Shown: positions 1 through 64,000 of the stretch, piece after piece | How the letters are laid out: the number at the start of each line of letters is the position of its first letter | How positions within the stretch are numbered: position 1 is the stretch's first letter | DNA from: Dyadobacter jiangsuensis | Lineage (GTDB): Bacteria > Bacteroidota > Bacteroidia > Cytophagales > Spirosomataceae | Length of the DNA stretch: 64,000 nt | Assembly: GCF_003014695.1 (NCBI RefSeq) | Contig: NZ_PYAS01000006.1 | Span: forward strand, 248,001-312,000 | Reading direction: 5' to 3' | Made by a program: the position numbers and the translations under genes | Notes under the pieces: model-generated | Told to the model about the DNA's origin: nothing | The model's input: only the letters and a program-made list of their open reading frames with translations | Databases searched by the model: none

Positions 1-878
1 GGTTTCATTTTCGACACCATTTCACGCGTTACCACCATCGGACTCAGGCCATTTTCTGCACGCATGGTACCGATCACCACGTCTGCTCGTCCAATGGCCT
101 CGGCCAGCGTTTCAGATTCTATAATGGACGTGTACAAATTCTGTCCGATCGAGTATTTGAGCCTTTGCAGACGGTAAATATGCTTATCGAAAACCTTCAC
201 ATCGGCACCCACGCTCAGTGCTGCGCGTGTGGCATATTCCGAAACGGTACCCGCGCCAAGGATCACGATTTTGGTCGGTGGTACGCCCGTAATGCCGCCG
301 AGGATAATGCCCCGGCCACCATTTGGCGTCGAAAGGTATTCGGCCGCGATCAATAGCACCGTACTGCCGGCAATCTCGCCCATGGCACGGATAATCGGCT
401 TCCCTCCTACCTTGTCTTCGATCAGCTCATAGCCAATGCCGGTTACTTTCAGTTCATTCAGCTTTTCAAAATATTGCTTTTCCAGCGCAGGGAGGTTCAG
501 TGCCGAGATGAGCGTCGTTCCGGCTTTCACAAAACGGAACTCCTCTTCCACCAGCGGCTCCACTTTCAGGATTACATTGGCCTGATACACTTCTTCCGGG
601 CTGTGAACAATCTTCGCACCGGCCTCGCTGTATTCATGGTCCGACAAATTGGCACCTTTGCCGGCATCTTTCTCTACCCATACTTCATGTCCGTTCCTGA
701 CCAGGATCGCGACCGCGTCGGGTGTGAGCGCAATGCGGTTTTCCTGCAACGAAACCTCCCTCGGCAAGCCGATATGCAGCGAATTCTGGTCCTTCCGGAC
801 AGCCATTAATGATTCCTGGGGGTACAGCACCGACTGCTTGGCGAGCTCTTCAAAACCGGTAATGTGAGGTTGTGCCAT
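1..878 (-). CDS. ald: Alanine dehydrogenase, C-terminus cut by window edge
   Basis: NAD-dependent alanine dehydrogenase of the AlaDH/PNT family, which interconverts L-alanine with pyruvate and ammonia in the cytoplasm. About 292 residues are visible; family members have roughly 370-410, so the C-terminus lies beyond base 1. The N-terminal domain carries the typical GLPREVSLQENRIALTP segment, and a Rossmann loop (ILGAGTVSEYA) sits near residue 205, followed by VFDKHIYRLQRLK. The ATG at 876-878 gives a protein starting MAQPHITGFEEL. The gene follows tsaE on the same strand with a 47-bp gap, so the two are probably cotranscribed. The fold and motifs leave little doubt; only the missing end prevents checking the full catalytic set. 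Confidence 0.93.
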   Translation of the reverse strand, partial: MAQPHITGFEELAKQSVLYPQESLMAVRKDQNSLHIGLPREVSLQENRIALTPDAVAILVRNGHEVWVEKDAGKGANLSDHEYSEAGAKIVHSPEEVYQANVILKVEPLVEEEFRFVKAGTTLISALNLPALEKQYFEKLNELKVTGIGYELIEDKVGGKPIIRAMGEIAGSTVLLIAAEYLSTPNGGRGIILGGITGVPPTKIVILGAGTVSEYATRAALSVGADVKVFDKHIYRLQRLKYSIGQNLYTSIIESETLAEAIGRADVVIGTMRAENGLSPMVVTREMVSKMK

Positions 879-925
879 TGACTAGCAAAATGAAAGTGAA
901 ACTGTAACTAACTAAATGTGACCTC

Positions 926-1372
926 TTATACCTTGGTGACTTCCAATATTCTCATGCCAGTTTCATCCGCTTCCAGATGCAGCTGCATATAACTTAGCGG
1001 CCAAAGGTTCTCCACCTTCCCCGGCCACTCGACAAAACAAAGGTCTCCCGAATCGAAATACTCCTCCACGCCCATGTCCAGGGCTTCTGTTTCGTCCTTA
1101 ATCCTGTAAAAATCAAAATGATAGATTGTTCTGCCCCCCGCGTCATATTCATTCACCAGCGAGAAAGTGGGGCTCTGCACATGGGTTGTAACCCCGAGAT
1201 GGCTGCATAGTGCCTTGATAAGCGTCGTTTTACCGGCTCCCATCTGACCTTCGAAAAGCCAGACGGGCGTTTCTGCACCAAGCCTCAGAAGTGCTTCGGA
1301 TACATTTCCTAGCTCGTCGAGTTCCTTAAAACGAATAACCGTGGGCTGTCCAATCATGTTACAAAAATACAC
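926..1372 (-). CDS. tsaE: tRNA threonylcarbamoyladenosine biosynthesis ATPase TsaE
   Basis: P-loop ATPase of the TsaE/YjeE family, which works with TsaB and TsaD to make the t6A modification next to the anticodon of ANN-decoding tRNAs. The 148 residues match the family length. The Walker A loop GQMGAGKTT lies at residues 42-50, followed by the family signatures SPTFSLVNEY and HFDFYRI, and CFVEWPGK near the end. The annotated ATG gives MYFCNMIGQP; the internal ATG at 1357 (MIGQPT) is an equally plausible start because homologues usually begin close to the conserved beta strand. It lies 41 bp after the Gfo/Idh/MocA gene and 47 bp before ald, all on the minus strand. Confidence 0.93.
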   Translation of the reverse strand: MYFCNMIGQPTVIRFKELDELGNVSEALLRLGAETPVWLFEGQMGAGKTTLIKALCSHLGVTTHVQSPTFSLVNEYDAGGRTIYHFDFYRIKDETEALDMGVEEYFDSGDLCFVEWPGKVENLWPLSYMQLHLEADETGMRILEVTKV

Positions 1373-1413
1373 AATTTGGAAAAACCCGTGACAATTTTAT
1401 GTGTCCGACAACA

Positions 1414-2700
1414 TCAGACTTTCCATTCTTTCCGCATTGGCCTGCCCAGCAATTGACTGGCCTTTTTATCCCCTTCAAAATCCTCCTTCACCGGGTCCCA
1501 TTTCAGCGAACGTCCCAAGCCGTACGCGATATTGCCTATGTTGCAGACAGACGCCGTTCGATGCCCGGTTTCGACATCGCAAATAGGCGGCTTCCTTGTC
1601 CGGATCGCATTCAGGAAGTCCTTATAATGATTTGTGCTAACATAAACTCCCGCATCGCCCTCATTGAAAACCTTGTCTTTCAACGGCTCCGGGGTAGTTT
1701 TCAACTCGCCGCGCGCTACAAATACCTCGCCGTCGGTACCCACGAAATGGCAATGCTGCTTACCCTCCATCGGGCGGTGGATTACTTCCACGCCATTGGC
1801 ATATTTGTAAATCAAACCTTTACCCGGCTCGGAATAAATCAATTCGCTGGGGCCGCCAGCATCCATATTCAAGCCCCATTGCGCAATATCGAACATGTGC
1901 GCTCCCCAGTCGGTCATACCGCCGCCGCCAAACTCGACATAATCACGCCATTTGGGCCAGAATTTGGCGTCCATAGCCGGTGCAAGTTCATTGTTGTAGG
2001 GTCTTTCCATGGTATTGGGCCCCATCCACAAGTCCCAGTCGAGGCCATCCGGCTTGGTTTCGCTTTGCAGATCCCAGACTTTCGGTGGCCCGCCTACATT
2101 GACATACACCTTTTTCACGGTTCCAATGGCTCCGCTTCGTACCAGCTGCACAGCCTTTGTGAATTCCGGTGCCGAGCGCTGCATACTTCCGGTTTGGAAC
2201 ACCCGATTATGGTTTCTGGCAGCATTCACCATCGCCCGGCCCTCTTTGACCGTCAGTGAAAGCGGTTTTTCGCAGTAAATATCCTTACCTGCCTCGGCGG
2301 CACGTACAGCCATGGCAGCGTGCCAATGATCAGGTGCTGCTATCACCACCGCATCAATATCTTTTCGGGAAAGCAATTCCCGGAAATCCTTCAAACCGAC
2401 CGCAGCGCTATACGAGCCCTGCCCGAGTTTTTCCGAATACCATTTATCGGTAGCAGCCACAAAGGTTTCCTGCTTGATCGCATATACATCCGAAGCGGCG
2501 ATAATGCGCGTTTCCTGCGTGTCGAGAAAGCGGTTTCTGAGGCCTCCGCTCTGGCGCCCGCAACCGATGAAACCCAACGTAATCATGTCGCTGGGTGCCT
2601 GATATCCGCGCCCGAGCACATGCCTGGGGACGATCATAAAAGACGAGACAACGGCACCTGCTTTCAGGAAATCGCGACGGTTCAGACGCTTAGCATTCAT
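1414..2700 (-). CDS. Tat-exported Gfo/Idh/MocA family oxidoreductase
   Basis: NAD(P)-dependent sugar oxidoreductase-type protein of 428 residues. The N-terminus is a twin-arginine signal (RRDFLKAG, RR at residues 8-9), so the protein is probably exported folded to the periplasm. The Rossmann loop GFIGCG is at 43-48 and the family EKP motif at 144-146; the C-terminal domain has the GGGGMTDWGAHMFDIAQWG segment typical of Bacteroidota members of this group. The exact sugar substrate cannot be read from sequence; exported members often act on pyranosides or oligosaccharides. It is divergent from the heparinase-like gene across a 114-bp gap, which suggests shared carbohydrate metabolism. Confidence 0.9.
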   Translation of the reverse strand: MNAKRLNRRDFLKAGAVVSSFMIVPRHVLGRGYQAPSDMITLGFIGCGRQSGGLRNRFLDTQETRIIAASDVYAIKQETFVAATDKWYSEKLGQGSYSAAVGLKDFRELLSRKDIDAVVIAAPDHWHAAMAVRAAEAGKDIYCEKPLSLTVKEGRAMVNAARNHNRVFQTGSMQRSAPEFTKAVQLVRSGAIGTVKKVYVNVGGPPKVWDLQSETKPDGLDWDLWMGPNTMERPYNNELAPAMDAKFWPKWRDYVEFGGGGMTDWGAHMFDIAQWGLNMDAGGPSELIYSEPGKGLIYKYANGVEVIHRPMEGKQHCHFVGTDGEVFVARGELKTTPEPLKDKVFNEGDAGVYVSTNHYKDFLNAIRTRKPPICDVETGHRTASVCNIGNIAYGLGRSLKWDPVKEDFEGDKKASQLLGRPMRKEWKV

Positions 2701-2814
2701 ATTTTTTCAGGAATTTATACTAATTCAATTTAATTTAAAGACCGGAGTCAGTGATTCTACTGGATATTGGAGTCTTATATTCGGTTACATTCAACTTCCT
2801 AAACCACAGCCGTT

Positions 2815-4749
2815 ATGATCAGACTACTACTGGCATTTGCCCTGGCGATTTCGTTGTCGGCCGGCGCGCAAGTCACCCCGCGAAACATTCTCGCTCAGAA
2901 ATACACGCAGGATGCATTCGACAAGGCCCTCATCCCCCTCGACAAATGGGCTCCCTACCCCAAAACACCGGAAGAATGGCGCAGTAAAACCGACCCGGCC
3001 GAGCTCGCGAAAATCATTAAAGCAGGTGAAGAAGCACTGGAAAAGCCTATTCCGATGGTTACGGCGAGCCTTTTGCTTGATTTCACCCGCAGCGGCGACC
3101 GGGAGCGGCATGCCGCGGCTTCATTCGGGCGAAGAAACCAGTTAATGAATCTCGTACTGGCAGAAACCGTGGAGGGCAAAGACCGGTTTATGGAAGCCAT
3201 CCTCAACTCGGTATGGGCCATTTGCGAAGAAACTTATTGGGGTGTACCCGCGCATTTGAGCGCACAGAAGGCCAAAAACGGCCTCCCCGACGTCCAAGAC
3301 CCGACCGTGGATCTCTTCGGAGCCGAAACTGCCGGGGTACTGGCACTTACCGATTACTTTTTGGGTGCGAAACTGGATAAAATATCACCATTGATCCGCC
3401 CCCGCATTTATTTTGAAACCAATAAAAAGATATTCGAGCCACTGAAAGACCCCAAGCGTTACGGTTGGCTGAGTACGACCAACCCGGTCAACAACTGGAA
3501 CCCGTGGATCGTCTCCAACCTGCTTATCGCCGATCTCCTGCTCGAAAAAGACGCCCAAAAGCGCAGTGACAACGCATATCAATACATGGTATTCCTCGAC
3601 CGGTATTTCAACAGCCTGGGCGATGACGGCGGCTGCGACGAGGGGCCCAGCTACTGGTTTGCGGCCGGCGCGAGCGCCTACGACGCCCTTGCAATCCTCG
3701 AAAGCGCAACCGGCGGAAAAGTTAATATTTACGACAATGATCTGATCCGCAAAATGGCCGCGTATGTGTACAAAGTGCATATCGCCAACGACTATTTCGT
3801 CAATTTCGCCGATGCAGATCCAAAACTAAAACCGGATGGCTTAATGCTTTACCGATTCGGCAAATCAGTTCAGGATCCCGAACTGGCTGCGCTTGGCGAA
3901 TGGGCTTACGGCCAGTTTGGTGCCGTGACAGGCGGTAATGGCTACCAGCGCCCCAGAAAGGTCTGGAACCTGCTCACGACTTCGGAATTGAAGCAGGATC
4001 AATCCAAAACCTATAAACTGGTACCGCAATCATGGCTTTCGGATATTGAAGTACTCACCGCCCGCTCTGCGAACGGCCTGTACCTGGCCACCCACGCCGG
4101 CCATAATGCGGAAAGCCATAACCATAATGATGTCGGCGATTTTATTGTGTACGCCGATGGTGAACCGGTAATCGTCGACGCGGGCCGCGGCAACTATACC
4201 GCGCGGACGTTTTCATCAAAAAGGTACGAGCTTTGGTTTACGCAGTCGAAATACCATAACCTTCCGATTATCAATGGGCTCGGACAGCCTGCCGGGAAGC
4301 AGTTCAATGCCCGGAATGTCAAAAGCAATCTCTCCGAAAAAGAGGTATCCCTTGCCATGGACATCGCGCCCGCTTACCCGCAGGAGGCAGGTGTACAAAA
4401 CTGGAACCGCCTGGTAAAGCTCAATCGCAGCAAAAATGCGGTCGAAATCTCCGATGAATACATTCTAAAACAAAAGCCCGACTCCTTGCAGCAAATATTC
4501 ATGACCGTGTGCAAAGTCGATATCGGTACCCCCGGCAAAATCATACTCACAACCTCCGGTAAAAAAGCCGTTTCGCTCACTTATGATCCTAAGAGCTGGA
4601 CCGTTTCCACAGAATTACCCTCTACGGAAGGTATGGAATACAACAGCTTCAAGACCAAATGGGACGGCGAACCGGTGACTCGCATCGTACTCACCAGCAA
4701 GGCATTGAGATCCAAAGGCAAGCACAGTTTTGTTATCACCAAATCCTGA
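2815..4749 (+). CDS. Heparinase II/III-like polysaccharide lyase
   Basis: A 644-residue secreted protein starting with a Sec signal peptide (MIRLLLAFALAISLSAGAQ, cleavage probably after AGA). The middle is an alpha-helical toroid region rich in aromatic residues (ETYWGVPAHL, NWNPWIVSN), and the second half is the heparinase II/III beta domain, with the signature ESHNHNDVGDF at residues 433-443 followed by YADGEPVIVDAGRGNYT. This architecture belongs to lyases cleaving uronic-acid-containing polysaccharides (alginate, heparin or related glycans), but the substrate cannot be decided here. The gene is the first of a three-gene plus-strand group (gaps of 9 and 15 bp) with a sugar isomerase/epimerase and a PQQ dehydrogenase, which fits stepwise processing of an acidic sugar in the periplasm. 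Confidence 0.9.
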   Translation: MIRLLLAFALAISLSAGAQVTPRNILAQKYTQDAFDKALIPLDKWAPYPKTPEEWRSKTDPAELAKIIKAGEEALEKPIPMVTASLLLDFTRSGDRERHAAASFGRRNQLMNLVLAETVEGKDRFMEAILNSVWAICEETYWGVPAHLSAQKAKNGLPDVQDPTVDLFGAETAGVLALTDYFLGAKLDKISPLIRPRIYFETNKKIFEPLKDPKRYGWLSTTNPVNNWNPWIVSNLLIADLLLEKDAQKRSDNAYQYMVFLDRYFNSLGDDGGCDEGPSYWFAAGASAYDALAILESATGGKVNIYDNDLIRKMAAYVYKVHIANDYFVNFADADPKLKPDGLMLYRFGKSVQDPELAALGEWAYGQFGAVTGGNGYQRPRKVWNLLTTSELKQDQSKTYKLVPQSWLSDIEVLTARSANGLYLATHAGHNAESHNHNDVGDFIVYADGEPVIVDAGRGNYTARTFSSKRYELWFTQSKYHNLPIINGLGQPAGKQFNARNVKSNLSEKEVSLAMDIAPAYPQEAGVQNWNRLVKLNRSKNAVEISDEYILKQKPDSLQQIFMTVCKVDIGTPGKIILTTSGKKAVSLTYDPKSWTVSTELPSTEGMEYNSFKTKWDGEPVTRIVLTSKALRSKGKHSFVITKS

Positions 4750-4758
4750 TTATTCCTC

Positions 4759-5709
4759 ATGAACTTATCCCGCAGAGATTTTCTCATTAACAGCGCCCTC
4801 GCCGGCAGCATCATCCCCGCATTATCCCAGGAGTCGTTTGCAAGTTCCGCGAGCAGGGCAGCAGATGATTTGAAAGTCAATATTTTTTCCAAACACCTGC
4901 AATTCCTGAACTACCAGGACATGGCGGAAGTGGCCAAAGAACTTGGTTTCGACGGCATCGACCTCACGGTTCGTCCCAAAGGCCACGTACTACCCGAAAA
5001 AGTCGAAACGGACCTTCCATTAGCTGTGGAAGCGATGAAAAAGGTAGGATTGACGCCGCTCATGTTTTGTACCGCAGTGGAAGACGCCACTAACCCGGTG
5101 GATAAAAAACTGCTTGAAACGGCAGCAAAACTGGGTTTCAAATATTACCGCATGAACTGGTATCGCTACAATGAGCAAAAAGCGATTCCCGAACAACTCG
5201 GCGAGTTCAGCACCAAAATGGCCGGTTTGGGCCAGCTGAATGATAAACTGGGCATTCACGGTTGCTATCAGAACCATTCGGGAAGAATGGTGGGTGCGTC
5301 GATGTTCGAGATCTGGCAAATTCTCCAAAAAGCAAACCCTAAAACCATGGGTGCGCAATACGATATCCGCCACGCTACTGTCGAAGGTGGTCTTTCCTGG
5401 CAAACTGGTTTCAATCTGATCCGCCCGCATATCAAGACCATCGTGATCAAGGATTTCTATTGGGAGAAAAACAGTAGTGGCAAATGGGCGGTGAAAAGCG
5501 TGCCGCTGGGCGAAGGAATGGTGGATTTTAAAACCTATTTCAAACTGTTGAAAGACCTCAAAGTGGATGTCCCGATCTGCCTGCACCTGGAATATCCGCT
5601 GGGCGGTGCCGACCAAGGCGCATTTCAGATTACTGTGGATAAAAAAGTGGTTTTCGATGCGATGAAACGTGATTTGCAAAAACTGAAAGAACTCTGGGCA
5701 GCCGCTTAA
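4759..5709 (+). CDS. Tat-exported sugar phosphate isomerase/epimerase-like TIM barrel
   Basis: A 316-residue protein of the AP-endonuclease-2/xylose isomerase-like TIM-barrel superfamily. It starts with a twin-arginine signal (SRRDFLINSALAG), so it is probably periplasmic. After the signal the barrel begins at KVNIFSKHLQFL; metal-ligand-bearing segments include GCYQNHSG, AQYDIRHA, IKDFYW and HLEYPLGG. Members isomerise or epimerise sugars or inositols, often using a divalent metal; the substrate is not predictable. It starts 9 bp after the heparinase-like gene and ends 15 bp before the PQQ dehydrogenase, so the three genes very likely form one transcript. Confidence 0.9.
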   Translation: MNLSRRDFLINSALAGSIIPALSQESFASSASRAADDLKVNIFSKHLQFLNYQDMAEVAKELGFDGIDLTVRPKGHVLPEKVETDLPLAVEAMKKVGLTPLMFCTAVEDATNPVDKKLLETAAKLGFKYYRMNWYRYNEQKAIPEQLGEFSTKMAGLGQLNDKLGIHGCYQNHSGRMVGASMFEIWQILQKANPKTMGAQYDIRHATVEGGLSWQTGFNLIRPHIKTIVIKDFYWEKNSSGKWAVKSVPLGEGMVDFKTYFKLLKDLKVDVPICLHLEYPLGGADQGAFQITVDKKVVFDAMKRDLQKLKELWAAA

Positions 5710-5724
5710 CTACCGTCCCATTCC

Positions 5725-7821
5725 ATGAAACCAACGCCTATCCTCCTGTCGGCCTCGTTTGCTGCGCTATGCGGTTTTGTGGTCAGCACCCATTCCACGG
5801 ACCAGAACTGGCCGGAATACAATGGCGACGGCGCACGCAGCCATTATTCTGCTCTGAATCAAATCACGAAGGACAATGTAGCGCAGCTCAAAGTCGCGTG
5901 GACGTATGCGTCCGGTGGTGCGGACACGGCGCGTAACCGCACGCAAATGCAGTGTAACCCCATCGTGATCGACGGTATCTTGTACGGCGTATCGGCCGGA
6001 ACGCAGGCATTTGCATTGAATGCCGCAACCGGGCAACAAATCTGGCAAACCCAAATCACTGATAATGGCGGTACCACCAGCCGCGGCGTCACCTACTGGT
6101 CAGATGGCAAGGAGAAACGCGTTTTTTTCGGGGCTGGGAAATGGATTTATGCATTGAATGCGACCGACGGGTCGTTAATCGGATCCTTTGGAGAGCATGG
6201 TCGTATTAATCTAAAAACCGGCATCGAGCGCCCCGGTGCGGATGATTACCTGACTTCCAATACGCCCAACACCATTTACAAAAACCTGCTCATTACCGGA
6301 ATGCGGGTGAATGAAACGGAAACCGCGCTGCTCGGGGACGTGCGTGCATACGACGTACGCACGGGCAAGCTGGTTTGGACGTTTCGCACCATTCCAGCCA
6401 AAGGGGAATTCGGTGCCGAAACCTGGCCCGCTAACGCCCGCGAACATTTCGGAGGCGCTAATGCGTGGGCCGGGATGGCCATCGATCGCGGCCGCGGAAT
6501 CGTTTACATTCCGACCGGCTCGGCAGCCTATGACTTTTATGGTGGCAACCGGCCAGGCAACAACCTTTTTGCCAACTGCCTCATCGCCCTCGACGCCGCG
6601 ACTGGCAAGCGCCTATGGCATTACCAACTCGTGCATCACGACATCTGGGACCGCGACCCGCCCTGTCCTCCGAATCTGGTGACCGTCACGCACAAGGGCA
6701 AACGCGTGGATGCGATCGTGCAGGTCACCAAGCAAGGTTACGTATTCGTGCTCGACCGGGTCACGGGAAAGCCCCTGTTTCCAATCAGGGAAACTGCATT
6801 CCATTTCCCAGCTATCGATGGTGAAAAAGTCAGCCCTACGCAACCGATTCCCACATTACCGGCCCCATTTACGCGTCAGACATTTCATTCGGGTGATTTC
6901 AATGCATTCGTCGCCGACCGTGACTCACTGGTAGATCTGCTTTCGAAAGCCAAGACCGGCAGCGCATATATTCCTATTACTTCCAGCATGACCATCTTCT
7001 ACCCCGGCACTGATGGCGGCGCACAATGGGGTGGCGCAGCCACTGATCCGAGTGGCATCATGTACGTTCCCGCCAAGGAAATACCTGTTTATACTTCATT
7101 GGTTAAAAAGGAAATACCCAAAAATACCGGCTCCGTGACAGGCGCACAGCTCTATCAAATGAACTGTGCCGCCTGCCATGGCGCCGACAAAATGGGTAAC
7201 CACGATGGCTCCTACCCCTCGCTCGCCAATCTTGAAAAACGACTCAAACCGGCGCAAATCGAAGCGATATTGCAAAAGGGGCGAGGTATGATGCCTTCAT
7301 TTACACATATTTCGGAGGCCGAGCGAAAGTCGATCATCGCCTATCTCAGCAACCAGGAAAGCGGGGAAAGCATTAAAATCGATTCAAAAACGCAGGTACC
7401 CTATCAACACACCGGCTACAACCGCTGGTATGATCGGAATGGCTATCCGGTAAGTCAGCCGCCTTGGGGCACGTTGACCGCCGTTGACTTGAATACTGGC
7501 CAACGAAAATGGCAGGTCCCCCTTGGCGAATACAAGGAGCTCACCACCAAAGGCATTCCGCCCACCGGCACCGACAACTACGGAGGCCCGCTCGTAACTG
7601 CCAGCGGATTGATATTCATCGCTGCAAGCCGCGACGAGCAGTTCCGGGCATTTGACAAGGAAACAGGTAAGATTTTGTGGCAAGCCGTATTACCCGCGGC
7701 TGGTTATGCCTCAGCGAGTACCTATTCTGTGAACGGCAAGCAATATGTCGTCATAGCTTGCGGTGGCGGGAAATTGAATACGAAGTCGGGTGACAAGTAT
7801 GTGGCGTTTGCGTTGCCCTAA
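5725..7821 (+). CDS. PQQ-dependent dehydrogenase with inserted cytochrome c domain
   Basis: A 698-residue periplasmic quinoprotein of the eight-bladed beta-propeller alcohol/glucose dehydrogenase class. A Sec signal precedes DQNWPEYNGD, and propeller W-motif repeats are visible (LNAATGQQIWQT, YDVRTGKLVWTF, LDAATGKRLWHY, VDLNTGQRKWQV, FDKETGKILWQ). Between the late blades sits a mono-heme cytochrome c domain with CAACH at residues 481-485 and a distal Met in GMMPSF. It should oxidise a sugar or alcohol and pass electrons through its own heme to the respiratory chain. It is third in the carbohydrate operon. The last eight codons are copied in the tandem repeat just downstream. Confidence 0.92.
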   Translation: MKPTPILLSASFAALCGFVVSTHSTDQNWPEYNGDGARSHYSALNQITKDNVAQLKVAWTYASGGADTARNRTQMQCNPIVIDGILYGVSAGTQAFALNAATGQQIWQTQITDNGGTTSRGVTYWSDGKEKRVFFGAGKWIYALNATDGSLIGSFGEHGRINLKTGIERPGADDYLTSNTPNTIYKNLLITGMRVNETETALLGDVRAYDVRTGKLVWTFRTIPAKGEFGAETWPANAREHFGGANAWAGMAIDRGRGIVYIPTGSAAYDFYGGNRPGNNLFANCLIALDAATGKRLWHYQLVHHDIWDRDPPCPPNLVTVTHKGKRVDAIVQVTKQGYVFVLDRVTGKPLFPIRETAFHFPAIDGEKVSPTQPIPTLPAPFTRQTFHSGDFNAFVADRDSLVDLLSKAKTGSAYIPITSSMTIFYPGTDGGAQWGGAATDPSGIMYVPAKEIPVYTSLVKKEIPKNTGSVTGAQLYQMNCAACHGADKMGNHDGSYPSLANLEKRLKPAQIEAILQKGRGMMPSFTHISEAERKSIIAYLSNQESGESIKIDSKTQVPYQHTGYNRWYDRNGYPVSQPPWGTLTAVDLNTGQRKWQVPLGEYKELTTKGIPPTGTDNYGGPLVTASGLIFIAASRDEQFRAFDKETGKILWQAVLPAAGYASASTYSVNGKQYVVIACGGGKLNTKSGDKYVAFALP

Positions 7822-7980
7822 TGTGATTCGATAAATGCCGTTAGGCATGAAACATTGGTAGCAAAAGACAGTGAATCGAACATCCTGTGTATGTAGTGCT
7901 TGCGTTGCCCTAATATGATTCGACAAATGCCGTTAGGCATGTAATACTGGTAGCAAAGACACTGATTCGAACATCCTGGA
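7798..7980. repeat. Tandem 92-bp repeat spanning the PQQ gene end
   Basis: Two adjacent imperfect copies with a period of 92 bp (7798-7889 and 7890-7980). Each copy holds a version of the last eight codons of the PQQ dehydrogenase including the stop (YVAFALP in the real gene, YVVLALP in the copy), then the dyad ATGCC-gtta-GGCAT (7835-7848 and 7927-7940), then TGGTAGCAAA and GAATCGAACATCCTG or a close variant. The period and shared landmarks are read directly from the sequence. Confidence 0.85.
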
Positions 7981-7981
7981 A

Positions 7982-8044
7982 ATGCCCTTGGGCATGTAAC
8001 AACAATGCATTGCCTGCTTGTTGTTGTTGCATCCCTGACGGGAT
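7982..8044. repeat. REP-like hairpin pair downstream of the tandem repeat
   Basis: Two further short dyads follow the tandem repeat: ATGCCC-tt-GGGCAT at 7982-7995 and ATCCC-tgac-GGGAT at 8031-8044. They resemble the small intergenic palindromes that are scattered through Cytophagales genomes. With the two dyads of the tandem repeat they make four hairpins in the 295-bp gap between 7822 and 8116. No RAYT transposase gene is present in the window. Confidence 0.55.
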
Positions 8045-8116
8045 TAACGCATATTGCGCAGTTCGGCGTTACTACCAATATTACATCGCTACGCGATTTG
8101 ATAGGAAATGGTCATT

Positions 8117-8314
8117 CTATAAAAAACCGGGTGGTATGAAGTCGTCGAAATCATCAGAGATCGCGTTTACCATGTTTTTTCCCAAACCAGGTCTTCTTGC
8201 TCGAAGAGTCGCAACCTCTCCTCTCAGCAGATTGTCGACTTTATCGATCAGCTGTTCGTTTTCCAGGCTGACAATTTTCCCGATAATCTCGATTTTCTTT
8301 TCTTCCGTTGTCAT
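8117..8314 (-). CDS. Small antitoxin-like hypothetical protein
   Basis: A 65-residue acidic/basic protein starting MTTEEKKIEIIGKIVSLENEQLIDKVDNLL and ending DDFDDFIPPGFL. The N-terminal helix pair is of the kind seen in small Bacteroidota antitoxin-like proteins. No toxin gene lies next to it; the downstream side holds REP-like hairpins. A CAAATATA at 8337-8344 (TATATTTG on the coding strand) matches the Bacteroidota -7 box 23 nt before the start codon, which supports expression, although no -33 TTG is seen at the ideal distance. The function is not known; the antitoxin relation is a weak inference from size and helix pattern. Confidence 0.6.
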   Translation of the reverse strand: MTTEEKKIEIIGKIVSLENEQLIDKVDNLLRGEVATLRARRPGLGKNMVNAISDDFDDFIPPGFL

Positions 8315-8395
8315 GGCAAAACGTATTGATGCTAGTCAAATATAATGTTAATGAGTCAAATCTCCTATCAATCCTAAACATCCTGCAATGGTCCC

Positions 8396-8425
8396 TTGCT
8401 CAGTTTTCGGGGAAGGTTACCTTTG
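8396..8425 (+). promoter_or_regulatory. Bacteroidota-type promoter for the 8448 gene
   Basis: TTG at 8396-8398, a 19-bp spacer, then TACCTTTG at 8418-8425, an exact match to TTG-N19-TAnnTTTG. The expected transcript starts a few bases later, leaving a short leader before the ATG at 8448. This decides against the upstream in-frame start at 8388, which would lie inside the promoter. Confidence 0.7.
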
Positions 8426-8447
8426 TGACAAAGCAAAATCTAAAACT

Positions 8448-9482
8448 ATGCCTTCAAAAATTCTCAATGTCGGTTTAATCGGTTTCGGTTTGTCGGGGCG
8501 GTATTTTCACTCGCCGTTCCTGAGTACCAATCCCAATTTCAAGATCAAAACGGTAGTCGAAAGGTCCAAAAACGAGGCGCAGGAATTTGACCCCACGATC
8601 GGCAATGCGCGTTCGGTGGAAGAGCTGCTTAGCGACGAGGAAATCGACCTGGTTTTCATATGTACGCCTAATGACACGCATTTCGAATACGCAATGGACG
8701 CGCTCCAAAACGGCAAGCACGTCGTGATCGAAAAGCCTTTCTCAGCGACGGAAGAAGAGGCGCGCGAACTCGTGAAAGTGGCCAAAGAAAAAGGCCTGAT
8801 ACTGACAGCCTACCAGAACCGCCGTTGGGACTCCGACTTCCTCACCATTCAGAAATTGCTGGGCGAAGGAAAACTGGGCGACATTATAGAATACGAATGC
8901 CGCTACGACCGCTACCGGGAAGCCGTGGCTGGCTCATGGAAAGAACGTGCAGTGCCTGTGGGCGGCAATGTGTACAACCTCGGCCCGCATTTGATCGACC
9001 AGGCGTTGGTATTGTTCGGTGAGCCGCAAACAGTGACCGCCGATATCCGCATCGTTCGCCCGAACAGCGAGATCGACGATTATTTCGACATTCGTTTGGG
9101 CTATGCCGACAAGTCGGTAATTGTAAAATCGAGCCTGATGGTGTATGAAAACCACTTGCGTTACGTCCTGCACGGCACGAAGGGCTCATTCATCAAAGGC
9201 GGCCTCGACCCGCAGGAAGAGACGCTGCGCAAGAATGTACTGCCTACCGAAAAACCCTGGGGCGTGGAACCGGAAGATCGCTGGGGCAAGCTGTATAGTG
9301 CAGCATTTACTGGTATAGTGGAAAGCGAAGCTGGTGATTACATGCCGTTTTATCAGAATGTCTACGACGCCATCGTGCACGGCGCCGAGCTGGCGGTGAA
9401 ACCCGAAGAAGTTTTGCGCACCTGCCGCGTGATCGACCTGGCGTTCCAAAGCAGCAACGAGAAGAAAGTACTGGCTTACTAA
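8448..9482 (+). CDS. Cytoplasmic Gfo/Idh/MocA family oxidoreductase
   Basis: A 344-residue NAD(P)-binding oxidoreductase without an export signal. The Rossmann loop GFGLSGRYFHSPF is at residues 12-24, the catalytic-region EKP at 95-97, and the substrate domain contains GGNVYNLGPHLIDQALVLFG. The pattern GLSG-RYFHSPF is typical of the YdgJ/inositol-dehydrogenase-like subgroup of the family; the substrate is unknown. The start at 8448 is chosen because a consensus promoter ends at 8425 and homologues begin just before the first beta strand; the longer reading frame from 8388 is unlikely. The gene stands alone and ends in a strong terminator. Confidence 0.92.
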   Translation: MPSKILNVGLIGFGLSGRYFHSPFLSTNPNFKIKTVVERSKNEAQEFDPTIGNARSVEELLSDEEIDLVFICTPNDTHFEYAMDALQNGKHVVIEKPFSATEEEARELVKVAKEKGLILTAYQNRRWDSDFLTIQKLLGEGKLGDIIEYECRYDRYREAVAGSWKERAVPVGGNVYNLGPHLIDQALVLFGEPQTVTADIRIVRPNSEIDDYFDIRLGYADKSVIVKSSLMVYENHLRYVLHGTKGSFIKGGLDPQEETLRKNVLPTEKPWGVEPEDRWGKLYSAAFTGIVESEAGDYMPFYQNVYDAIVHGAELAVKPEEVLRTCRVIDLAFQSSNEKKVLAY

Positions 9483-9499
9483 GAGCCACAATAAAAAGC

Positions 9500-9534
9500 A
9501 AAAGGCAGTCCGGAATATCCGAACTGCCTTTTTT
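9500..9534. terminator. Bidirectional intrinsic terminator
   Basis: AAAAGGCAGT pairs with ACTGCCTTTT, extended by CGGA/TCCG in the loop region, followed by T-rich sequence on the plus strand and A-rich sequence on the other side. It lies between the convergent ends of the oxidoreductase gene and the small secreted protein gene, and can serve both. Confidence 0.85.
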
Positions 9535-9554
9535 CTTGCCAGACCTGGCTTATA

Positions 9555-9920
9555 TTATTTGATAACTGCTGTTACCTGACGTTTTGTTTCAGTTGAGATC
9601 GCGAATGGCTTTGTAGAGATTTCGCTGCCATTGTTGATAATGAAGCTGTAATTTCCGTCTGCCAGGTTCGACAGGTCGAAGATCTTAGTGTAGTTTTCAG
9701 ACTTAGGGATCGATGTGCTATAAACGATCTGTCCTGTGTAGTCTTTGATAACCAATGAAGATCTTTCTTTTACGTTTTCAAGAGACAATTTGAATTTCAA
9801 TTCTGCACCTGAAACGAGCTCGATAGAAGCGTTGTTTTCTTTTACTTTATCAGCAGCGATTGAAAGATTTGCAGTTGATACTCCCACCAAAACTGCGATT
9901 GCCAAGATAGTCTTTTTCAT
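9555..9920 (-). CDS. Small secreted protein with T9SS-tail-like beta domain
   Basis: A 121-residue exported protein. The start at 9918-9920 (MKKTILAIAVLVGVSTANLSIAA) gives a clean Sec signal peptide; the longer frame starting at 9977 would bury this signal. The mature part is one small beta-sandwich: VIKDYTGQIVYSTSIPKS and FDLSNLADGNYSFII are very similar in pattern to Por-type secretion tails and to DUF3244-like proteins, but the protein has no separate passenger domain. Such proteins are common and highly expressed in Cytophagales; the role is unknown. The coding strand has a -7 box about 117 nt upstream, giving a long leader. Confidence 0.85.
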   Translation of the reverse strand: MKKTILAIAVLVGVSTANLSIAADKVKENNASIELVSGAELKFKLSLENVKERSSLVIKDYTGQIVYSTSIPKSENYTKIFDLSNLADGNYSFIINNGSEISTKPFAISTETKRQVTAVIK

Positions 9921-10036
9921 TTTATTCTTAATGTTTAAAGTCTGAATCAATGTTACCAATTTGCACTTTTCAGGCATTTACCTGACTAAGTTCTCTGAGC
10001 AGCTTAGTGTTTCCATCTTTTGCTCTTTGGACATTA

Positions 10037-10068
10037 CAAAGGTACCCAACATTGTGATTAAAAGTCAA
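10037..10068 (-). promoter_or_regulatory. Putative promoter of the small secreted protein gene
   Basis: On the minus strand, TTG (CAA at 10066-10068), a 21-bp spacer and TACCTTTG (CAAAGGTA at 10037-10044) match the Bacteroidota promoter, with a spacer slightly longer than 19. It implies a leader of over 100 nt before the start codon at 9920. Confidence 0.5.
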
Positions 10069-10183
10069 TAAGGACGATTTTGTTCCTTAAAAGTTCTTCT
10101 TTGAATGATGCATTAGTATTGAAATAGTTATATGTTTATGGGAATAATACAGCAAGTCGTTTGAAATTTGCCAGTTCTATTGG

Positions 10184-10216
10184 AAAAGTGCAATTGACCA
10201 ATATTTGCACTTTTTT
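10184..10216 (+). terminator. Terminator-like hairpin without an obvious gene
   Basis: AAAAGTGCAA (10184-10193) pairs perfectly with TTGCACTTTT (10205-10214) across an 11-nt loop and is followed by TTAATA; the right arm itself ends in a run of six T. No plus-strand gene ends before it, so it may end an unannotated small RNA or lie in a leader. Confidence 0.45.
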
Positions 10217-10246
10217 AATATTTTTGAATAGTATACCCATTTGGTG

Positions 10247-10323
10247 GATTTTACCACGAAGAAGCGAATGAGCACGAAGCGCACTGGCTTCCTGGACATT
10301 CGTGTTCTTAATGGCAAAAAATC
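10247..10323. repeat. Long imperfect palindrome (degenerate mobile palindromic repeat)
   Basis: The left arm 10247-10270 (GATTTTACCACGAAGAAGCG...) pairs with the right arm 10297-10323 when reversed (GATTTTTTGCCATTAAGAAC...), and an inner hairpin GAAGC-gcactg-GCTTC sits at the centre. The form resembles the CACGAAG-type intergenic palindromes found in many bacteria. It ends just before the sigma factor reading frame. Confidence 0.6.
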
Positions 10324-10389
10324 TTGTTAACTATTAAAGTATTTCCGGGAGTCAGTCGTCTGCCAATCTGTAATAGCTTAAAAGTCCGT

Positions 10390-10938
10390 TTGTCGCAGAA
10401 AAAGCCAAATATCATCCAAACCGTCGCATCCTATGGTAAACAGTTGCTGGGGTTCATCCGGCAGCGTGTAAATACCGACGAGGATGCGGAGGACATTTTG
10501 CAGGACGTTTGGTACCAGCTGAGCACCGTCCCGGAGATTGAGGCGATCGAGCAGATGAGCAGCTGGCTTTATCGCGTGGCCCGCAACCGGATCATCGATA
10601 AATACCGCAAACAAAAGCCCGAATCACTCGAAGATTTCGGCTACGAAGACGAAGATGGCGAGTTCCATTTCAAGGACATCCTGCTGGCCGACGACAATAC
10701 ACCCGAAACTGCTTATTTGAAAGACCTCTTATGGGAGCAACTGAATATTGCCCTGGACGAGCTTCCTGAGAACCAGCGACAGGTATTCATCTGGAACGAG
10801 CTCGAAGACCAGACATTCCAGGAGATCGCCAACCGCACCGGAGAGAATATCAAAACCTTAATTTCCCGTAAGCGTTATGCGGTTCGTCACCTTCGTGAAC
10901 GGCTCGAAAGCGTGTACCGGGAGTTTGTAAATTATTAA
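10390..10938 (+). CDS. ECF-type RNA polymerase sigma factor
   Basis: Sigma-70 family ECF factor, 182 residues from the TTG at 10390 (SQKKPNIIQTVASYGKQLLGFIRQRV). Region 2 is at residues 25-75 with DEDAEDILQDVWYQL and SWLYRVARNRIIDKYRK, and region 4 at about 118-172 with LPENQRQVFIWNELEDQTFQEIA and a helix-turn-helix. The frame is open back to a TTG at 10324, but no ATG exists before residue 56 and the earlier TTG abuts a large palindrome, so 10390 is preferred, with uncertainty. The acidic linker (residues 78-105) is longer than usual. Eleven bp downstream begins a small membrane protein. No anti-sigma factor of a recognisable family is adjacent. Confidence 0.88.
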   Translation: MSQKKPNIIQTVASYGKQLLGFIRQRVNTDEDAEDILQDVWYQLSTVPEIEAIEQMSSWLYRVARNRIIDKYRKQKPESLEDFGYEDEDGEFHFKDILLADDNTPETAYLKDLLWEQLNIALDELPENQRQVFIWNELEDQTFQEIANRTGENIKTLISRKRYAVRHLRERLESVYREFVNY

Positions 10939-10949
10939 ATTTGTTGACC

Positions 10950-11333
10950 ATGATGAACCCGCAAAACAGAGGTAGGAGATTTCGGCTTGCGCTACCGGTT
11001 TTTATCCTGATCGCAGCCCTCGGACTTGGAGCAGTCGTACAATGGCTTTGGAACGCAATTCTGCCTGCTGCCGCCAACTTTAATACGATTAGCTACTGGC
11101 AGGCCGTAGGCTTGTTCGTTTTATGCAAAATACTGTTCGGCGGCTTCCGTGGCGGGCCTGGCCAGCACCGGCATCATCACAAATGGCAGAAATTCAACCG
11201 CCGCTTTGGTCGAGAAGGACGCGAAGAGATGCTCGCGTGGAAGAATAAATGGATGCAGATGACCGATGAAGAACGCCGGCGCTTCCGCCAGGAAATGCGC
11301 AACCGATGGCGAAAACCACCTGAAAATATGTAG
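10950..11333 (+). CDS. Small membrane protein linked to the sigma factor
   Basis: A 127-residue protein with two hydrophobic segments (LALPVFILIAALGLGAVVQ and AVGLFVLCKILFGGF) and a very basic, histidine-rich C-terminal tail (QHRHHHKWQKF, then EEMLAWKNKWMQMTDEERRRFRQEM). The ATG at 10950 is preferred over in-frame TTG codons just before it. It starts 11 bp after the sigma factor gene, so it is a candidate membrane partner or regulator of that factor; this is inference from position. No known domain is recognised. The charged tail superficially resembles metal-sensor or Spy-like helical proteins. Confidence 0.8.
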   Translation: MMNPQNRGRRFRLALPVFILIAALGLGAVVQWLWNAILPAAANFNTISYWQAVGLFVLCKILFGGFRGGPGQHRHHHKWQKFNRRFGREGREEMLAWKNKWMQMTDEERRRFRQEMRNRWRKPPENM

Positions 11334-11341
11334 CTTACACC

Positions 11342-11365
11342 AAACCCGGCCCGACAGCCGGGTTT
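11342..11365 (+). terminator. Hairpin after the sigma-linked membrane gene
   Basis: AAACCCGGC (11342-11350) pairs with GCCGGGTTT (11357-11365) across a six-base loop, followed by ATTTATTTG. The T run is broken, so termination may be partial and the two downstream genes may be read through. Confidence 0.6.
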
Positions 11366-11463
11366 ATTTATTTGCATTTGGTTAAAGTATTTTTTCAAAC
11401 TACACGTCTGCAATAATATAGGTGCCAACAACGCACAGTTATTCATCAAAACCAGACAAGATC

Positions 11464-11724
11464 ATGTTCATCGTCATTCTAAAATCAATAGGGGCAGCGG
11501 TCCTCGCAGGCCTGGTCCTGTTCGCTCTCCCGTTCCTGATATTCAAAGCCATATTCTTCTTCCTTTTCCTGGGACTGATTTTCAGACTCATTGCCGGAAG
11601 AAGGCGCTACCGGAGATGGCGTCATTACCATTCCGGTTTCTACGGCTATCCCAATGCCGATTTCGGAGGACCTCAGCGCGAGTACCTGGCCGATCCGCTT
11701 GGCCCGATGCCTCAAAAAGTTTAA
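11464..11724 (+). CDS. Small hydrophobic membrane protein
   Basis: An 86-residue protein from the ATG at 11464 (MFIVILKSIGAAVLAG). The first 50 residues are almost entirely hydrophobic and form one long or two short membrane spans; the tail is arginine, tyrosine and histidine rich (AGRRRYRRWRHYHSG) and ends PLGPMPQKV. The longer frame from 11422 is rejected because it adds a charged stretch before the membrane segment. It lies between the sigma-linked membrane gene and the hsp20 gene (33-bp gap). No known family was recognised. It may be part of an envelope stress group. Confidence 0.75.
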   Translation: MFIVILKSIGAAVLAGLVLFALPFLIFKAIFFFLFLGLIFRLIAGRRRYRRWRHYHSGFYGYPNADFGGPQREYLADPLGPMPQKV

Positions 11725-11757
11725 AACAATTCATTCAACAAACAACCAGTTAATACC

Positions 11758-12162
11758 ATGTGTGATAACAGATTCGGACGTCGTGGCTTTGGAATGCGCC
11801 ACGACCATTATAGCAGACATTTCGGTCCGCAGCGCGAGTTCCGCGTACCGGTGAACATTGTCAGAAACGACGATAGTTATGAAATGCTCATCTTCGCCCC
11901 CGACCGCAATAAGGAAGACTTCAAAATCAATGTGCAAGGATTGGAACTGACCATTTCCTATGAACTGAAAGACAATCTGAGCGAGAAGCGCAACTGGATA
12001 AGGCAGGAGTTTAGCAAAAGCTCTTTTCAACGGACATTCATGATTGACAACACCGTCGATACGGAGAACATCAGCGCGCAATATAACAATGGCATTCTGC
12101 AACTGACGCTGCCGATCGTGCCCGGTTCGGAGAAACCTGCTCAGGAAATCAATGTGAACTAG
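11758..12162 (+). CDS. Hsp20/alpha-crystallin family small heat shock protein
   Basis: A 134-residue small heat shock protein, an ATP-independent holdase that binds unfolding proteins. The N-terminal arm (about 22 residues, rich in Arg, Gly and His) precedes the alpha-crystallin domain: REFRVPVNIVRNDDSYEMLIFAPD, KEDFKINVQGLELTISYE, and SSFQRTFMIDNTVDTENISAQYNNGILQLTLP. The final strand carries the A-x-x-x-N-G-I-L signature. A short C-terminal tail follows. It is the last gene after the sigma factor and two membrane proteins and is closed by a perfect terminator at 12190-12218. Confidence 0.92.
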   Translation: MCDNRFGRRGFGMRHDHYSRHFGPQREFRVPVNIVRNDDSYEMLIFAPDRNKEDFKINVQGLELTISYELKDNLSEKRNWIRQEFSKSSFQRTFMIDNTVDTENISAQYNNGILQLTLPIVPGSEKPAQEINVN

Positions 12163-12189
12163 CCAATTTAAAAAGCTTCATCAACTAAG

Positions 12190-12218
12190 AAAGCCCCTGC
12201 ATATCCGCAGGGGCTTTT
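12190..12218 (+). terminator. Intrinsic terminator after hsp20
   Basis: AAAGCCCCTGC pairs perfectly with GCAGGGGCTTT across the loop ATATCC and runs into TTTTCT. It closes the sigma factor-hsp20 group and may also serve the convergent susD-like gene. Confidence 0.88.
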
Positions 12219-12262
12219 CTGATTACAAACGCTTAACAAATACTGGTTTTAACTAACCAAAA

Positions 12263-14041
12263 TCATTTATACGCGGGGTCTTGTGTGAGGGTAGCTGCTC
12301 CCGCTTTGTACGACCGGTCGATCGCTTCCTGTGGAATCGGGAAAAACTCGTTCTTGCCTTTGGTAAACACTGCACCCTTTTTGTAAACTCTTTTATTGGC
12401 TTCGACCGCGACATAAGCATTCAGCACCTCAGCTGCAATTCCCCAGCGCGTCAAATCGAAGAAACGGTGGCCTTCCATCGCGAATTCGAGGCGGCTTTCG
12501 AAACGTACTGCCTTGCGCGCAACAGCAGCGTCGGTCCAGGCCTGGTCATAAGTTTTGATCACATAGTTTGCCGCTGGCTCATTCAGGACAGAATAATCAT
12601 CCCTGGACTTGGGCCCTTGAACTGCTTTTTTCACAAAGCCAGCCGGATTGGCGGCACGTGTGCGGATCTGATTAACCAGTTTCCGTGCATTTTCGAGGTT
12701 ACCCAACTCTACATCGCATTCCGCAAGCCAGAGAAGGATCATGCCATAGCGCATAATGCGGTAGTTGTTGCTTGAAAGGTTACCCCAGCCGTTGATACCA
12801 AATCCAGCCTTTTCGGAAATGTGCTTTTTCGGCGAGTAAGGACCTGCATAAGTCTGGTCGCGGATAAAGTCGCTGCCATGAATCTTGAAATCTTTGAAAA
12901 GAATACCGCGACGACCAACTGTCTGATCCAGGCGAGGATCCAGCGTTCCTGTATAAGGCTCAAAAGGATCGCTGTACTTCAAGCCCTGGTCGTTCTTCAC
13001 GTCGGAATCATTGAAATTATCCAGCATAGGCAAGCCGGCAGCAGTGGTTTTAAATGCATTCACAAGGTTTTGTGAAGGCTGGTAAAATCCGCAGCAGCCC
13101 CATGGGTCAATGTAAGGGTGCGCCAAACCTACACCCGCGTCAGCCGCGTCACCCGACGCACTGGAAACTGCATATTGGATTTCGAAGATCGATTCGACAT
13201 TGTTACGGGTTGCGATCAGGAAGTTATCCTCAAACTTTGGCGCCAGTGAAAACTTGCCCGACGCGACAATTTGTTCCAGGATAGGCTTCGCTTTTTGCAA
13301 AACAGCCACATTAGCCGCACCGGTAGAGATATTCCAGCCCTGGTACATGTAAGTTTTGGCCAGGAAAGCCAGTGCAGCCCATTTGGTTGGACGCCCAACT
13401 TGCGATTGTGCCTCCGGAAGTCCTTCCGATGCCGCTTTAAAATCAGCTTCGATCATCGGCCATACATCCTTATCATTCGGAACTTTAGTACTTTCCAGGT
13501 CGTCGAGTTTGTAAATCGTCTCGTCGATGTAAGGAATCGTTTTCCACATTTTCTTGGCTTCGAAGTGGAACAATCCGCGCAGGAAGCGCGCTTCGGCGAT
13601 GATCTGCTTTCTGCGTGTGTCGCTTACCTCCTTCACCTCGGCCAACGTGTTGATTACGTCGTTTGTACGGGCAATGCCTTTGTACAATCCACGCCATTTG
13701 TTTTTGATGTGGTTGTTGGTAGGCTGAAAGTCCCATTTTTCAATAAACGATTCCTCAGGCTGGTCACCGGCATCGGTACCTTTATAGGAATCATCAGAAG
13801 CAATACCGCCAAAAACCCAGCTTTGGATGTCGTTGTTCCATGGGTCCTGTCCGTCGAGGCCCTGCCCGTCGATCATCGCGTAGGCACCCACGAGCAAGCC
13901 TTCCACACCTGAAGGTGTTTTCAGGGCCGTAGGGCTGTACTGTCCTTGCGGATCCCGGCTCAGGAATGAGTCTTTACAAGCCGAGACGATCCCGATTGCC
14001 AGACCCACCGATAGCATGTATTTTACAAGTCTTGAATTCAT
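12263..14041 (-). CDS. SusD/RagB family nutrient-binding lipoprotein (pair 1)
   Basis: A 592-residue outer-surface lipoprotein that caps a SusC-type channel and binds glycan or peptide ligands. The lipobox ends in Cys22 (VSACKDSF). The N-terminal TPR-like half has RGLYKGIARTNDVIN and AEARFLRGLFHFE; the C-terminal SusD domain has RYGMILLWLAECDVELG, LVNQIRTRAANPAGF, RFESRLEFAMEGHRFFDLTRWG and FFPIPQEAID, all classical. It contains PWGCCGFYQPS, which is also present in the second SusD here (21420-23159), so the two are paralogues. It lies 41 bp downstream of its SusC partner. Confidence 0.96.
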   Translation of the reverse strand: MNSRLVKYMLSVGLAIGIVSACKDSFLSRDPQGQYSPTALKTPSGVEGLLVGAYAMIDGQGLDGQDPWNNDIQSWVFGGIASDDSYKGTDAGDQPEESFIEKWDFQPTNNHIKNKWRGLYKGIARTNDVINTLAEVKEVSDTRRKQIIAEARFLRGLFHFEAKKMWKTIPYIDETIYKLDDLESTKVPNDKDVWPMIEADFKAASEGLPEAQSQVGRPTKWAALAFLAKTYMYQGWNISTGAANVAVLQKAKPILEQIVASGKFSLAPKFEDNFLIATRNNVESIFEIQYAVSSASGDAADAGVGLAHPYIDPWGCCGFYQPSQNLVNAFKTTAAGLPMLDNFNDSDVKNDQGLKYSDPFEPYTGTLDPRLDQTVGRRGILFKDFKIHGSDFIRDQTYAGPYSPKKHISEKAGFGINGWGNLSSNNYRIMRYGMILLWLAECDVELGNLENARKLVNQIRTRAANPAGFVKKAVQGPKSRDDYSVLNEPAANYVIKTYDQAWTDAAVARKAVRFESRLEFAMEGHRFFDLTRWGIAAEVLNAYVAVEANKRVYKKGAVFTKGKNEFFPIPQEAIDRSYKAGAATLTQDPAYK

Positions 14042-14082
14042 ATATATCGAATTTTTAAGATCAGAAGAAAAACGGGTGGTTA

Positions 14083-17000
14083 TCAGAATGACACGTTAAG
14101 GCCCAGCAGGAACGTCCGCGACACCGGCATATAGCCACCATCGAAACCAAGGGTACGGTCCTCTCCTGTCTGGATTTCAGGGTTCAGACCGGTATATTTA
14201 CTAACGGTAAACATGTTCTGTCCCTGAACGTAAATCTGCGCATTGCTGAAACCGATCTTCGCGGCAACAGGCTTGGGCAAGGTGTAAGTAAGCTGCACGT
14301 TTTTCAGGCGGAAATAAGTACCCTTTTCAACAAAATAGCTGGACGGGCGGCTACTGATCTGATCATCCGCATCCATAATAGGCACAGTACCTTGTTTGTG
14401 GTCGGGCTGCCATGCATCATACAATGCACGTTTCGCACGGTTACCCTGGAACGTGTTGAAATCAGTGAAGTAGCGCAGGTAACTGAAAATTTCGTTACCC
14501 ACCACACCATTACCGAAGACAGTCAGGTCAAAGGCTTTGTAGCCGATGTTCACGTTTACGCCATAAACAAAATCGGGGTGCGGGTTACCTATTACGGTCC
14601 GGTCGTCGTCGGTGATCTTACCGTCGTTGTTAATGTCCGCTATCTTGAATTTACCTGCTTTATTGTACGAACCATAAGGCGCCCAGGCTTTGGCCTCTTC
14701 GTCAGACTGGAAGATTCCCAGCACTTTATATCCGTAGTAGGACGAGATCGGCAAACCTGCCTGTGTGAGCGTCACCGCGGGCACGCGGGAACCGGCACCG
14801 AAGTACTTGGTATTTTCGCTTTCATCCAGCTTATCCACCGTGTTGCGGTACATCGAGTAGTTAAACGACGCTCCGTAACGCAAATCGCCTTTCATTGCGG
14901 TGTTGCGATAAGATAGCCCGAGGTCAATACCCTTGTTGGTCATCTGACCTACGTTGAATGAAGGCGCATTCGCGTCACCGGCAGTAAATGTGATCGGCGT
15001 CGAGAAGAGCATATCGGTCGTTTTGCGGTTCCAGAAGTCCAACTCGAGGGTCAACGCGTCGTTCAGGAATGTCGCGTCGAGACCGATGTTGTTGGAAGTT
15101 GTCGTCTCCCATTTCGCATTCGGGTTACCGAACGAGGAGGCGTCATAACCGATGGTTGGCTGGCTTCCCGAGCCGTCGATAGGATAACCTGCATGGAAAA
15201 TATCCGCCCGGTAAGTAGTGTAGGCATTGTAGTCCCCGATTTTCTGGTTACCTGTTTTACCCCAGCCGTAGCGAAGTTTCATATCATTAATAAAGCTCAC
15301 CGACTTCATGAAACCTTCGTCCGACAACCGCCAACCCAAGCTGAATGCAGGGAACACCGCATTTCTGGAAGCTTGCTGGAAACGGGAAGATGCGTCGTTA
15401 CGCAGGATGAACTGAAACAGGTACTTGTCCGCAAAAGCATAGTTAACTTTTCCGAATTGCGAGTAAAGGCTGTAATCTCGGTTGACGCCGCCGTAGTTAG
15501 TTGCTTTCGTCGCATCCCCCAGGTTCAGATAATTAATAATGGAAGGGATTTCAAAAGCATAACCGGAACGGGAGGCACCGAATTCCTCTGCAAACTCGCG
15601 GATAGCTTCGACGCCAATGTAAGCATCCACTTTATGATTGGTACCAAAATTGTGAGAATAGCTCAGTGTATTAGTCCAAACCCATTGGTATGAATAATAG
15701 TCGGTGGCTGTCGAACCATTGTTGAAGCTACCTTCCACGTATTCAGGGTTGGCGCGACCGATATAACGTCCACGCTGACTGACGCCGTCGATACCAAGGC
15801 TCGTTTTAACAGTCAGGTTCGGAATGATATCAAACTCCCCGTAAACGTTACCGAATGCGCGTAAGCGGTAAGTACGGTTGTCCTTTTCGCGATACAATGT
15901 CGCATACGGGTTCGAGTTATTACCAAGGTTCAAACCACGGGAACCTGCGAAATTACCTTTGATATCATAAATAGGAAGCAACGGGTGGTGCTTATAGCTA
16001 CCCGATACCGCATTCTGCTCCTGGTTATTACCAAACCCTCCTTTTCTGTTGTCAAACGATACCGCCAGGTTCTCCCCAACGCGGAAACGCTTGTTAGCAG
16101 TCGAAAACTCGGTGTTGGCCCGAACGGTGTAGCGGTCGTATCCGATGAACTTCACGACACCGTCCTGGCTGAAATAGCCCACCGACAATGCATAACGGCT
16201 GTTTTCAGTACCGCCCGTTGCGGATAGCTGGTAATTTTGAATGGGTGCTGTTGTTGTCAATTCTTTCCACCAGTTGGTGTCTGCGGCCTTGGTAATGGCA
16301 TAAATGTTACCCGGCACGAGTGAATACTTCGCTGGGTCTACATCCGGCGTTCCCTCTTTGCCTTTGCTTGGGAACACGTAATCGGGCAAAGTCACCTCGC
16401 CATTCGGCCCGTAAGTATACTGACCGTGTGAAGGGGTTTTACCTGCGTATTTGTCGGCCAGATACAGGTATTGCCCCAGTTCTTTGGCATTCAACGCCTC
16501 TACGTCCTTGTAAGCCTTCTGCGTTCCATAATAAGCATTGAAGGAAATCACCGGCTTACCGATTTTACCGCGTTTGGTCGTGATGATCACCACCCCGTTA
16601 GCCGCGCGTGAACCATAAATAGAGGCCGACGACGCGTCTTTCAGAATTTGGATCGTCTCGATATCGTTGGGGTTAAGGTTACCCTGATTTTCCGTTGGCA
16701 CACCGTCGATAATGAACAGCGGGTCGTTGTTACCAATTGTACCGAACCCCCGTATACGTACGGTTGCGTTACCACCCGGCGTTGCATCGTTCACGATGTT
16801 CAGACCCGACGCACGGCCTTGTAATTGCTGCGCGAATGTCGTTGCCGGAACAGACTGCAAATCCTTCGCATTGACGGTCGTTACCGAACCGGTAATATCC
16901 CGACGTGACTGTGAGCCATAGCCCGTTACAATCACTTCTTCCAGCGCACTTACGTCACTGGTCATCGATACGTCGATAACCGTCCGATTGCCTATCGCCA

Positions 17001-17271
17001 CCTCCTTGGCCGTGTAGCCGATAAATGAAAAAACGAGGATCTGAGCACTGGAAGGTACTTTAATGGAGTACTTGCCGTCCGCGTCAGTGGTAACGCCAAT
17101 AGTTGTCGAACCTTTTAGTGTGACAGAAGCTCCCGGCAGACTTGAACCGGACTGCTCATCCACAACCTTACCGGCTATGGTGATATCCTGTGAAAAAGCT
17201 GTTAGGGAGATTAGAAAAAGAAGCACGCAAAAAACCAGCCTGCTTCCCAGGTGAAGGTAGTTTTGTTTCAT
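14083..17271 (-). CDS. SusC/RagA family TonB-linked outer membrane protein (pair 1)
   Basis: A 1062-residue TonB-dependent transporter. Order of parts: signal peptide (to about residue 28), carboxypeptidase-D regulatory-like domain (ITIAGKVVDEQSGSSLPGASV, about 30-110), the SusC box LEEVIVTGYGSQSRRDITGSV, the plug (VRIRGFGTIGNNDPLFIIDGVP) and the beta-barrel ending in LLGLNVSF with a terminal Phe. It imports an oligomeric substrate using proton motive force through TonB. A -7-like box (17305-17312) and a conserved leader element (17515-17532) lie upstream. It forms an operon with the SusD-like gene downstream. Confidence 0.97.
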   Translation of the reverse strand: MKQNYLHLGSRLVFCVLLFLISLTAFSQDITIAGKVVDEQSGSSLPGASVTLKGSTTIGVTTDADGKYSIKVPSSAQILVFSFIGYTAKEVAIGNRTVIDVSMTSDVSALEEVIVTGYGSQSRRDITGSVTTVNAKDLQSVPATTFAQQLQGRASGLNIVNDATPGGNATVRIRGFGTIGNNDPLFIIDGVPTENQGNLNPNDIETIQILKDASSASIYGSRAANGVVIITTKRGKIGKPVISFNAYYGTQKAYKDVEALNAKELGQYLYLADKYAGKTPSHGQYTYGPNGEVTLPDYVFPSKGKEGTPDVDPAKYSLVPGNIYAITKAADTNWWKELTTTAPIQNYQLSATGGTENSRYALSVGYFSQDGVVKFIGYDRYTVRANTEFSTANKRFRVGENLAVSFDNRKGGFGNNQEQNAVSGSYKHHPLLPIYDIKGNFAGSRGLNLGNNSNPYATLYREKDNRTYRLRAFGNVYGEFDIIPNLTVKTSLGIDGVSQRGRYIGRANPEYVEGSFNNGSTATDYYSYQWVWTNTLSYSHNFGTNHKVDAYIGVEAIREFAEEFGASRSGYAFEIPSIINYLNLGDATKATNYGGVNRDYSLYSQFGKVNYAFADKYLFQFILRNDASSRFQQASRNAVFPAFSLGWRLSDEGFMKSVSFINDMKLRYGWGKTGNQKIGDYNAYTTYRADIFHAGYPIDGSGSQPTIGYDASSFGNPNAKWETTTSNNIGLDATFLNDALTLELDFWNRKTTDMLFSTPITFTAGDANAPSFNVGQMTNKGIDLGLSYRNTAMKGDLRYGASFNYSMYRNTVDKLDESENTKYFGAGSRVPAVTLTQAGLPISSYYGYKVLGIFQSDEEAKAWAPYGSYNKAGKFKIADINNDGKITDDDRTVIGNPHPDFVYGVNVNIGYKAFDLTVFGNGVVGNEIFSYLRYFTDFNTFQGNRAKRALYDAWQPDHKQGTVPIMDADDQISSRPSSYFVEKGTYFRLKNVQLTYTLPKPVAAKIGFSNAQIYVQGQNMFTVSKYTGLNPEIQTGEDRTLGFDGGYMPVSRTFLLGLNVSF

Positions 17272-17514
17272 CGTATTTAGTCAGGTTAATATAATTATGC
17301 TACTCAAAAATATTCATTTAGAATCATTAAATAATCTAATATTCACAAAATATATTCAATCGAATACAGAATTGCACTATTTCACTATAACAATGAAATC
17401 AAAATTGATTTTTTCCAAGAATTTTTGCTTAAACGAAGGGGATTTTAATCCAATTTTAATGTCCAAATAAATAAGTGTCAACCTTACAAATAACACAAAA
17501 TCAGCCATTTATAG

Positions 17515-17532
17515 TAAAAAAAGAGTTACAAA
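17515..17532 (-). promoter_or_regulatory. Conserved susC upstream element, copy 1
   Basis: On the minus strand, TTTGTAACTCTTTTTTTA, 244 nt before the susC start. It matches 17 of 18 positions of the element at 26670-26687. The start TTTG resembles a -33 box, but no clear TAnnTTTG follows. It is a regulatory candidate because it is shared and similarly placed. Confidence 0.5.
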
Positions 17533-17690
17533 TTCATGTCTGCTCGAAGAACCTCAAAAGATAAAATATCTAGAAAAGGGCTACCGGCCTATGTGGAGGC
17601 TAAGCTTTATTTATTTTATATAATTAACTTAAATATTCATATTTAAAATTAGCCAAAATTAACCGTAAATGAGAAAAATTATATTCCAAC

Positions 17691-17719
17691 AAAAAAGCCG
17701 CTGTGGTGCTCACAGCGGC
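17691..17719 (-). terminator. Intrinsic terminator after the FG-GAP gene
   Basis: On the minus strand GCCGCTGTG pairs perfectly with CACAGCGGC across a five-base loop and is followed by six T (the A run at 17691-17696). It ends the susC-susD-FG-GAP transcript about 45 bp after the stop. Confidence 0.88.
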
Positions 17720-17764
17720 AAAATACTATAATTCAAACAGCCGAATATTCAGGTAGCTATCAGC

Positions 17765-20700
17765 CTATTTCAATTCCCTCTTGGCTCCCTTCGAGTCATT
17801 AACGGTTACAGTCGAAACGTAATCCGGCAAAAACAAAGCATGGCCAGACTGCGAAAGGAACGACGACCCGTACCCTGGCTCTTCGCGCCTCGATTTGCCA
17901 TTCTTTAAGTGCAGCAGTACGGACGTCTCGCCAGTTGCCAGGCCGATTTTCCGGACAGGCTTGGTTGCGCGGTGAAACCGCAGCAAGTCACGGTTCTGCG
18001 AGGTAACCGAAAGCCAGTTACCATCGGACGAAGCAACACGCACAAGTGCTTTCATATTTCCACCCGCCATATAGCCGCTCTCTGAAATGCTGAGCGGGCG
18101 GAACCCACCCTTGCCATCACCTTTGAGGATAAGCCCGTACATCGCATCATACCTTCCTACCGACACCTCGGAACCGTAATCGTTTCCTGACAGCATCAGA
18201 TCCAGGTTACCGTCCTGATCAAAGTCGTCCGCAATCATCCCAAAAAGCGGAGCAAACTGCGCCTGAACAGGCAGCTCACGCAAAGCAAACTTTCCGCCGC
18301 CCTGGTTTTCTATATAGCTGCTTTTCATCCAGGTTGCCGTCAAATGCAATGCGTCTTTCAACTCTTCCGGTTTCAGAATATCCGGCAAACCCGACTCCGC
18401 AAATTTCCCATATTCCTGGAAGCGCTGGCGCACCTGGATTACCTGCTTACCCATATCGTCGCGCGTGTTGTATGGAAACTCCTTATAGGTTTCGTCCTGC
18501 GCTTTATAGAATACGGTCGGTATCGCATCGAAATAGCCATCGTTGTTAAAATCTTTCGCATACACGCTCACGGGGCGGCTTTCCGAAGCCCTGCTTAAAC
18601 TATTCGTGCCCAGATTCCCCCCGATGTAATCCATATCGCCGTCGTTGTCGAAGTCACCCGCTACAAGGCTGCCCCACCACCCTTTTTGGGCCTCCAATCC
18701 TGTGGTCACCTTTTTGAATTTACCCTTTTCGTTTTTGAGGAAAGTGAGAGGCATCCATTCGCCTGCGAGTAGCAGGTCGACCCAACCGTCGTTGTCATAG
18801 TCAGTCCAAAGTGCGTCACAGACCAAGCCGATGCCTGCCAGCTCCGGCGCAGCCGCTGCTGTGACATTCGAAAAGCGCACGGTGGCGCCATTGGAGTCGT
18901 TTCGAAGAATGTAACTTGAAACCGGCTTCGGATATTTCCCGGACTCTACCCTGCCGCCAACAAACAAATCCAGATCACCATCGCGATCATAATCAACGGC
19001 CTTTACACATGATCCGTTCACCAGAAATGCGGGCAATGCGGCGACATCACGTGCAAAATGCCCCTTACCGTCATTGATATATAGCGCATTCTTCAATGCA
19101 TCCGAGCCTTCCTGAATCTCATAACTTCCACTAACGATATACAAATCCAAATCCTGGTCACTGTCAGCATCGAAGAGCAACACACCCATATCTTCTGACG
19201 TTTTTTCAAAGCCTTCCGGACCAGGCAGCAAATCTGCAACCGTGAATTTGCCATCAGGCTTTTGAAGCAAAAAGCGCCCTTTATGCAAGTACGCGCCGCC
19301 CACGAACACGTCTTCCAGCCCGTCTCCGTTCACATCCCCCACCGCAAGTGCGGGCCCAAATTGAGACATTTTATGCGGCAGCAATTTTTGAACATTAAAA
19401 TCGATAATATCCGTCTCCTCATGGCGATAAGGAACATTCAGCTCGTTCGTAACGTCCGTAAACAGCGGCACAACGGTTGTTTCGGCCGGCGCCGGCGCCA
19501 TCACCGCATCTTTCTCGCTGACAACCAGTACCTGATTCGCCTTAACATTCTTCAAAACCTGGCTCTTTCCGCCTGGCCAAGTGATTTTTACTTCCTGTAA
19601 AGCCTTTTCGCCCCCTAATCCGAAATGCAAAACCGGCTCGACCGTGGACAGATAGCCGCGGTAAGGCGAGTTTTCCGCTACCTGCTTTTTCCCTCCTCCA
19701 TAAGTGATTTCAGCAATGGCACCGATTCCCGCACCATTGTAACGATCCCCCTTAAACGCAATACGCAGATAATTGCTTTCCTCCGGCTTCAACTGGATAC
19801 TATTGTTGCGATAAACCATCGCCGAGTCGTTGATATTGTTGACGATGTAGTCAAGGTCGCCATCGTTGTCAAGGTCCGCATAGGCAGCTCCGTTAGAGAA
19901 GCCAGGCGTCTCGATGCCCCAGTCGTTAGTCACGTCTTCGAAACCAAGATTCCCTTTATTTTTGAATGCAAAATTCCTGATCCTTACACTCGGAATATAA
20001 TCGAGCATCATCATAGGCGCCATAATACTCGAAACTTCGTTGCGATATGCAATAAAATCCAGGTCGGTTATGTCCCTCGGGAAGCCATTTGTAATGATAA
20101 TGTCACGGAGGCCGTCATTATCAAAGTCCGTAACCATCGGCGTCCAGCTCCAATCCGTTTCGGCAACGCCGCTAAGCAGCCCTATTTCACTGAAAACAGG
20201 CGACTTACTCTTACCCGAAGCGCTTCCCATATTGAGTTGCAGCGTATTTCTCGCCACTTGATACTGGTAACCGAATAAATCGTTGTTCTGATAAGTCACA
20301 TAGCTATTCGCAGGTGTCATCATCTTTTTACGGCGATTGGTTGCCGGCATCATGTCCACAGCCACCACATCCACGAGGCCGTCATTGTTCAGATCAGCCA
20401 CGTCGTTGCCCATCGCCGAATGCGAGGTATGTTTGAAATAATTTGCAGCCTGGTCGGTGAAAGTACCATTGCCATTGTTGATATAAAGAAGGTCGTTGGT
20501 GAGGTAATCGTTTGTAATGTACACGTCCTTCCAGCCGTCCTGGTTAACATCCGTCACGTTGATGCCCAAGCTGTAACCTTCGATCAGGATACCGGCATCT
20601 TTGGACACATTGGTAAAAACCGGATGGTTCAATTTTGCGTCCCAGTCATTACGGTACAGCCGGTCGGTGCGGCGCGACGAGCCGTCGACAATCTTCTTAT

Positions 20701-21316
20701 GGTATTTGTTCGGGAAGTTATTATCATCCATTTCATTGACGATCAGGAACAAATCCAGATCGCCATCATTATCGTAATCAAAAAAAGCCGCATTTGTCGT
20801 GTGCGTCGTATCCGCGATCCCGTATTCCTTACCCATTTCCTTGAAAACCGGTACTTTATCCTTACCCAGGCCCTGATTGACGTACAGCAAGTTCTCGCGT
20901 TGCTTCGCGACCTCACGCACGGATGCGCACACGTAGATATCCAGCAGGTTATCATTGTTGATATCCACCAACGCCACTCCTGTCGACCATTTGTTCTCCG
21001 GTGCTACGCCTGCTTTTTCGGTAACGTCCTCGAATTTGAAATCGCCCTTGTTCAAATACAACTTGTTAGGAGCAGTATTTCCGGTAAAATACACGTCGGG
21101 CAGGCTGTCGTTATTAAAATCACCCAACGCCACTCCCCCTCCGTTATAGACGTATTCAAACGCCAGGATATTCATGGTATCGTTTTCGGCAATGCGGTTC
21201 GCAAACCGGATACCTGTTTCATCGGCGGGCAGTTCAGTGAAGGTTTTGAGTTCTTTTTTACAGGATACAAGCAGGACGGTGCCCACCAAAACAGGGAGTA
21301 AGCGCTTAACAAGCAT
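17765..21316 (-). CDS. FG-GAP/VCBS repeat lipoprotein with ASPIC/UnbV domain
   Basis: An 1183-residue surface lipoprotein (lipobox cysteine at 19, LLVSCKKE). The chain is built of many FG-GAP/VCBS beta-propeller repeats with Asp-rich calcium-binding loops (DFNNDSLPDVYFTG, DINNDNLLDIYVC, DYDNDGDLDLFL, DFDNDGLRDIIITNG, DYDRDGDLDLFVGG, DYDNDGWVDLLLAG, DFDQDGNLDLMLSG). Near residues 520-600 is the ASPIC/UnbV module (VEPVLHFGLGGEKALQEVKITWPGG). Such CRTAC1-like proteins often follow SusC/SusD pairs and are thought to bind ligands at the surface; the ligand is unknown. It lies 103 bp after the SusD-like gene of pair 2, separated by a hairpin. Confidence 0.95.
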   Translation of the reverse strand: MLVKRLLPVLVGTVLLVSCKKELKTFTELPADETGIRFANRIAENDTMNILAFEYVYNGGGVALGDFNNDSLPDVYFTGNTAPNKLYLNKGDFKFEDVTEKAGVAPENKWSTGVALVDINNDNLLDIYVCASVREVAKQRENLLYVNQGLGKDKVPVFKEMGKEYGIADTTHTTNAAFFDYDNDGDLDLFLIVNEMDDNNFPNKYHKKIVDGSSRRTDRLYRNDWDAKLNHPVFTNVSKDAGILIEGYSLGINVTDVNQDGWKDVYITNDYLTNDLLYINNGNGTFTDQAANYFKHTSHSAMGNDVADLNNDGLVDVVAVDMMPATNRRKKMMTPANSYVTYQNNDLFGYQYQVARNTLQLNMGSASGKSKSPVFSEIGLLSGVAETDWSWTPMVTDFDNDGLRDIIITNGFPRDITDLDFIAYRNEVSSIMAPMMMLDYIPSVRIRNFAFKNKGNLGFEDVTNDWGIETPGFSNGAAYADLDNDGDLDYIVNNINDSAMVYRNNSIQLKPEESNYLRIAFKGDRYNGAGIGAIAEITYGGGKKQVAENSPYRGYLSTVEPVLHFGLGGEKALQEVKITWPGGKSQVLKNVKANQVLVVSEKDAVMAPAPAETTVVPLFTDVTNELNVPYRHEETDIIDFNVQKLLPHKMSQFGPALAVGDVNGDGLEDVFVGGAYLHKGRFLLQKPDGKFTVADLLPGPEGFEKTSEDMGVLLFDADSDQDLDLYIVSGSYEIQEGSDALKNALYINDGKGHFARDVAALPAFLVNGSCVKAVDYDRDGDLDLFVGGRVESGKYPKPVSSYILRNDSNGATVRFSNVTAAAAPELAGIGLVCDALWTDYDNDGWVDLLLAGEWMPLTFLKNEKGKFKKVTTGLEAQKGWWGSLVAGDFDNDGDMDYIGGNLGTNSLSRASESRPVSVYAKDFNNDGYFDAIPTVFYKAQDETYKEFPYNTRDDMGKQVIQVRQRFQEYGKFAESGLPDILKPEELKDALHLTATWMKSSYIENQGGGKFALRELPVQAQFAPLFGMIADDFDQDGNLDLMLSGNDYGSEVSVGRYDAMYGLILKGDGKGGFRPLSISESGYMAGGNMKALVRVASSDGNWLSVTSQNRDLLRFHRATKPVRKIGLATGETSVLLHLKNGKSRREEPGYGSSFLSQSGHALFLPDYVSTVTVNDSKGAKRELK

Positions 21317-21367
21317 TTGCCAGGTGCGATAAAGTTGACAGAATCAGGATATCTCGAAATTAACAAA

Positions 21368-21395
21368 AGGAGATGGTAAATACATACCATCTCCT
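21368..21395 (-). terminator. Hairpin between susD (pair 2) and the FG-GAP gene
   Basis: AGGAGATGGTA pairs perfectly with TACCATCTCCT (11-bp stem, six-base loop). On the minus strand it is followed by TTTGTTAATTT. It could be a partial terminator or processing site that lowers expression of the FG-GAP gene relative to susD. Confidence 0.6.
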
Positions 21396-21419
21396 ATAAA
21401 TTAGTCAGGTTTGAAATGC

Positions 21420-23159
21420 TTAGAAACCAGGGTTCTGTTTCAGGACGTCAGCGCCCTGAAGGTCGATTTGGCTCTGTGGTATCGGCAACAATTCATATTT
21501 AGCCGCGAATTTGGCACTACCCAATGCACCTGTAAGTTGTTTCGATTCGAATGTCAGGTATGCGTTGAGCTCCTTGTCGGCAACACCCCAACGTACGAGG
21601 TCGAAGAACCGGTGACCTTCCAGGTTCAGTTCCAGCTTTCTTTCAAAACGGACTGCCATGCGGGCTGCTTCCTTGTCGGTCCATGCAGTTTTGTAAGTTC
21701 CGATCACATACTTCGCTGCCGGGGCACCGCCTTTCTTCACAAAGCCGTCGGGATTAGCGGCGCGGGTACGCACCATATTCACATACTCGCGTGCCTTTTC
21801 GAGCGTCCCGGCTTCCACTTCCGCCTCGGCGGCCATCAGGAGCACATCAGCAAAACGGATTACCGTGTAGTTGATCGCCGTATAACCAGGGGTCCAGGAG
21901 CTGTTATCCTGCAACGAACCTACGTCGGTTTTGTAGTAAGCATACTTTTTGGGGCTGTATGGGCCGCCATTGGCCTGGTTACGGATCCAGTCGGCGCCTG
22001 GGTGATCGATCCAGTCGAGGAAAGGAATTCCGCGGCGACCTACCGAGTGGTCGAGCCGTGGGTCGAGGTTACCGGCGTCAGGGGTGAATTTATCTTTCGA
22101 AAGTAAACCCATATCCGACACTACCGCATTTTTATCCGAGTTGTACGAACCATCCAGCAACGGCAAGCCATTGGCATCGGTACGGTGCGAGTTCACCATT
22201 TCGAAGCTAGGCTGGAAGAAACCGCAGCAGTTACCAGGGCCGTTCGCACCCGTGTTGTAAGGCCAGTTCAGGTCAAATTCAGGGTTCGCATTATTGACGC
22301 TACCTGTGTTCGCCGCTGCCTGTACCGCAAAAACGGACTCCGAGTTGTTGTCATTCGAAGCACGGAATACGTCGGCGTACTTGGCCACCAATGCATATTT
22401 CTTGCCGTTGGTAGTCTGTCCATTCGCGATGATCTGATCAAAAAGCGTTTTGGCCTCAGGATATTTCTTCTGATAGAGATACGCTTTGGCGAGGTAAGAC
22501 GCGGCTGCCCATTTGTTGGCGCGCCCTACTGCGTCCTGCGTTACCGGGAGGTTATCGAACGCAAATTTGAAATCCGCCTCGATCTTTGGCCAGAGGTCCG
22601 CATCGTTTTTCACCTTTTCAATTCCGGTTCCGTAGTCAACGGACTCATCTACATAAGGTGTGTTACCAAACGCTTTTTTCAGTTCGAAATAATAGTGTCC
22701 GCGCAAGAAGCGGGCCTCTGCGCTAATCCGCGTCTTGGTGGCATCGGTAACGTCCGCATCAGCCTTGGCCACGAGGCGCAACACGGCATTCGCACGTGAA
22801 ATACCTTCGTAATTACCTTGCCATTTTTCAGAGATCACACCCTGTGTGCTCAGGTATTCATAACGCTGAATCGGGTTGATATCACTGTAATCCCCAGGGT
22901 CTGTACCTTTGTTGGCATCACCTCCGCGGATACTTCCCCAAACCCAGTTACTCGGGCTGGCCATCCTGCCACCCGCACCCTTGCCGTTAATCTGGCCGTA
23001 GACTGAGATCAGCGCTCCTTCAAGCCCTTTGGTAGAGGTAAGAAGGACTTCACTCACCGCGCCTGTGGCCGGCTTTTCCAGAAAACTCTCTTTGCAGGAG
23101 AAAAACACCGTCATAACGCCGGCGATTATCACCGCACTATTTGTTAATATCTTTTTCAT
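21420..23159 (-). CDS. SusD/RagB family nutrient-binding lipoprotein (pair 2)
   Basis: A 579-residue lipoprotein (lipobox TVFFSC, Cys22). It shows the usual SusD landmarks: QGNYEGISRANAVLR, AEARFLRGHYYFELKKAFG, RFADVLLMAAEAEVEAG, YVNMVRTRAANPDGF, RFERKLELNLEGHRFFDLVRWG and LLPIPQSQIDL. It shares the rare GNCCGFFQPS motif and overall layout with the SusD-like protein of pair 1. It lies between its SusC partner (51-bp gap) and the FG-GAP lipoprotein gene, all on the minus strand. It should cap the SusC channel at the cell surface. Confidence 0.96.
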   Translation of the reverse strand: MKKILTNSAVIIAGVMTVFFSCKESFLEKPATGAVSEVLLTSTKGLEGALISVYGQINGKGAGGRMASPSNWVWGSIRGGDANKGTDPGDYSDINPIQRYEYLSTQGVISEKWQGNYEGISRANAVLRLVAKADADVTDATKTRISAEARFLRGHYYFELKKAFGNTPYVDESVDYGTGIEKVKNDADLWPKIEADFKFAFDNLPVTQDAVGRANKWAAASYLAKAYLYQKKYPEAKTLFDQIIANGQTTNGKKYALVAKYADVFRASNDNNSESVFAVQAAANTGSVNNANPEFDLNWPYNTGANGPGNCCGFFQPSFEMVNSHRTDANGLPLLDGSYNSDKNAVVSDMGLLSKDKFTPDAGNLDPRLDHSVGRRGIPFLDWIDHPGADWIRNQANGGPYSPKKYAYYKTDVGSLQDNSSWTPGYTAINYTVIRFADVLLMAAEAEVEAGTLEKAREYVNMVRTRAANPDGFVKKGGAPAAKYVIGTYKTAWTDKEAARMAVRFERKLELNLEGHRFFDLVRWGVADKELNAYLTFESKQLTGALGSAKFAAKYELLPIPQSQIDLQGADVLKQNPGF

Positions 23160-23210
23160 CGATTCAGAATATTAATGATTCATTCCATGTAGAAACTGCC
23201 TGTCTGATAA

Positions 23211-26200
23211 TTAGAAACCGAGGTTCACACCGAAAACCCAGCTTCTTGTTACAGGATAGTTACCCACATCGATCCCGAATTGCGTGTCCGCGTTACCACC
23301 TACACCGGGATCGAGACCCTGGTATTTGGAGATTGTGAAAATGTTGTTGGCTGAGGCATACAATCTCAGTTTCTGCATTTTCAGCTTGGCCAGCAAAGTC
23401 TTGGGCAGGTTATAGCCCAGCGAAATATTCTGCATTCTCACATAGTTGCCATTCTCTACATAGAAAGAGTTGGCTTGTGTGTTGGTACTGAAGTTGGAAG
23501 CACTTTCAAAAATAGGGATAGCTGCGCCTGTGTTGGATGGCGACCAGGAGTCTTTCACCCTTTCGCTGATGGCTGCACCGGCAAATGAAGGATAGAAGTC
23601 CGTAAACCATTTCGAAGCATTGAAAATCTTGTTACCGATAGAGGTATACATATAAGTTTCCACTTCGAAGTTCAGGTAGGTCAGTTTGAGGTTCAAACCA
23701 CCTGTGAATTTGGGAACAGGGCTACCCAGGTACTTACGGTCGTCCGCGTTGATGAGATTATCGCCATTGACATCCTCATAACGGAAGCGGCCGATACCCT
23801 TGCCATCCTGCGCCGGCGCACGGTCAACTTCTTCCTGGGTCTGGAACAGGCCGAGTACATTATATCCATAGAATGCCGAAAGCGAATAGCCGAGCTGGTT
23901 ACGGATCGGTTGCAGACCGCGGTAACCTGGGTTGATACCCGCCAGGTATTTGTCTCCGCCAAGATCACCGATCTCGTTTTTGAGCACACTACCGGTTACG
24001 TTCAGCTCATAGCCGAGCTTGCTGCCCGCTTTGCCTTTTGTAATGATCTGGAAGTCGATACCTTTATTGGTAATCGTTCCCGCGTTCACGTACGGAGGCG
24101 TTGCACCCGAGCCTACAACGGCCGGCACCCCTTTTTGGAATAGCAGGTCTTTGGAATCTTTTTGCCACAAATCGAGGATTACGTCCAGTTTGCCATTGAA
24201 GAATGTCGCATCGAAACCGATGTTTTTGGTTACGCTGGTCTCCCATTTCGCATCTGCATTCCCCAATTTGCTGCGGTAATAACCTTCGGCGGCGCTGGTA
24301 TTGGAACCGGTAATGTCATATGCCGATGTTCCGATACCTGCCGAATAGAGGCTATACTGGTTATCAGGCCGCACGGCATTGGAGTTACCCATTGTTCCGT
24401 AACCTCCGCGAATTTTGAGGTCGCTCAGGAAAGTCACACCCTTCATGAAGTTCTCGGAGGTAACGCGCCATGCCACCGACACAGCCGGGAATACCCCGTA
24501 ACGGTTGGCTGCCCCGAAACGCGAGGATCCATCGCGACGCAACACCCCGGAAACAATGTACCGGTCATTGAATATGTAGTTCAAACGACCGAAGAGTGAG
24601 TAGAACGTCACCCCATTGCTTAGCTGGCTGTTGGTAACTTTCGACGACACGTTCGACATGTTTACATAATTAATGTCGTTCGAGAACGGGTTCAAACCCG
24701 ATGCCTGCAAATCGCGGCTTACGCCGGTGTTCAGCGCTTCCTGACCTACCAAAACGTCCACATTATGCAAGCCGAATGTTTTGCGGTATTGCGCCGTATT
24801 GGTCAATGTCCATGCAAAGCGGTATCCCGATCCTTCGCCGTAGCCCACTGCCGAGTTGTTTTCGGAGTTTTCGTACTGGCGGCGTGAATAGTTCCAATAA
24901 GTATAATTGTTATACTGGCCGCCCAAGCTGGTGCGCAACGTCAGGTTTTCAATCGGATCGAATTCGAGGTAAATGTTACCGAAGCCGTTCGCGTTGAAAG
25001 CATTGTTGTTTTTCATGCCGTCGCGGGTTGCTACCGGGTTCCTTGGGTTGTTGAAACCTTTCGCCGCCGTGCCTGCATAACCGCCGAATTCGTCGTAAAC
25101 AGGAATGATCGAAGGCATACGGAATGCGCTCAGGATATCGTTTTCGTCGTTTGCCACACCCTGGCCGTTATTCGCTCCACCGATACCGAGTACCTGGCGA
25201 TACGTTCCCTGAATATTCTCCCCGAACCGCAGATTTTTAAGGATGTTGAATTCGGTATTTACCCGGAAAGAGTAACGTTTGAAACTGTTGTTCAAAAGAA
25301 TACCTTTTTGATCCTGCAAGCCCAATCCCACGAAGTAACGGCCGTTTTCACCGCCGCCGGAGAAGCCCAATGAATGACGTGTAACAGGTGCAGTCCGGGT
25401 GATCGCGTCGTACCAGTCGGTACCAGCGCGGTTTGCCCTTACCACCTGATAGACCGTTCCGGCCGTAGGATCTACATTATATTTCTTACGTTCTGCTGCC
25501 AGATCCACATTACCGGTAACGCCATACGTTCCGCCCACCATCAGGTAGTCGGGAATCACAGGCGTGGCACCAGTACCAAATTGGGGGTGCGTCCAGTTTT
25601 TATCGCCAGGTTTCCAGCCCGAATTCCGGAATGCATTCCAGGTCCAGTCTGCAAAATCAGTCGGGTTCATCATTTTCTGACCGCTGCCCGGAGTCGTGAA
25701 ACCGACCAGACCATCATAGGTAACGCTCAGCTTTCTGTTGCGGGTACCTTTCTTGGTTGTATAAACGACCACCCCCGCTGCCGCCCGCGCACCATAAATA
25801 GATGCTGCCGCGGCATCCTTCAACACCGTGGTTTGGTCGATATCGTCCGGGTTGAGGAAGTCCGTTGAACCCACAGGCACCCCATCCACGATATACAATG
25901 GTTCGTTGGCTTCAAAAGAACCAAAACCGCGGACACGGATCTGGCTGTTGGTACCTGGCTGACCATTCGTAATCACCGTCACCCCCGCCACGCGGCCCTG
26001 CAATTGCTGCTCCACGTTACCGGACGGAACGGCCGTCAAATCTTTCGCTTTTACGAGCGCTACCGACCCGGAAGTTTCACGGCGTTTATCGGTCGTATAA
26101 CCGGTCACCACCACTTCTTCCAATGCCGCTACGTCGTCTTCCATTTTCACATCGACCACCGTCTGGTTTCCCACAATGATCTCTTTCGTTTTGTAGCCGA

Positions 26201-26444
26201 CAAAGCTGATGACGAGCACATCTTTGTCTGATCTGACATTTACTGCAAAACGCCCTTCCGCATCTGTGTTCGACCCGATCTGCGTACCTTTTATCAGAAT
26301 GGTAGCTCCGGGAATTCCTGTGCCCGCGGGATCTGACACAACGCCAGTCACTCTCCGATCCTGAGCAATAGCTGAAAAAACTGTCAGAAAGAGGAGGAGG
26401 AAAGTGAAGAAATCCCGACCGGGACTTTTGTAGATTATTTTCAT
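23211..26444 (-). CDS. SusC/RagA family TonB-linked outer membrane protein (pair 2)
   Basis: A 1077-residue TonB-dependent transporter. A signal peptide (FLLLFLTVFSAIAQ) is followed by the carboxypeptidase-regulatory-like domain (VTGVVSDPAGTGIPGATILIKG), the SusC box EEVVVTGYTTDKRRETSGSV, the plug (IRVRGFGSFEANEPLYIVDGVP, TTVLKDAAAASIYGARAAAGV) and a barrel ending in WVFGVNLGF. It is the first gene of the susC-susD-FG-GAP operon. The leader contains TTAACCTAACTAA just before the start, a motif shared with pair 1, and a conserved element further upstream. Confidence 0.97.
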   Translation of the reverse strand: MKIIYKSPGRDFFTFLLLFLTVFSAIAQDRRVTGVVSDPAGTGIPGATILIKGTQIGSNTDAEGRFAVNVRSDKDVLVISFVGYKTKEIIVGNQTVVDVKMEDDVAALEEVVVTGYTTDKRRETSGSVALVKAKDLTAVPSGNVEQQLQGRVAGVTVITNGQPGTNSQIRVRGFGSFEANEPLYIVDGVPVGSTDFLNPDDIDQTTVLKDAAAASIYGARAAAGVVVYTTKKGTRNRKLSVTYDGLVGFTTPGSGQKMMNPTDFADWTWNAFRNSGWKPGDKNWTHPQFGTGATPVIPDYLMVGGTYGVTGNVDLAAERKKYNVDPTAGTVYQVVRANRAGTDWYDAITRTAPVTRHSLGFSGGGENGRYFVGLGLQDQKGILLNNSFKRYSFRVNTEFNILKNLRFGENIQGTYRQVLGIGGANNGQGVANDENDILSAFRMPSIIPVYDEFGGYAGTAAKGFNNPRNPVATRDGMKNNNAFNANGFGNIYLEFDPIENLTLRTSLGGQYNNYTYWNYSRRQYENSENNSAVGYGEGSGYRFAWTLTNTAQYRKTFGLHNVDVLVGQEALNTGVSRDLQASGLNPFSNDINYVNMSNVSSKVTNSQLSNGVTFYSLFGRLNYIFNDRYIVSGVLRRDGSSRFGAANRYGVFPAVSVAWRVTSENFMKGVTFLSDLKIRGGYGTMGNSNAVRPDNQYSLYSAGIGTSAYDITGSNTSAAEGYYRSKLGNADAKWETSVTKNIGFDATFFNGKLDVILDLWQKDSKDLLFQKGVPAVVGSGATPPYVNAGTITNKGIDFQIITKGKAGSKLGYELNVTGSVLKNEIGDLGGDKYLAGINPGYRGLQPIRNQLGYSLSAFYGYNVLGLFQTQEEVDRAPAQDGKGIGRFRYEDVNGDNLINADDRKYLGSPVPKFTGGLNLKLTYLNFEVETYMYTSIGNKIFNASKWFTDFYPSFAGAAISERVKDSWSPSNTGAAIPIFESASNFSTNTQANSFYVENGNYVRMQNISLGYNLPKTLLAKLKMQKLRLYASANNIFTISKYQGLDPGVGGNADTQFGIDVGNYPVTRSWVFGVNLGF

Positions 26445-26611
26445 ATTCCTTAGTTAGGTTAATAAATTATTAGGCATATCAAATTTATAATTATTTAATC
26501 AAATATTTATACATATAGAAGCTATGATTTTATTTTTTGACAGAATAGTACCATAAATAGCTAAAATAATGTCACATCATATCACTATCGGTTACATAAA
26601 ATTTTTAGACG

Positions 26612-26640
26612 AAAAAAGCCCCTTAATCGTTTAAGGAGCT
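26612..26640 (-). terminator. Terminator-type hairpin upstream of susC pair 2
   Basis: On the minus strand AGCTCCTTAA pairs with TTAAGGGGCT (one mismatch) across four bases and is followed by six T. It may end the 26795-27937 gene, or act as an attenuator in a long susC leader because it lies downstream of the conserved element. Confidence 0.7.
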
Positions 26641-26669
26641 AATAATTGTACGATATTAGCCTATTTTGA

Positions 26670-26687
26670 TAAAAAAAGAGTGACAAA
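26670..26687 (-). promoter_or_regulatory. Conserved susC upstream element, copy 2
   Basis: On the minus strand TTTGTCACTCTTTTTTTA, 226 nt before the susC start; it differs at one position from the copy at 17515-17532. Similarity continues weakly to a GGCT about ten bases further. The role is unknown; a transcription control site is the simplest reading. Confidence 0.5.
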
Positions 26688-26794
26688 GAGACAACCAGTA
26701 TCTGTACTTTTAGGCACATCACTACATTCACTCACAAAAAGGTGAGTGACCGCAGCATCATCCACGGGAAGCACTATACGTAAGAAAGAAGAGA

Positions 26795-27937
26795 CTACTC
26801 GTCGCGCCTCCAGTCGGCGGGGAGAAGGTTGGAGAAACGGTCGTTGCCGAGGTCACCGGCAATTTCAAAACCCATGGGCATTACAACCCACCCTTGTGGT
26901 GTTATAACCATATAGCCTTGCGGAAGTGTTATCTGCGTGTAGGCATAAGACATATCTGAATAAGGCGACCTGCCGTGCTTATTCATATTAAATACTTCCA
27001 GCTGCGTCCCTGACACCACCAATCGTTCCGTGGGTAGCTCTCCCGGGCGTACCAGGCGCATACCGCGTACCGGTTCGATCCGATTATGAACGTGATTGTT
27101 AATGGTGTTGTATCCATTGACGCTCCTCACCGATTTAAACATGCGGAGGGAATCCGGGATCACCTGAAAAACCTTGAAACCCTGCTCCTGCAAACTGTCC
27201 GACACCATGCTCGTCAGCAAGTGCTTGAGAGAACCTTTATATGCTTCCTTCTGATTGCTGCGCCATTGCTTACGCTGTGCATCGTCCTTCGGAACTAAAA
27301 GCTCGAAACGCGTGGCACCGCCATAGTAAACCTTTCCATTGAAATAGTCGAAATCATCCAGGTCCTGGTGAATGCGGTAACCCAATGCGTAGTTCTCGAT
27401 AATCAAAGGCTTCGTAGTCTGTGCGCCAAGATGCCCGTCGTCGTCCTCCGAGATCCGCAATACTTCAGGGTTCAGGACTTTGCACAACTTACTGAATTTA
27501 CCCCTTCCTAACAGCTCACGAATGATAATTTTCAGATGCTTCTCGCGCTTTTTATTCTTTTTGGCGACAATGGTCACGCCTTTCAGTTCCTGTCCTTCGC
27601 GTAGTTTAAAAATAACCGTCTTGGTACCTGGCTGTTCAAATCGGAGCGTTTGCTTCATAGTTTCATAGCCCAGGAACGACACAACCAATTCGAGGTTCCC
27701 GACTGCCAGATTGGGCAGGCGATAATTACCGTTTTCGTCGGAATTGGTCCCTATGGTTGAATTATTGATGAAAACATTGGCAAAAGGCAGCGGCTTCCCG
27801 GTTTTCTCGTCGGTGACCTTGCCGGTAAGCGTAACCGTTCCTGCCTGTTGTGCGTACATGCTTGTGTGCGCAAGAACAGTCACGACCAATATCAATAAGC
27901 AGCGGGTAAGGGATATGCGGTTCAAAAAGGGGTGCAT
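26795..27937 (-). CDS. Carboxypeptidase-regulatory-like domain protein
   Basis: A 380-residue exported protein with a Sec signal (LILVVTVLAHTSMYAQ) and one CarboxypepD_reg-like beta-sandwich (VTLTGKVTDEKTGKPLPFANVFINNSTIGTNSDENGNYRLP, about residues 34-110). The remaining 250 residues hold a conserved Bacteroidota region with KKNKKREKHLKIIIRELLG and EPVRGMRLVRPGELPTERLVVSGTQLEVF. Unlike SusC proteins it has no plug or barrel. Its function is unknown; related proteins are found in cell envelopes. A -7 box CAAAGATA (27961-27968, minus strand TATCTTTG) lies 24 nt upstream of the start. Confidence 0.88.
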   Translation of the reverse strand: MHPFLNRISLTRCLLILVVTVLAHTSMYAQQAGTVTLTGKVTDEKTGKPLPFANVFINNSTIGTNSDENGNYRLPNLAVGNLELVVSFLGYETMKQTLRFEQPGTKTVIFKLREGQELKGVTIVAKKNKKREKHLKIIIRELLGRGKFSKLCKVLNPEVLRISEDDDGHLGAQTTKPLIIENYALGYRIHQDLDDFDYFNGKVYYGGATRFELLVPKDDAQRKQWRSNQKEAYKGSLKHLLTSMVSDSLQEQGFKVFQVIPDSLRMFKSVRSVNGYNTINNHVHNRIEPVRGMRLVRPGELPTERLVVSGTQLEVFNMNKHGRSPYSDMSYAYTQITLPQGYMVITPQGWVVMPMGFEIAGDLGNDRFSNLLPADWRRDE

Positions 27938-28041
27938 CGGATATTCAAAGCTTTAAACCTCAAAGATAAACGAGGAGTTTGTAAACTTTGAACCGATACC
28001 CGAAATACCCTCCAAACGTTGCATATCCCTTTCACCTTCAG

Positions 28042-28518
28042 CTACGGCTTCGTTTTCAATGTAGCGGTCTTTTGGGACGAGGCATAGGAGTTTTCCGCAA
28101 CAATCTCCGCAAAGATGATCGAAGTGACGTTTTTACCCTTTGGTGCGGTAATAGGCACTTTCATCACATAATTCCGAAGCTCGGCATCATATTTCTGAGC
28201 GCCGGCAGGAACAGTTGCCAGAAGTGTTTGCGATCCGGAAGCCGTCGGGGCCGAGTAGATTTTAAACTCCTTAACAGCTACTTCCGAGGTATATTCGATA
28301 TTCACATTCACCGTACTGAGCGAATCTACGGTGGTGGTTGTTTGCAGCACGCCGGCTGCATTGTAAACTTTCGCATCGCCCAGCCAAACCACGGCGATCT
28401 GCGCCACCTTTCCATTGCTGACCAACAGTTCCTCGAACAAATCCGGTTCTTTATAGCAACCGGTAAGCATCATCGCTGGAATCAGGCAGGCAAGCATATA
28501 TTTCAAGATCGGTTTCAT
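28042..28518 (-). CDS. Hypothetical lipoprotein downstream of susD (pair 3)
   Basis: A 158-residue lipoprotein (LTGCYKEPDLFEELL, lipid Cys at 21). The mature part reads as one beta-sandwich (VNVNIEYTSEVAVKEFKIYSAP, YVMKVPITAPKGKNVTSIIFAEI), resembling the small Ig-like or SusE-like accessory lipoproteins that accompany SusC/SusD. No specific family is recognised. It starts 22 bp after the SusD-like gene of pair 3 and is the last gene of that operon. A role in surface ligand binding is inferred only from position and lipidation. Confidence 0.85.
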   Translation of the reverse strand: MKPILKYMLACLIPAMMLTGCYKEPDLFEELLVSNGKVAQIAVVWLGDAKVYNAAGVLQTTTTVDSLSTVNVNIEYTSEVAVKEFKIYSAPTASGSQTLLATVPAGAQKYDAELRNYVMKVPITAPKGKNVTSIIFAEIVAENSYASSQKTATLKTKP

Positions 28519-28539
28519 ATTGTTTCTGTTTGATAAAGT

Positions 28540-29958
28540 CTATTTGTTCATCAGCCACATCAGTACTTCTGGATCTTTCTGGTTGGCCAGCACCGTTTTG
28601 GAGTTCCGGGTAATTTCCGAATCGGGGTATTTCATCCGCTGAATGCGCTTGCCCTGCAAATCGGGATTCGGATTGGTGGGCATCGGAAAATCCAGATAAT
28701 CATATTTGCGGATATCCGTCCAGATATCGCCAATCAGCAGCATGGATTTGAATTTCTCCGTAACGATTTGCTTCGCTGTCAGCCTGGAAGCACCTACGTC
28801 GATCTTCACGTCTTTCAGAAACTTGTCGATATCCGCCTGTTCAACGCCCACCTTCTTCATATTAGCAGAAATCATTTCCTGATATGCCGCATATCCGGCC
28901 GCCGAAGTGCTTCCTCCTGCATTGCCAGCCAACCTCGCCTCCGCCTCTATCCCTTTCAGCTCGGAGTAAGTCATCATTACCAGTGGCGAGTTGATGTTCG
29001 AATGCCACGCCTTGCTGTTCAGGTCCACCGTAGAGCCGCTCCCCGAGCCGGGTATAACGCCGGAATAGACCGTCTGGTTGTTTTTCAAACCTATCACTTT
29101 GGACAAACGCGGGTCTACAATGCCCTGCGCCGTGCCATTGAAGAGATCCACAATGGTATTCGAAAACGTGACCGAGAGATTGCCCGTCGTATTCGGGATA
29201 GCTACTTTACTGTACCAGGGACTGAGGTTTTTGGAATTGTATTGCAGCTGAAAATCATCTTCATTTCCCTTCATACCCTTTTCCAACGCGGCAAGTGCGC
29301 CTTGTGCGGCTTGCTGAGGGTTCCGTAGTGACCCATGCCAAAGGTAGCGGGCGCGCAAAGAATAGGCCAGCCGGGTCCATTTACCCAGATCGCCCTGATA
29401 AATAAGGTCGTCCTGGCCGGGTTTGGCACCGGTACTGCCGCTGAGCTCTGTTACCGCCTCGTCGAGGAGCTTATTCATTGTCGCATATATCTGCTCCTGC
29501 GTGTCGTATGCGGGAGAGAAATCCTTCTGATCAGCCTCGCTATATGGTACATTCTCCCAATTGGCCGTCGCCACGCCGAGGTTATAGGCCGTCAGCACCT
29601 TCGCTATTCCTACATAGGCAGGAGCGCCGTCCATTTGCCCTTTTTTGATGATCGTATTGAGTTGGGGCAATGCATAGAGGTAAAGGTTAGACCAACCTAG
29701 CGTGTTATCCGTTTCGGCATAGGTATCGATTCCGTTGGCACCCAGTGCGCTGCCCAGTTGCTGTGCATACTGGCAAGCCACATATGCCTGCTGGAAACTC
29801 GCTTCGGCGGTGTAAAACTGCGCGGTTGGCAGTAATTCCTGCATCGTTGCGTCGCCTTTGAGGGTTTCGTCGGTATTGACGTCCAGGAATTTGTCGCAGG
29901 ACATCAGCGACAGCCCCAGCAAAGGCAGTATTTTGAATATGTATCTGATATTTTTCAT
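28540..29958 (-). CDS. SusD/RagB-like lipoprotein, shorter SusD_2 type (pair 3)
   Basis: A 472-residue lipoprotein (LSLMSCDKFLDVNTDE, lipid Cys at 21). It belongs to the shorter SusD-like_2 group: QQAYVACQYAQQLGSALG, LARYLWHGSL-type helix (LAYSLRARYLWHGSLRNPQQ), MTYSELKGIEAEARLAG and KFKSMLLIGDIWTDIRKYDYLDFP. The lack of the long C-terminal segment separates it from the two other SusD proteins in the window. It lies 6 bp after its SusC partner and 22 bp before a small lipoprotein gene. Confidence 0.95.
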   Translation of the reverse strand: MKNIRYIFKILPLLGLSLMSCDKFLDVNTDETLKGDATMQELLPTAQFYTAEASFQQAYVACQYAQQLGSALGANGIDTYAETDNTLGWSNLYLYALPQLNTIIKKGQMDGAPAYVGIAKVLTAYNLGVATANWENVPYSEADQKDFSPAYDTQEQIYATMNKLLDEAVTELSGSTGAKPGQDDLIYQGDLGKWTRLAYSLRARYLWHGSLRNPQQAAQGALAALEKGMKGNEDDFQLQYNSKNLSPWYSKVAIPNTTGNLSVTFSNTIVDLFNGTAQGIVDPRLSKVIGLKNNQTVYSGVIPGSGSGSTVDLNSKAWHSNINSPLVMMTYSELKGIEAEARLAGNAGGSTSAAGYAAYQEMISANMKKVGVEQADIDKFLKDVKIDVGASRLTAKQIVTEKFKSMLLIGDIWTDIRKYDYLDFPMPTNPNPDLQGKRIQRMKYPDSEITRNSKTVLANQKDPEVLMWLMNK

Positions 29959-29964
29959 GTTTTC

Positions 29965-32900
29965 TTAGAAATTGACATTGATACCCAACTGAAAACTGCG
30001 CGTTGCCGGATTATTCCGTCCCACAAAACCAATGATGTTGGTTCCGGAGCCAAATGTGAGGGCTTCCGGATCATACCCGCGAAACGGTGTATTCAAGAAG
30101 AGATTGGTACCTGTAAAACTGAACCGAATCCCTCCTTTGAAAACCGATTTGGCCAATGCAGCTTTCGGAATCGCATAGGAAAGGTTTACCGTTCGCAAGC
30201 GGAACCACGAACCATCCTGAATGTTGAACTGCGCCGAGTTGCCCATGTATCGTGCCGTCGAAGGGTTGTAGAAGGCATCATCCAGCACCACAGACTTGGT
30301 ATTGGGCACATAGGTCACCGAGTTATCGGCACCTTTCTGTTCGACAACCCCTTTAAATACAACCCGTTCATAACGTCGGCCGGTAATTTCAATCGACCCT
30401 GCACGGAATGCGTTGCGCTCGCCAAGGTCGACTACATCACCGCCCTGCCGCCATTCGAGCAGAAACGAAAGCCCTATTCCACGGTAGTTAAAAGTGTTGG
30501 TAAGGCCGGCTGTCCAGTCCGGCAATGCATTGCCCCAGGGCACAGTCACCTGGCTGGTGAGCGGGAAACCGTTCGGTTGAATAAGCAACTGCCCATCCGG
30601 TGCACGCAGGTAATCGAGCCCCCATAGTTCACCCAACTTGCTGCCTTCCCGCACTTTCAGCACGCCTCGGCTGCCATTGTCGAAGTAGGAGATTTCTTCG
30701 AGCTCGTCCGGCATTTCGATCACCCTGCCCGACATTTTTGTAAAATTCAATGACATTTCCCAATTGAACCGCGCCGTCTGCACCGGCTTGAAAGTGGCCA
30801 GTAATTCGACGCCCTTGTTGCGGATCAAACCGATATTGGTATAATAAAAAGAATAACCCGACACGTTCGAAACCGGCGCACGAACGATCTGGTCCTTGCT
30901 ATCCATTGTAAAATAGGTCGCGTCGAGCATGAGCCTGTTCCTGAAAAAACGCAGCTCGGTACCGAATTCAATAGAGGTGGTACGCTCGGGTTTGAGGTTA
31001 TCCGCTGCGGTGGTGGACCGCCGGACATAGCCGGGCACCGTATTGCCGAAAGGAAAGTTATCGGCTAGCTCATAATACACGCCTATCACGTACGGGTCCG
31101 TGCCCTTACCCACCTGCGCCCACGACGCACGGAGCTTTCCGTAGCTGAGGATATTGTTTTTAGGCAGGTTTTCTGTGAAAATATACCCGGCGCTGAATGA
31201 GGGATAAAAAAACGAGTTATTGGCCTTGGGAAGCGTCGAAACAATGTCGTTGCGGCCGGTCGCATTCAGGTAAAGCATATCTTTATAACTCAGCTTGGCA
31301 TCCGCGAAGAAGCTCACAATGCGGTATTGCAGCGGCGAATAGAAGCGTTTTTGCTGATTACGGTAACTGCTGATCTCGTCGGTAAACGGTGCCTTCCAGC
31401 CTTCACCGCGTTCGTAATAGCTGTCGGGGCGTTTGCTGCCTACTACCGAATTCCCGACCATCAGCGAGCCATTCCAGTTTTCGTTGAACTGCTTCGTCGC
31501 TGTGACATACAGATTAGAATTGATTTCTCGGTAATTGATATTTTCCTTGATTAAAAACCCCTTCACGGCTGTACCCACATCGAAAGTACTATCGACCTGC
31601 CGCTTGCGCCGCTCGTTGAAAGCGTCCATGGTAATCTGGTATTTGGCCGTGAGCCAGTCGGTAATGTTGTAATTCAATGTGAGGTCGGCAATGTAGCGGT
31701 TGACAGCGTCGATCCGCGGGCTCTTCTTGACGAGGTAAACCGGGTTGTCGGTAAAACCGGGCAACAAGTTCTTGTACGATCCGTCAGGATTCAGGTAATC
31801 GTTCACGTCGTAAGTATTAGGCCAGTACGACAAGGCGCTGAACACCGACTTATCTCCGGCAGGCGGGCGCTTTCCGCCGGAACGGATGTAATTGAACGAG
31901 CCCGAAGCCGAAAGGCGCTTCGTCAGATTATAGGTACCGGCGATTTTCGCGGAGGTTCGTTCGAAATAGGTTGCTGGTACGATGCCTTGCTGGTAGTTAT
32001 GCCCCGCCGAGACGTAAATATTGCCCTTTTCGCTGCCTTTGGTGAGCGTAATATTGTTGTTGGTACGAAAACCCGTTTGATAAAACCCGCGGAAGTTGTC
32101 GTAAATGCGGTCGGTGGTGTTACCGATCACCGACGGCCCGAACGATTGGTAAGGCGTCCGTTGACGCACTTCGGTAGGCGAAATGAACTCTCCGAAGCGG
32201 CCTTGCAGGAAGCGCGTCTGAATATCCGGTGATTTCCCCAGCACATCCACCCCACCCGATAGCGACAGTGAGATATTCAGCTTACCCGATTTCCCGCGCT
32301 TGGTGGTAATGATAATGGCACCATTCGAGGCCCGCAAGCCGTAAAGCGCCGTTGCCGCAGGGCCTTTCAATACAGAAATGCTTTCAACGTCGTCGGGGTT
32401 GATGTCGGCGGCGCGATTTGTATTCGCAAACTGCTCGGAGGCACCGGGAGAAGCCGAACCTGCACTGGGCAACGGGTTACCGGCTGTGGTAGCGTTGCTG
32501 ATGATAATGCCGTCGATCACAAACAGCGGCTGATTATCGGCACTCCCGCTGAGCGACGTAATTCCCCTGAGGATGATATTAACGCCGGCACCTGGCGCAC
32601 CGCCCGAGCCGGTGATCACCGCGCCTGCAATCTTGCCCTGCAATGCGCCTACCATATTCGGATTGCCCGATTCCTTAATTTCATCGGACCGGATCGACTG
32701 CACCGAATAGCCGATCGCCCGCTTTTCCTGCGTCTGCCCGAGCGCTGTAACCACCACCTCGTCGAGCATCGACACATCGGCTTCCATTTGCACATTCAAT
32801 ACACTCTCACTACCGCGCGTAATCTCCTGTTTTTTAAAACCGATGAAGCTAAAAACGAGTACTGTACCAGGCTTTACATAAATCGAATATCTGCCGTTCG

Positions 32901-33084
32901 CATCAGTTAACGTTCCGTGAGAGGTACCTTTGGCGTTCACACTTACGCCCGGCATTTCAATTCCATCTTTGTCCGTGACTTTGCCGGCCACCGACCCATC
33001 TTGCGCCCATGCAACATTCCAGCAGAATGCCATCGTCAGGCACAACCACATTGAGTTGTTGTGAAGTAGTTTTTTCATCATCAA
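29965..33084 (-). CDS. SusC/RagA family TonB-linked outer membrane protein (pair 3)
   Basis: A 1039-residue TonB-dependent transporter. Parts in order: signal peptide (MAFCWNVAWAQ), carboxypeptidase-regulatory-like domain (VAGKVTDKDGIEMPGVSVNAKG), SusC box LDEVVVTALGQTQEKRAIGYSV, plug (GAGVNIILRGITSLSG, QPLFVIDGIIIS, ISVLKGPAATALYGLRASNGA) and a barrel ending FQLGINVNF. The sequence is distinct from pairs 1 and 2 and it partners the short SusD_2 type, which suggests a different substrate. Its start is 218 bp from the divergent BlaI-type repressor gene. Confidence 0.97.
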   Translation of the reverse strand: MMMKKLLHNNSMWLCLTMAFCWNVAWAQDGSVAGKVTDKDGIEMPGVSVNAKGTSHGTLTDANGRYSIYVKPGTVLVFSFIGFKKQEITRGSESVLNVQMEADVSMLDEVVVTALGQTQEKRAIGYSVQSIRSDEIKESGNPNMVGALQGKIAGAVITGSGGAPGAGVNIILRGITSLSGSADNQPLFVIDGIIISNATTAGNPLPSAGSASPGASEQFANTNRAADINPDDVESISVLKGPAATALYGLRASNGAIIITTKRGKSGKLNISLSLSGGVDVLGKSPDIQTRFLQGRFGEFISPTEVRQRTPYQSFGPSVIGNTTDRIYDNFRGFYQTGFRTNNNITLTKGSEKGNIYVSAGHNYQQGIVPATYFERTSAKIAGTYNLTKRLSASGSFNYIRSGGKRPPAGDKSVFSALSYWPNTYDVNDYLNPDGSYKNLLPGFTDNPVYLVKKSPRIDAVNRYIADLTLNYNITDWLTAKYQITMDAFNERRKRQVDSTFDVGTAVKGFLIKENINYREINSNLYVTATKQFNENWNGSLMVGNSVVGSKRPDSYYERGEGWKAPFTDEISSYRNQQKRFYSPLQYRIVSFFADAKLSYKDMLYLNATGRNDIVSTLPKANNSFFYPSFSAGYIFTENLPKNNILSYGKLRASWAQVGKGTDPYVIGVYYELADNFPFGNTVPGYVRRSTTAADNLKPERTTSIEFGTELRFFRNRLMLDATYFTMDSKDQIVRAPVSNVSGYSFYYTNIGLIRNKGVELLATFKPVQTARFNWEMSLNFTKMSGRVIEMPDELEEISYFDNGSRGVLKVREGSKLGELWGLDYLRAPDGQLLIQPNGFPLTSQVTVPWGNALPDWTAGLTNTFNYRGIGLSFLLEWRQGGDVVDLGERNAFRAGSIEITGRRYERVVFKGVVEQKGADNSVTYVPNTKSVVLDDAFYNPSTARYMGNSAQFNIQDGSWFRLRTVNLSYAIPKAALAKSVFKGGIRFSFTGTNLFLNTPFRGYDPEALTFGSGTNIIGFVGRNNPATRSFQLGINVNF

Positions 33085-33254
33085 TTAGCTAGGTGTCGTT
33101 ACATGATACCTGTAATTTACAATTCGTTCTTTAAAAAGTATCACTTATAGTTTCCATAAGACAACAAAAGGTAACATATTGATTACCCAGCGGTTCATTG
33201 GAAGCCGCCTTGTGTACGTATTTATTTTCAAGTTTTCCATCAAAAAATATAATT

Positions 33255-33288
33255 ACTAGAAAAATAGTTTGTTAACTATAAAAATAGT
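33255..33288. promoter_or_regulatory. Tandem operator of the BlaI-type repressor
   Basis: Two copies of the dyad ACTA-N6-TAGT, at 33255-33268 and 33275-33288, spaced exactly 20 bp, with the same A-rich centre. They lie directly before the start codon of the BlaI-type gene at 33303, the position expected for an autoregulated operator of this family. Confidence 0.65.
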
Positions 33289-33302
33289 TTCATATTTACG
33301 AT

Positions 33303-33671
33303 ATGGAATTTGAAAAGCTGACCAACAAAGAAGAAGAAGTGATGCAGGTGCTATGGAAGCTGGGCGCTGCATTTGTGAAAGACATGCTTCCGCTTTTTAC
33401 CGAGCCGAAATTGCATTACAACACCGTTTCGACCATTATCCGGAACCTGGAAGAAAAGGGCTATGTATCGCACCGGCAATTCGGGAATACCTATGAATAT
33501 TTCCCGGTCGTGAAGCAGGAGGATTACCAGAACCATTTTGTGCTGGGCAAAGTCGTTGGAGGGTATTTCAACGATTCCTACAAGGACCTGGTTGCCTATT
33601 TTGCAAAGCAGGAAAAAGTGACTCCCGACGATCTGCGCGAGATCATCCGGATGATCGAAGAAGGAGAGTAG
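33303..33671 (+). CDS. BlaI/MecI/CopY family transcriptional repressor
   Basis: A 122-residue winged-helix repressor. The N-terminal DNA-binding part reads LTNKEEEVMQVLWKLGAAFVKDMLPLF, then the recognition helix LHYNTVSTIIRNLEEKGYVSHRQFGNTYEYFPVV, classic for BlaI/MecI. The C-terminal helices serve dimerisation. It pairs with the M56 peptidase gene 33 bp downstream, as in bla/mec-type signalling, where the membrane protease triggers cleavage or release of the repressor. In Bacteroidota such pairs are common and not usually tied to beta-lactamase; no beta-lactamase gene lies here. Two dyads before the start suggest autoregulation. Confidence 0.95.
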   Translation: MEFEKLTNKEEEVMQVLWKLGAAFVKDMLPLFTEPKLHYNTVSTIIRNLEEKGYVSHRQFGNTYEYFPVVKQEDYQNHFVLGKVVGGYFNDSYKDLVAYFAKQEKVTPDDLREIIRMIEEGE

Positions 33672-33704
33672 AGTATTGATGTACCACATTCATCCACCGA
33701 CTTT

Positions 33705-35495
33705 ATGCTGATCCCTTATCTTATGAAAGTCAGCCTCGTGCTGGCCGTGCTTACAATGGCCTATCGCTGGCTGATTCAGTTTGAAACATTTTCAAAGCTA
33801 AATCGTGTGCTATTGTGGCTGAATGCCGTCGCAGCATGGACTTTGCCGCTCATCAGCCTGCCCAGCTGGGGTCCGGTGCAAGTACAGAACGAATTTCACC
33901 ACAGCATTCCCAGGGTAGTAGGCAAGCTTCCTGCGCTTACTCAGCCGATTGCAGCGATTCAATCCGAGCCATTCCCATCGCCAGGCATCGCGGCTACTAC
34001 CATGACCGCCGCCGACTGGATAACCGCCATTTACTTTACCGGAATGATCATTCTGGCTGCTTATTTCCTGTTCCAGATCGGTCGGTTGTTCCTAACCGTA
34101 GTTAAAGGCAACGCAGAACGACATGCCGACGGAACTTCCATTGTCCACGTAAGCGGTTCCGCTCCCTATTCCTTTTTCAAATGGATCGTGCTCGATCCTT
34201 CAATGCATTCGGGCCTTGCGTTGCGTAACATCATCGCGCATGAGGCCGAGCACGCCCGGCAATGGCACAGCGCGGATCTGCTGCTGGCCGAAATCCAGCG
34301 GATTTGCCTTTGGTTTAATCCGTTTGCCTGGATACATCAAAAGCTCGTACAGGAGAACCTCGAATACCTCGCCGACCGGGCCGTTTTAGATAATGGCTTC
34401 GAGAAGAAACAATATCAATACAATTTGCTCAACACGGTCATGCAGGCGCGGGAGTTACCTCTGACCAATTCATTCGCTCAGTCGCTCCTCAAAAAGCGGA
34501 TCAAAATGATGAACCGGAAGCCCTCGCACTATCTGGTTTGGGTTAAGTATGTAGCTGTAATTGCATTGGTTTATATCTCATCGGCATTTGTAGCGCCTTA
34601 CCGCGAGCAGATTGTCGAACTGGCGCCTGAGGTAATCAGGCCGCTTGTAAAACCGTTGGTGGGTGAGGTTATTGCATCGGCAGGGCCTGAAAGAGATTCG
34701 GCTGCATCAGTGTCTACTAAAAAAGATCCGACCGAAAATCCGGAGGACAAGGAAGAAGTTTCCGCGATTTCACAAAAAGAAAATGTAATGGAGCCTGTCA
34801 GCGATACGGTTCAAAGCCCACAGGTACCCAAAGTCAAAGGGGTTTTATTGCGGAATGATACATTGTATTGGACCATCACACCTCTGATGACCTGGGATGA
34901 CATTAATGCGCTGAGAAAATTCGTACATGAATTTGGTGCGGAACTGGCAGTGAATAAGATCCAGTTCGATCCTTTTCAAGAATTCATCACTTCGATATCA
35001 GTTCTCACCCAAAGTAGCAAGCGCGGTTCATCAGGATCAGGTTCGCGGGAAGGGGATGGTGAGTTCTCACCAATTGAAGGGTATTCCGGTTATATCCGCA
35101 AAGACGGTATCGGAATGGGGCAGCGACCGCCTGCACCATTACAGATGGAGATGGAAAAAGATTATCAGGCCGCATTAGCCATTAAGAAGGGAAAAGAGGT
35201 TGACTTTTTTGAGAAAAAGCTGTTTAGCTCTATCGGGCCTAATTCTGGCGGATCAATAGACGAGGGGTTTTTCGATGGCAATGGCAATAAAGGGTTATTG
35301 GAGAGAAAAGGCTTCGGGAAGTCAGCGCAAAATACGTTGCTGTTTACCGAGAAGAATGCAAATGCAGAGTTTTACATTAATACCAAGCGCTCGACCCGGG
35401 AGGAAGCCAGCAAACTAACCATCGATAAAGTCAAGAAAATTTCTTACAGGGAAGACAACCAGCACAAGACCTATTTTATCATTTATACCAAATAA
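33705..35495 (+). CDS. M56 family (BlaR1-like) membrane metallopeptidase
   Basis: A 596-residue membrane protein. The N-terminal half has several transmembrane helices (MKVSLVLAVLTMAYRWL, LLWLNAVAAWTLPLISL, WITAIYFTGMIILAAYFLF) and the cytoplasmic-facing zinc protease core with HEAEH at residues 179-183 and the third-ligand region ENLEYLADRAVLDNG. A further span (YVAVIALVYISSAFVAP) leads to a long extracytoplasmic C-terminal part of about 300 residues that is not a penicillin-binding domain and contains a low-complexity Ser/Gly stretch. It presumably senses an external signal and inactivates the adjacent repressor. The signal is unknown. Confidence 0.92.
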   Translation: MLIPYLMKVSLVLAVLTMAYRWLIQFETFSKLNRVLLWLNAVAAWTLPLISLPSWGPVQVQNEFHHSIPRVVGKLPALTQPIAAIQSEPFPSPGIAATTMTAADWITAIYFTGMIILAAYFLFQIGRLFLTVVKGNAERHADGTSIVHVSGSAPYSFFKWIVLDPSMHSGLALRNIIAHEAEHARQWHSADLLLAEIQRICLWFNPFAWIHQKLVQENLEYLADRAVLDNGFEKKQYQYNLLNTVMQARELPLTNSFAQSLLKKRIKMMNRKPSHYLVWVKYVAVIALVYISSAFVAPYREQIVELAPEVIRPLVKPLVGEVIASAGPERDSAASVSTKKDPTENPEDKEEVSAISQKENVMEPVSDTVQSPQVPKVKGVLLRNDTLYWTITPLMTWDDINALRKFVHEFGAELAVNKIQFDPFQEFITSISVLTQSSKRGSSGSGSREGDGEFSPIEGYSGYIRKDGIGMGQRPPAPLQMEMEKDYQAALAIKKGKEVDFFEKKLFSSIGPNSGGSIDEGFFDGNGNKGLLERKGFGKSAQNTLLFTEKNANAEFYINTKRSTREEASKLTIDKVKKISYREDNQHKTYFIIYTK

Positions 35496-35497
35496 CA

Positions 35498-35523
35498 GAA
35501 GGCGGCCCGAATGAGCCGCCTTC
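35498..35523. terminator. Bidirectional intrinsic terminator
   Basis: GAAGGCGGC (35498-35506) pairs perfectly with GCCGCCTTC (35515-35523) across an eight-base loop and is followed by GCATTTTATT. It separates the convergent M56 peptidase and phosphosugar mutase genes. Confidence 0.82.
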
Positions 35524-35549
35524 GCATTTTATTACCGTATGATAAGGTA

Positions 35550-37313
35550 CTATTTCAAATTCAGCTCCTCGCCGATCGCTTTCACCTTGTCCTTCAACGA
35601 AGCGTAAACGCTGTCGAAATCCTCGTTCTTTTCCAGCGCAGCGCGTACACCCACGTAGAACTTGATCTTCGGCTCGGTACCGGACGGGCGGCAAGTGAAT
35701 TTCGTACCGTCTTCGGTGAAGAACTGCAACACGTTCGACGATTCGATACCCATTTCTCCGGATGGAATAGCAACCGTATTACCCGATTTGAAATCGGTCG
35801 TGGTAAGCGCTTTGTAATCGTCCATTCTTACAACCGGCGATCCTGCGATGGTTTTCGGAGGATTAGCACGGAAATCGGCCATCATTTGCTGGATTTCGTC
35901 CGCGCCTGACTTGCCCTTTTTGGTCAGCGAGATCAGCCCTTCGTAGTAGAAACCAAACTGTTTGTAGATTTCCATCAGCATATCGAAGAGACTCAGGCCT
36001 TTGTCTTTCGCGTAAGCCGTAAGCTCTGCGATCATCGCGCAGGAAGCGATCGCGTCCTTGTCGCGCACCGCGTCGCCGATCAAGTAACCGTAGCTCTCCT
36101 CGCCGCCGCCGATGAATTGCTCCTGGCCTTCTTTCTCACGGATTACCTGTGCGATGTATTTGAAGCCCGTGAGCGTGTTATAGCATTTCACGTCGTAAGC
36201 CGCCGCCATCTTGTCGATCAGATCGGTGGTTACGATGGTTTTACACACAAATTGCGTTCCGGTGAGCTTGCCTGCGTCTTTCCATGCATTCAGGAGATAG
36301 TAAATGAGCACGCTGGCCGTCTGGTTACCATTCAGCAGCTGGATTTCGCCGTGGTGATTTTTCACGGCAATACCCACGCGGTCGGAATCAGGGTCGGTAC
36401 CCATTACCAGGTCAGCGTCGATTTCCTTTGCCTTTTCAACGGCTTTGGACATTGCTTCGCTTTCTTCCGGGTTTGGATAAACCACCGTCGGGAACTGGCC
36501 GTTACCTTTCGGCTCCGCTTGTTCCTCAATCAGGGTTACCGCTTCAAAACCCATTTTCCCCAACAATTGCGGCACCAGCGTCACGCCAGTTCCGTGCAAT
36601 GGGGTATATACGATTTTAAGGTCTTTCTGGCGCTCCAATGCACCTTTTGAAATCGAAAGCGAGAGAATATGGTTGATGTATTTTTCGTCCACCTCGGTAC
36701 CGATCTTCGTGATTTTCGAGGCATCGCCATCAAATTTCACCTGGTCGATCGACGTGATCGCATTTACTTCGTTGATAATGTTGGTATCGTGCGGCGCCAC
36801 TACCTGTGAGCCGTCGGTCCAGTAAGCCTTGTAGCCGTTATACTCCTTCGGGTTGTGCGATGCCGTTACTACCACCCCGCTTTTGCAGCCCAGCAGGCGT
36901 ATCGCGAAAGAAAGTTCCGGCGTCGGGCGCAAGCCTTCGAAAAGGTAAACTGAAATACCGTTTGCCGAGAAAATATCCGCGATGATCTTCGCAAACTCAT
37001 CCGATTTGATACGGCTGTCATAAGCCACTGCCACGCTTTTCGCTTCGTTCGGGAATGCTTTGTTGAGATAATTTGCCAATCCTTGCGTAGCCGTACCTAC
37101 GGTGTAGCGGTTCATGCGGTTGGAACCAATGCCTATGAGGCCCCTCAATCCGCCTGTTCCGAATTCGAGGTCTTTGTAAAACGCATCCGTCAGTTCAGTA
37201 TCGTTGCCTTCATCGATCAGTTGTTGAATGGATTGTTTCGTATCGATATCATAATCACCGTTGAGCCAGCTGCTCACTTTGGTCATCACATTCGGTTCCA
37301 ATTTTGCAGTCAT
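35550..37313 (-). CDS. Phosphoglucomutase/phosphomannomutase (phospho-sugar mutase)
   Basis: A 587-residue alpha-D-phosphohexomutase that interconverts hexose 1- and 6-phosphates. The active-site phosphoserine is Ser152 in VVTASHNPKEYNGYK; the metal loop GTDPDSDRVGIAV, the sugar-binding GGGEESYGYLIGD and the C-terminal phosphate-binding CRPSGTEPKIKFY are all present. The N-terminal FGTGGLRGLIGIGSNRMN segment places it with the large PGM2-type enzymes of Bacteroidota and Firmicutes. It follows the GH63-like glucosidase gene by 51 bp, so both may be cotranscribed for use of alpha-glucosides or glycogen/trehalose-type sugars. Confidence 0.96.
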   Translation of the reverse strand: MTAKLEPNVMTKVSSWLNGDYDIDTKQSIQQLIDEGNDTELTDAFYKDLEFGTGGLRGLIGIGSNRMNRYTVGTATQGLANYLNKAFPNEAKSVAVAYDSRIKSDEFAKIIADIFSANGISVYLFEGLRPTPELSFAIRLLGCKSGVVVTASHNPKEYNGYKAYWTDGSQVVAPHDTNIINEVNAITSIDQVKFDGDASKITKIGTEVDEKYINHILSLSISKGALERQKDLKIVYTPLHGTGVTLVPQLLGKMGFEAVTLIEEQAEPKGNGQFPTVVYPNPEESEAMSKAVEKAKEIDADLVMGTDPDSDRVGIAVKNHHGEIQLLNGNQTASVLIYYLLNAWKDAGKLTGTQFVCKTIVTTDLIDKMAAAYDVKCYNTLTGFKYIAQVIREKEGQEQFIGGGEESYGYLIGDAVRDKDAIASCAMIAELTAYAKDKGLSLFDMLMEIYKQFGFYYEGLISLTKKGKSGADEIQQMMADFRANPPKTIAGSPVVRMDDYKALTTTDFKSGNTVAIPSGEMGIESSNVLQFFTEDGTKFTCRPSGTEPKIKFYVGVRAALEKNEDFDSVYASLKDKVKAIGEELNLK

Positions 37314-37364
37314 AATCAGTTAAATAGAATTAATTAAGAGAATTTTAAAATGTATGTACCGTCC

Positions 37365-40055
37365 TTATTTACTAACCTCCAACGGCTCCTTCTCAATCGC
37401 AGAGAACTGCTCCTTCGCGGTTTTATGGATCAACTCCGCAACAAGGCCTGTCCAACCTGTCTGGTGGCTCGCCCCGCACCCGCGGCCGTTATCACCATGG
37501 AAATATTCGTAAAACAGAACGTGGTCGTTAAAGTTAGGGTCTTTCTGCATTTTCTCATCATGGCCGTACACCGCGCGCTTTCCTTCCGAATCCTTCTTAA
37601 AAATGTCGATCAACCGGCAAGCAATAGCCAATGCGGCGTCTTTGATCGTCGTAAGGTTACCGGAATTGGTCGGGTATTCGATCATGAAATCCTCGCCGTA
37701 ATAGGAGTGGAATTTCATCAGTGAGTCGAAAATGAGGTAATTAAGCGGGAACCAGATCGGCCCGCGCCAGTTGGAGTTACCGCCCATGATGTCGGTCAAC
37801 GCCTCCGCAGGCGTATAATCGACCTGCAACACCTCACCGTTGATATAAAACTTGTAAGGGTTCTCCTCGTGGTATTTGGACAACGCCCGCACACCGTAAT
37901 CCGAAAGAAACTCGCTCTCGTCGAGCATCCGTTTCATGATCATCTTCATCCGGTGGCCGCGCAGGATCGACAGCAGCCTGTTTTCTCCCTTACCCGATTC
38001 AAACCAACGCGAAATCAGTCTCGCGAGGTCAGGACGGTTGGCCAATACCCATTCAACCCGGCGTTTGAAAATCGGCAGCTTGTCCAGATTCTGCGGATCG
38101 AGAATTTCCACCGCAAATAACGGTATCAATCCTACGATCGAACGAACTTTCAATAGAATGCTCTGCCCATTCGGAATATGGATCACGTCGTAATAGAACT
38201 GATCTTCCTCGTCCCAAAGACTAATCGATGAGTTTTTGCCTCCAATCGATTCCATCGCGCCTGCAATGTGCAGGAAGTGCTCGAAGAATTTGGAAGCCAT
38301 ATCCTGGTAAACGCCGTGCACGAGCGCCACTTCCACGGAAATGCGGAGCATATTCAGCGTGTACATCGCCATCCAGCCCGTCGCGTCTGCCTGTTGCAAC
38401 TTACCGCCAAACGGCATCGGCGTCGAGCGATCGAACACCCCGATATTGTCGAGCCCGAGGAAGCCGCCACTGAATATATTGTTGCCGGTATCGTCCTTCT
38501 GATTGACCCACCAGGTGAAGTTCAGCAGCAGTTTATGGAATATCTTTTCCAGGAACTCGATATCCCCTACCCCGTTGTTCTGCTCCCGGTCGATCTCATA
38601 CACTTTCCAGGTTGCCCAGCCGTGTACCGGCGGGTTTACGTCGGAGAAGTTCCACTCGTACGCGGGTATCTGCCCGTTCGGGTGCATGTAGTACTCGCGC
38701 AGGAGGATTTCAAGTTGTCTTTTGGCAAAATCGGCGTCTACTCTCGCGAGCGGCACGCAATGGAAAGCCAGATCCCAGGCGGCAAACCACGGGTATTCCC
38801 ATTTGTCGGGCATTGAAATGATATTGGCCGCATACAAATGCTTCCAACCCGAGTTGCGGCCCCATTTGCGGCCCTGGTTAGGCCCCGGCTGCGCTGGGTC
38901 GCCTTTCAGCCATTCATATACATTATAATAATAAAACTGCTTGCTCCAAAGCATTCCCGCGTACGATTGGCGCTGGATCGAGCGGAGGTCGGCATCGGCC
39001 ACGTCGCGCTGTAAATCATCGTAAAACTCGTCGGCTTCGCGGATTCTTTTGGTAAAAAGGTCTTCAAAACCACCAAAAGGTTCGGAAATAGAATGATTAA
39101 CAAAACGCAGGCGGAAAGTAAAGCTTTCACCGCCCTTGATAGTTTTGGTAAAACGCGCTGCCGCTTTCGTACCAATATTGTTCGGATTGACCGTGTTGGA
39201 TTTCTGGCCGCTTACGATATAGTCGTTAATCCCGTCCTTAGGATAAGCCGTGTTATTGGCCGTACCGTAAAGCTTTTTGAAATTCGTTTCGTTCTCACAG
39301 AACAGCAGTTCATCCGCGCCGTCGAGGTAAAGGTTATATTTCCCGTGTTTCCGGTGCGTTACTTCGATCAGGCGATTGGAAATACCATTCATGATCGGCT
39401 TGTAATTGAACGCCTCGTAGCCCCACGACCAGGTATTCCGGAACATAATCTGCGGCAGCACGGTAATCGGCGCTTCTTCCTTACCCCGGTTGAACACCGT
39501 CACTTTCATCAGAATATCCTCCTCATCGGCCTTGGCGTGCTCGATAAAGATGTCGAAATACTCGTCGTTATCGAACACACCTGTGTCCATGATCTCGTAC
39601 TCCGGGTCCTGTTTGCCGCGCCGGCCGTTTTCCTGGCGCAGATTGTCGTACGGGAATGGCTGCTGCGGGTACTTATACAGCATTTTAGTGTACGAATGCG
39701 TAGGCGTGCTATCGAGATAATAATACATCTCCTTCACGTCTTCCCCGTGATTCGATTCCCGGTTGGTCAGCCCAAAAATGCGCTCTTTCAGTATTTTGTC
39801 CTTATGGTTCCAGAACCCGAAAGACAGACATATATGTTGCTTGTTATCAGAAAAACCACCGATCCCGTCTTCGCCCCAGCGGTATGCTTTGGAAAGCGCC
39901 ATTTCGTGGGTAATATAGTTCCAGGCATCTCCATTGCCACTATAATCCTCCCTCACCGTGCCCCATTGGCGCTCCGATAAGTAAGGTCCCCATTTCTTCC
40001 ATCCCTTGTTTTCTGTTTGAAGACTTAACCTAACTTTTTCAGCTCCTTGTGCCAT
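37365..40055 (-). CDS. GH63-like (MGH1-type) glucosidase
   Basis: An 896-residue glycoside hydrolase-like protein with an (alpha/alpha)6 barrel similar to GH63 and mannosylglycerate hydrolases. Visible landmarks: WGTVREDYSGNGDAWNYITHEMALSKAYRWGEDGIGGF near the N-terminus, FAAWDLAFHCVPLARVD, QIPAYEWNFSDVNPPVHGWA, DNIGVFDRS and NSNWRGPIWFPLNYL (W-R-G-P-I-W-F-P is a strong GH63 signature). No signal peptide is evident from the preferred start at 40055 (MAQGAEKVRL), so it is probably cytoplasmic; the extension to 40127 lacks support. It precedes the phosphohexomutase gene. A LacI-type palindrome lies about 52 nt upstream. Confidence 0.92.
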   Translation of the reverse strand: MAQGAEKVRLSLQTENKGWKKWGPYLSERQWGTVREDYSGNGDAWNYITHEMALSKAYRWGEDGIGGFSDNKQHICLSFGFWNHKDKILKERIFGLTNRESNHGEDVKEMYYYLDSTPTHSYTKMLYKYPQQPFPYDNLRQENGRRGKQDPEYEIMDTGVFDNDEYFDIFIEHAKADEEDILMKVTVFNRGKEEAPITVLPQIMFRNTWSWGYEAFNYKPIMNGISNRLIEVTHRKHGKYNLYLDGADELLFCENETNFKKLYGTANNTAYPKDGINDYIVSGQKSNTVNPNNIGTKAAARFTKTIKGGESFTFRLRFVNHSISEPFGGFEDLFTKRIREADEFYDDLQRDVADADLRSIQRQSYAGMLWSKQFYYYNVYEWLKGDPAQPGPNQGRKWGRNSGWKHLYAANIISMPDKWEYPWFAAWDLAFHCVPLARVDADFAKRQLEILLREYYMHPNGQIPAYEWNFSDVNPPVHGWATWKVYEIDREQNNGVGDIEFLEKIFHKLLLNFTWWVNQKDDTGNNIFSGGFLGLDNIGVFDRSTPMPFGGKLQQADATGWMAMYTLNMLRISVEVALVHGVYQDMASKFFEHFLHIAGAMESIGGKNSSISLWDEEDQFYYDVIHIPNGQSILLKVRSIVGLIPLFAVEILDPQNLDKLPIFKRRVEWVLANRPDLARLISRWFESGKGENRLLSILRGHRMKMIMKRMLDESEFLSDYGVRALSKYHEENPYKFYINGEVLQVDYTPAEALTDIMGGNSNWRGPIWFPLNYLIFDSLMKFHSYYGEDFMIEYPTNSGNLTTIKDAALAIACRLIDIFKKDSEGKRAVYGHDEKMQKDPNFNDHVLFYEYFHGDNGRGCGASHQTGWTGLVAELIHKTAKEQFSAIEKEPLEVSK

Positions 40056-40106
40056 TAATCCGTCAATTTTTCGAAAGGAATGAATTTCAATAATTACCCA
40101 ATTTAG

Positions 40107-40118
40107 AAAACCGGTTTT
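40107..40118. promoter_or_regulatory. LacI/GalR-type operator palindrome
   Basis: AAAACCGGTTTT is a perfect 12-bp palindrome with the central CG typical of LacI-family operators. Related half-sites occur at 40131-40137 (AAACCGG) and 40169-40174 (ACCGGT). It lies 52 nt before the glucosidase start, so repression of the glucosidase-mutase unit is plausible. The regulator is not in the window. Confidence 0.5.
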
Positions 40119-40203
40119 CAAAAACACCAGAAACCGGAAGAAAATTGAAAAAATTTAACAATCCGGCAACCGGTCGTCTGCGGCCACAAAAAAGCGTATA
40201 ATC

Positions 40204-40218
40204 GACTCATAATGAGTC
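40204..40218. promoter_or_regulatory. 15-bp perfect palindrome
   Basis: GACTCAT-A-ATGAGTC, between the end of the D-Ala-D-Ala ligase-like gene and the glucosidase start. It is too short and lacks a T run for termination, so a protein-binding site is the likelier reading. Confidence 0.4.
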
Positions 40219-40246
40219 AAAATAAGTAACCCACGAATACTTGCAA

Positions 40247-41947
40247 TTACTGGGCAGGGTTGTCTATTCGGATAATGTCATACGAAACGTCCCCGGCGAA
40301 GAAGTACGTAAGCGCAGCCGCCTTTTGCGAGGTTTCGACCAACAGGGGATGCCGGTCGGCGTGTAGCAATTCCTCCACATCCGATACATATTCCTTGAAC
40401 ATCAACGGATTGGGCAATTGATAGAACTGCCCGTCGGCGGCTTTCAATACCGGAACAGGCGTTACTTTTCCACCCGCATTCAACAGGCCATAACGACGCC
40501 TCGCTTCGACATAGGCTTCGTCGGTCGCGTCAAAAACGATGTGTTCAACCGGCTTTTCGACGGCTATGTTTGCGGCTATACGCTTATCGAGCGTTTCGAG
40601 CAATGCCCGGAACGCCCATGTGTGCTTACCCGAGCGTATACGCTCACGCAGCGACTGGCGCACGAGATAGGTCAATGCCTGGGTTACGTTCAAGCCAATT
40701 TCCGCCATTTGTTTGAAAATGAAAGAGGTCGGCGACATTCCCGGGATCGTGTTCGGGTCGTGGAGCAGGATAGTGCCGTTTTCCGTGAGGAAGCCATCGA
40801 TCCGCACGCAAGCTGTAATACCCAGCTGCTGGAACGTCGCGGCGATCATCTGCTGAATTTCCTGGTTCTTTTCGAGCGAAGTATCTACCGGAATACGCTT
40901 GCGGCTGGCACCAGGCTTATATTTTGCATTAAAGTCAAATACCTTCACCATTTTGATCACCTCGCTCGGCGGCAATGCGAGCGGTGAACCGTCGTCGAAT
41001 TGAATACAGCCGCAGGAAAACTCCTGACCGTTTACAAACTCCTCGACCAGCACCTGGTCTTCTGCATTCGAGCTGCTCAGCAGTGCGTGGTTATTGCCTT
41101 CCGAGAAATAGATTTCGAGCTCGCTGATCAGCGTCGTAGGATGGTAGATTGTTTTCCCGTCCAGGATCACCGGGAAACCGATACCTTCATCCAGATTAGC
41201 TATTTTTTGGCCCCAGGCCAGCTTTTCGGCTTCATCCAACTCCTTCCAGGTCTCCGCATCGAGCTCAATCTGAAAAAAGCATTGGTTTACGGCCGACACA
41301 AATTCCTCCAGAGAATCCTCCTTCACAATCGCCACGCCGATCGACGACCCCTGGTGAGGAGCCTTAATGACCAATGGCAGTCCGAGATGCTTTTTCAAAA
41401 CCTGAAAAAGCAATGGGTAATCCTTAGGAACCCATTGGCTGTATTTGAGCGTCCAACTCTTTTTCTCCTGCCCGTTTACGAGGGCAATCATTTCGTTTTG
41501 TAATATCTTATCAATTCCCACAGCCGACCCCATCAAACCCGGACCGCTGTAAGGGATTTTGTACCATTCCAGCAAGCCCTGGATTGCACCGTCTTCGCAA
41601 TCGGGCCCGTGCATGGCCAGGAATACGAAATCGAAATGTTCTTTAAATTCAGCCGGCGAAATCAGTTTCCCGATTTCGGCGGGAATACCGGCCGCGGCCA
41701 GTTCGGGAAAAGATTCGATGTACGTTTTGAAACCATCTTTTTGAATGCCCGGCGCGGGATAAAACTCCCGGATTTCGGACGAATACATCAATTCCTTTTG
41801 CAGCAGAATGAACCTGCCAAAGCTGTCCACAAAAACCGGTACCGGCTCAAAAAGTGACTTATCGAGGTATTCAAATGCTGTTTTACCACCTGCAAATGAT
41901 ATCTCCCGCTCGCGGGAAGGACCTCCAAAAAAAATTCCGATACGCAT
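40247..41947 (-). CDS. Long D-alanine--D-alanine ligase-like ATP-grasp protein
   Basis: A 566-residue ATP-grasp protein related to D-Ala-D-Ala ligase. The N-terminus has the Ddl signature MRIGIFFGGPSREREISFAGG and FLAMHGPDCEDGAIQGLLEWYKIPYSGPG; the ATP-grasp part has LPLVIKAPHQGSSIGVAIV, VLVEEFVNGQEFSCGCIQF, ACVRIDGFLTENGTILLHDPNTIPGMSPTSFIFKQM. Ordinary Ddl is about 310-370 residues; here there are a middle insertion (about 230-290) and a C-terminal extension of over 100 residues (from about LRERIRSGKH). It could be the main Ddl of this organism, a known long form in Cytophagales, or a peptide ligase of another specificity. No neighbour is a peptidoglycan gene. Confidence 0.85.
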   Translation of the reverse strand: MRIGIFFGGPSREREISFAGGKTAFEYLDKSLFEPVPVFVDSFGRFILLQKELMYSSEIREFYPAPGIQKDGFKTYIESFPELAAAGIPAEIGKLISPAEFKEHFDFVFLAMHGPDCEDGAIQGLLEWYKIPYSGPGLMGSAVGIDKILQNEMIALVNGQEKKSWTLKYSQWVPKDYPLLFQVLKKHLGLPLVIKAPHQGSSIGVAIVKEDSLEEFVSAVNQCFFQIELDAETWKELDEAEKLAWGQKIANLDEGIGFPVILDGKTIYHPTTLISELEIYFSEGNNHALLSSSNAEDQVLVEEFVNGQEFSCGCIQFDDGSPLALPPSEVIKMVKVFDFNAKYKPGASRKRIPVDTSLEKNQEIQQMIAATFQQLGITACVRIDGFLTENGTILLHDPNTIPGMSPTSFIFKQMAEIGLNVTQALTYLVRQSLRERIRSGKHTWAFRALLETLDKRIAANIAVEKPVEHIVFDATDEAYVEARRRYGLLNAGGKVTPVPVLKAADGQFYQLPNPLMFKEYVSDVEELLHADRHPLLVETSQKAAALTYFFAGDVSYDIIRIDNPAQ

Positions 41948-42048
41948 GTTTGATATTCCTGATTAATGCATTCCAATGATGCCCGCAATATAAGTGACTA
42001 ATCGGGAGGAATCAATTTCTGCCTATTTACCGCGCGGATTAAAAAGCA

Positions 42049-42080
42049 AAAAGCAGCTTCCCGTTAAGGAAACTGCTTTT
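42049..42080 (-). terminator. Intrinsic terminator after the nifU-like gene
   Basis: AAAAGCAG-c-TTCC pairs with GGAA-a-CTGCTTTT across a six-base loop, with T-rich sequence on the minus strand side. It closes the GSCFA-mrp-nifU group 30 bp after the stop. Confidence 0.8.
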
Positions 42081-42109
42081 GATCAATATTTGATAGGAAT
42101 TTTCCGCTG

Positions 42110-42367
42110 TTATGCCAGCTCAGGCACGTTCGAGGAAACAACCTTATTAATGTAAGGCACCGCTTTGCGGATCGATTCTTCCAAGCCTGCACGGAAAGTC
42201 ATCGCGCTCATCGGGCAGCTTTGGCAGGAGCCTTGCAGTTCCAGTTTCACAGTCATGTCGTCCGTCAGCTCCACCAATTTCACATCGCCTCCGTCAGCAT
42301 GCAGGTAAGGACGCACCGTTTCGAGCGCCTGCTCGATCAATTCTATGGTTTTTTCTTTTGAATCCAT
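42110..42367 (-). CDS. NifU C-terminal domain iron-sulfur scaffold protein
   Basis: An 85-residue protein made only of the NifU/NfuA scaffold domain, which carries and transfers Fe-S clusters. The conserved core VRPYLHADGGDVKLVEL is followed by the cluster-binding CQSC (Cys48 and Cys51) in LQGSCQSCPMSAMTF. The length equals the bare domain. It lies 68 bp after the Mrp gene on the same strand, a standard pairing of Fe-S assembly proteins in Bacteroidota, and ends at a terminator. Confidence 0.95.
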   Translation of the reverse strand: MDSKEKTIELIEQALETVRPYLHADGGDVKLVELTDDMTVKLELQGSCQSCPMSAMTFRAGLEESIRKAVPYINKVVSSNVPELA

Positions 42368-42435
42368 TGTTAAAAAGTCTGTCTGCTAAGATGCAAGATT
42401 ATATCCAAAAAATCAAATCATTCAGTTACTAACTA

Positions 42436-43542
42436 CTAAACCTGGATTTCGACCGCTTTGGTTTTCTCGCGCGATGCATTCCGGATCGCTATCTGCTGCG
42501 CCAATGCCTCAGCGGCATCCATAAATGCCTCGTTCACGATCTCGTTCGTATCCATTACAGCCGGACGGCCGTCGTCACCCGCCTCACGAATGCCCTGTAC
42601 CAACGGGATTTGCCCAATCAGAGGCACATCGAACTTATCTGCCAGCGACTGACCGCCTCCTTTGCCAAAAATATGGTATTTGTGGTTCGGCAATTCTTCC
42701 GGCGTAAACCAGGCCATATTTTCAATTACACCTAGAACAGGCACATTAATCTGCGGCTGCTTGAACATCGACAGACCTTTCACAGCGTCGGCCAACGCCA
42801 CTTTCTGAGGGGTAGTTACCACCACCGCACCGGTTACCGGAACAGTTTGGACTAACGTAAGGTGAATATCGCTCGTGCCGGGCGGCAAATCGATCAACAG
42901 GTAATCCAGATCGCCCCAGTCGGTATCGCCGAAGAACTGACGCAATGCCTGGCTAGCCATTGGTCCGCGCCAAACCACCGCACTGTCCGGCGGCGTCAGG
43001 AAGCCTATTGACATCATTTTGATACCATATTGGCGGATTGGGTTAATATAGTTTTTTCCGTCCTTCGGTGTAATCGTGGGCTGCATATTCTCCGCACCGA
43101 ACATCACCGGGATCGAAGGGCCTGAAATATCCGCATCGATAATACCCACTTTCGCGCCCGAGCGGTGCAATGCCATCGCGAGGTTGGCGGTAACTGTCGA
43201 TTTACCTACCCCACCCTTGCCGGACGAGATCGCAATCACGTTTTTCACGCCGGGGATCAACGGGCCCGTGTGGCGGGTAGTCGTCACATTGGCAGTGAGT
43301 TTGATGATCACCTCCACCTCCGGACTCAGATGCTCGTGGATCGCATTCTCGCAATTCTTCCTGATCAGTTCTTTGAGGGGACAAGCGGGGGTAGTCAGCA
43401 CTACGGTAAACCGAACCTGGTTTACACCGATTTCTATATCCTGGATCATACCGAGCGTCACCAGATCCTTTTTCAGATCGGGCTCTTCCACAGTACTCAA
43501 CGCCTGCAATACTTTTTCTTTATTGATTGTAAATTCTCCCAT
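42436..43542 (-). CDS. Mrp/ApbC family Fe-S cluster carrier ATPase
   Basis: A 368-residue Mrp/NBP35-type P-loop ATPase. An N-terminal MIP18/DUF59 domain (residues 1-90, VEEPDLKKDLVTLGMI, TTPACPLKELI) precedes the deviant Walker A GKGGVGKS (108-115). DADISGPSIPVMFG, GDTDWGDLDYLLIDLPPGTSD and TTPQKVALADAVKG follow. The usual CPxC cluster-bridging motif after ENM is absent: the protein reads ENMAWFTPEELPNHKYHIFG. This variant is seen in Bacteroidota. The gene is between GSCFA (59-bp gap) and nifU. A carrier of Fe-S clusters is the inferred role, with altered cluster ligation. Confidence 0.94.
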   Translation of the reverse strand: MGEFTINKEKVLQALSTVEEPDLKKDLVTLGMIQDIEIGVNQVRFTVVLTTPACPLKELIRKNCENAIHEHLSPEVEVIIKLTANVTTTRHTGPLIPGVKNVIAISSGKGGVGKSTVTANLAMALHRSGAKVGIIDADISGPSIPVMFGAENMQPTITPKDGKNYINPIRQYGIKMMSIGFLTPPDSAVVWRGPMASQALRQFFGDTDWGDLDYLLIDLPPGTSDIHLTLVQTVPVTGAVVVTTPQKVALADAVKGLSMFKQPQINVPVLGVIENMAWFTPEELPNHKYHIFGKGGGQSLADKFDVPLIGQIPLVQGIREAGDDGRPAVMDTNEIVNEAFMDAAEALAQQIAIRNASREKTKAVEIQV

Positions 43543-43601
43543 TATTATGGTTGGTACTTTGACTTGATATTATGCAACACGAAATGCCGCCAATGAGTTT
43601 G

Positions 43602-44603
43602 TTACATTCCCGGAAATTCTCCGATCCTACGTTCCACTTCCTCCATTTCAGCGGAAACATCCACGGTGCGTGAAATAGCATTCAGCTTACTCCACAGCGA
43701 TTTCAGCATTTTTAAATGCCCCGGCGTAAGGCCATGCTGCGGCCGATGGGCCAGGGTATCCCGAACAGACGCCCATTCGTTCATGAACTTCAAAGAGGCG
43801 GCATCGATATAATTTTGTGCAAATGCATTGAAAACGTATTCCTCCGCCAAGCTGCTGGGGTGGATCATATCTTCCTTATAAAAGCGGTAATCGCGCAATT
43901 CGTCGATCATGATCTCATAAGACGGGAAGTACTCAACATGCTTGTATTTCTCTGAAAGGCGGTGGGCTACCAGGCGCAATGTCGATTTGCTCACCTGATT
44001 GAGCGGAAGCGTATCACGCGTGTGACGCACGGGGCTTACCGTCAGCAGTATGCGCAGCTTGCGGTTATAGGGGATCAGTTTCTGGATCAATTGCTCGAAT
44101 GCAATCGAAATCTGATCGAAATGAAGGAGCTCTTTGATAAAACGGTCGGCTGGCACTTTGTGGCAGTTGCCGACGATCAGGTTGGTCTTCCGGTGGCGGT
44201 ACGCATAGGCGGTACCAAGCGTAATCACCAACACATCGGCCTCGGCCAGAAATTCACGGATCTCATCCAACTGGTCGGAAAGCTGTGCATCTAATGCACC
44301 CTGTCCCGCGGCCCATTGCGACGAATGGAAATCGTGATGCAGCCAGATCTGATCAGGATTTTGCAGGAACAATGCCGGATTAGGCCTCTTCCCTTCCATC
44401 GCATTGTCGAGTATTTTGCATATCGTCAACGGGTTGAACACCGTACCCACCGGATTATTGAGCACATCGAACTTATAACTCCCCAACTGGCTGCCGAGCA
44501 CCTCGGCAAAGCAGGAGCCGATGGTCAGTATTTTAGTGTGGTGATCAATCTTCCAATCCGGGGCATCCAGGGCAACTTCCGTACTCAACTTTATTTCCTT
44601 CAT
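43602..44603 (-). CDS. GSCFA domain protein
   Basis: A 333-residue protein defined by the motif GSCFA (LTIGSCFAEVLGSQLG, near residues 27-42). Other conserved stretches are NPVGTVFNPLTICKIL, VLVITLGTAYAYRH, LLTVSPVRHTRDTLPLNQVSKSTL and YFPSYEIMIDELRDYRFYKEDMIHPS. The fold is related to SGNH hydrolases (GSCFA as block I with Ser, and the D-x-x-H in block V, here DMIHPS). The substrate is unknown. It is the first gene of the mrp-nifU group. CAAAATTA at 44628-44635 is a -7-like box on the coding strand, 25 nt before the start. Confidence 0.93.
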   Translation of the reverse strand: MKEIKLSTEVALDAPDWKIDHHTKILTIGSCFAEVLGSQLGSYKFDVLNNPVGTVFNPLTICKILDNAMEGKRPNPALFLQNPDQIWLHHDFHSSQWAAGQGALDAQLSDQLDEIREFLAEADVLVITLGTAYAYRHRKTNLIVGNCHKVPADRFIKELLHFDQISIAFEQLIQKLIPYNRKLRILLTVSPVRHTRDTLPLNQVSKSTLRLVAHRLSEKYKHVEYFPSYEIMIDELRDYRFYKEDMIHPSSLAEEYVFNAFAQNYIDAASLKFMNEWASVRDTLAHRPQHGLTPGHLKMLKSLWSKLNAISRTVDVSAEMEEVERRIGEFPGM

Positions 44604-44686
44604 TACATAAAAACGACAAGCGGGCTACAAAATTAAGCATGAAAACCACAGGATTTCACTAAATGCTGGGGTTTAGCAATTTATAA

Positions 44687-44717
44687 TTTGGGTTATAGGA
44701 AAATTTTATATGTTTGG
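44687..44717 (+). promoter_or_regulatory. Consensus Bacteroidota promoter for the DUF6934-like gene
   Basis: TTTG (44687-44690), a 19-bp spacer, then TATGTTTG (44710-44717): an exact match to the Bacteroidota housekeeping promoter. It leaves a leader of about 30 nt before the ATG at 44753. Confidence 0.75.
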
Positions 44718-44752
44718 CTGCATTTCAGAACACACTATAAACTGTCAAATCT

Positions 44753-45193
44753 ATGGATGAAAGGGGCTACCCGTTCGAAATCGGCGTTGATCGGCTGATT
44801 TATAAATTTGAAAGTGTCAGTGAGAATAAAACAATTCTAAAAACTGTTTCTTTTGAGCGGATTGCCGACACCAATATATTCAACCTTGCGTTGCTCGATC
44901 CCGTAGAAAATGGTGAATTGAGCGACCAGATAGAAAGTAGAAACGGCGATCTACAGCTAGTACTAGCCACCGTTTTTCAAATAGTCTGTGATTTCTTAAA
45001 CCGGTTTCCCGACTCCATTGTCAGTTTTCGTGGGAGTGACGCGCGCAGACACAGGTTGTACAGGATTGCCATTTCACGCGAACTGGCTAACGTAGCTGGG
45101 AAATATGAAGTATATGGCATCACAGCCATACAAGAAGTGGTTTTCTTTGCGCCGAATGTAGATTACGAACATTATTTTATCAAAAAATTATAG
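44753..45193 (+). CDS. DUF6934-like hypothetical protein
   Basis: A 146-residue soluble protein that looks like the DUF6934 family, small Bacteroidota proteins of unknown function. Visible landmarks: ERIADTNIFNLALLDPVENGELSD, VFQIVCDFLNRFPDSIVSFRGSDARRHRLYRIAISREL and FFAPNVDYEHYFIKKL. The central part reads as mixed alpha/beta with a strongly conserved SFRGSDARRHRLYR segment that could bind nucleic acid or nucleotide. It starts downstream of a perfect promoter and is followed after 2 bp by a 58-codon gene, in a tight pair like those of toxin-antitoxin systems. The family name is from memory of its pattern and should be taken with caution. Confidence 0.8.
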   Translation: MDERGYPFEIGVDRLIYKFESVSENKTILKTVSFERIADTNIFNLALLDPVENGELSDQIESRNGDLQLVLATVFQIVCDFLNRFPDSIVSFRGSDARRHRLYRIAISRELANVAGKYEVYGITAIQEVVFFAPNVDYEHYFIKKL

Positions 45194-45195
45194 CT

Positions 45196-45372
45196 ATGAA
45201 CAAGCGACAAGATTTCAAACTAACTCCGGAACAACAGAAAATAGTTGACGAAAAAGTAAGGGTGCTTACGGAGGCCGTAAAAAACGTTGACTTCAATAAT
45301 TTACCAAAACGCGAAAGCCATCCGGATATTTCCAAGTCGGCAAATGGTTCAAAACATACCGGAAAAGCATAA
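45196..45372 (+). CDS. Small partner of the DUF6934-like gene
   Basis: A 58-codon open frame with ATG at 45196 and TAA at 45370-45372, product MNKRQDFKLTPEQQKIVDEK... ending GSKHTGKA. It begins 2 bp after the stop of the DUF6934-like gene, so translation is probably coupled. The product is hydrophilic, helical at first (residues 10-30) and disordered at the end, fitting a small regulatory or antitoxin-like partner. The frame is too short for usual gene lists, which is why it is often missed. The GH16 start at 45389 lies 16 bp after its stop, which supports both calls. Confidence 0.75.
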   Translation: MNKRQDFKLTPEQQKIVDEKVRVLTEAVKNVDFNNLPKRESHPDISKSANGSKHTGKA

Positions 45373-45388
45373 AGGCAGACTCATTACC

Positions 45389-46249
45389 ATGCTAGAAACC
45401 ATCATACCTCTTCGCCGACTTACGTTGGCGATGTTTATCACCGCGATTTCCACAGTAGCTGGCTGCGCCCAACCCTCGGAAAAACCAAAAACAACCGCGC
45501 AACAATACGAATTCGCCCCCACCCCATCCTGGCAGGACGAGTTCAACACACCCGGCAAGCCCGACCCTGCCAAATGGAGCTACGATCTCGGCGACCATGG
45601 CTGGGGAAATAATGAGCTGGAAAACTATACCGAAAAAATCGAGAACGCTAAAGTCGAAAATGGCAACCTGGTAATCACGGCCATTAAGGAACCCTCAGGC
45701 AAGCAGCAGTACAGTTCGGCGCGGCTGGTGTCGAAAGGGAAAGCGGATTTTACGTATGGAAAATTCGAGATCAGGGCGAAGCTGCCAAAGGGGCGCGGGA
45801 CCTGGCCGGCAATCTGGATGCTCGCAAGCGGCAACAGTTACGGCAATAAAGGCTGGCCGGATAATGGCGAGATCGACATTATGGAGCACGTGGGCTTTGA
45901 CCAGGACCGGCTGCATGGGAATATCCATACGAAAGCATTCAACCACGCGATTAAGACCAACAAAGGTAACAATGTGATCGTGAAAGGACTTTCGGAAGAT
46001 TTTCATGTGTACACGTGCGAATGGACGCCCGAGACGGTTAAGATACTTGTCGATGGAAATGCCTATTTCACATTCCAAAAGGAAGCGACCTACCAATGGC
46101 CGGAATGGCCATTCGACAAGCCGTTTCATTTAATTTTAAATGTCGCAGTAGGTGGCAACTGGGGTGGGCAAAAGGGCGTGGATGACAGCATTTTCCCGCA
46201 AAAAATGGAGGTCGATTACGTGCGCGTGTACCCGCTCGTGACGAAGTAG
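45389..46249 (+). CDS. GH16 family beta-glucanase lipoprotein
   Basis: A 286-residue glycoside hydrolase of family 16, which cleaves beta-1,3 or mixed beta-glucans. The start at 45389 gives MLETIIPLRRLTLAMFITAISTVAGC with a lipobox cysteine, so it is a lipoprotein; the in-frame extension to 45287 is rejected since it runs through the preceding small gene. Substrate-cleft segments include WSYDLGDHGWGNNELENYTE and GRGTWPAIWMLA. The catalytic motif GEIDIMEHVG gives Glu161, Asp163 and Glu166 (nucleophile, assisting acid, acid/base). The C-terminus has FHLILNVAVGGNWGG and VDYVRVYP. It most resembles laminarinase-type members. Confidence 0.94.
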   Translation: MLETIIPLRRLTLAMFITAISTVAGCAQPSEKPKTTAQQYEFAPTPSWQDEFNTPGKPDPAKWSYDLGDHGWGNNELENYTEKIENAKVENGNLVITAIKEPSGKQQYSSARLVSKGKADFTYGKFEIRAKLPKGRGTWPAIWMLASGNSYGNKGWPDNGEIDIMEHVGFDQDRLHGNIHTKAFNHAIKTNKGNNVIVKGLSEDFHVYTCEWTPETVKILVDGNAYFTFQKEATYQWPEWPFDKPFHLILNVAVGGNWGGQKGVDDSIFPQKMEVDYVRVYPLVTK

Positions 46250-46287
46250 CAGCTTTGAAAATCCAGTGCACGGAAGTATCTTGCACC

Positions 46288-48084
46288 ATGGATCATTTCG
46301 TTGTTTCGGCCAGGAAGTATCGTCCCGTCACCTTTGATTCGGTGGTGGGTCAATCACACATCACTACCACATTAAAGAATGCCATTCGCACCAATCACCT
46401 CGCACAAGCTTTCCTTTTCTGCGGTCCGCGCGGGGTGGGAAAAACTACGTGCGCGCGTATTTTGGCCAAAACCATCAACTGCCAGAACCTGGGAGATGAT
46501 GTAGAGGCCTGCGGCGAATGCGAGTCTTGCGTGAGCTTCCAGAACAACGCTTCCTTTAATATCCACGAGCTCGATGCGGCTTCCAACAACTCCGTGGAGG
46601 ACATTCGTAACCTGATCGACCAGGTGCGCTACCCGCCCCAGACCGGAAAGTACAAGATCTATATTATTGATGAGGTTCACATGCTTTCGCAGGCTGCTTT
46701 CAATGCATTCCTGAAAACATTGGAAGAGCCGCCGTCGTATGCCATTTTCATCCTTGCCACGACGGAGAAACACAAGATCCTGCCGACGATCCTTTCGCGC
46801 TGCCAGATCTTCGACTTCAACCGCATTCAATCGAAGGACATCGCGCATCACCTTGCCGATATTGCCCAAAAGGAAGGTATCAATGCGGAACATGAAGCCC
46901 TTGAACTGATCGGTCAGAAAGCCGATGGCGGTTTGCGCGACGCGCTTTCGATGTTCGACCTTAACGTCACGTTTTCCACCAACAACCACCTCACTTACGC
47001 GGCGGTGCTGGAAAACCTGCACATTCTCGACTACGATTATTATTTCAAAATCACGGACGCGCTCACAGCGGGCAGCATTGCACGCTCGCTGGTGTTGTTT
47101 GATGAAATTTTAAGAAAAGGGTTCGACGGCCACCTGTTTGTCATAGGCCTTCTGGAACACTTCCGGAACCTGCTCGTGTGCAAAGACCCGGCGACGGTAA
47201 CCCTGTTACAGGTTTCTGAATCTGCCGAGCGGAAATACCTTGAACAGTCCTTAATGGCCGATCTCAGCTTCCTGCTCTCGGCGCTGAGCATTACGGGACA
47301 ATGCGATATCAATTATAAATCGGCGAAAAACCAGCGGTTGCATGTGGAGCTCTGTCTCATGAAACTCGCCAATTTGCCCCAGGTTCTTCAACTTCATTCT
47401 CTTGCTGCCGTTGATGAAACGGCAAAAAAAAAAGTTGAGCCTCAACAATCCCTGAACAGTTCGGCAGCTCCATCACCGGCAGCACCTCAACCTGCGGCGT
47501 CTGCCAATACCCAGTCGAACGGAAGTGCTTACGCGAATGTACCCGCACAACCGGCAGCTGCATCACAACAAGTAACTCCACAGCAAGCTGCTCCCTCACG
47601 CCTGAAAAGCACCGTTTCGCTGACGCAATCGCTCACTCCACCGGCACAGCAACCTGCAAAGCAAAGCAATGTCGAGGCTTCTGTTGAATATGCCGCTGCT
47701 CCAAATGGTGCGAAAAGAGAAGAATTAACACTGGCAAACTTGCAGCGTTTCTGGTACGAATTCTCCCAAAAACGCCTGCAAGCCGGGAATTCAACGACGG
47801 AGCAAATCACATTGAACCGTGAAATTCAGCTGAATGGTACCGTTATCGAAATCGCGCTCGACAATGATCACCAGCAGGATGCAGTAATGAATATGCGGTA
47901 TGAGTTGCTGGGTTTCCTAAAATTACGGCTGGATGCGCCCAAACTGGATATTAATCCCCGCGTAGCACCACAAGAGGTAAACAGGCTGCCTTACACGCCT
48001 GCCGAGAAATTCAACTTTTTAGCAGAAAAAAACCCTTATTTACTCGAATTGAAGCAAGCGCTGGGGTTGGATGTGGATTTCTAA
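46288..48084 (+). CDS. dnaX: DNA polymerase III subunit gamma/tau
   Basis: The 598-residue clamp-loader subunit. From the ATG at 46288 (MDHFVVSARKYRPVTF) the AAA+ domain has Walker A GPRGVGKT at residues 46-53, a zinc-binding cluster of four cysteines (ending CGECESC), DEVHML and the sensor SRCQIFDF. Domain III is followed by a Pro/Ala/Gln-rich linker (about 380-460) and a tau-like C-terminal domain (LANLQRFWYEFSQKR). The in-frame start at 46255 is unlikely because homologues begin at MDxFVVSARKYRP. Its stop overlaps that of the convergent coaE by two to three bases. Confidence 0.97.
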   Translation: MDHFVVSARKYRPVTFDSVVGQSHITTTLKNAIRTNHLAQAFLFCGPRGVGKTTCARILAKTINCQNLGDDVEACGECESCVSFQNNASFNIHELDAASNNSVEDIRNLIDQVRYPPQTGKYKIYIIDEVHMLSQAAFNAFLKTLEEPPSYAIFILATTEKHKILPTILSRCQIFDFNRIQSKDIAHHLADIAQKEGINAEHEALELIGQKADGGLRDALSMFDLNVTFSTNNHLTYAAVLENLHILDYDYYFKITDALTAGSIARSLVLFDEILRKGFDGHLFVIGLLEHFRNLLVCKDPATVTLLQVSESAERKYLEQSLMADLSFLLSALSITGQCDINYKSAKNQRLHVELCLMKLANLPQVLQLHSLAAVDETAKKKVEPQQSLNSSAAPSPAAPQPAASANTQSNGSAYANVPAQPAAASQQVTPQQAAPSRLKSTVSLTQSLTPPAQQPAKQSNVEASVEYAAAPNGAKREELTLANLQRFWYEFSQKRLQAGNSTTEQITLNREIQLNGTVIEIALDNDHQQDAVMNMRYELLGFLKLRLDAPKLDINPRVAPQEVNRLPYTPAEKFNFLAEKNPYLLELKQALGLDVDF

Positions 48085-48692
48085 TGTTGGGAGAGCTTCC
48101 TTTTCAGAAACAGTTTGTGCAAATGAAGTACTTGCGGGATCAGCTCGGAAGCATCGTCATTATTCACAATATAATCGGCTATTTCCCGCCTGGATTCATC
48201 AGAAACCTGCCGCTCGATAATCGCCCTGATTTCCTGCTCCGGGCGTTTGTCCCTTTGCAATATCCTCTGAACTCGTAACTCGACCGGTGCTTCCACTACC
48301 ACGACGACGTCTACGGCATTTGCATGCCCTGCCTTGGCCATAATAGCCGCCTCCTTCAACACATATGGCGCTCCCGCATTTTGCATAACCCATGCTTTCG
48401 TGTCACTGAGTACAACAGGATGAATGATCGCATTCAGTTCTTTCAATAACGGCTCATTCCTGAAAACCCTGGAAGCGACGTAGCGTGTGTTATACATTCC
48501 CCCGCTATCATAAGCCTCATCACCAAGCAATGCTATTACCTTCTCCCGAATCTCCGGATCGTTGTTGGTAAGCCATTTGGCACGACTGTCGGCATAGTAA
48601 ACGGGAATATCCAGACATTCGAATAACCGGCAAACCATACTTTTACCAGAACCAATACCCCCGGTAACACCTATCAGAAGCGGAAGATCCAT
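48081..48692 (-). CDS. coaE: Dephospho-CoA kinase
   Basis: The last enzyme of coenzyme A synthesis, phosphorylating the 3'-hydroxyl of the ribose of dephospho-CoA with ATP. The 203-residue product starts at 48692 (MDLPLLIGVTGGIGSGKS), with the P-loop GGIGSGKS in the first 20 residues, CRLFECLDIPVYYADSRAKWL, the LID-type RDKRPEQEIRAIIERQ and YIVNNDDASELIPQV. The in-frame extension to 48755 would overlap ybbR and has no support. It is the last gene of the nusB-ytxH-DUF1573-yajC-ybbR-coaE cluster and ends convergently with dnaX. Confidence 0.95.
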   Translation of the reverse strand: MDLPLLIGVTGGIGSGKSMVCRLFECLDIPVYYADSRAKWLTNNDPEIREKVIALLGDEAYDSGGMYNTRYVASRVFRNEPLLKELNAIIHPVVLSDTKAWVMQNAGAPYVLKEAAIMAKAGHANAVDVVVVVEAPVELRVQRILQRDKRPEQEIRAIIERQVSDESRREIADYIVNNDDASELIPQVLHLHKLFLKRKLSQH

Positions 48693-48720
48693 ATGATTAT
48701 CAGTCAAATGAGGGAATAAG

Positions 48721-49416
48721 CTATTGCTGTGGCGGTGCGATGAGGAATTGCGCAACTTCGAAGCTCACGTAAACATCACGATGGCTCACTTCCACCAATG
48801 GGGAAACCGGCAGCGGGATAGGCAAACTCTCATCGTAATTGTTCTGAATTTTAGGCGTAGGCACGCGTACCTTGATCGTATCCGGGAAAGTTTTAATCAG
48901 TGAAACCGGTCCGTCCACTGAAATAAGTGACGGTGAGACATTAATGAAGCTGGAAATCACATAGCCTTCACGTACATCAATGCCCGCACTATCGACGCGA
49001 ATAGGAATAATTTTCCTGATTTTAGGCTCAAAATTCAGTTCAAAAGTATCTGCTACCACATAGTTGACATGCAGATTAGGGAACATTTCCGTGATCTGGT
49101 CGGTGAGCGTGGTCGAGTTGATAAAACTGGACACCGTCGGATTCTGAACGCGGTAAACTACCGGATTGGCATTAAAATTCAGCCAGGATTTTTGAAGCAA
49201 AGTCCAGCCATCTCCCGTTACATTCACCGAAATCCGTTTGGGAAGCGGCTGCATCGGCACATAGGCTGAGTTATCATACTCGATCGACAGCGGATAATTC
49301 AGTTTAAGGGAATAATTGTCCTTATTGAGGACATTCATTAACCAAAAAAAGGATGCTGCAAGCAAGCATCCTATAAACGTTTTGATCCTGTTCTGGTTGG
49401 GTGGGACTTGACTCAC
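48721..49416 (-). CDS. YbbR-like (CdaR) domain protein
   Basis: A 231-residue protein with one N-terminal membrane span (IKTFIGCLLAASFFWLMNVLN) and an exported part of YbbR-like repeats: YPLSIEYDNSAYVPMQPLPKRISVNVTGDGWTLL and later NFEPKIRKIIPIRVDSAGIDVREGY, SLISVDGPVSLIKTF. In Firmicutes YbbR/CdaR controls the diadenylate cyclase CdaA; in Bacteroidota this gene sits in a fixed cluster with yajC and coaE and the role is not settled. It starts 54 bp after the yajC stop, the gap being filled by a perfect inverted repeat, and ends 28 bp before coaE. Confidence 0.88.
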   Translation of the reverse strand: MSQVPPNQNRIKTFIGCLLAASFFWLMNVLNKDNYSLKLNYPLSIEYDNSAYVPMQPLPKRISVNVTGDGWTLLQKSWLNFNANPVVYRVQNPTVSSFINSTTLTDQITEMFPNLHVNYVVADTFELNFEPKIRKIIPIRVDSAGIDVREGYVISSFINVSPSLISVDGPVSLIKTFPDTIKVRVPTPKIQNNYDESLPIPLPVSPLVEVSHRDVYVSFEVAQFLIAPPQQ

Positions 49417-49431
49417 AACAATTTTGAAAAT

Positions 49432-49455
49432 GCATGCATTAGCAGGAATGCATGC
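49432..49455 (-). repeat. Inverted repeat between yajC and ybbR
   Basis: GCATGCATT (49432-49440) pairs perfectly with AATGCATGC (49447-49455) across six bases. On the coding strand it is followed by ATTTTCAAAATTG, so it may be a weak terminator or an RNA processing hairpin. Confidence 0.6.
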
Positions 49456-49470
49456 CGTTCATGATTAGTT

Positions 49471-49770
49471 TTACCCGGCAATGGTACGCGAAATGGCCGA
49501 TTTTTCGACCGTCAGTTTCACTCCTTTGTCCAACTCAAGCGTAACCGTCGATTCTTCCACTGTATAAATTCTGGCGTGGATACCGCCGATCGTTACCACC
49601 TCGTCGCCTTTTTTCAGGTTATTGAGCAATTCTTTCTGTTCCTTCTGCTTTTTCTGCTGCGGACGGATCATGAAAAAGTAAAATACCCCGATAATACCGA
49701 CCCACATCACGACCTGGTAAATCATGCCCTGGGAGCCGCCGGCTGCTTGTGCTAAAATAGAATAATTCAT
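49471..49770 (-). CDS. yajC: Preprotein translocase accessory subunit YajC
   Basis: A 99-residue inner membrane protein of the SecDF-YajC complex. One membrane helix near the N-terminus (MIYQVVMWVGIIGVFYFFMIRPQQ) is followed by the hallmark RPQQKKQKEQKELLNNLKKGDEVVTIGGIHARI segment and a short beta domain. Length and pattern match the family. It lies in the conserved cluster between the DUF1573 lipoprotein gene (24-bp gap) and ybbR. Confidence 0.95.
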   Translation of the reverse strand: MNYSILAQAAGGSQGMIYQVVMWVGIIGVFYFFMIRPQQKKQKEQKELLNNLKKGDEVVTIGGIHARIYTVEESTVTLELDKGVKLTVEKSAISRTIAG

Positions 49771-49794
49771 TGTAGTAGATGGGTTGTATAAATA

Positions 49795-50253
49795 TTACTT
49801 CTTCGCCGTCGTCGAATCTGCGACGGCCGGCTGAGGTGCTGCATTTACAATACCTTTCAGCCTTAATTCCGTATTAGCCGGTTCCGTATTGGCGTAAACA
49901 GTGATCGTTTTGACCTGCGGGCCAGCTTTGTGCTTGCTATCGAAACGGACCTTGATACTCGAAGTCTGTTTCGGCCCGATCGGATCCTTCGGCCACTCGG
50001 GCGTGGTACACCCGCACGAAGAGCTGATGTTATTGAGGATCAACGGATATTCGCCATCGTTACGGAATTTGAATTCGTGTTCCACAATGGCGCCTTCCTG
50101 GATCGTACCGAAATCATATTCCGTGCTGTCGATCAAAGCAAAAACAGGCAGCTTTGAATTTGCCTGTTTTTCTTCACCATTCTTTTCATTTTTGGAGCAA
50201 CCGGAAAAAGCCAGCGCTATTCCCAGAAACGCGAAAAGGGCTATTTTTTTCAT
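49795..50253 (-). CDS. DUF1573 domain lipoprotein
   Basis: A 152-residue lipoprotein (lipobox ALAFSGC, Cys19). The DUF1573 immunoglobulin-like domain is clear: YDFGTIQEGAIVEHEFKFRNDGEYPLILNNISSSCGCTTPEWPKDPIGPKQTSSIKVRFDSKHKAGPQVKTITVYANTEP. The SCGCT cysteine pair is a family hallmark. It lies 3 bp after the YtxH gene and 24 bp before yajC, so it is likely part of the same transcript. The role in Bacteroidota envelopes is not known. Confidence 0.93.
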   Translation of the reverse strand: MKKIALFAFLGIALAFSGCSKNEKNGEEKQANSKLPVFALIDSTEYDFGTIQEGAIVEHEFKFRNDGEYPLILNNISSSCGCTTPEWPKDPIGPKQTSSIKVRFDSKHKAGPQVKTITVYANTEPANTELRLKGIVNAAPQPAVADSTTAKK

Positions 50254-50256
50254 AGG

Positions 50257-50562
50257 TCATTCGCTGGCCTGGCCCTTGATCTGCGCCATCAGGCGGTCTA
50301 CGTCTTCCAGAAGCTTTTCGGCTTTTTCACGCGCATCATTCACAACACGCTCGCCTTCAGTCCTGGAAAAATTGTCAGGCAAGTCCTTCTTATCGACCAG
50401 GTCCTGAATCACTTCTTGCAATTTCTCACGGTACTTGGACAGTCTGTACGTCAATTGGGTACGTAGCACCTCTCCTTTGTCGGGAGCATAAAGGATACCC
50501 AATGCTGCACCGGTGGCAGCGCCTGTCAGAAATGCGATTAAAGTATTACTGGTTTTACTCAT
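50257..50562 (-). CDS. YtxH domain protein
   Basis: A 101-residue protein with an N-terminal glycine-zipper membrane segment (NTLIAFLTGAATGAALGILYAPDKG, the YtxH hallmark) followed by a helical, charged tail that may form a coiled coil (YRLSKYREKLQEVIQDLVDKK, ARE-KAEKLLEDVDRLMAQ). YtxH proteins are small general-stress membrane proteins of unknown mechanism. It follows nusB by about 100 bp and precedes the DUF1573 gene by 3 bp. Confidence 0.9.
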   Translation of the reverse strand: MSKTSNTLIAFLTGAATGAALGILYAPDKGEVLRTQLTYRLSKYREKLQEVIQDLVDKKDLPDNFSRTEGERVVNDAREKAEKLLEDVDRLMAQIKGQASE

Positions 50563-50662
50563 GGTTTCTGCTGTTTTTTTGCTGCAAACGGGTGTCAGCT
50601 CATGTATTTATAATGGCCTCCAAAAATTGTTCCATTATACCCGGCCCCAATTTCGGCAGCTT

Positions 50663-51829
50663 TTACTTATTATCAATCAATCCGCGCCCGCTTTTTCTGA
50701 TCACGCCTTCTTTGGCCAGTTTCACTGAAAGCACGTCCAGGACGCCATTCACAAACTTACCACTTTTTGGGGTACTGTACCTTTTCGCGATCTCAATAAA
50801 CTCATTAATGGTGACTTTCACCGGGATACCAGGGAAATGAATGAGTTCAGCAAGAGCTGTTTTGAGGATAATAAGGTCCACCAGCGCGATCCTTTCCAGC
50901 TCCCAGTTTTTCAACTGGTCTTCCAGATAAACATCGTACTGATCGCTTTCTTTCACTACGATCTTGCAAAGTTCCTCAACAAACGCCCGGTCTTCTTCCC
51001 AGTCCTTGGTAAGCGGTGCGAGCTGGAAGGTATGTGCCAAATCGGCAGTACGCAAAGTTTTGATCGCAAGGCTGCGGATCAACTCGCTATGGTCTGCCCA
51101 ATAAAGATCGCGTTGTTCGAGGTATTCGAGCGATACCTCGTGTTTGAGGATAATCTGACGCAGTACGTGCTGAATAATTTCCTGGTCTTCCTCCGGCGTA
51201 TGAGTCGCCGATTTACAATATGTTTCGTAGGTTTCGTCCTTCCGCAAACCTTCCCGGTAAATCTTCCGGATCAGATTCATTTCGTTGGTCCAATTGATAC
51301 CGCTGCGGATAATCTCCTCTTCCAGCGCCTTATCTTCCTGCAAAACCTTGATCACCCGGTTGGTATCCAGTCCCGAATCTTTGGGGAATGGCGCCTCCGG
51401 GTCGTCGTACCTGCGCTCGCGGTCGATTTTTGCCTGGTGTGAAAGTTCGATCAGCATCGACAGGATCCGAATGAAATCGGCGTAAATCGTTTCCGTTTCA
51501 TTCAAAACCCTTCTAACGAGTTTTTCTCCATCCGTATTAGTCTGCCGGTTGTATGCTTCATAGGCTGTCTGGGCCACTCTCAGCACGCGATCGGGAAGCT
51601 CTTCATCACCGTTGGGCTTACCATTTTTAATAAACTCGTCGAGCGTCATGTTCGCGAGCCGCTTCATGCCCGAAAGCTTTTTCTTGTCCTGAAACTCCAT
51701 CGAGTTAAGGTCAGGAGCAAATGCCTCTTCAATTTGATCGAGTGCCAGTAAACGGTTCGCATCGGCTGTGAGCTGCCGCGCATAAAGTGCCTGAACCGCT
51801 TTGGTTCTTAGTAATCTTCTATTCAGCAT
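50663..51829 (-). CDS. nusB: Long-form transcription antitermination factor NusB
   Basis: NusB binds boxA RNA with NusE to drive rRNA antitermination. Ordinary NusB has about 130-160 residues; this product has 388. The N-terminal RLLRTKAVQALYARQ and the C-terminal NusB fold (TKDWEEDRAFVEELCKIVVKES, LERIALVDLIILKTALAELIHFPGIPVKVTINEFIEIAKRYSTPKSGKFVNGVLDVL) are clear, and about 200 residues are inserted between them. Similar long forms occur in Bacteroidota. It heads the minus-strand cluster ending with coaE. Confidence 0.93.
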   Translation of the reverse strand: MLNRRLLRTKAVQALYARQLTADANRLLALDQIEEAFAPDLNSMEFQDKKKLSGMKRLANMTLDEFIKNGKPNGDEELPDRVLRVAQTAYEAYNRQTNTDGEKLVRRVLNETETIYADFIRILSMLIELSHQAKIDRERRYDDPEAPFPKDSGLDTNRVIKVLQEDKALEEEIIRSGINWTNEMNLIRKIYREGLRKDETYETYCKSATHTPEEDQEIIQHVLRQIILKHEVSLEYLEQRDLYWADHSELIRSLAIKTLRTADLAHTFQLAPLTKDWEEDRAFVEELCKIVVKESDQYDVYLEDQLKNWELERIALVDLIILKTALAELIHFPGIPVKVTINEFIEIAKRYSTPKSGKFVNGVLDVLSVKLAKEGVIRKSGRGLIDNK

Positions 51830-52063
51830 ATGCCGGAATACTATTTGGATAAAAGGTACAGTAAATCAAAGAACGTGTCTGCGTGTCTTACAGGGCCATT
51901 TTGCATTGTACCCTGCACTAGTTGTTTTTAAAATCGACCGCAAAATTAGACTATTTTGTTCACAATCGGAAAATTGGGATGCGTCGTTTTAATTTTGCAA
52001 CGTTTTGGTAAAATAGGATGTTGCTCAGAAAGCGTCCTGCGCCGTCGACAAAAATCTGAACAG

Positions 52064-53845
52064 GTGAAAGCACTAAAATCCCTTAACAAGTATTTGTGGA
52101 AATATAAATGGTACCTCATCCTGGGTATCATTTTTACGATCGTATCCAATCTTTTCGGCATTATCCCCGCCCAGCTCGTACGCTACGCGCTCGACCTGGT
52201 GATCGAAACACTCGATATTTATTATCTCTACAATGGCGTATCGCTGCAAAGTGATATGTATGACATTTTTGCGTTCAGTATTCTGCTCTACGGCTTCCTG
52301 ATCCTGCTCATGGCGCTACTCAAAGGGATATTCCTCTTTCTGGTGCGTCAAACGATCATCGTCATGTCGCGTCATATCGAATTCGAGCTTAAAAACGACA
52401 TTTACCAGCATTACCAAACGCTCCCCGCGGCTTTCTTCCGTCGCCACAGCACCGGCGATCTCATGGCGCGCATCTCGGAAGATGTGAGCAACGTTCGCAT
52501 TTACGTCGGCCCAGCACTCATGTACGGCATTAACCTCATCGTGCTGTTTTTCCTGGTCATCTCCTACATGATTTCCGTCAGCCCGAAACTGACGCTGTAT
52601 GTGCTGTTGCCGCTGCCAGTGCTTTCGGTAAGCGTATATGTGGTCAACAGCATGATCATGAAACGCTCACAGGAAATCCAGAAGCAGCTTTCAGCACTTT
52701 CAACTTATGTGCAGGAGGCATTTTCAGGAATACGGGTGATCAAATCGTTTGTTCAGGAAGACCGGTCTTATGCTAATTTTCAAAAGGAGGCCGAAGTTTT
52801 TAAGACCAAATCCCTTGGGCTGACGAAAGTCGATGCATTCTTTTACCCCATGATTGTCCTTTTGATCGGCCTGAGCAACATCCTGGTCATTTATGTTGGT
52901 GGTCAGGAAATTATCAATGGTCGTCTCACACCAGGTAATATCACCGAATTCATATTGTATGTCAACATGCTTACGTGGCCTGTAATGGCATTGGGGTGGA
53001 CTACGAGCCAGATCCAGCGCGCCGCATCGTCGCAGCTGCGGATCAATGAGTTTTTGAATAAAAAAACGACATTGGTATCCGAGAAAAACGTGAGCAGATC
53101 GCTGGACGGGAAAATATCGTTTCGCCACGTGGGCTTCGTCTACCCTGATTCCGGCATTAAGGCTTTACACGATTTTGATCTGACAGTCGAAGCCGGCGAA
53201 AGCGTAGCGATCCTCGGCACGACCGGCTCGGGCAAAAGCACGCTAGCCCATTTACTATGTCGCCTCTACGACCCCACCGAGGGACAAATATTGATCGACG
53301 ACATTCCGATGAAGGATTATGACGTTCGCGGATACCGCCGCCAGATCGGCTACGTGCCGCAGGATGTGTTCCTTTTCTCGGATAGCATTGAAAACAATGT
53401 GCGGTTCGGCACCGAAGACATGCCTTTTGAGCGAATTGAGCAAGCCGTGAAAGACGCCGACCTTTACAATAATATCAAAGATTTCCCGCAAGGCTATGAA
53501 ACCATGCTCGGTGAAAGAGGTATTACGCTTTCCGGCGGCCAGAAACAACGCCTTTCCATCGCCCGCGCCATCGCCCGCGACCCGAAAATCCTTGTCCTCG
53601 ACGACTGCCTTTCTGCCGTCGATACCAACACAGAGAACATCATCCTCAACAATATGAAAAGGATCATGGACCAGCGCACCTCCGTGATCATTTCCCATCG
53701 TGTTTCCTCCGCAAAACTGGCCGATAAAATCGTGGTCCTCGACGAAGGCCGCATTGTCGAGCAAGGCACTCACGCGGAGCTTATGGCGCTGAATGGCGCT
53801 TATAAGGAGCTGTATGAGAAGCAGTTAATTTCAGAGGAGGTGTAA
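52064..53845 (+). CDS. ABC exporter (fused permease and ATPase)
   Basis: A 593-residue type IV ABC half-exporter from the GTG at 52064 (MKALKSLNKYLWKYKWYLILG). Six membrane helices lie in residues 20-300. The ATPase has Walker A GTTGSGKST at 385-393, the signature LSGGQKQR, and Walker B LVLDD with Asp513 and Asp514; the usual catalytic glutamate is replaced by aspartate. The H-loop reads VIISHR. The GTG start is chosen because the open frame before it (back to 51956) has no ATG and homologues begin MKALKxLNKY. Substrate unknown; lipid or drug-type exporters are the closest group. Confidence 0.93.
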   Translation: MKALKSLNKYLWKYKWYLILGIIFTIVSNLFGIIPAQLVRYALDLVIETLDIYYLYNGVSLQSDMYDIFAFSILLYGFLILLMALLKGIFLFLVRQTIIVMSRHIEFELKNDIYQHYQTLPAAFFRRHSTGDLMARISEDVSNVRIYVGPALMYGINLIVLFFLVISYMISVSPKLTLYVLLPLPVLSVSVYVVNSMIMKRSQEIQKQLSALSTYVQEAFSGIRVIKSFVQEDRSYANFQKEAEVFKTKSLGLTKVDAFFYPMIVLLIGLSNILVIYVGGQEIINGRLTPGNITEFILYVNMLTWPVMALGWTTSQIQRAASSQLRINEFLNKKTTLVSEKNVSRSLDGKISFRHVGFVYPDSGIKALHDFDLTVEAGESVAILGTTGSGKSTLAHLLCRLYDPTEGQILIDDIPMKDYDVRGYRRQIGYVPQDVFLFSDSIENNVRFGTEDMPFERIEQAVKDADLYNNIKDFPQGYETMLGERGITLSGGQKQRLSIARAIARDPKILVLDDCLSAVDTNTENIILNNMKRIMDQRTSVIISHRVSSAKLADKIVVLDEGRIVEQGTHAELMALNGAYKELYEKQLISEEV

Positions 53846-53859
53846 AATACAACCTACGC

Positions 53860-53889
53860 TTGAAATGCAATAGTGGTTGATTAACTTTG
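53860..53889 (+). promoter_or_regulatory. Consensus promoter of the PIN toxin-antitoxin operon
   Basis: TTG (53860-53862), a 19-bp spacer and TAACTTTG (53882-53889) match the Bacteroidota promoter exactly. It gives a leader of about 25-30 nt before the antitoxin ATG at 53921. Confidence 0.75.
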
Positions 53890-53916
53890 AATACTCACAA
53901 AAAAGTTAACCAATCA
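53874..53916. promoter_or_regulatory. Palindromic operator overlapping the toxin-antitoxin promoter
   Basis: TGGTTGATTAACTTT (53874-53888) and AAAGTTAACCAATCA (53902-53916) form an inverted repeat with 13 of 15 positions paired and a 13-bp centre. The left arm covers the -7 box, as expected for an autoregulatory antitoxin site. Confidence 0.6.
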
Positions 53917-53920
53917 CGCT

Positions 53921-54124
53921 ATGCATTACACAGTCACAATCGATGTCCTTAACGACAATGCGCTCGACCTTTTAAGAAACCTCGAAAATCTCGGTCTGAT
54001 TCGTCTGCATGAGAGCACGCTGCAAATGAAGGATACAAGCGGCATACGTTTTCTGAAAGGCAAAATGACCAAGCAGCCCGTTGAGGAAATTGAGCGGGAA
54101 TTTAGACGATTACGCGGCAAATGA
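53921..54124 (+). CDS. Antitoxin of a PIN-type toxin-antitoxin pair
   Basis: A 67-residue small protein (MHYTVTIDVLNDNALDLLRNLENLGLIRLHE, ending EIEREFRRLRGK). The pattern, a beta strand, helix and then a hydrophilic C-terminal helix, fits the VapB-like antitoxins that pair with PIN-domain toxins in Bacteroidota. Its stop codon TGA at 54122-54124 overlaps the ATG of the toxin frame at 54121 in the sequence ATGA, so translation is coupled. A consensus promoter and a palindrome precede it. It appears intact although the toxin frame is broken. Confidence 0.8.
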   Translation: MHYTVTIDVLNDNALDLLRNLENLGLIRLHESTLQMKDTSGIRFLKGKMTKQPVEEIEREFRRLRGK

Positions 54125-54517
54125 ATCAAGCCTATCTTTGGGACACTAACATTGCCGTCTACTATCTTCAACAGCAGCTCCCTCCACTATGCAGGGAACA
54201 TAATGGATGATATCGCCGGAAATTCCCGAATCTGCTTTTCAGTAATCACCGAAATAGAACTATTCAGCTGGAAAACAGCCGCTCAATTTGACTTTGACTT
54301 AGTCAATATGTTTGTAGACATGTCGCTTCTGTTTGAGCTCAAAAAAGATATCAGAAAAAAGGCATCTGAGTTGCGCAGGCAATATGATTTGGAACTATCT
54401 GATGCGATTGTCGCAGCTACTGCCATAGTTCACGGGCTTACTCTGATTACAGATAATACAAGAGATTTCGCCGGAATCGAAAACCTAAGCTTGCTTAACC
54501 CGTTCGATCCACAATAG
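54121..54517 (+). pseudogene. Frameshifted PIN-domain toxin (VapC-like)
   Basis: A PIN-domain ribonuclease gene in two frames. From the ATG at 54121 the product reads MNQAYLWDTNIAVYYLQQQLPPL, giving the first acidic catalytic motif (DTN), and stops at TGA 54208-54210. The rest of the domain lies in the +1 frame through 54517: ISVITEIELFSW-like CFSVITEIELFSWKTA, then KASELRRQYDLELSDAIVAATAIVHGLTLITDNTRDF. Joining the two around 54185-54205 would restore a normal PIN protein of about 130 residues. The shift could be a real mutation, a sequencing error, or recoding. The start overlaps the antitoxin stop. The toxin is therefore probably inactive in this strain. Confidence 0.8.
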
Positions 54518-54526
54518 CTGCCGTCC

Positions 54527-55294
54527 CTATTTAACCAGCTTCTTCACCTCCTGCCTCAGCTCCCGCATTTCCTGGTACAGGCCTTGCAAACTTATTTCCG
54601 TCTTGTCCTCTTCCAGGTTGAAAGACAATTTACTATTCACCTGCCATATTTCGCGGATCTCATTACGATCAACACGGATCGGCACATAATCAGGGTTGAG
54701 CGATATCAGGTTCACGAAAGACGAATCCTTTTCCTTGCGGACTTTTTTGACCAGGACGCTGTCAATGGTGATAATCACATACATATCCTTATCATTCATC
54801 GCATTCCAATCGTCCACCGCCCGGGCCCAGATCCATTCACCCGACTGCAACGCCGGTGTCATACTATCGCCATCGACCTGAAATCCTCTGAATGTCGCAT
54901 TACGGTATTCCGGTAACGGTATTGTAAAGGCCGGCAATGCTTCGAACCACTGGGCATCACCGATATTATTGGGATAACCGGCCGCAGCTTTCGCGCTAAC
55001 AAGCACGATATTGTCCTTACCTGCATTATCGACCGTCACCACCTTCGGGTTGACGAATACTTTATCCGCATACAGGTATTTCTGCGGGCTGTCGCCGAAC
55101 AGCCAAAGCGGATTGATGTGGTACTTTCTGAGCAATTCCTTCACTACCTGCCCGGGTATGCGCGTACGCCCCCGCTCGATGTCTGCGGTCGTTGCGCTGA
55201 TGCCCAGTTCCTCCGCGAATGCTGCCTGGGTCAGATTAAGTTCCTCCCTAATTTGTTTGAATCGCCTGAATTCTTCATCAATAGCCATAAGCAT
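54527..55294 (-). CDS. LexA-like HTH repressor with S24 self-cleaving peptidase domain
   Basis: A 255-residue regulator with an XRE-type helix-turn-helix (about residues 8-60: IREELNLTQAAFAEELGISATTADIERGRTRIPG) and a C-terminal peptidase S24 domain. The self-cleavage site is probably Ala105-Gly106 (AAAGYP), with nucleophile Ser144 in GDSM and general base Lys183 (VLVKK). A short coiled coil ends the protein (MRELRQEVKKL). This is the architecture of LexA or phage CI-like repressors that are cleaved after RecA activation. It is divergent from a Y-family polymerase gene over a 133-bp gap with three similar dyads. A start at 55288 is also possible. Confidence 0.92.
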   Translation of the reverse strand: MLMAIDEEFRRFKQIREELNLTQAAFAEELGISATTADIERGRTRIPGQVVKELLRKYHINPLWLFGDSPQKYLYADKVFVNPKVVTVDNAGKDNIVLVSAKAAAGYPNNIGDAQWFEALPAFTIPLPEYRNATFRGFQVDGDSMTPALQSGEWIWARAVDDWNAMNDKDMYVIITIDSVLVKKVRKEKDSSFVNLISLNPDYVPIRVDRNEIREIWQVNSKLSFNLEEDKTEISLQGLYQEMRELRQEVKKLVK

Positions 55295-55348
55295 GTGTGA
55301 TGATTACCGGTTTACAATGTCTTGACTCCTCAAACATACAAATATTTT

Positions 55349-55400
55349 GGAATATTTCCTTTCATCAAATGGACATGATCCATATATTTGGAATAAATCC
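55349..55400. promoter_or_regulatory. Three GGA-N5-TCC dyads between repressor and polymerase gene
   Basis: GGAATATTTCC (55349-55359), GGACATGATCC (55371-55381) and GGAATAAATCC (55390-55400) all fit GGA-N5-TCC, with centres 22 and 19 bp apart, so on roughly the same face of the helix. They overlap TAnnTTTG boxes (55383-55390 and 55402-55409) in front of dinB and sit near a -7 box (55331-55338) of the divergent repressor gene. They are strong operator candidates. Confidence 0.65.
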
Positions 55401-55427
55401 ATAAATTTGTAAAAACTCCAACCACCA

Positions 55428-56657
55428 GTGGACCGTGCCATATTACATTTTGACCTGGATACCTTTTTCGTATCTGTAGAGCGCAAGCAGGACAGCCGGC
55501 TTGAAAACAAGCCCATACTCGTGGGCGGTACCGGCGACCGCGGAGTGGTAGCGGCTTGCAGCTACGAGACGAGGCAATTTGGCGTGCATTCCGGTATGCC
55601 CATGAAAATGGCCAGGATGCTATGCCCCGAAGCGACCGTTATCCGTGGAAACGGGGAAGCATATTCCAAACAGTCGAAGGAAGTGAGCGAGATCATCAGC
55701 CAAAATGTCCCGGTATTTGAGAAAGCAAGTATCGACGAATTTTACGCGGACCTGTCGGGAATGGACAAATACCACAGTTGCTACGGAATGGCCAGCGAGC
55801 TCCGGCAGCGGATTATCCGTGAAACCGGCCTGCCGATTTCATTTGGACTGGCTACCAATAAGCTGGTTTCGAAAGTCGCCACCGGGGAAGCCAAGCCGAA
55901 CAACCAGCTCAAAGTAGATGCCGGGCAGGAAAAGCCGTTTTTGGCCCCAATGGAAGTACAAAAAATTCCGATGGTCGGTGAAAAAATGAATCAGACACTC
56001 AACAACCTCGGCATCCGGTATGTGAAAACAATCCAGGAAATGCCGATGGAGATAATGGGGCAGGTTTTAGGAAAAAACGGGGTCTCGCTCTGGAACCGCG
56101 CTAACGGGCTCGACAACTCCCCTATTGTCCCATTCCACGAGCGTAAATCCATTTCCAGCGAGCGGACATTCGGAAAAGATACCGGTGATGTGAGGAAAAT
56201 GCGGGAAATGGTGCGCGCAATGGCCGAAACACTGGCTTACCAGTTGCGGACCGGTGAAAAGCTGACGTCCTGTGTTTCAGTCAAAATCCGCTATTCCGAT
56301 TTCAATACGTTTTCCAGGCAGTTGAAAATTGCATACACCTCCGCGGACCATGTGCTGATCCCGCATATCGAACGGCTCTTCGATCAGCTTTACAACCGGC
56401 GGATGATGGTGAGATTGGTCGGGGTGAGTTTCAGCGACCTGGTAACCGGAAATTATCAGATTAACCTCTTCGACGACACCGAAGAGCGGCTGAATCTCTA
56501 TCAGGCAATGGATTACATTAAGACCAAATACGCATACAACAAAGACGGGGACCAGATACTGACCTGGGCCAGTACAATGGGAATTTCGGATATCGGCGCC
56601 ATGGGAAACCCATTCAACGGCGAACCGCCCATTATTCCGGCGCATCGAAATGCCTGA
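55428..56657 (+). CDS. dinB: Y-family DNA polymerase (DinB/Pol IV-like)
   Basis: A 409-residue translesion polymerase. The start is GTG at 55428 (product DRAILHFDLDTFFVSVE). Palm-domain catalytic acids are Asp9 and Asp11 and the pair Asp103-Glu104 in ASIDEFYADLSG. Steric gate and finger segments include VGGTGDRGVVAACSYETRQFGVHSGMPM; the little finger follows with FHERKSISSERTFGKDTGD. It inserts nucleotides opposite damaged DNA with low fidelity. It faces the S24 repressor across the dyad array, and its 3' end meets higA. It is probably damage-inducible. Confidence 0.94.
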   Translation: MDRAILHFDLDTFFVSVERKQDSRLENKPILVGGTGDRGVVAACSYETRQFGVHSGMPMKMARMLCPEATVIRGNGEAYSKQSKEVSEIISQNVPVFEKASIDEFYADLSGMDKYHSCYGMASELRQRIIRETGLPISFGLATNKLVSKVATGEAKPNNQLKVDAGQEKPFLAPMEVQKIPMVGEKMNQTLNNLGIRYVKTIQEMPMEIMGQVLGKNGVSLWNRANGLDNSPIVPFHERKSISSERTFGKDTGDVRKMREMVRAMAETLAYQLRTGEKLTSCVSVKIRYSDFNTFSRQLKIAYTSADHVLIPHIERLFDQLYNRRMMVRLVGVSFSDLVTGNYQINLFDDTEERLNLYQAMDYIKTKYAYNKDGDQILTWASTMGISDIGAMGNPFNGEPPIIPAHRNA

Positions 56658-56669
56658 TTGTGATCAGGC
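56652..56669. terminator. Hairpin joining the ends of dinB and higA
   Basis: GCCTGAT (56652-56658) pairs perfectly with ATCAGGC (56663-56669) over four bases. It covers the stop codons of the two convergent genes. There is no good T run, so it is a weak terminator candidate. Confidence 0.35.
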
Positions 56670-56963
56670 AGCCTTTGGCTGCAACGTTTTTATTTCATTC
56701 AATTCCTCAGAAATCAAATGCTGTCCTTCTTCAATATCGTAGTCGTCCTGCAGACCGAGCCAAAACTTGGGTGTCGTGCCGAAATATTTGCTAAAACGCA
56801 GTGCGGTATCGGCAGTGACCCGTCTCCTCCCCTTGATAATCTCACTGATCCGTGTTTGGGGAATGCCCGTCTCTTTCGCCAATCGATAAGCAGAGATGCC
56901 CATTGGTTCCAGAAACTCTTCCATTAAGACTTCTCCTGGATGAATATTGTTTAGTGTTTCCAT
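56664..56963 (-). CDS. higA: HigA family antitoxin
   Basis: A 99-residue XRE-type antitoxin of the HigA/VapI group. The signature NIHPGEVLMEEFLEPMGISAYRLAKETGIPQTRISEIIKGRRRVTADTALRFSKYFGTTPKFWLGLQDDYDI is nearly complete, with the DNA-binding helix at about 25-50. It neutralises HigB and represses the operon. It follows higB by 6 bp on the minus strand, in the toxin-first order usual for HigBA. The C-terminal tail beyond ISEELNEIK is poorly conserved. Confidence 0.95.
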   Translation of the reverse strand: METLNNIHPGEVLMEEFLEPMGISAYRLAKETGIPQTRISEIIKGRRRVTADTALRFSKYFGTTPKFWLGLQDDYDIEEGQHLISEELNEIKTLQPKAA

Positions 56964-56969
56964 TGCTGT

Positions 56970-57251
56970 TTAATGATAATCGATAATTCTAACCTCAGCA
57001 GCATTACCATCCAACCATTTGAACACGATCCGCCATTGATCATTGATACGTATGCTATAAAACTCTTTCAGGCTTCCGGGGAGCTTTTCCAGCCTGTTCG
57101 ACGGAGGGATACGTAAATCCGCAAGGTTTTGTGAGTTATGGAGCATTCTTAGCTTCCGTCTCCCTACTTGCTGAATTTCCAACGGCAGCTTCCCGACCCG
57201 CTCGCCGAGCCATATTTTTTCGGTTTCCTTCGAAGAAAAGCTTGTGATCAT
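56970..57251 (-). CDS. higB: HigB/RelE family mRNA interferase toxin
   Basis: A 93-residue toxin of the RelE/HigB family that cuts mRNA on the ribosome. Landmarks: ETEKIWLGERVGKLPLEIQQVGRRKLRMLHNSQNLADLRIPPSNRLEKLPGSLKEFYSIRINDQWRIVFKW and AAEVRIIDYH, typical of HigB in length and order, with basic and aromatic residues of the active site (R-x-N-D-Q-W-R-I). The start at 57251 lies 30 nt after a perfect -7 box. It precedes higA by 6 bp. The module is oriented against both flanking polymerase genes. Confidence 0.94.
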   Translation of the reverse strand: MITSFSSKETEKIWLGERVGKLPLEIQQVGRRKLRMLHNSQNLADLRIPPSNRLEKLPGSLKEFYSIRINDQWRIVFKWLDGNAAEVRIIDYH

Positions 57252-57267
57252 ATCGGGCTGCCGGCAC

Positions 57268-57310
57268 GCGTTAGTAACGCCAAAAGTAAGTACTCAGTTC
57301 CGCTTTTCAA
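57268..57310 (-). promoter_or_regulatory. higBA promoter with adjacent palindrome
   Basis: On the minus strand TTG (CAA at 57308-57310), a 19-bp spacer and TACTTTTG (CAAAAGTA at 57281-57288) form an exact promoter. The perfect palindrome GCGTTA-g-TAACGC (57268-57280) lies right after the -7 box over the transcription start, a likely HigA operator. The -33 box is 7 bp from the start of the divergent dnaE-like gene. Confidence 0.75.
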
Positions 57311-57316
57311 ATACTC

Positions 57317-60286
57317 ATGTTACTCAACTGTCACTCTTATTTCAGCCTTCGATTCGGGACGATTCCCGAGGATGAACTTCTTGCGCTTTGCCGGGAGAAT
57401 GGATACGACTGCGTCGCGCTGACGGACATTAACAACACCTCGGGTTGCCTGAATTTCATTCGCATGGCGCCGAGGTTCGATATTAAACCCATCGTCGGGA
57501 TCGATTTCCGCAATGGCGTGACGCAGCAGTTTGTGGCATTGGCGAAGAGCAATAGCGGTTTTCAGGCTTTGAATAGCTATCTGTCTGCTCAGAAACTGAC
57601 GGACGCCCCGTTTCCCGACCGCGCACCGGAAATGGAACAGGTGGCATTTATTTATCCTTTTGAAAAACTGAACAAAGAGCGCCGTGAGCAATTCCGCCCC
57701 AACGAGTACGTCGGTATTTCCATACAGGACCTGGATAAACTGCATTACTCGCCTTTACACCGGTTCATGGACAGGCTGATCATTCAGCAGCCATTGACTT
57801 TCCGGAACAAAAAGGATTTCAATGCACATCGGCTGCTGCGGGCAATCGATGGCAATACGCTGTTGAGCAAGCTCACTACTGACGAAACTGGCAAAGAGAA
57901 CGAGCAGATCGTACAAGCGAGAGTTTTGAAATATCATTTCAAACAAAAAGACTTCCGGACTATCCTCGAAAATACCCGCAAGCTGATGGACGAATGCAAC
58001 ATTCAGTTCAGCTTCGGAAACGAGCGTGAGCACCAGAACCTGAAAGTTTTCAGCAAAAATGAGGAAGAAGATTTCAAAAGGCTGAGATCCATGAGCTACC
58101 AGGCGCTTGGTTACCGGTATGGCGATAATATTACCGATGAAATTTTCGACCGCATTGCCAAGGAACTGGACATGATCCGGCAGCAGAATTTCGTGCCGTT
58201 CTTTCTCGTCAACCACGATATTGTGCATTACGCCCGGCGGAAGGGCTATTACTATGTCGGTCGGGGCAGCGGGGCTAACAGCATCATTGCCTATTTGCTT
58301 AACATTACCAATGTCGATCCCATCGAACTGGATCTCTATTTCGAGCGCTTTATCAACCTCCACCGCAAAAACCCGCCCGATTTCGATATCGATTTCTCCT
58401 GGCGCGACCGCGAGGATGTGACGCGCTACATTTTTGATACTTACGGCAAAAATGGCCAGGCAGCACTGCTCGCGACATACAGCACTTTTCAGCACAGCTC
58501 GGCCGTTCGCGAACTGGGGAAAGTATTCGGTTTACCCGCGTATGAAATCGACGCATTAAGCAATGGTAAATATGACCCGAAAAAGCTCGATCAATTCTCG
58601 GGTCTGGTGATCAGGTATGCCGACTATTTCCAAACCAACAACCAGCCGAACCATTTGAGCATCCACGCCGGCGGCATCCTCATTTCGGAGCGCCCCATGC
58701 ATTATTTTACCGCCACCGATGTACCGCCGAAGGGCTTCCCCACCACGCAATTCGACATGGTGATTGCCGAGGATGTCGGACTGAATAAATATGATATCCT
58801 GGGCCAGCGCGGACTTGCGAAGATCAAGGAGACGCTTGAAATCATCCACTACAACCGCCCTGACGCGGCAGATTTCGACATTAACGACGTCCGGAAATTC
58901 AAAACCGATCCGAAGATCAACGATCTGATCAGGCAGGCGCAGTGTATCGGCTGTTTTTATGTGGAATCACCGGCCATGCGGATGCTGCTGAAAAAGCTGG
59001 AAGTCGACAACTACCTTGGACTCGTGGCGGCTAGCTCTATTATCCGGCCCGGCGTAGCAAAAAGCGGCATGATGCGTGAGTACATCCTGCGCCACCGCCA
59101 TCCGGAAAAGCGGAACGAAGCCCACCCGCGCCTGCTCGAACTGATGGAAGAAACATACGGCATTATGGTGTACCAGGAAGACGTGATCAAGGTCGCGCAC
59201 TACTTTGCCGGGCTGACCCTCGGCGAGGCGGATGTGATCCGACGCGGCATGAGCGGCAAGTTTCGCGGGCGCGAGGAGTTTGAGCGCGTTAAAAAGAAAT
59301 ATTTCAAAAACTGCCGGAGCAAAGGCTACGACGAAGAAATGACCATGGAGATCTGGAACCAGATCGCCAGTTTCGCCGGATTTGCCTTTGCCAAAGGGCA
59401 TTCCGCGTCCTATGCCGTCGAAAGCTACCAGACATTATTCCTGAAAGCCTATTTCCCGTTGGAATTTATGGTAGCCGTCCTCAACAATGGCGGCGGCTTT
59501 TACGCGCCCGAGCTGTACATACACGAGGCTCGCATGCTGGGGGCGCTCGTACATGCGCCATGCGTGAACCACAGCGAAGCCCAGGCGACCATCGAAGGAC
59601 ATGATATTTACCTGGGCATGCAGTTCCTGAATGCATTGGAAGAAAAAACAATCGAAAGGATTCTCAACGCGCGCAAGCAGGACGGCCCGTTCACTTCACT
59701 CAACGATTTCCTCGACCGCGTGCCTATTTCAATCGAACAGTTGACGATCCTGATCCGGATCGACGCCTTCCGGTTTACTGGTATTGGTAAGAAAACGCTG
59801 CTTTGGAAGGCGCACTTCCGGCTGAGTACAACACCCGTGAAAGTGCCTCAAAAGCAACTATTTCATACTGAAATCAGGGACTTTAACTTACCGGAGTTTC
59901 ATTCTTCCATTCTCGATGATGCCTATGACCAGATCGAATTGCTCGGCTTTCCTCTTTGCAGCCCTTTCAATTTGCTGAAAAACCCGTTGCCCAAGAGTGT
60001 TATGTCGCGCGATCTGCACAATTATATCAACCAGGAAGTGGTACAATACGGCTACCTGGTAGCTCTCAAAAACACCCGTACGAACCGGGGCGAATCAATG
60101 CAGTTCGGCACATTCCTGGATTACGAGGGGCAATTTATCGATACCGTCCATTTCCCTACGGCCACGGCCAAAGTAAATGGATCAGTCAAAGGCGTTTACA
60201 AGATCCGCGGTGTTGTGACTGAAGAATTCGGCTTCCTCACCGTGGAAGTGGCGGAAATTACACGGATGGAATCGGCGGCGCGCTGA
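57317..60286 (+). CDS. DnaE-type DNA polymerase III alpha subunit (error-prone-like, short)
   Basis: A 989-residue C-family polymerase. The N-terminal PHP domain (about 1-220) begins LNCHSYFSLRFGT and has ALTDINNTSG near residue 36; canonical sites have HxHS and TDH here, so one histidine is replaced by Asn and another by Ile. The palm motif PDFDIDF (residues 354-360) supplies two catalytic aspartates. Fingers, beta-binding and OB parts follow, and YGIMVYQEDVIKVAHYFAGLTLGEADVIRRGMSGK is classic. It is shorter than a replicative DnaE and lies in the region of a DinB gene and an S24 repressor, which fits a mutagenesis polymerase of the DnaE2 sort. No clear promoter is seen before it. Confidence 0.92.
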   Translation: MLLNCHSYFSLRFGTIPEDELLALCRENGYDCVALTDINNTSGCLNFIRMAPRFDIKPIVGIDFRNGVTQQFVALAKSNSGFQALNSYLSAQKLTDAPFPDRAPEMEQVAFIYPFEKLNKERREQFRPNEYVGISIQDLDKLHYSPLHRFMDRLIIQQPLTFRNKKDFNAHRLLRAIDGNTLLSKLTTDETGKENEQIVQARVLKYHFKQKDFRTILENTRKLMDECNIQFSFGNEREHQNLKVFSKNEEEDFKRLRSMSYQALGYRYGDNITDEIFDRIAKELDMIRQQNFVPFFLVNHDIVHYARRKGYYYVGRGSGANSIIAYLLNITNVDPIELDLYFERFINLHRKNPPDFDIDFSWRDREDVTRYIFDTYGKNGQAALLATYSTFQHSSAVRELGKVFGLPAYEIDALSNGKYDPKKLDQFSGLVIRYADYFQTNNQPNHLSIHAGGILISERPMHYFTATDVPPKGFPTTQFDMVIAEDVGLNKYDILGQRGLAKIKETLEIIHYNRPDAADFDINDVRKFKTDPKINDLIRQAQCIGCFYVESPAMRMLLKKLEVDNYLGLVAASSIIRPGVAKSGMMREYILRHRHPEKRNEAHPRLLELMEETYGIMVYQEDVIKVAHYFAGLTLGEADVIRRGMSGKFRGREEFERVKKKYFKNCRSKGYDEEMTMEIWNQIASFAGFAFAKGHSASYAVESYQTLFLKAYFPLEFMVAVLNNGGGFYAPELYIHEARMLGALVHAPCVNHSEAQATIEGHDIYLGMQFLNALEEKTIERILNARKQDGPFTSLNDFLDRVPISIEQLTILIRIDAFRFTGIGKKTLLWKAHFRLSTTPVKVPQKQLFHTEIRDFNLPEFHSSILDDAYDQIELLGFPLCSPFNLLKNPLPKSVMSRDLHNYINQEVVQYGYLVALKNTRTNRGESMQFGTFLDYEGQFIDTVHFPTATAKVNGSVKGVYKIRGVVTEEFGFLTVEVAEITRMESAAR

Positions 60287-61550
60287 TGCCGCCCGTGGCA
60301 CGCGCGGGAGCTACTTCCGAAATAAGTTCCATGAAAAGCCCGATCAATAGGCCATTACGCACATTCAGAATGACAACCATCAGCAGTTGCTTTGAAATCA
60401 GGTTATAGTAGTGCCCGGGAAATATGAATACGGTGAGCATCAACGCGACGGTGAAAATCACCGAAGCCCTGAACCTGCAAAAAGGGATCAGTGGCAGCAG
60501 CCAGATCAGGTATTGCGGGGAAAGCACTTTGTTGAGAAGGATGAACAAAAGTATCTGCGCCGCCGCCCCCGCATTCAATTGCCGGAATGTGATTCTTCCC
60601 GAAGTCGAAGCAGTTTTATAAAATGCCCAGGCAAGGAAACTCGCCATCAGGACAAAGCAAAGCGGCGTCATGATATTAATGCATTGCAAAACAGGGCCTG
60701 AAAGCGGCGTTACGAGGTGCATGGCGCCAAAGCTGTGAGCAACATCCAGCTTTACCAGCCCGGTTTGTTCTAAAAGCAATAAAATTCCCCCGGCCAGGCT
60801 TTCAATTTGAATGCCGCGCAACAGATGGTAATGCATAAAGTCCCAGGCAGCGTCCATTCCGGCCCAGGCAATACCCCCCGCGATTGCTCCGCCGATGCAA
60901 CCGCACCCCGCTACCAGCCAAATCCACTTCGTAATATCCCTGTTAAAAAGACAATATAGCCCAAAGACCGGCATCAGCACAATGCTGTACAATTTCGCAG
61001 CAACAGAGGCCATCAGCGACATACCCGAAATGAACGGTCTGCATGAAACGTTCGCAACGGCAAGCGCGGTAAGCATTGCCGGAAAAGGATCAAAGCGAAA
61101 AAGGAAGAGCGGAAGAAAGAACAACGTCGCGACAAAAAAGCGCGGAAGTGCCTTGCCGGTGGTATCCGATTTGGCAATAATCCATGCAATGCACACTGCC
61201 AGTCCCAGATTTTGTACTACAAACCAGCAAACATAACTTTCGAACGAACCTTCCGCCAACTGGCTCAAAACACCCGGCAGCAGAATGGGTATCAGTGCAA
61301 AAACGGGGTACTCGATGCGGAAATCGCGAAACGGCATTTGCCCATCCAACATTTTCAATGCAATACCGTGGTAAAGTTTAAGGTCCTGGATGTGGCCGTG
61401 GAATCGGAAAAACAGATAATAACTTTCCAGCGCCAGGTAAACCAGGATCAATGCCAACACCAGACCATGGCGCGGATTTTTTGTAAGGTATTTTCTTAGT
61501 ACAGCATTGTCGTGGACAAGCTGCATGCCGGGAATTCTGAATTCAGACAT
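60258..61550 (-). CDS. GT87-like multi-pass membrane glycosyltransferase
   Basis: A 430-residue membrane protein with about ten hydrophobic segments. An Asp/Glu-bearing loop after the first span (FFRFHGHIQDLKLYHGIALKMLDGQMPFRDFRIEYPVFAL) is typical of GT87/DUF2029 mannosyltransferases, which use polyprenyl-phosphate-mannose as donor and have the catalytic acid in this first loop. The C-terminal LLNKVLSPQYLIWLLPLIPF is also characteristic. The product lies in the cytoplasmic membrane; the acceptor is unknown. It overlaps the convergent dnaE-like gene by 29 bp at the 3' ends. Confidence 0.82.
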   Translation of the reverse strand: MSEFRIPGMQLVHDNAVLRKYLTKNPRHGLVLALILVYLALESYYLFFRFHGHIQDLKLYHGIALKMLDGQMPFRDFRIEYPVFALIPILLPGVLSQLAEGSFESYVCWFVVQNLGLAVCIAWIIAKSDTTGKALPRFFVATLFFLPLFLFRFDPFPAMLTALAVANVSCRPFISGMSLMASVAAKLYSIVLMPVFGLYCLFNRDITKWIWLVAGCGCIGGAIAGGIAWAGMDAAWDFMHYHLLRGIQIESLAGGILLLLEQTGLVKLDVAHSFGAMHLVTPLSGPVLQCINIMTPLCFVLMASFLAWAFYKTASTSGRITFRQLNAGAAAQILLFILLNKVLSPQYLIWLLPLIPFCRFRASVIFTVALMLTVFIFPGHYYNLISKQLLMVVILNVRNGLLIGLFMELISEVAPARATGGISAPPIPSV

Positions 61551-61719
61551 AATCGGACGTTTTACGGGGGTTACATCCTTAACTGGTGTGGGTATACGGC
61601 AGTAATCATACGCTCCGGATAATTCTCCGGTTACATTTCCGTTGTTAGTCTGTTTTTGAAGAAATTTTATAAAACTAGCTATTTCTCCCTGTCTTCCAAA
61701 CTATTGACCGCCAACTATT

Positions 61720-62205
61720 ATGACAGCACGTAACGTTTTTGCATTCTTTATGACCGCCTGCATGCTTTCTTGCACAGGAAAATCGGATTCGGAAAAAAAC
61801 CGAACCATCGACACTACTACCAAGGTTGCATTAGCTCCCGGGGGAAAGTTATCTCATTGCTACATATATAAAACAAAAAAGGATTCCGCATTGCTGCGCG
61901 TCGACATCCTCGAAGACGATATGCTTGTCGGTAAACTTTCATATGCGTTTTTTGAGAAGGACCGGAATGACGGGCAATTAACAGGAGTAATGGAGGGCGA
62001 CAAAATTTTCGCACACTACACATTCAATTCTGAGGGTACAAAATCTACACGGGAAGTGGCTTTTCTGAAAAAGGGTGAAGGCTGGGTAGAGGGATTTGGA
62101 GAAGTAAAAGATTCCGCCGGTATCCTGATTTTTAAGGACCGTTCGAAACTGGATTTCGAAAAAGGCCTTTACTTCGAACCGGTCGAATGCCCGATGGAGC
62201 CATAA
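61720..62205 (+). CDS. Hypothetical lipoprotein
   Basis: A 161-residue lipoprotein (lipobox MLSC, Cys18). The mature chain is mostly beta: HCYIYKTKKDSALLRVDILEDDMLVGKLSYAFFEKDRNDGQLTGVMEGDKIFAHYTFNSEGTKSTREVAFLKKGEGWVEGFGEV, which reads like a small barrel. Similar lipoproteins of unknown function are frequent in Bacteroidota. It stands alone, 170 bp after the divergent GT87-like gene and 80 bp before a GyrI-like gene. Confidence 0.85.
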   Translation: MTARNVFAFFMTACMLSCTGKSDSEKNRTIDTTTKVALAPGGKLSHCYIYKTKKDSALLRVDILEDDMLVGKLSYAFFEKDRNDGQLTGVMEGDKIFAHYTFNSEGTKSTREVAFLKKGEGWVEGFGEVKDSAGILIFKDRSKLDFEKGLYFEPVECPMEP

Positions 62206-62285
62206 ATTTTCCGGGGTTACTGTCATACTGTTGTCAATAGGTGGCCATTAATTGCGGTTATTATCAACCTGAAACCAACAGAGCC

Positions 62286-62909
62286 ATGGAAAAACTGGAT
62301 CTTATCAAGCATTTCAAAAGTTATTACACCGCGAAAACCAAACCCGAAGTGCTGACTATTGGCAGGGCGCGATACCTGTCTATTACCGGTAAAGGAGATC
62401 CTTCCGGGAAGGATTTCGCTCAGAAAATTCAGGCCATTTACCCGGTGGCATACGCATTGAAATTTGCATTTAAAGCCCAGGGCAAGAATTTTGTCGTGGC
62501 CAAACTGGAAGGCTTGTGGTGGTATGACGAAGAGCGTTATGCAGGTATTTCAATAGCCGATTCTCCCAAGGCCATTCCCCGCAGCGAATGGGAATACCGG
62601 CTCCTCATCCGCATTCCTGACTACGTGGAGAAAAACGACGTGCAAGCCGCCGTAGAAGCCAGTTACGTTTCAAAAGGTCAGGCGGCGATCCGGGAGGTCG
62701 CCTATTTTGAAATGGAAGAAGGAAAAGTGGTGCAAATGCTGCATACCGGGCCGTTCGACACCGAACCCGAAACGCTGGCGAAGCTGAACGATTTCATTTC
62801 GGCCAATGCATTTGGGCGCAACGGGCTCCACCACGAGATATATCTGTCTGATTTCCGCAAGACGCCATCCGACAAATTAAAAACCATTCTACGCGAGCCG
62901 GTTAAATAG
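62286..62909 (+). CDS. GyrI-like small-molecule-binding domain protein
   Basis: A 207-residue single-domain protein of the GyrI-like/SBMDB superfamily, found in SOS-related GyrI and in AraC-type effector-binding domains. The start at 62286 (MEKLDLIKHFKSYYTAKTKPEVLTIGRARYLSITGKGDPSG) is preferred over an in-frame GTG at 62241. Landmarks: KLEGLWWYDEERYAGI, EWEYRLLIRIPDYVEKND, YFEMEEGKVVQMLHTGPFDTEPETLAKL, FGRNGLHHEIYLSDFRKTPSDKLKTILREPVK. It probably binds a ligand; some members hydrolyse cyclopropanoid toxins. No neighbour points to a function. Confidence 0.88.
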   Translation: MEKLDLIKHFKSYYTAKTKPEVLTIGRARYLSITGKGDPSGKDFAQKIQAIYPVAYALKFAFKAQGKNFVVAKLEGLWWYDEERYAGISIADSPKAIPRSEWEYRLLIRIPDYVEKNDVQAAVEASYVSKGQAAIREVAYFEMEEGKVVQMLHTGPFDTEPETLAKLNDFISANAFGRNGLHHEIYLSDFRKTPSDKLKTILREPVK

Positions 62910-62964
62910 ATTATTTCAATATCTTTCGCCCCTCCTGAATTTCATCAAAATTAAAATTAGAAAA

Positions 62965-64000
62965 ATGAAAAAGGCGTTCATAGCATTATGCTTGGCCGGA
63001 TGGGGTGTGGTTTCTGTCGCGACAGTGCACGCGCAAAACATGAGCACTCAAAAAATCCCTCTTGATCCCAGTGTAAAGACCGGTAAACTGAAAAACGGAA
63101 TCACCTACTACATCAAAAAGAACACGGAACCTAAGAACCGGGCAGAACTCCGGCTGGCGGTAAAAGCAGGTTCCGTGCTCGAAACCGATGCGCAGCAGGG
63201 TTTGGCACACTTCATGGAGCACATGAATTTCAATGGTACTACGCATTTCCCTAAAAATGAGCTGGTCAATTTCCTGCAAAAAACGGGAGTGCGCTTCGGT
63301 GCCGACCTGAATGCCTATACTGGTTTTGATGAAACCGTTTATATGCTCCCCATCCCGACAGATTCTGCCGGGTTGCTCGAAAAAGGCATTCAAGTGCTGG
63401 AAGACTGGGCTCATGGCGCATTGCTCGATCCTTCCGAAATTGAAAAAGAACGCGGTGTGGTACTCGAAGAGTCGCGCATGGGGCGTGGCGCGCAGCAGCG
63501 TATGCGTGATAAGTTTTTGAAAGTAATCCTCAACAATTCGCGTTACGCCGAGCGGTTGCCGATCGGTAAAGACAGCATTCTGAAAAGCTTCAAACCCGAG
63601 ACCATCAAGGCATTTTATCAGGACTGGTATCGCCCCGACCTGATGGCCGTAATTGCCGTCGGTGATTTTGATGTAGCCAAAGTGGAAGCTATGATTTCCC
63701 AGAAATTCGGTTCCATTAAGCCGCCGGTGAATCCAAAAAAACGCATTCGCTATGATATCCCGCTGGATGGTTCTACCAAAGTGGCCATCGTAACCGACCC
63801 GGAATATCCGCAGAACCTTATCCAGCTGATTTACAAACAGCCCAATATCAAAGAGAAGTCGTTACAGGATGTGCGGAACAACTTCGCGCAGGAACTGTAT
63901 AATGCCATGATGGGCCAACGCATGCAGGAGCTTACCCAGAAGGCCAATCCGCCATTCCTCTACGGCGCCAGCCAGTACGGCGATTTCCTCGGTAACCTCG
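62965..64000 (+). CDS. M16 family zinc peptidase, C-terminus beyond window
   Basis: A secreted insulinase-like M16 metalloprotease, 345 residues visible. A Sec signal (KKAFIALCLAGWGVVSVATVHAQ) precedes PLDPSVKTGKLKNGITYYIKKN. The inverted zinc motif HxxEH is at His82, Glu85, His86 (HFMEHMNF), and downstream GVRFGADLNAYTGFDETVYMLPIP and ERGVVLEESRMGRG supply the remaining family pattern, with the second zinc Glu in the latter. Such proteins normally have about 900-950 residues with two M16 halves; the window ends within the first inactive domain. The start ATG is at 62965. Confidence 0.93.
   Translation, partial: MKKAFIALCLAGWGVVSVATVHAQNMSTQKIPLDPSVKTGKLKNGITYYIKKNTEPKNRAELRLAVKAGSVLETDAQQGLAHFMEHMNFNGTTHFPKNELVNFLQKTGVRFGADLNAYTGFDETVYMLPIPTDSAGLLEKGIQVLEDWAHGALLDPSEIEKERGVVLEESRMGRGAQQRMRDKFLKVILNNSRYAERLPIGKDSILKSFKPETIKAFYQDWYRPDLMAVIAVGDFDVAKVEAMISQKFGSIKPPVNPKKRIRYDIPLDGSTKVAIVTDPEYPQNLIQLIYKQPNIKEKSLQDVRNNFAQELYNAMMGQRMQELTQKANPPFLYGASQYGDFLGNL

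Follow-up and report, generated by a model that had tools for sequence, protein, structure and literature searches.

Positions 54527–60286 of a 64,000-nucleotide stretch of the Dyadobacter jiangsuensis genome (the window, in whose numbering all positions are given) most probably encode a DNA-damage-inducible mutagenesis cassette, a reading of the sequence to which we assign a probability of about 0.88. We established its anatomy, its conserved residues, its operators, its gene order and the clade of its repressor. Cassettes of this type, with a repressor, operators and a polymerase pair, have already been published, while a small conserved protein, together with further genes apparently under the same switch, is new.

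The repressor and its operators

The locus comprises the following features.

54527..55294, minus strand: S24 repressor, non-canonical LexA (lexA-like), 255 aa (Pfam HTH_3 and Peptidase_S24 over cut-off; conserved residues; clade of GGA-type repressors)
55331..55338, minus strand: TAnnTTTG (TATGTTTG), possible repressor-gene -7 element (consensus match)
55349..55359, no strand: operator 1, GGA-N5-TCC, a short way upstream of the -7-like element of the repressor gene (site search; shuffles; relatives)
55371..55381, no strand: operator 2, GGA-N5-TCC, first of a tandem pair before dinB (site search; relatives)
55383..55390, plus strand: TAnnTTTG (TATATTTG), possible -7 element lying between the second and third operators (consensus match)
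55390..55400, no strand: operator 3, GGA-N5-TCC, 19 bp from operator 2 (site search; relatives)
55402..55409, plus strand: TAnnTTTG (TAAATTTG), possible -7 element directly past operator 3 (consensus match)
55428..56657, plus strand: DinB/PolY, a Y-family polymerase of 409 aa starting with GTG (profile matches; residue alignments)
56664..56963, minus strand: HigA antitoxin, an insertion in the dinB-dnaE gap (TIGR02607 over cut-off)
56970..57251, minus strand: HigB toxin (PF05015 over cut-off)
57268..57280, no strand: inverted repeat GCGTTAGTAACGC, possible HigA operator
57317..60286, plus strand: short DnaE (DnaE2-type), 989 aa (profile matches; residue alignment)

An earlier note made from the DNA letters had described a self-cleaving LexA/CI-like repressor, three dyads, a Y-family polymerase and a 989-residue DnaE-type polymerase, and each of these was found where it had been placed. 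In the repressor, the Ala105-Gly106 cleavage site and the Ser144/Lys183 dyad are present, and both the S24 peptidase domain and a CI-like HTH (PF01381) exceed the Pfam cut-off. Gly106, Ser144 and Lys183 are kept in all 95 aligned S24 repressors and Ala105 in 87 of the 95. The nearest repressors outside Dyadobacter belong to Flavobacteriaceae (49–56% identity, 15 genomes), and all 15 have at least two GGA-N5-TCC sites upstream. One of these 15 is a Salegentibacter (G128, via L177), from the genus of S. agarivorans. A quick tree with long branches united the Dyadobacter repressor with GGA-type repressors of Flavobacteriaceae and Saprospiraceae in a group of 29 (SH-aLRT 95); the characterised S. 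agarivorans protein was not among its sequences. As judged from these comparisons, the Dyadobacter repressor groups with the GGA-N5-TCC non-canonical LexA proteins.

The three GGA-N5-TCC sites, at 55349, 55371 and 55390, lie between the repressor gene and dinB. Among 20,000 dinucleotide shuffles of this 133-bp intergenic region none contained three such sites and only 7 contained two. All three operators are kept in the nine relatives fetched (9/9), with fixed spacing and variable N5, and likewise in five of five named Dyadobacter loci, of which L112 apparently comes from the same genome as L052. The accompanying TAnnTTTG motifs match the -7 consensus and are possible -7 elements. A different site, CTAA-N5-TTAG, was not found before dinB in Dyadobacter; of the 50 family loci with a DinB match, two have it before dinB, and among the named loci it occurs at 7 of 76. 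In other genera of the family, dinB-dnaE is accompanied by an S24 repressor from another subfamily and GGA-N5-TCC operators are mostly absent, which shows the same polymerase pair next to repressors of distinct subfamilies whose operators differ.

Sanchez-Osuna et al. (2021; PMC8565304) describe a GGA-N5-TCC non-canonical LexA of Bacteroidetes that controls its own gene and dinB, the latter frequently sharing an operon with dnaE (COG0587); in S. agarivorans this repressor binds GGA-N5-TCC and acts as a global SOS repressor, and mitomycin C induces the SOS genes. The Dyadobacter protein resembles that LexA in its S24 and PF01381 HTH domains, its Ala-Gly site, its Ser-Lys dyad and its GGA-N5-TCC sites, which stand before its own gene and dinB. 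The published network takes in umuD and SRAP, which may also be targets in Dyadobacter. The Dyadobacter system differs from the published one in its three operators, two of which form a pair with constant 19-bp spacing, and in a regulon that looks small in the window's genome. The type is given there as primarily flavobacterial and the Cytophagaceae homologues as not assignable, whereas the Dyadobacter repressor does group with the GGA type here; a SOS system known mainly from Flavobacteriaceae would thereby extend to Dyadobacter.

The polymerase pair

The Y-family protein apparently is an active polymerase, to judge by its intact catalytic residues: Asp9 and Asp11 are found in 123 of 127 aligned sequences (the other four being gaps) and Asp103/Glu104 in all 127. 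It also carries a clamp motif, QINLF, at 344–348 (Gln344 and Phe348 in 123/123), followed by a RecA-NT-like tail at 357–381, a motif recognised by eye, in which Leu357, Asp362 and Lys/Arg365 are each kept in 123/123. Five residues are inserted into this tail in the Dyadobacter type.

In the short DnaE, the active-site residues Asp355/357/359 and Asp493 are present in all 141 aligned sequences, while the PHP metal-ligand His is replaced by Asn4 (Asn4 in 137/141). The protein scores below both curated NCBIfam cut-offs, with 457 of 939 bits for the error-prone model and 501 of 1002 for DnaE1. Its position in the DnaE tree is odd for Dyadobacter, which may be read as horizontal transfer or old paralogy, and some genomes hold two copies of DnaE.

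The same genome harbours a separate locus on contig C8, in which an inactive-looking Y-family gene (imuB) is followed by dnaE2, divergent from dinD, and this dnaE2 matches NF004225 at 1386 bits against the cut-off of 939. The absence of imuA and imuB claimed by the earlier note therefore holds for the window and fails for the genome. A canonical ImuA-ImuB-DnaE2 mutasome would share with the cassette a repressor-controlled Y-family protein paired with a DnaE2-type polymerase, here beside an S24 repressor. Membership of the cassette in that system is nonetheless extremely improbable, as its Y-family protein is catalytically intact, it has neither ImuA nor an ImuB-C region, and imuB-dnaE2 lies elsewhere in the genome. 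We rejected the canonical imuA-imuB-dnaE2 reading on the intact active site.

A published parallel is the mutasome with two active polymerases (PolY2-DnaE2, or DnaE2B-PolY-RecA) predicted for Bacteroidetes by Timinskas and Venclovas (2019; PMC6511836) and in a 2026 paper (PMC12926913). Their example is Cellulophaga algicola, a genus also present in our set (L165). The likeness to these accounts lies in a Y-family protein with a RecA-NT motif and a DnaE2-type polymerase with a shortened core and a disrupted PHP domain; the DnaE2B label for the cassette DnaE is taken from these papers. DnaE2B is reported in PMC12926913 for genomes without ImuA or ImuB. The Dyadobacter case departs from these descriptions by its additional imuB-dnaE2 locus, by HigBA inserted between the polymerase genes and by the five extra residues in the tail. 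The earlier note's reading of an inducible error-prone unit in Bacteroidota is supported, but the organisation it took as distinctive is not new, having been published in 2019, 2021 and 2026.

Mechanistically, we infer repression, cleavage, induction, complex formation and mutagenesis for the cassette. RecA filaments formed after DNA damage would stimulate cutting of the repressor at Ala105-Gly106 by the Ser144-Lys183 dyad, cleavage would allow both polymerases to be made, and the Y-family polymerase, RecA and the short DnaE2-type polymerase would together perform error-prone lesion bypass.

Gene order beyond this strain was examined as a refutation test, and the dinB-dnaE order proved to be conserved, with dinB within 900 bp upstream of a cassette-type dnaE in 48 of the 60 family loci fetched and 49 of 80 named Bacteroidota loci. 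A divergent repressor gene adjoins dinB in 39/60 and 17/80 of these loci, respectively. This conservation bears on the possibility that the pair is not one machine, with DinB acting by itself as a Pol IV and the short DnaE serving separately, perhaps constitutively, with HigBA between them. The HigBA pair, overlooked by the earlier note, lies on the opposite strand in the window and recurs in 6 of the 14 Dyadobacter rows fetched, and in many Flavobacteriaceae dnaE precedes dinB or other genes intervene. Against such a separation stand the conserved order, a dinB-dnaE gap of only 24–62 bp in 5 of the 14 Dyadobacter rows, and the RecA-NT-like tail and clamp motif conserved across the DinB family, and we consider it rather unlikely. 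Within the joint-machine reading, the reversed HigBA in the gap and the lack of a convincing operator of its own before dnaE mean that dnaE is perhaps not induced together with dinB, as it would be in a simple operon.

Different toxin-antitoxin modules have entered the dinB-dnaE gap. The physical tie of HigBA to an SOS promoter recalls the LexA-controlled higBA of Caulobacter (PMC13384398), from which the Dyadobacter pair differs in lying on the opposite strand and in having no GGA operator in its own promoter region.

The tandem operator pair and its candidate regulon

Lone GGA-N5-TCC sites numbered 2345 on the forward strand genome-wide versus 1714 in the reversed control; single-site counts being uninformative, the tandem pair was used instead. 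At its 19-bp pitch the pair occurs in 41 of 41 Dyadobacter genomes, with 119 pairs versus 7 in the reversed control, providing a precise promoter signature for reading the regulon from sequence. A symmetric pattern, TGGAWWWWWTCCA, gave 11 sites versus 3; leaving aside this cassette and the SGNH and brxC-linked pairs, none lay at SOS genes.

Besides the cassette, the tandem pair in Dyadobacter genomes stands at umuD/SRAP, at a gene for a GDSL hydrolase and at genes for a family of 48–65-aa proteins. When 76 pair sites were examined, 7 stood at umuD, 5 of them with SRAP, all in other Dyadobacter; a further 14 were AT-rich pairs at genes not tied to SOS, or beside brxC without the small-protein ORF. 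The window's genome holds the pair at four places, one being the cassette and one GC-rich and intragenic. No GGA-N5-TCC site precedes recA in this genome or lies between imuB and dinD, and its regulon therefore appears to be a small one, short of a complete SOS network.

The small regulon, together with the CI-like HTH, would suit a local repressor, phage-derived or selfish, that controls its own cassette and is no real SOS regulator. We judge this improbable, given the presence of the pair in every Dyadobacter genome at a frequency far above its control, its placement at umuD and SRAP, which are SOS genes, and the global SOS role of the GGA-type regulator in S. agarivorans (PMC8565304).

The 48–65-aa family is under purifying selection and has a consensus around SEEMVWxWYYDExGxKHLKELL. 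Searches returned nothing significant in three family libraries (best values 0.0071 in Pfam, for W2 in 3 of 13 members, 0.03 in NCBIfam and 0.077 in PHROGs), no match to plasmids with E up to 1, and no PDB fold under E 0.001 (best 0.06) for a model with pLDDT 70.7 and pTM 0.52. The promoter signature points to this protein as a candidate SOS effector. Tentatively, and with the odds against it, the tandem pair might drive this undescribed family as a Dyadobacter DNA-damage effector, for instance an SOS division inhibitor or a polymerase or protease adaptor, and the dinB-dnaE gap might preferentially receive toxin-antitoxin modules, which would tie them to the same damage switch.

Organisation of the cassette and state of its proteins

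An earlier note had taken this stretch for an inducible error-prone unit of repressor, DinB and DnaE, with no imuA or imuB in sight. In the genome of 8.27 Mb (47 contigs, the window being on contig C6) the three genes lie where it had placed them, and the three dyads it had seen between the divergent genes are GGA-N5-TCC sites. It had made no mention of the HigBA pair.

Features at the cassette (window coordinates)
53921-54517: an antitoxin-like small ORF and one with a VapC-like PIN domain, close to the repressor on the side away from dinB
54527-55294, minus strand: S24 repressor gene
55349, 55371 and 55390: three GGA-N5-TCC sites in the 133-bp region separating the divergent repressor and dinB genes
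55428-56657, plus strand: DinB gene
56664-57251, opposite strand to dinB and dnaE and between both: HigA and HigB (HigBA toxin-antitoxin pair)
57317-60286, plus strand: DnaE gene (989 aa)

Three such sites never arose in 20,000 dinucleotide shuffles of the 133-bp region. TAnnTTTG elements, which we take to be the Bacteroidota -7 consensus, adjoin these operators on both strands.

The residues expected of each protein were followed through alignments. Gly106, Ser144 and Lys183 are present in 95/95 S24 repressors, and Ala105 in 87/95. Among the 127 DinB relatives, Asp103 and Glu104 are found in all, and Asp9 and Asp11 in 123 (the other four being gaps). Two features mark the tail of DinB: a clamp motif (Gln344 and Phe348, 123/123) and a stretch whose RecA-NT likeness was recognised by eye (Leu357 and Asp362, 123/123). 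A minority of rows, the window's among them, have five extra residues inserted in this stretch. In DnaE, Asp355, Asp357, Asp359 and Asp493 are kept in 141/141 relatives, and Asn4 takes the place of the first PHP metal ligand in 137/141; therefore, the polymerase site is intact and the PHP site disrupted. The window DnaE exceeds the TIGR00594 cut-off and falls below the NCBIfam cut-offs of both the error-prone polymerase and the DnaE1 models.

The finding is real and had been read correctly, and its core is already described in print. PMC8565304 reports the repressor family and its operator, describes operator binding and induction by mitomycin C for Salegentibacter, and notes that dinB frequently shares an operon with dnaE. 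For Bacteroidetes, PMC6511836 and PMC12926913 outline a system in which two active polymerases, one Y-family and one DnaE2, act with RecA, and PMC3919608 assigns short-core DnaE2s mainly to Bacteroidetes. The DnaE2B system is placed by PMC12926913 in genomes without ImuA or ImuB; our genome, however, does not fit, as it carries imuB-dnaE2. A literature search combining Dyadobacter with the SOS response found nothing. Our additions (the Dyadobacter assignment, repressor exchange at a conserved locus, a 19-bp signature with its small gene, and a toxin-antitoxin slot) are modest but testable.

Conservation of the locus and exchange of its repressor

Cassette-type DnaE occurs in 59/121 genomes of the bacterial family, Spirosomataceae (E <= 1e-150), and in 55/395 genomes of a phylum sample (E <= 1e-200). 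The gene order proposed for checking in the earlier note extends beyond this strain: dinB lies within 900 bp upstream of dnaE in 48/60 fetched family loci, with an S24 gene divergent beside dinB in 39/60. The named-locus sample comprised 80 loci, those ranking best among 587 confirmed relatives; in this sample, dinB is within 900 bp upstream in 49 and downstream instead in 22, and the divergent S24 gene is present in 17. At this locus the nearest named relatives among these best 80 of 587 matches are Dyadobacter, with DnaE identities of 69-87%. All three operators are present in 9/9 Dyadobacter relatives, spaced by 22-23 and 19 bp, with GGA and TCC fixed and N5 variable, and also in 5/5 named Dyadobacter loci, one of which (L112) is apparently the same genome as L052.

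Repressors from 15 Flavobacteriaceae-type genomes, reached through loci with GGA operators at dinB, show 49-56% identity to the Dyadobacter protein, and each has at least two GGA-N5-TCC sites upstream of its own gene (15/15). Such sites are absent upstream of the repressor gene in a Saprospiraceae relative (44% identity) and of 5/5 remote paralogues. Where other genera of the bacterial family have an S24 gene next to dinB, its identity to the Dyadobacter repressor is 25-38%. In a quick tree of 83 rows with flagged long branches, Dyadobacter joins the GGA-type set (SH-aLRT 95) and the repressors of the other family genera fall elsewhere. Of the family loci outside Dyadobacter that have a DinB match, 41 in all, L054 alone has GGA-N5-TCC before dinB, and L058 and L060 have CTAA-N5-TTAG there. 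Taken together, the identities, the tree and the differing operators indicate that the same polymerase pair adjoins at least two repressor subfamilies. Other dyads, for example TGTAA-type and TTTGACAC-type repeats, occupy the operator position upstream of dinB at four loci of other genera (L071, L100, L103 and L096).

In a DnaE tree of 56 rows, Dyadobacter is nested among Flavobacteriaceae, Saprospiraceae and eight other family members, and 17 other rows of the bacterial family stand apart from it; monophyly of the family was rejected (p-AU 3.9e-7). Transfer between families and old paralogy would both explain this placing.

The dinB-dnaE gap was surveyed in 14 fetched rows of Dyadobacter, which stand for 13 genomes should L052 and L112 be the same. 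It holds HigA and HigB in six, HigA alone in two, a PemK/MazF-like toxin gene accompanied by a small partner in one (Dyadobacter frigoris, L110) and no gene in five (24-62 bp). Genes resembling VapBC come after the repressor in the window and also in 2/14 rows. No convincing operator for dnaE itself was seen in the HigBA strains; one GGA-N5-TCC site lies inside higB of the window and one within the HigBA stretch of L109. Four loci of other Bacteroidota (L114, L149, L167 and L185) have in this gap a gene that appears SRAP-like, judged from sequence only.

A tandem pair at 19-bp pitch and its downstream small gene

Operators 2 and 3 form a tandem pair at a 19-bp pitch, which recurs in 21/23 of the named loci outside Dyadobacter where two sites precede dinB (L135, cut by a contig end, being excluded). 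The exact pair is found in 41/41 Dyadobacter genomes, with 119 occurrences vs 7 in a reversed control. Neighbourhoods were inspected at 76 of the 119 places. The cassette accounts for 24 of these, a small gene for 16, umuD for 7 (in 5 cases divergent from SRAP) and a gene for a GDSL hydrolase, whose start is lipoprotein-like, for 5; another 14 are at other AT-rich spots, and the 10 at GC-rich places are probably chance occurrences. The identities of UmuD, SRAP and the hydrolase come from family models. Our own genome has the pair at four places: the cassette, the hydrolase gene, a brxC-linked small-gene place and one GC-rich intragenic place; GGA-N5-TCC sites are absent from its recA and its imuB-dinD region.

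Loci considered alongside the signature
L221:1674-2726 (contig C2 of our genome): gene for the GDSL hydrolase (start lipoprotein-like), preceded by the tandem pair
L040:2418-8171 (contig C8 of our genome): dinD and imuB-dnaE2, a locus separate from the cassette, its divergent promoter region without GGA-N5-TCC
L284:1565-1762: small gene; 12 further loci in the small-protein alignment

The small gene starts 28-36 nt downstream of the pair at 13 loci, encodes 48-65 aa of an unannotated family, and is adjoined by the bacilliredoxin gene brxC at 12/16 places. The 13 aligned members share 11 invariant residues. Because mean pN is far below mean pS (0.28 vs 0.83, 78 pairs) and median omega is 0.16 (computable in 15 of the 78), we conclude that the gene is protein-coding and under purifying selection. 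Searches of Pfam, NCBIfam and PHROGs returned no significant match. The fold, predicted with modest confidence, comprises three strands and one helix and had no convincing match in the PDB.

SulA, YneA and SidA are division or checkpoint effectors, and by likeness to them it is a fair guess that the small protein may be one as well. No paper was found on small division inhibitors of the SOS response in Bacteroidetes when all terms were combined, and the words 'hypothetical', 'sulA' and 'lipase' are absent from the main text of PMC8565304. The copy in our own genome looks broken, with its operators remaining. A second unannotated gene of about 123-135 aa by ORF listing (no Pfam match for the L286 copy) follows the small gene in L244, L286 and L292.
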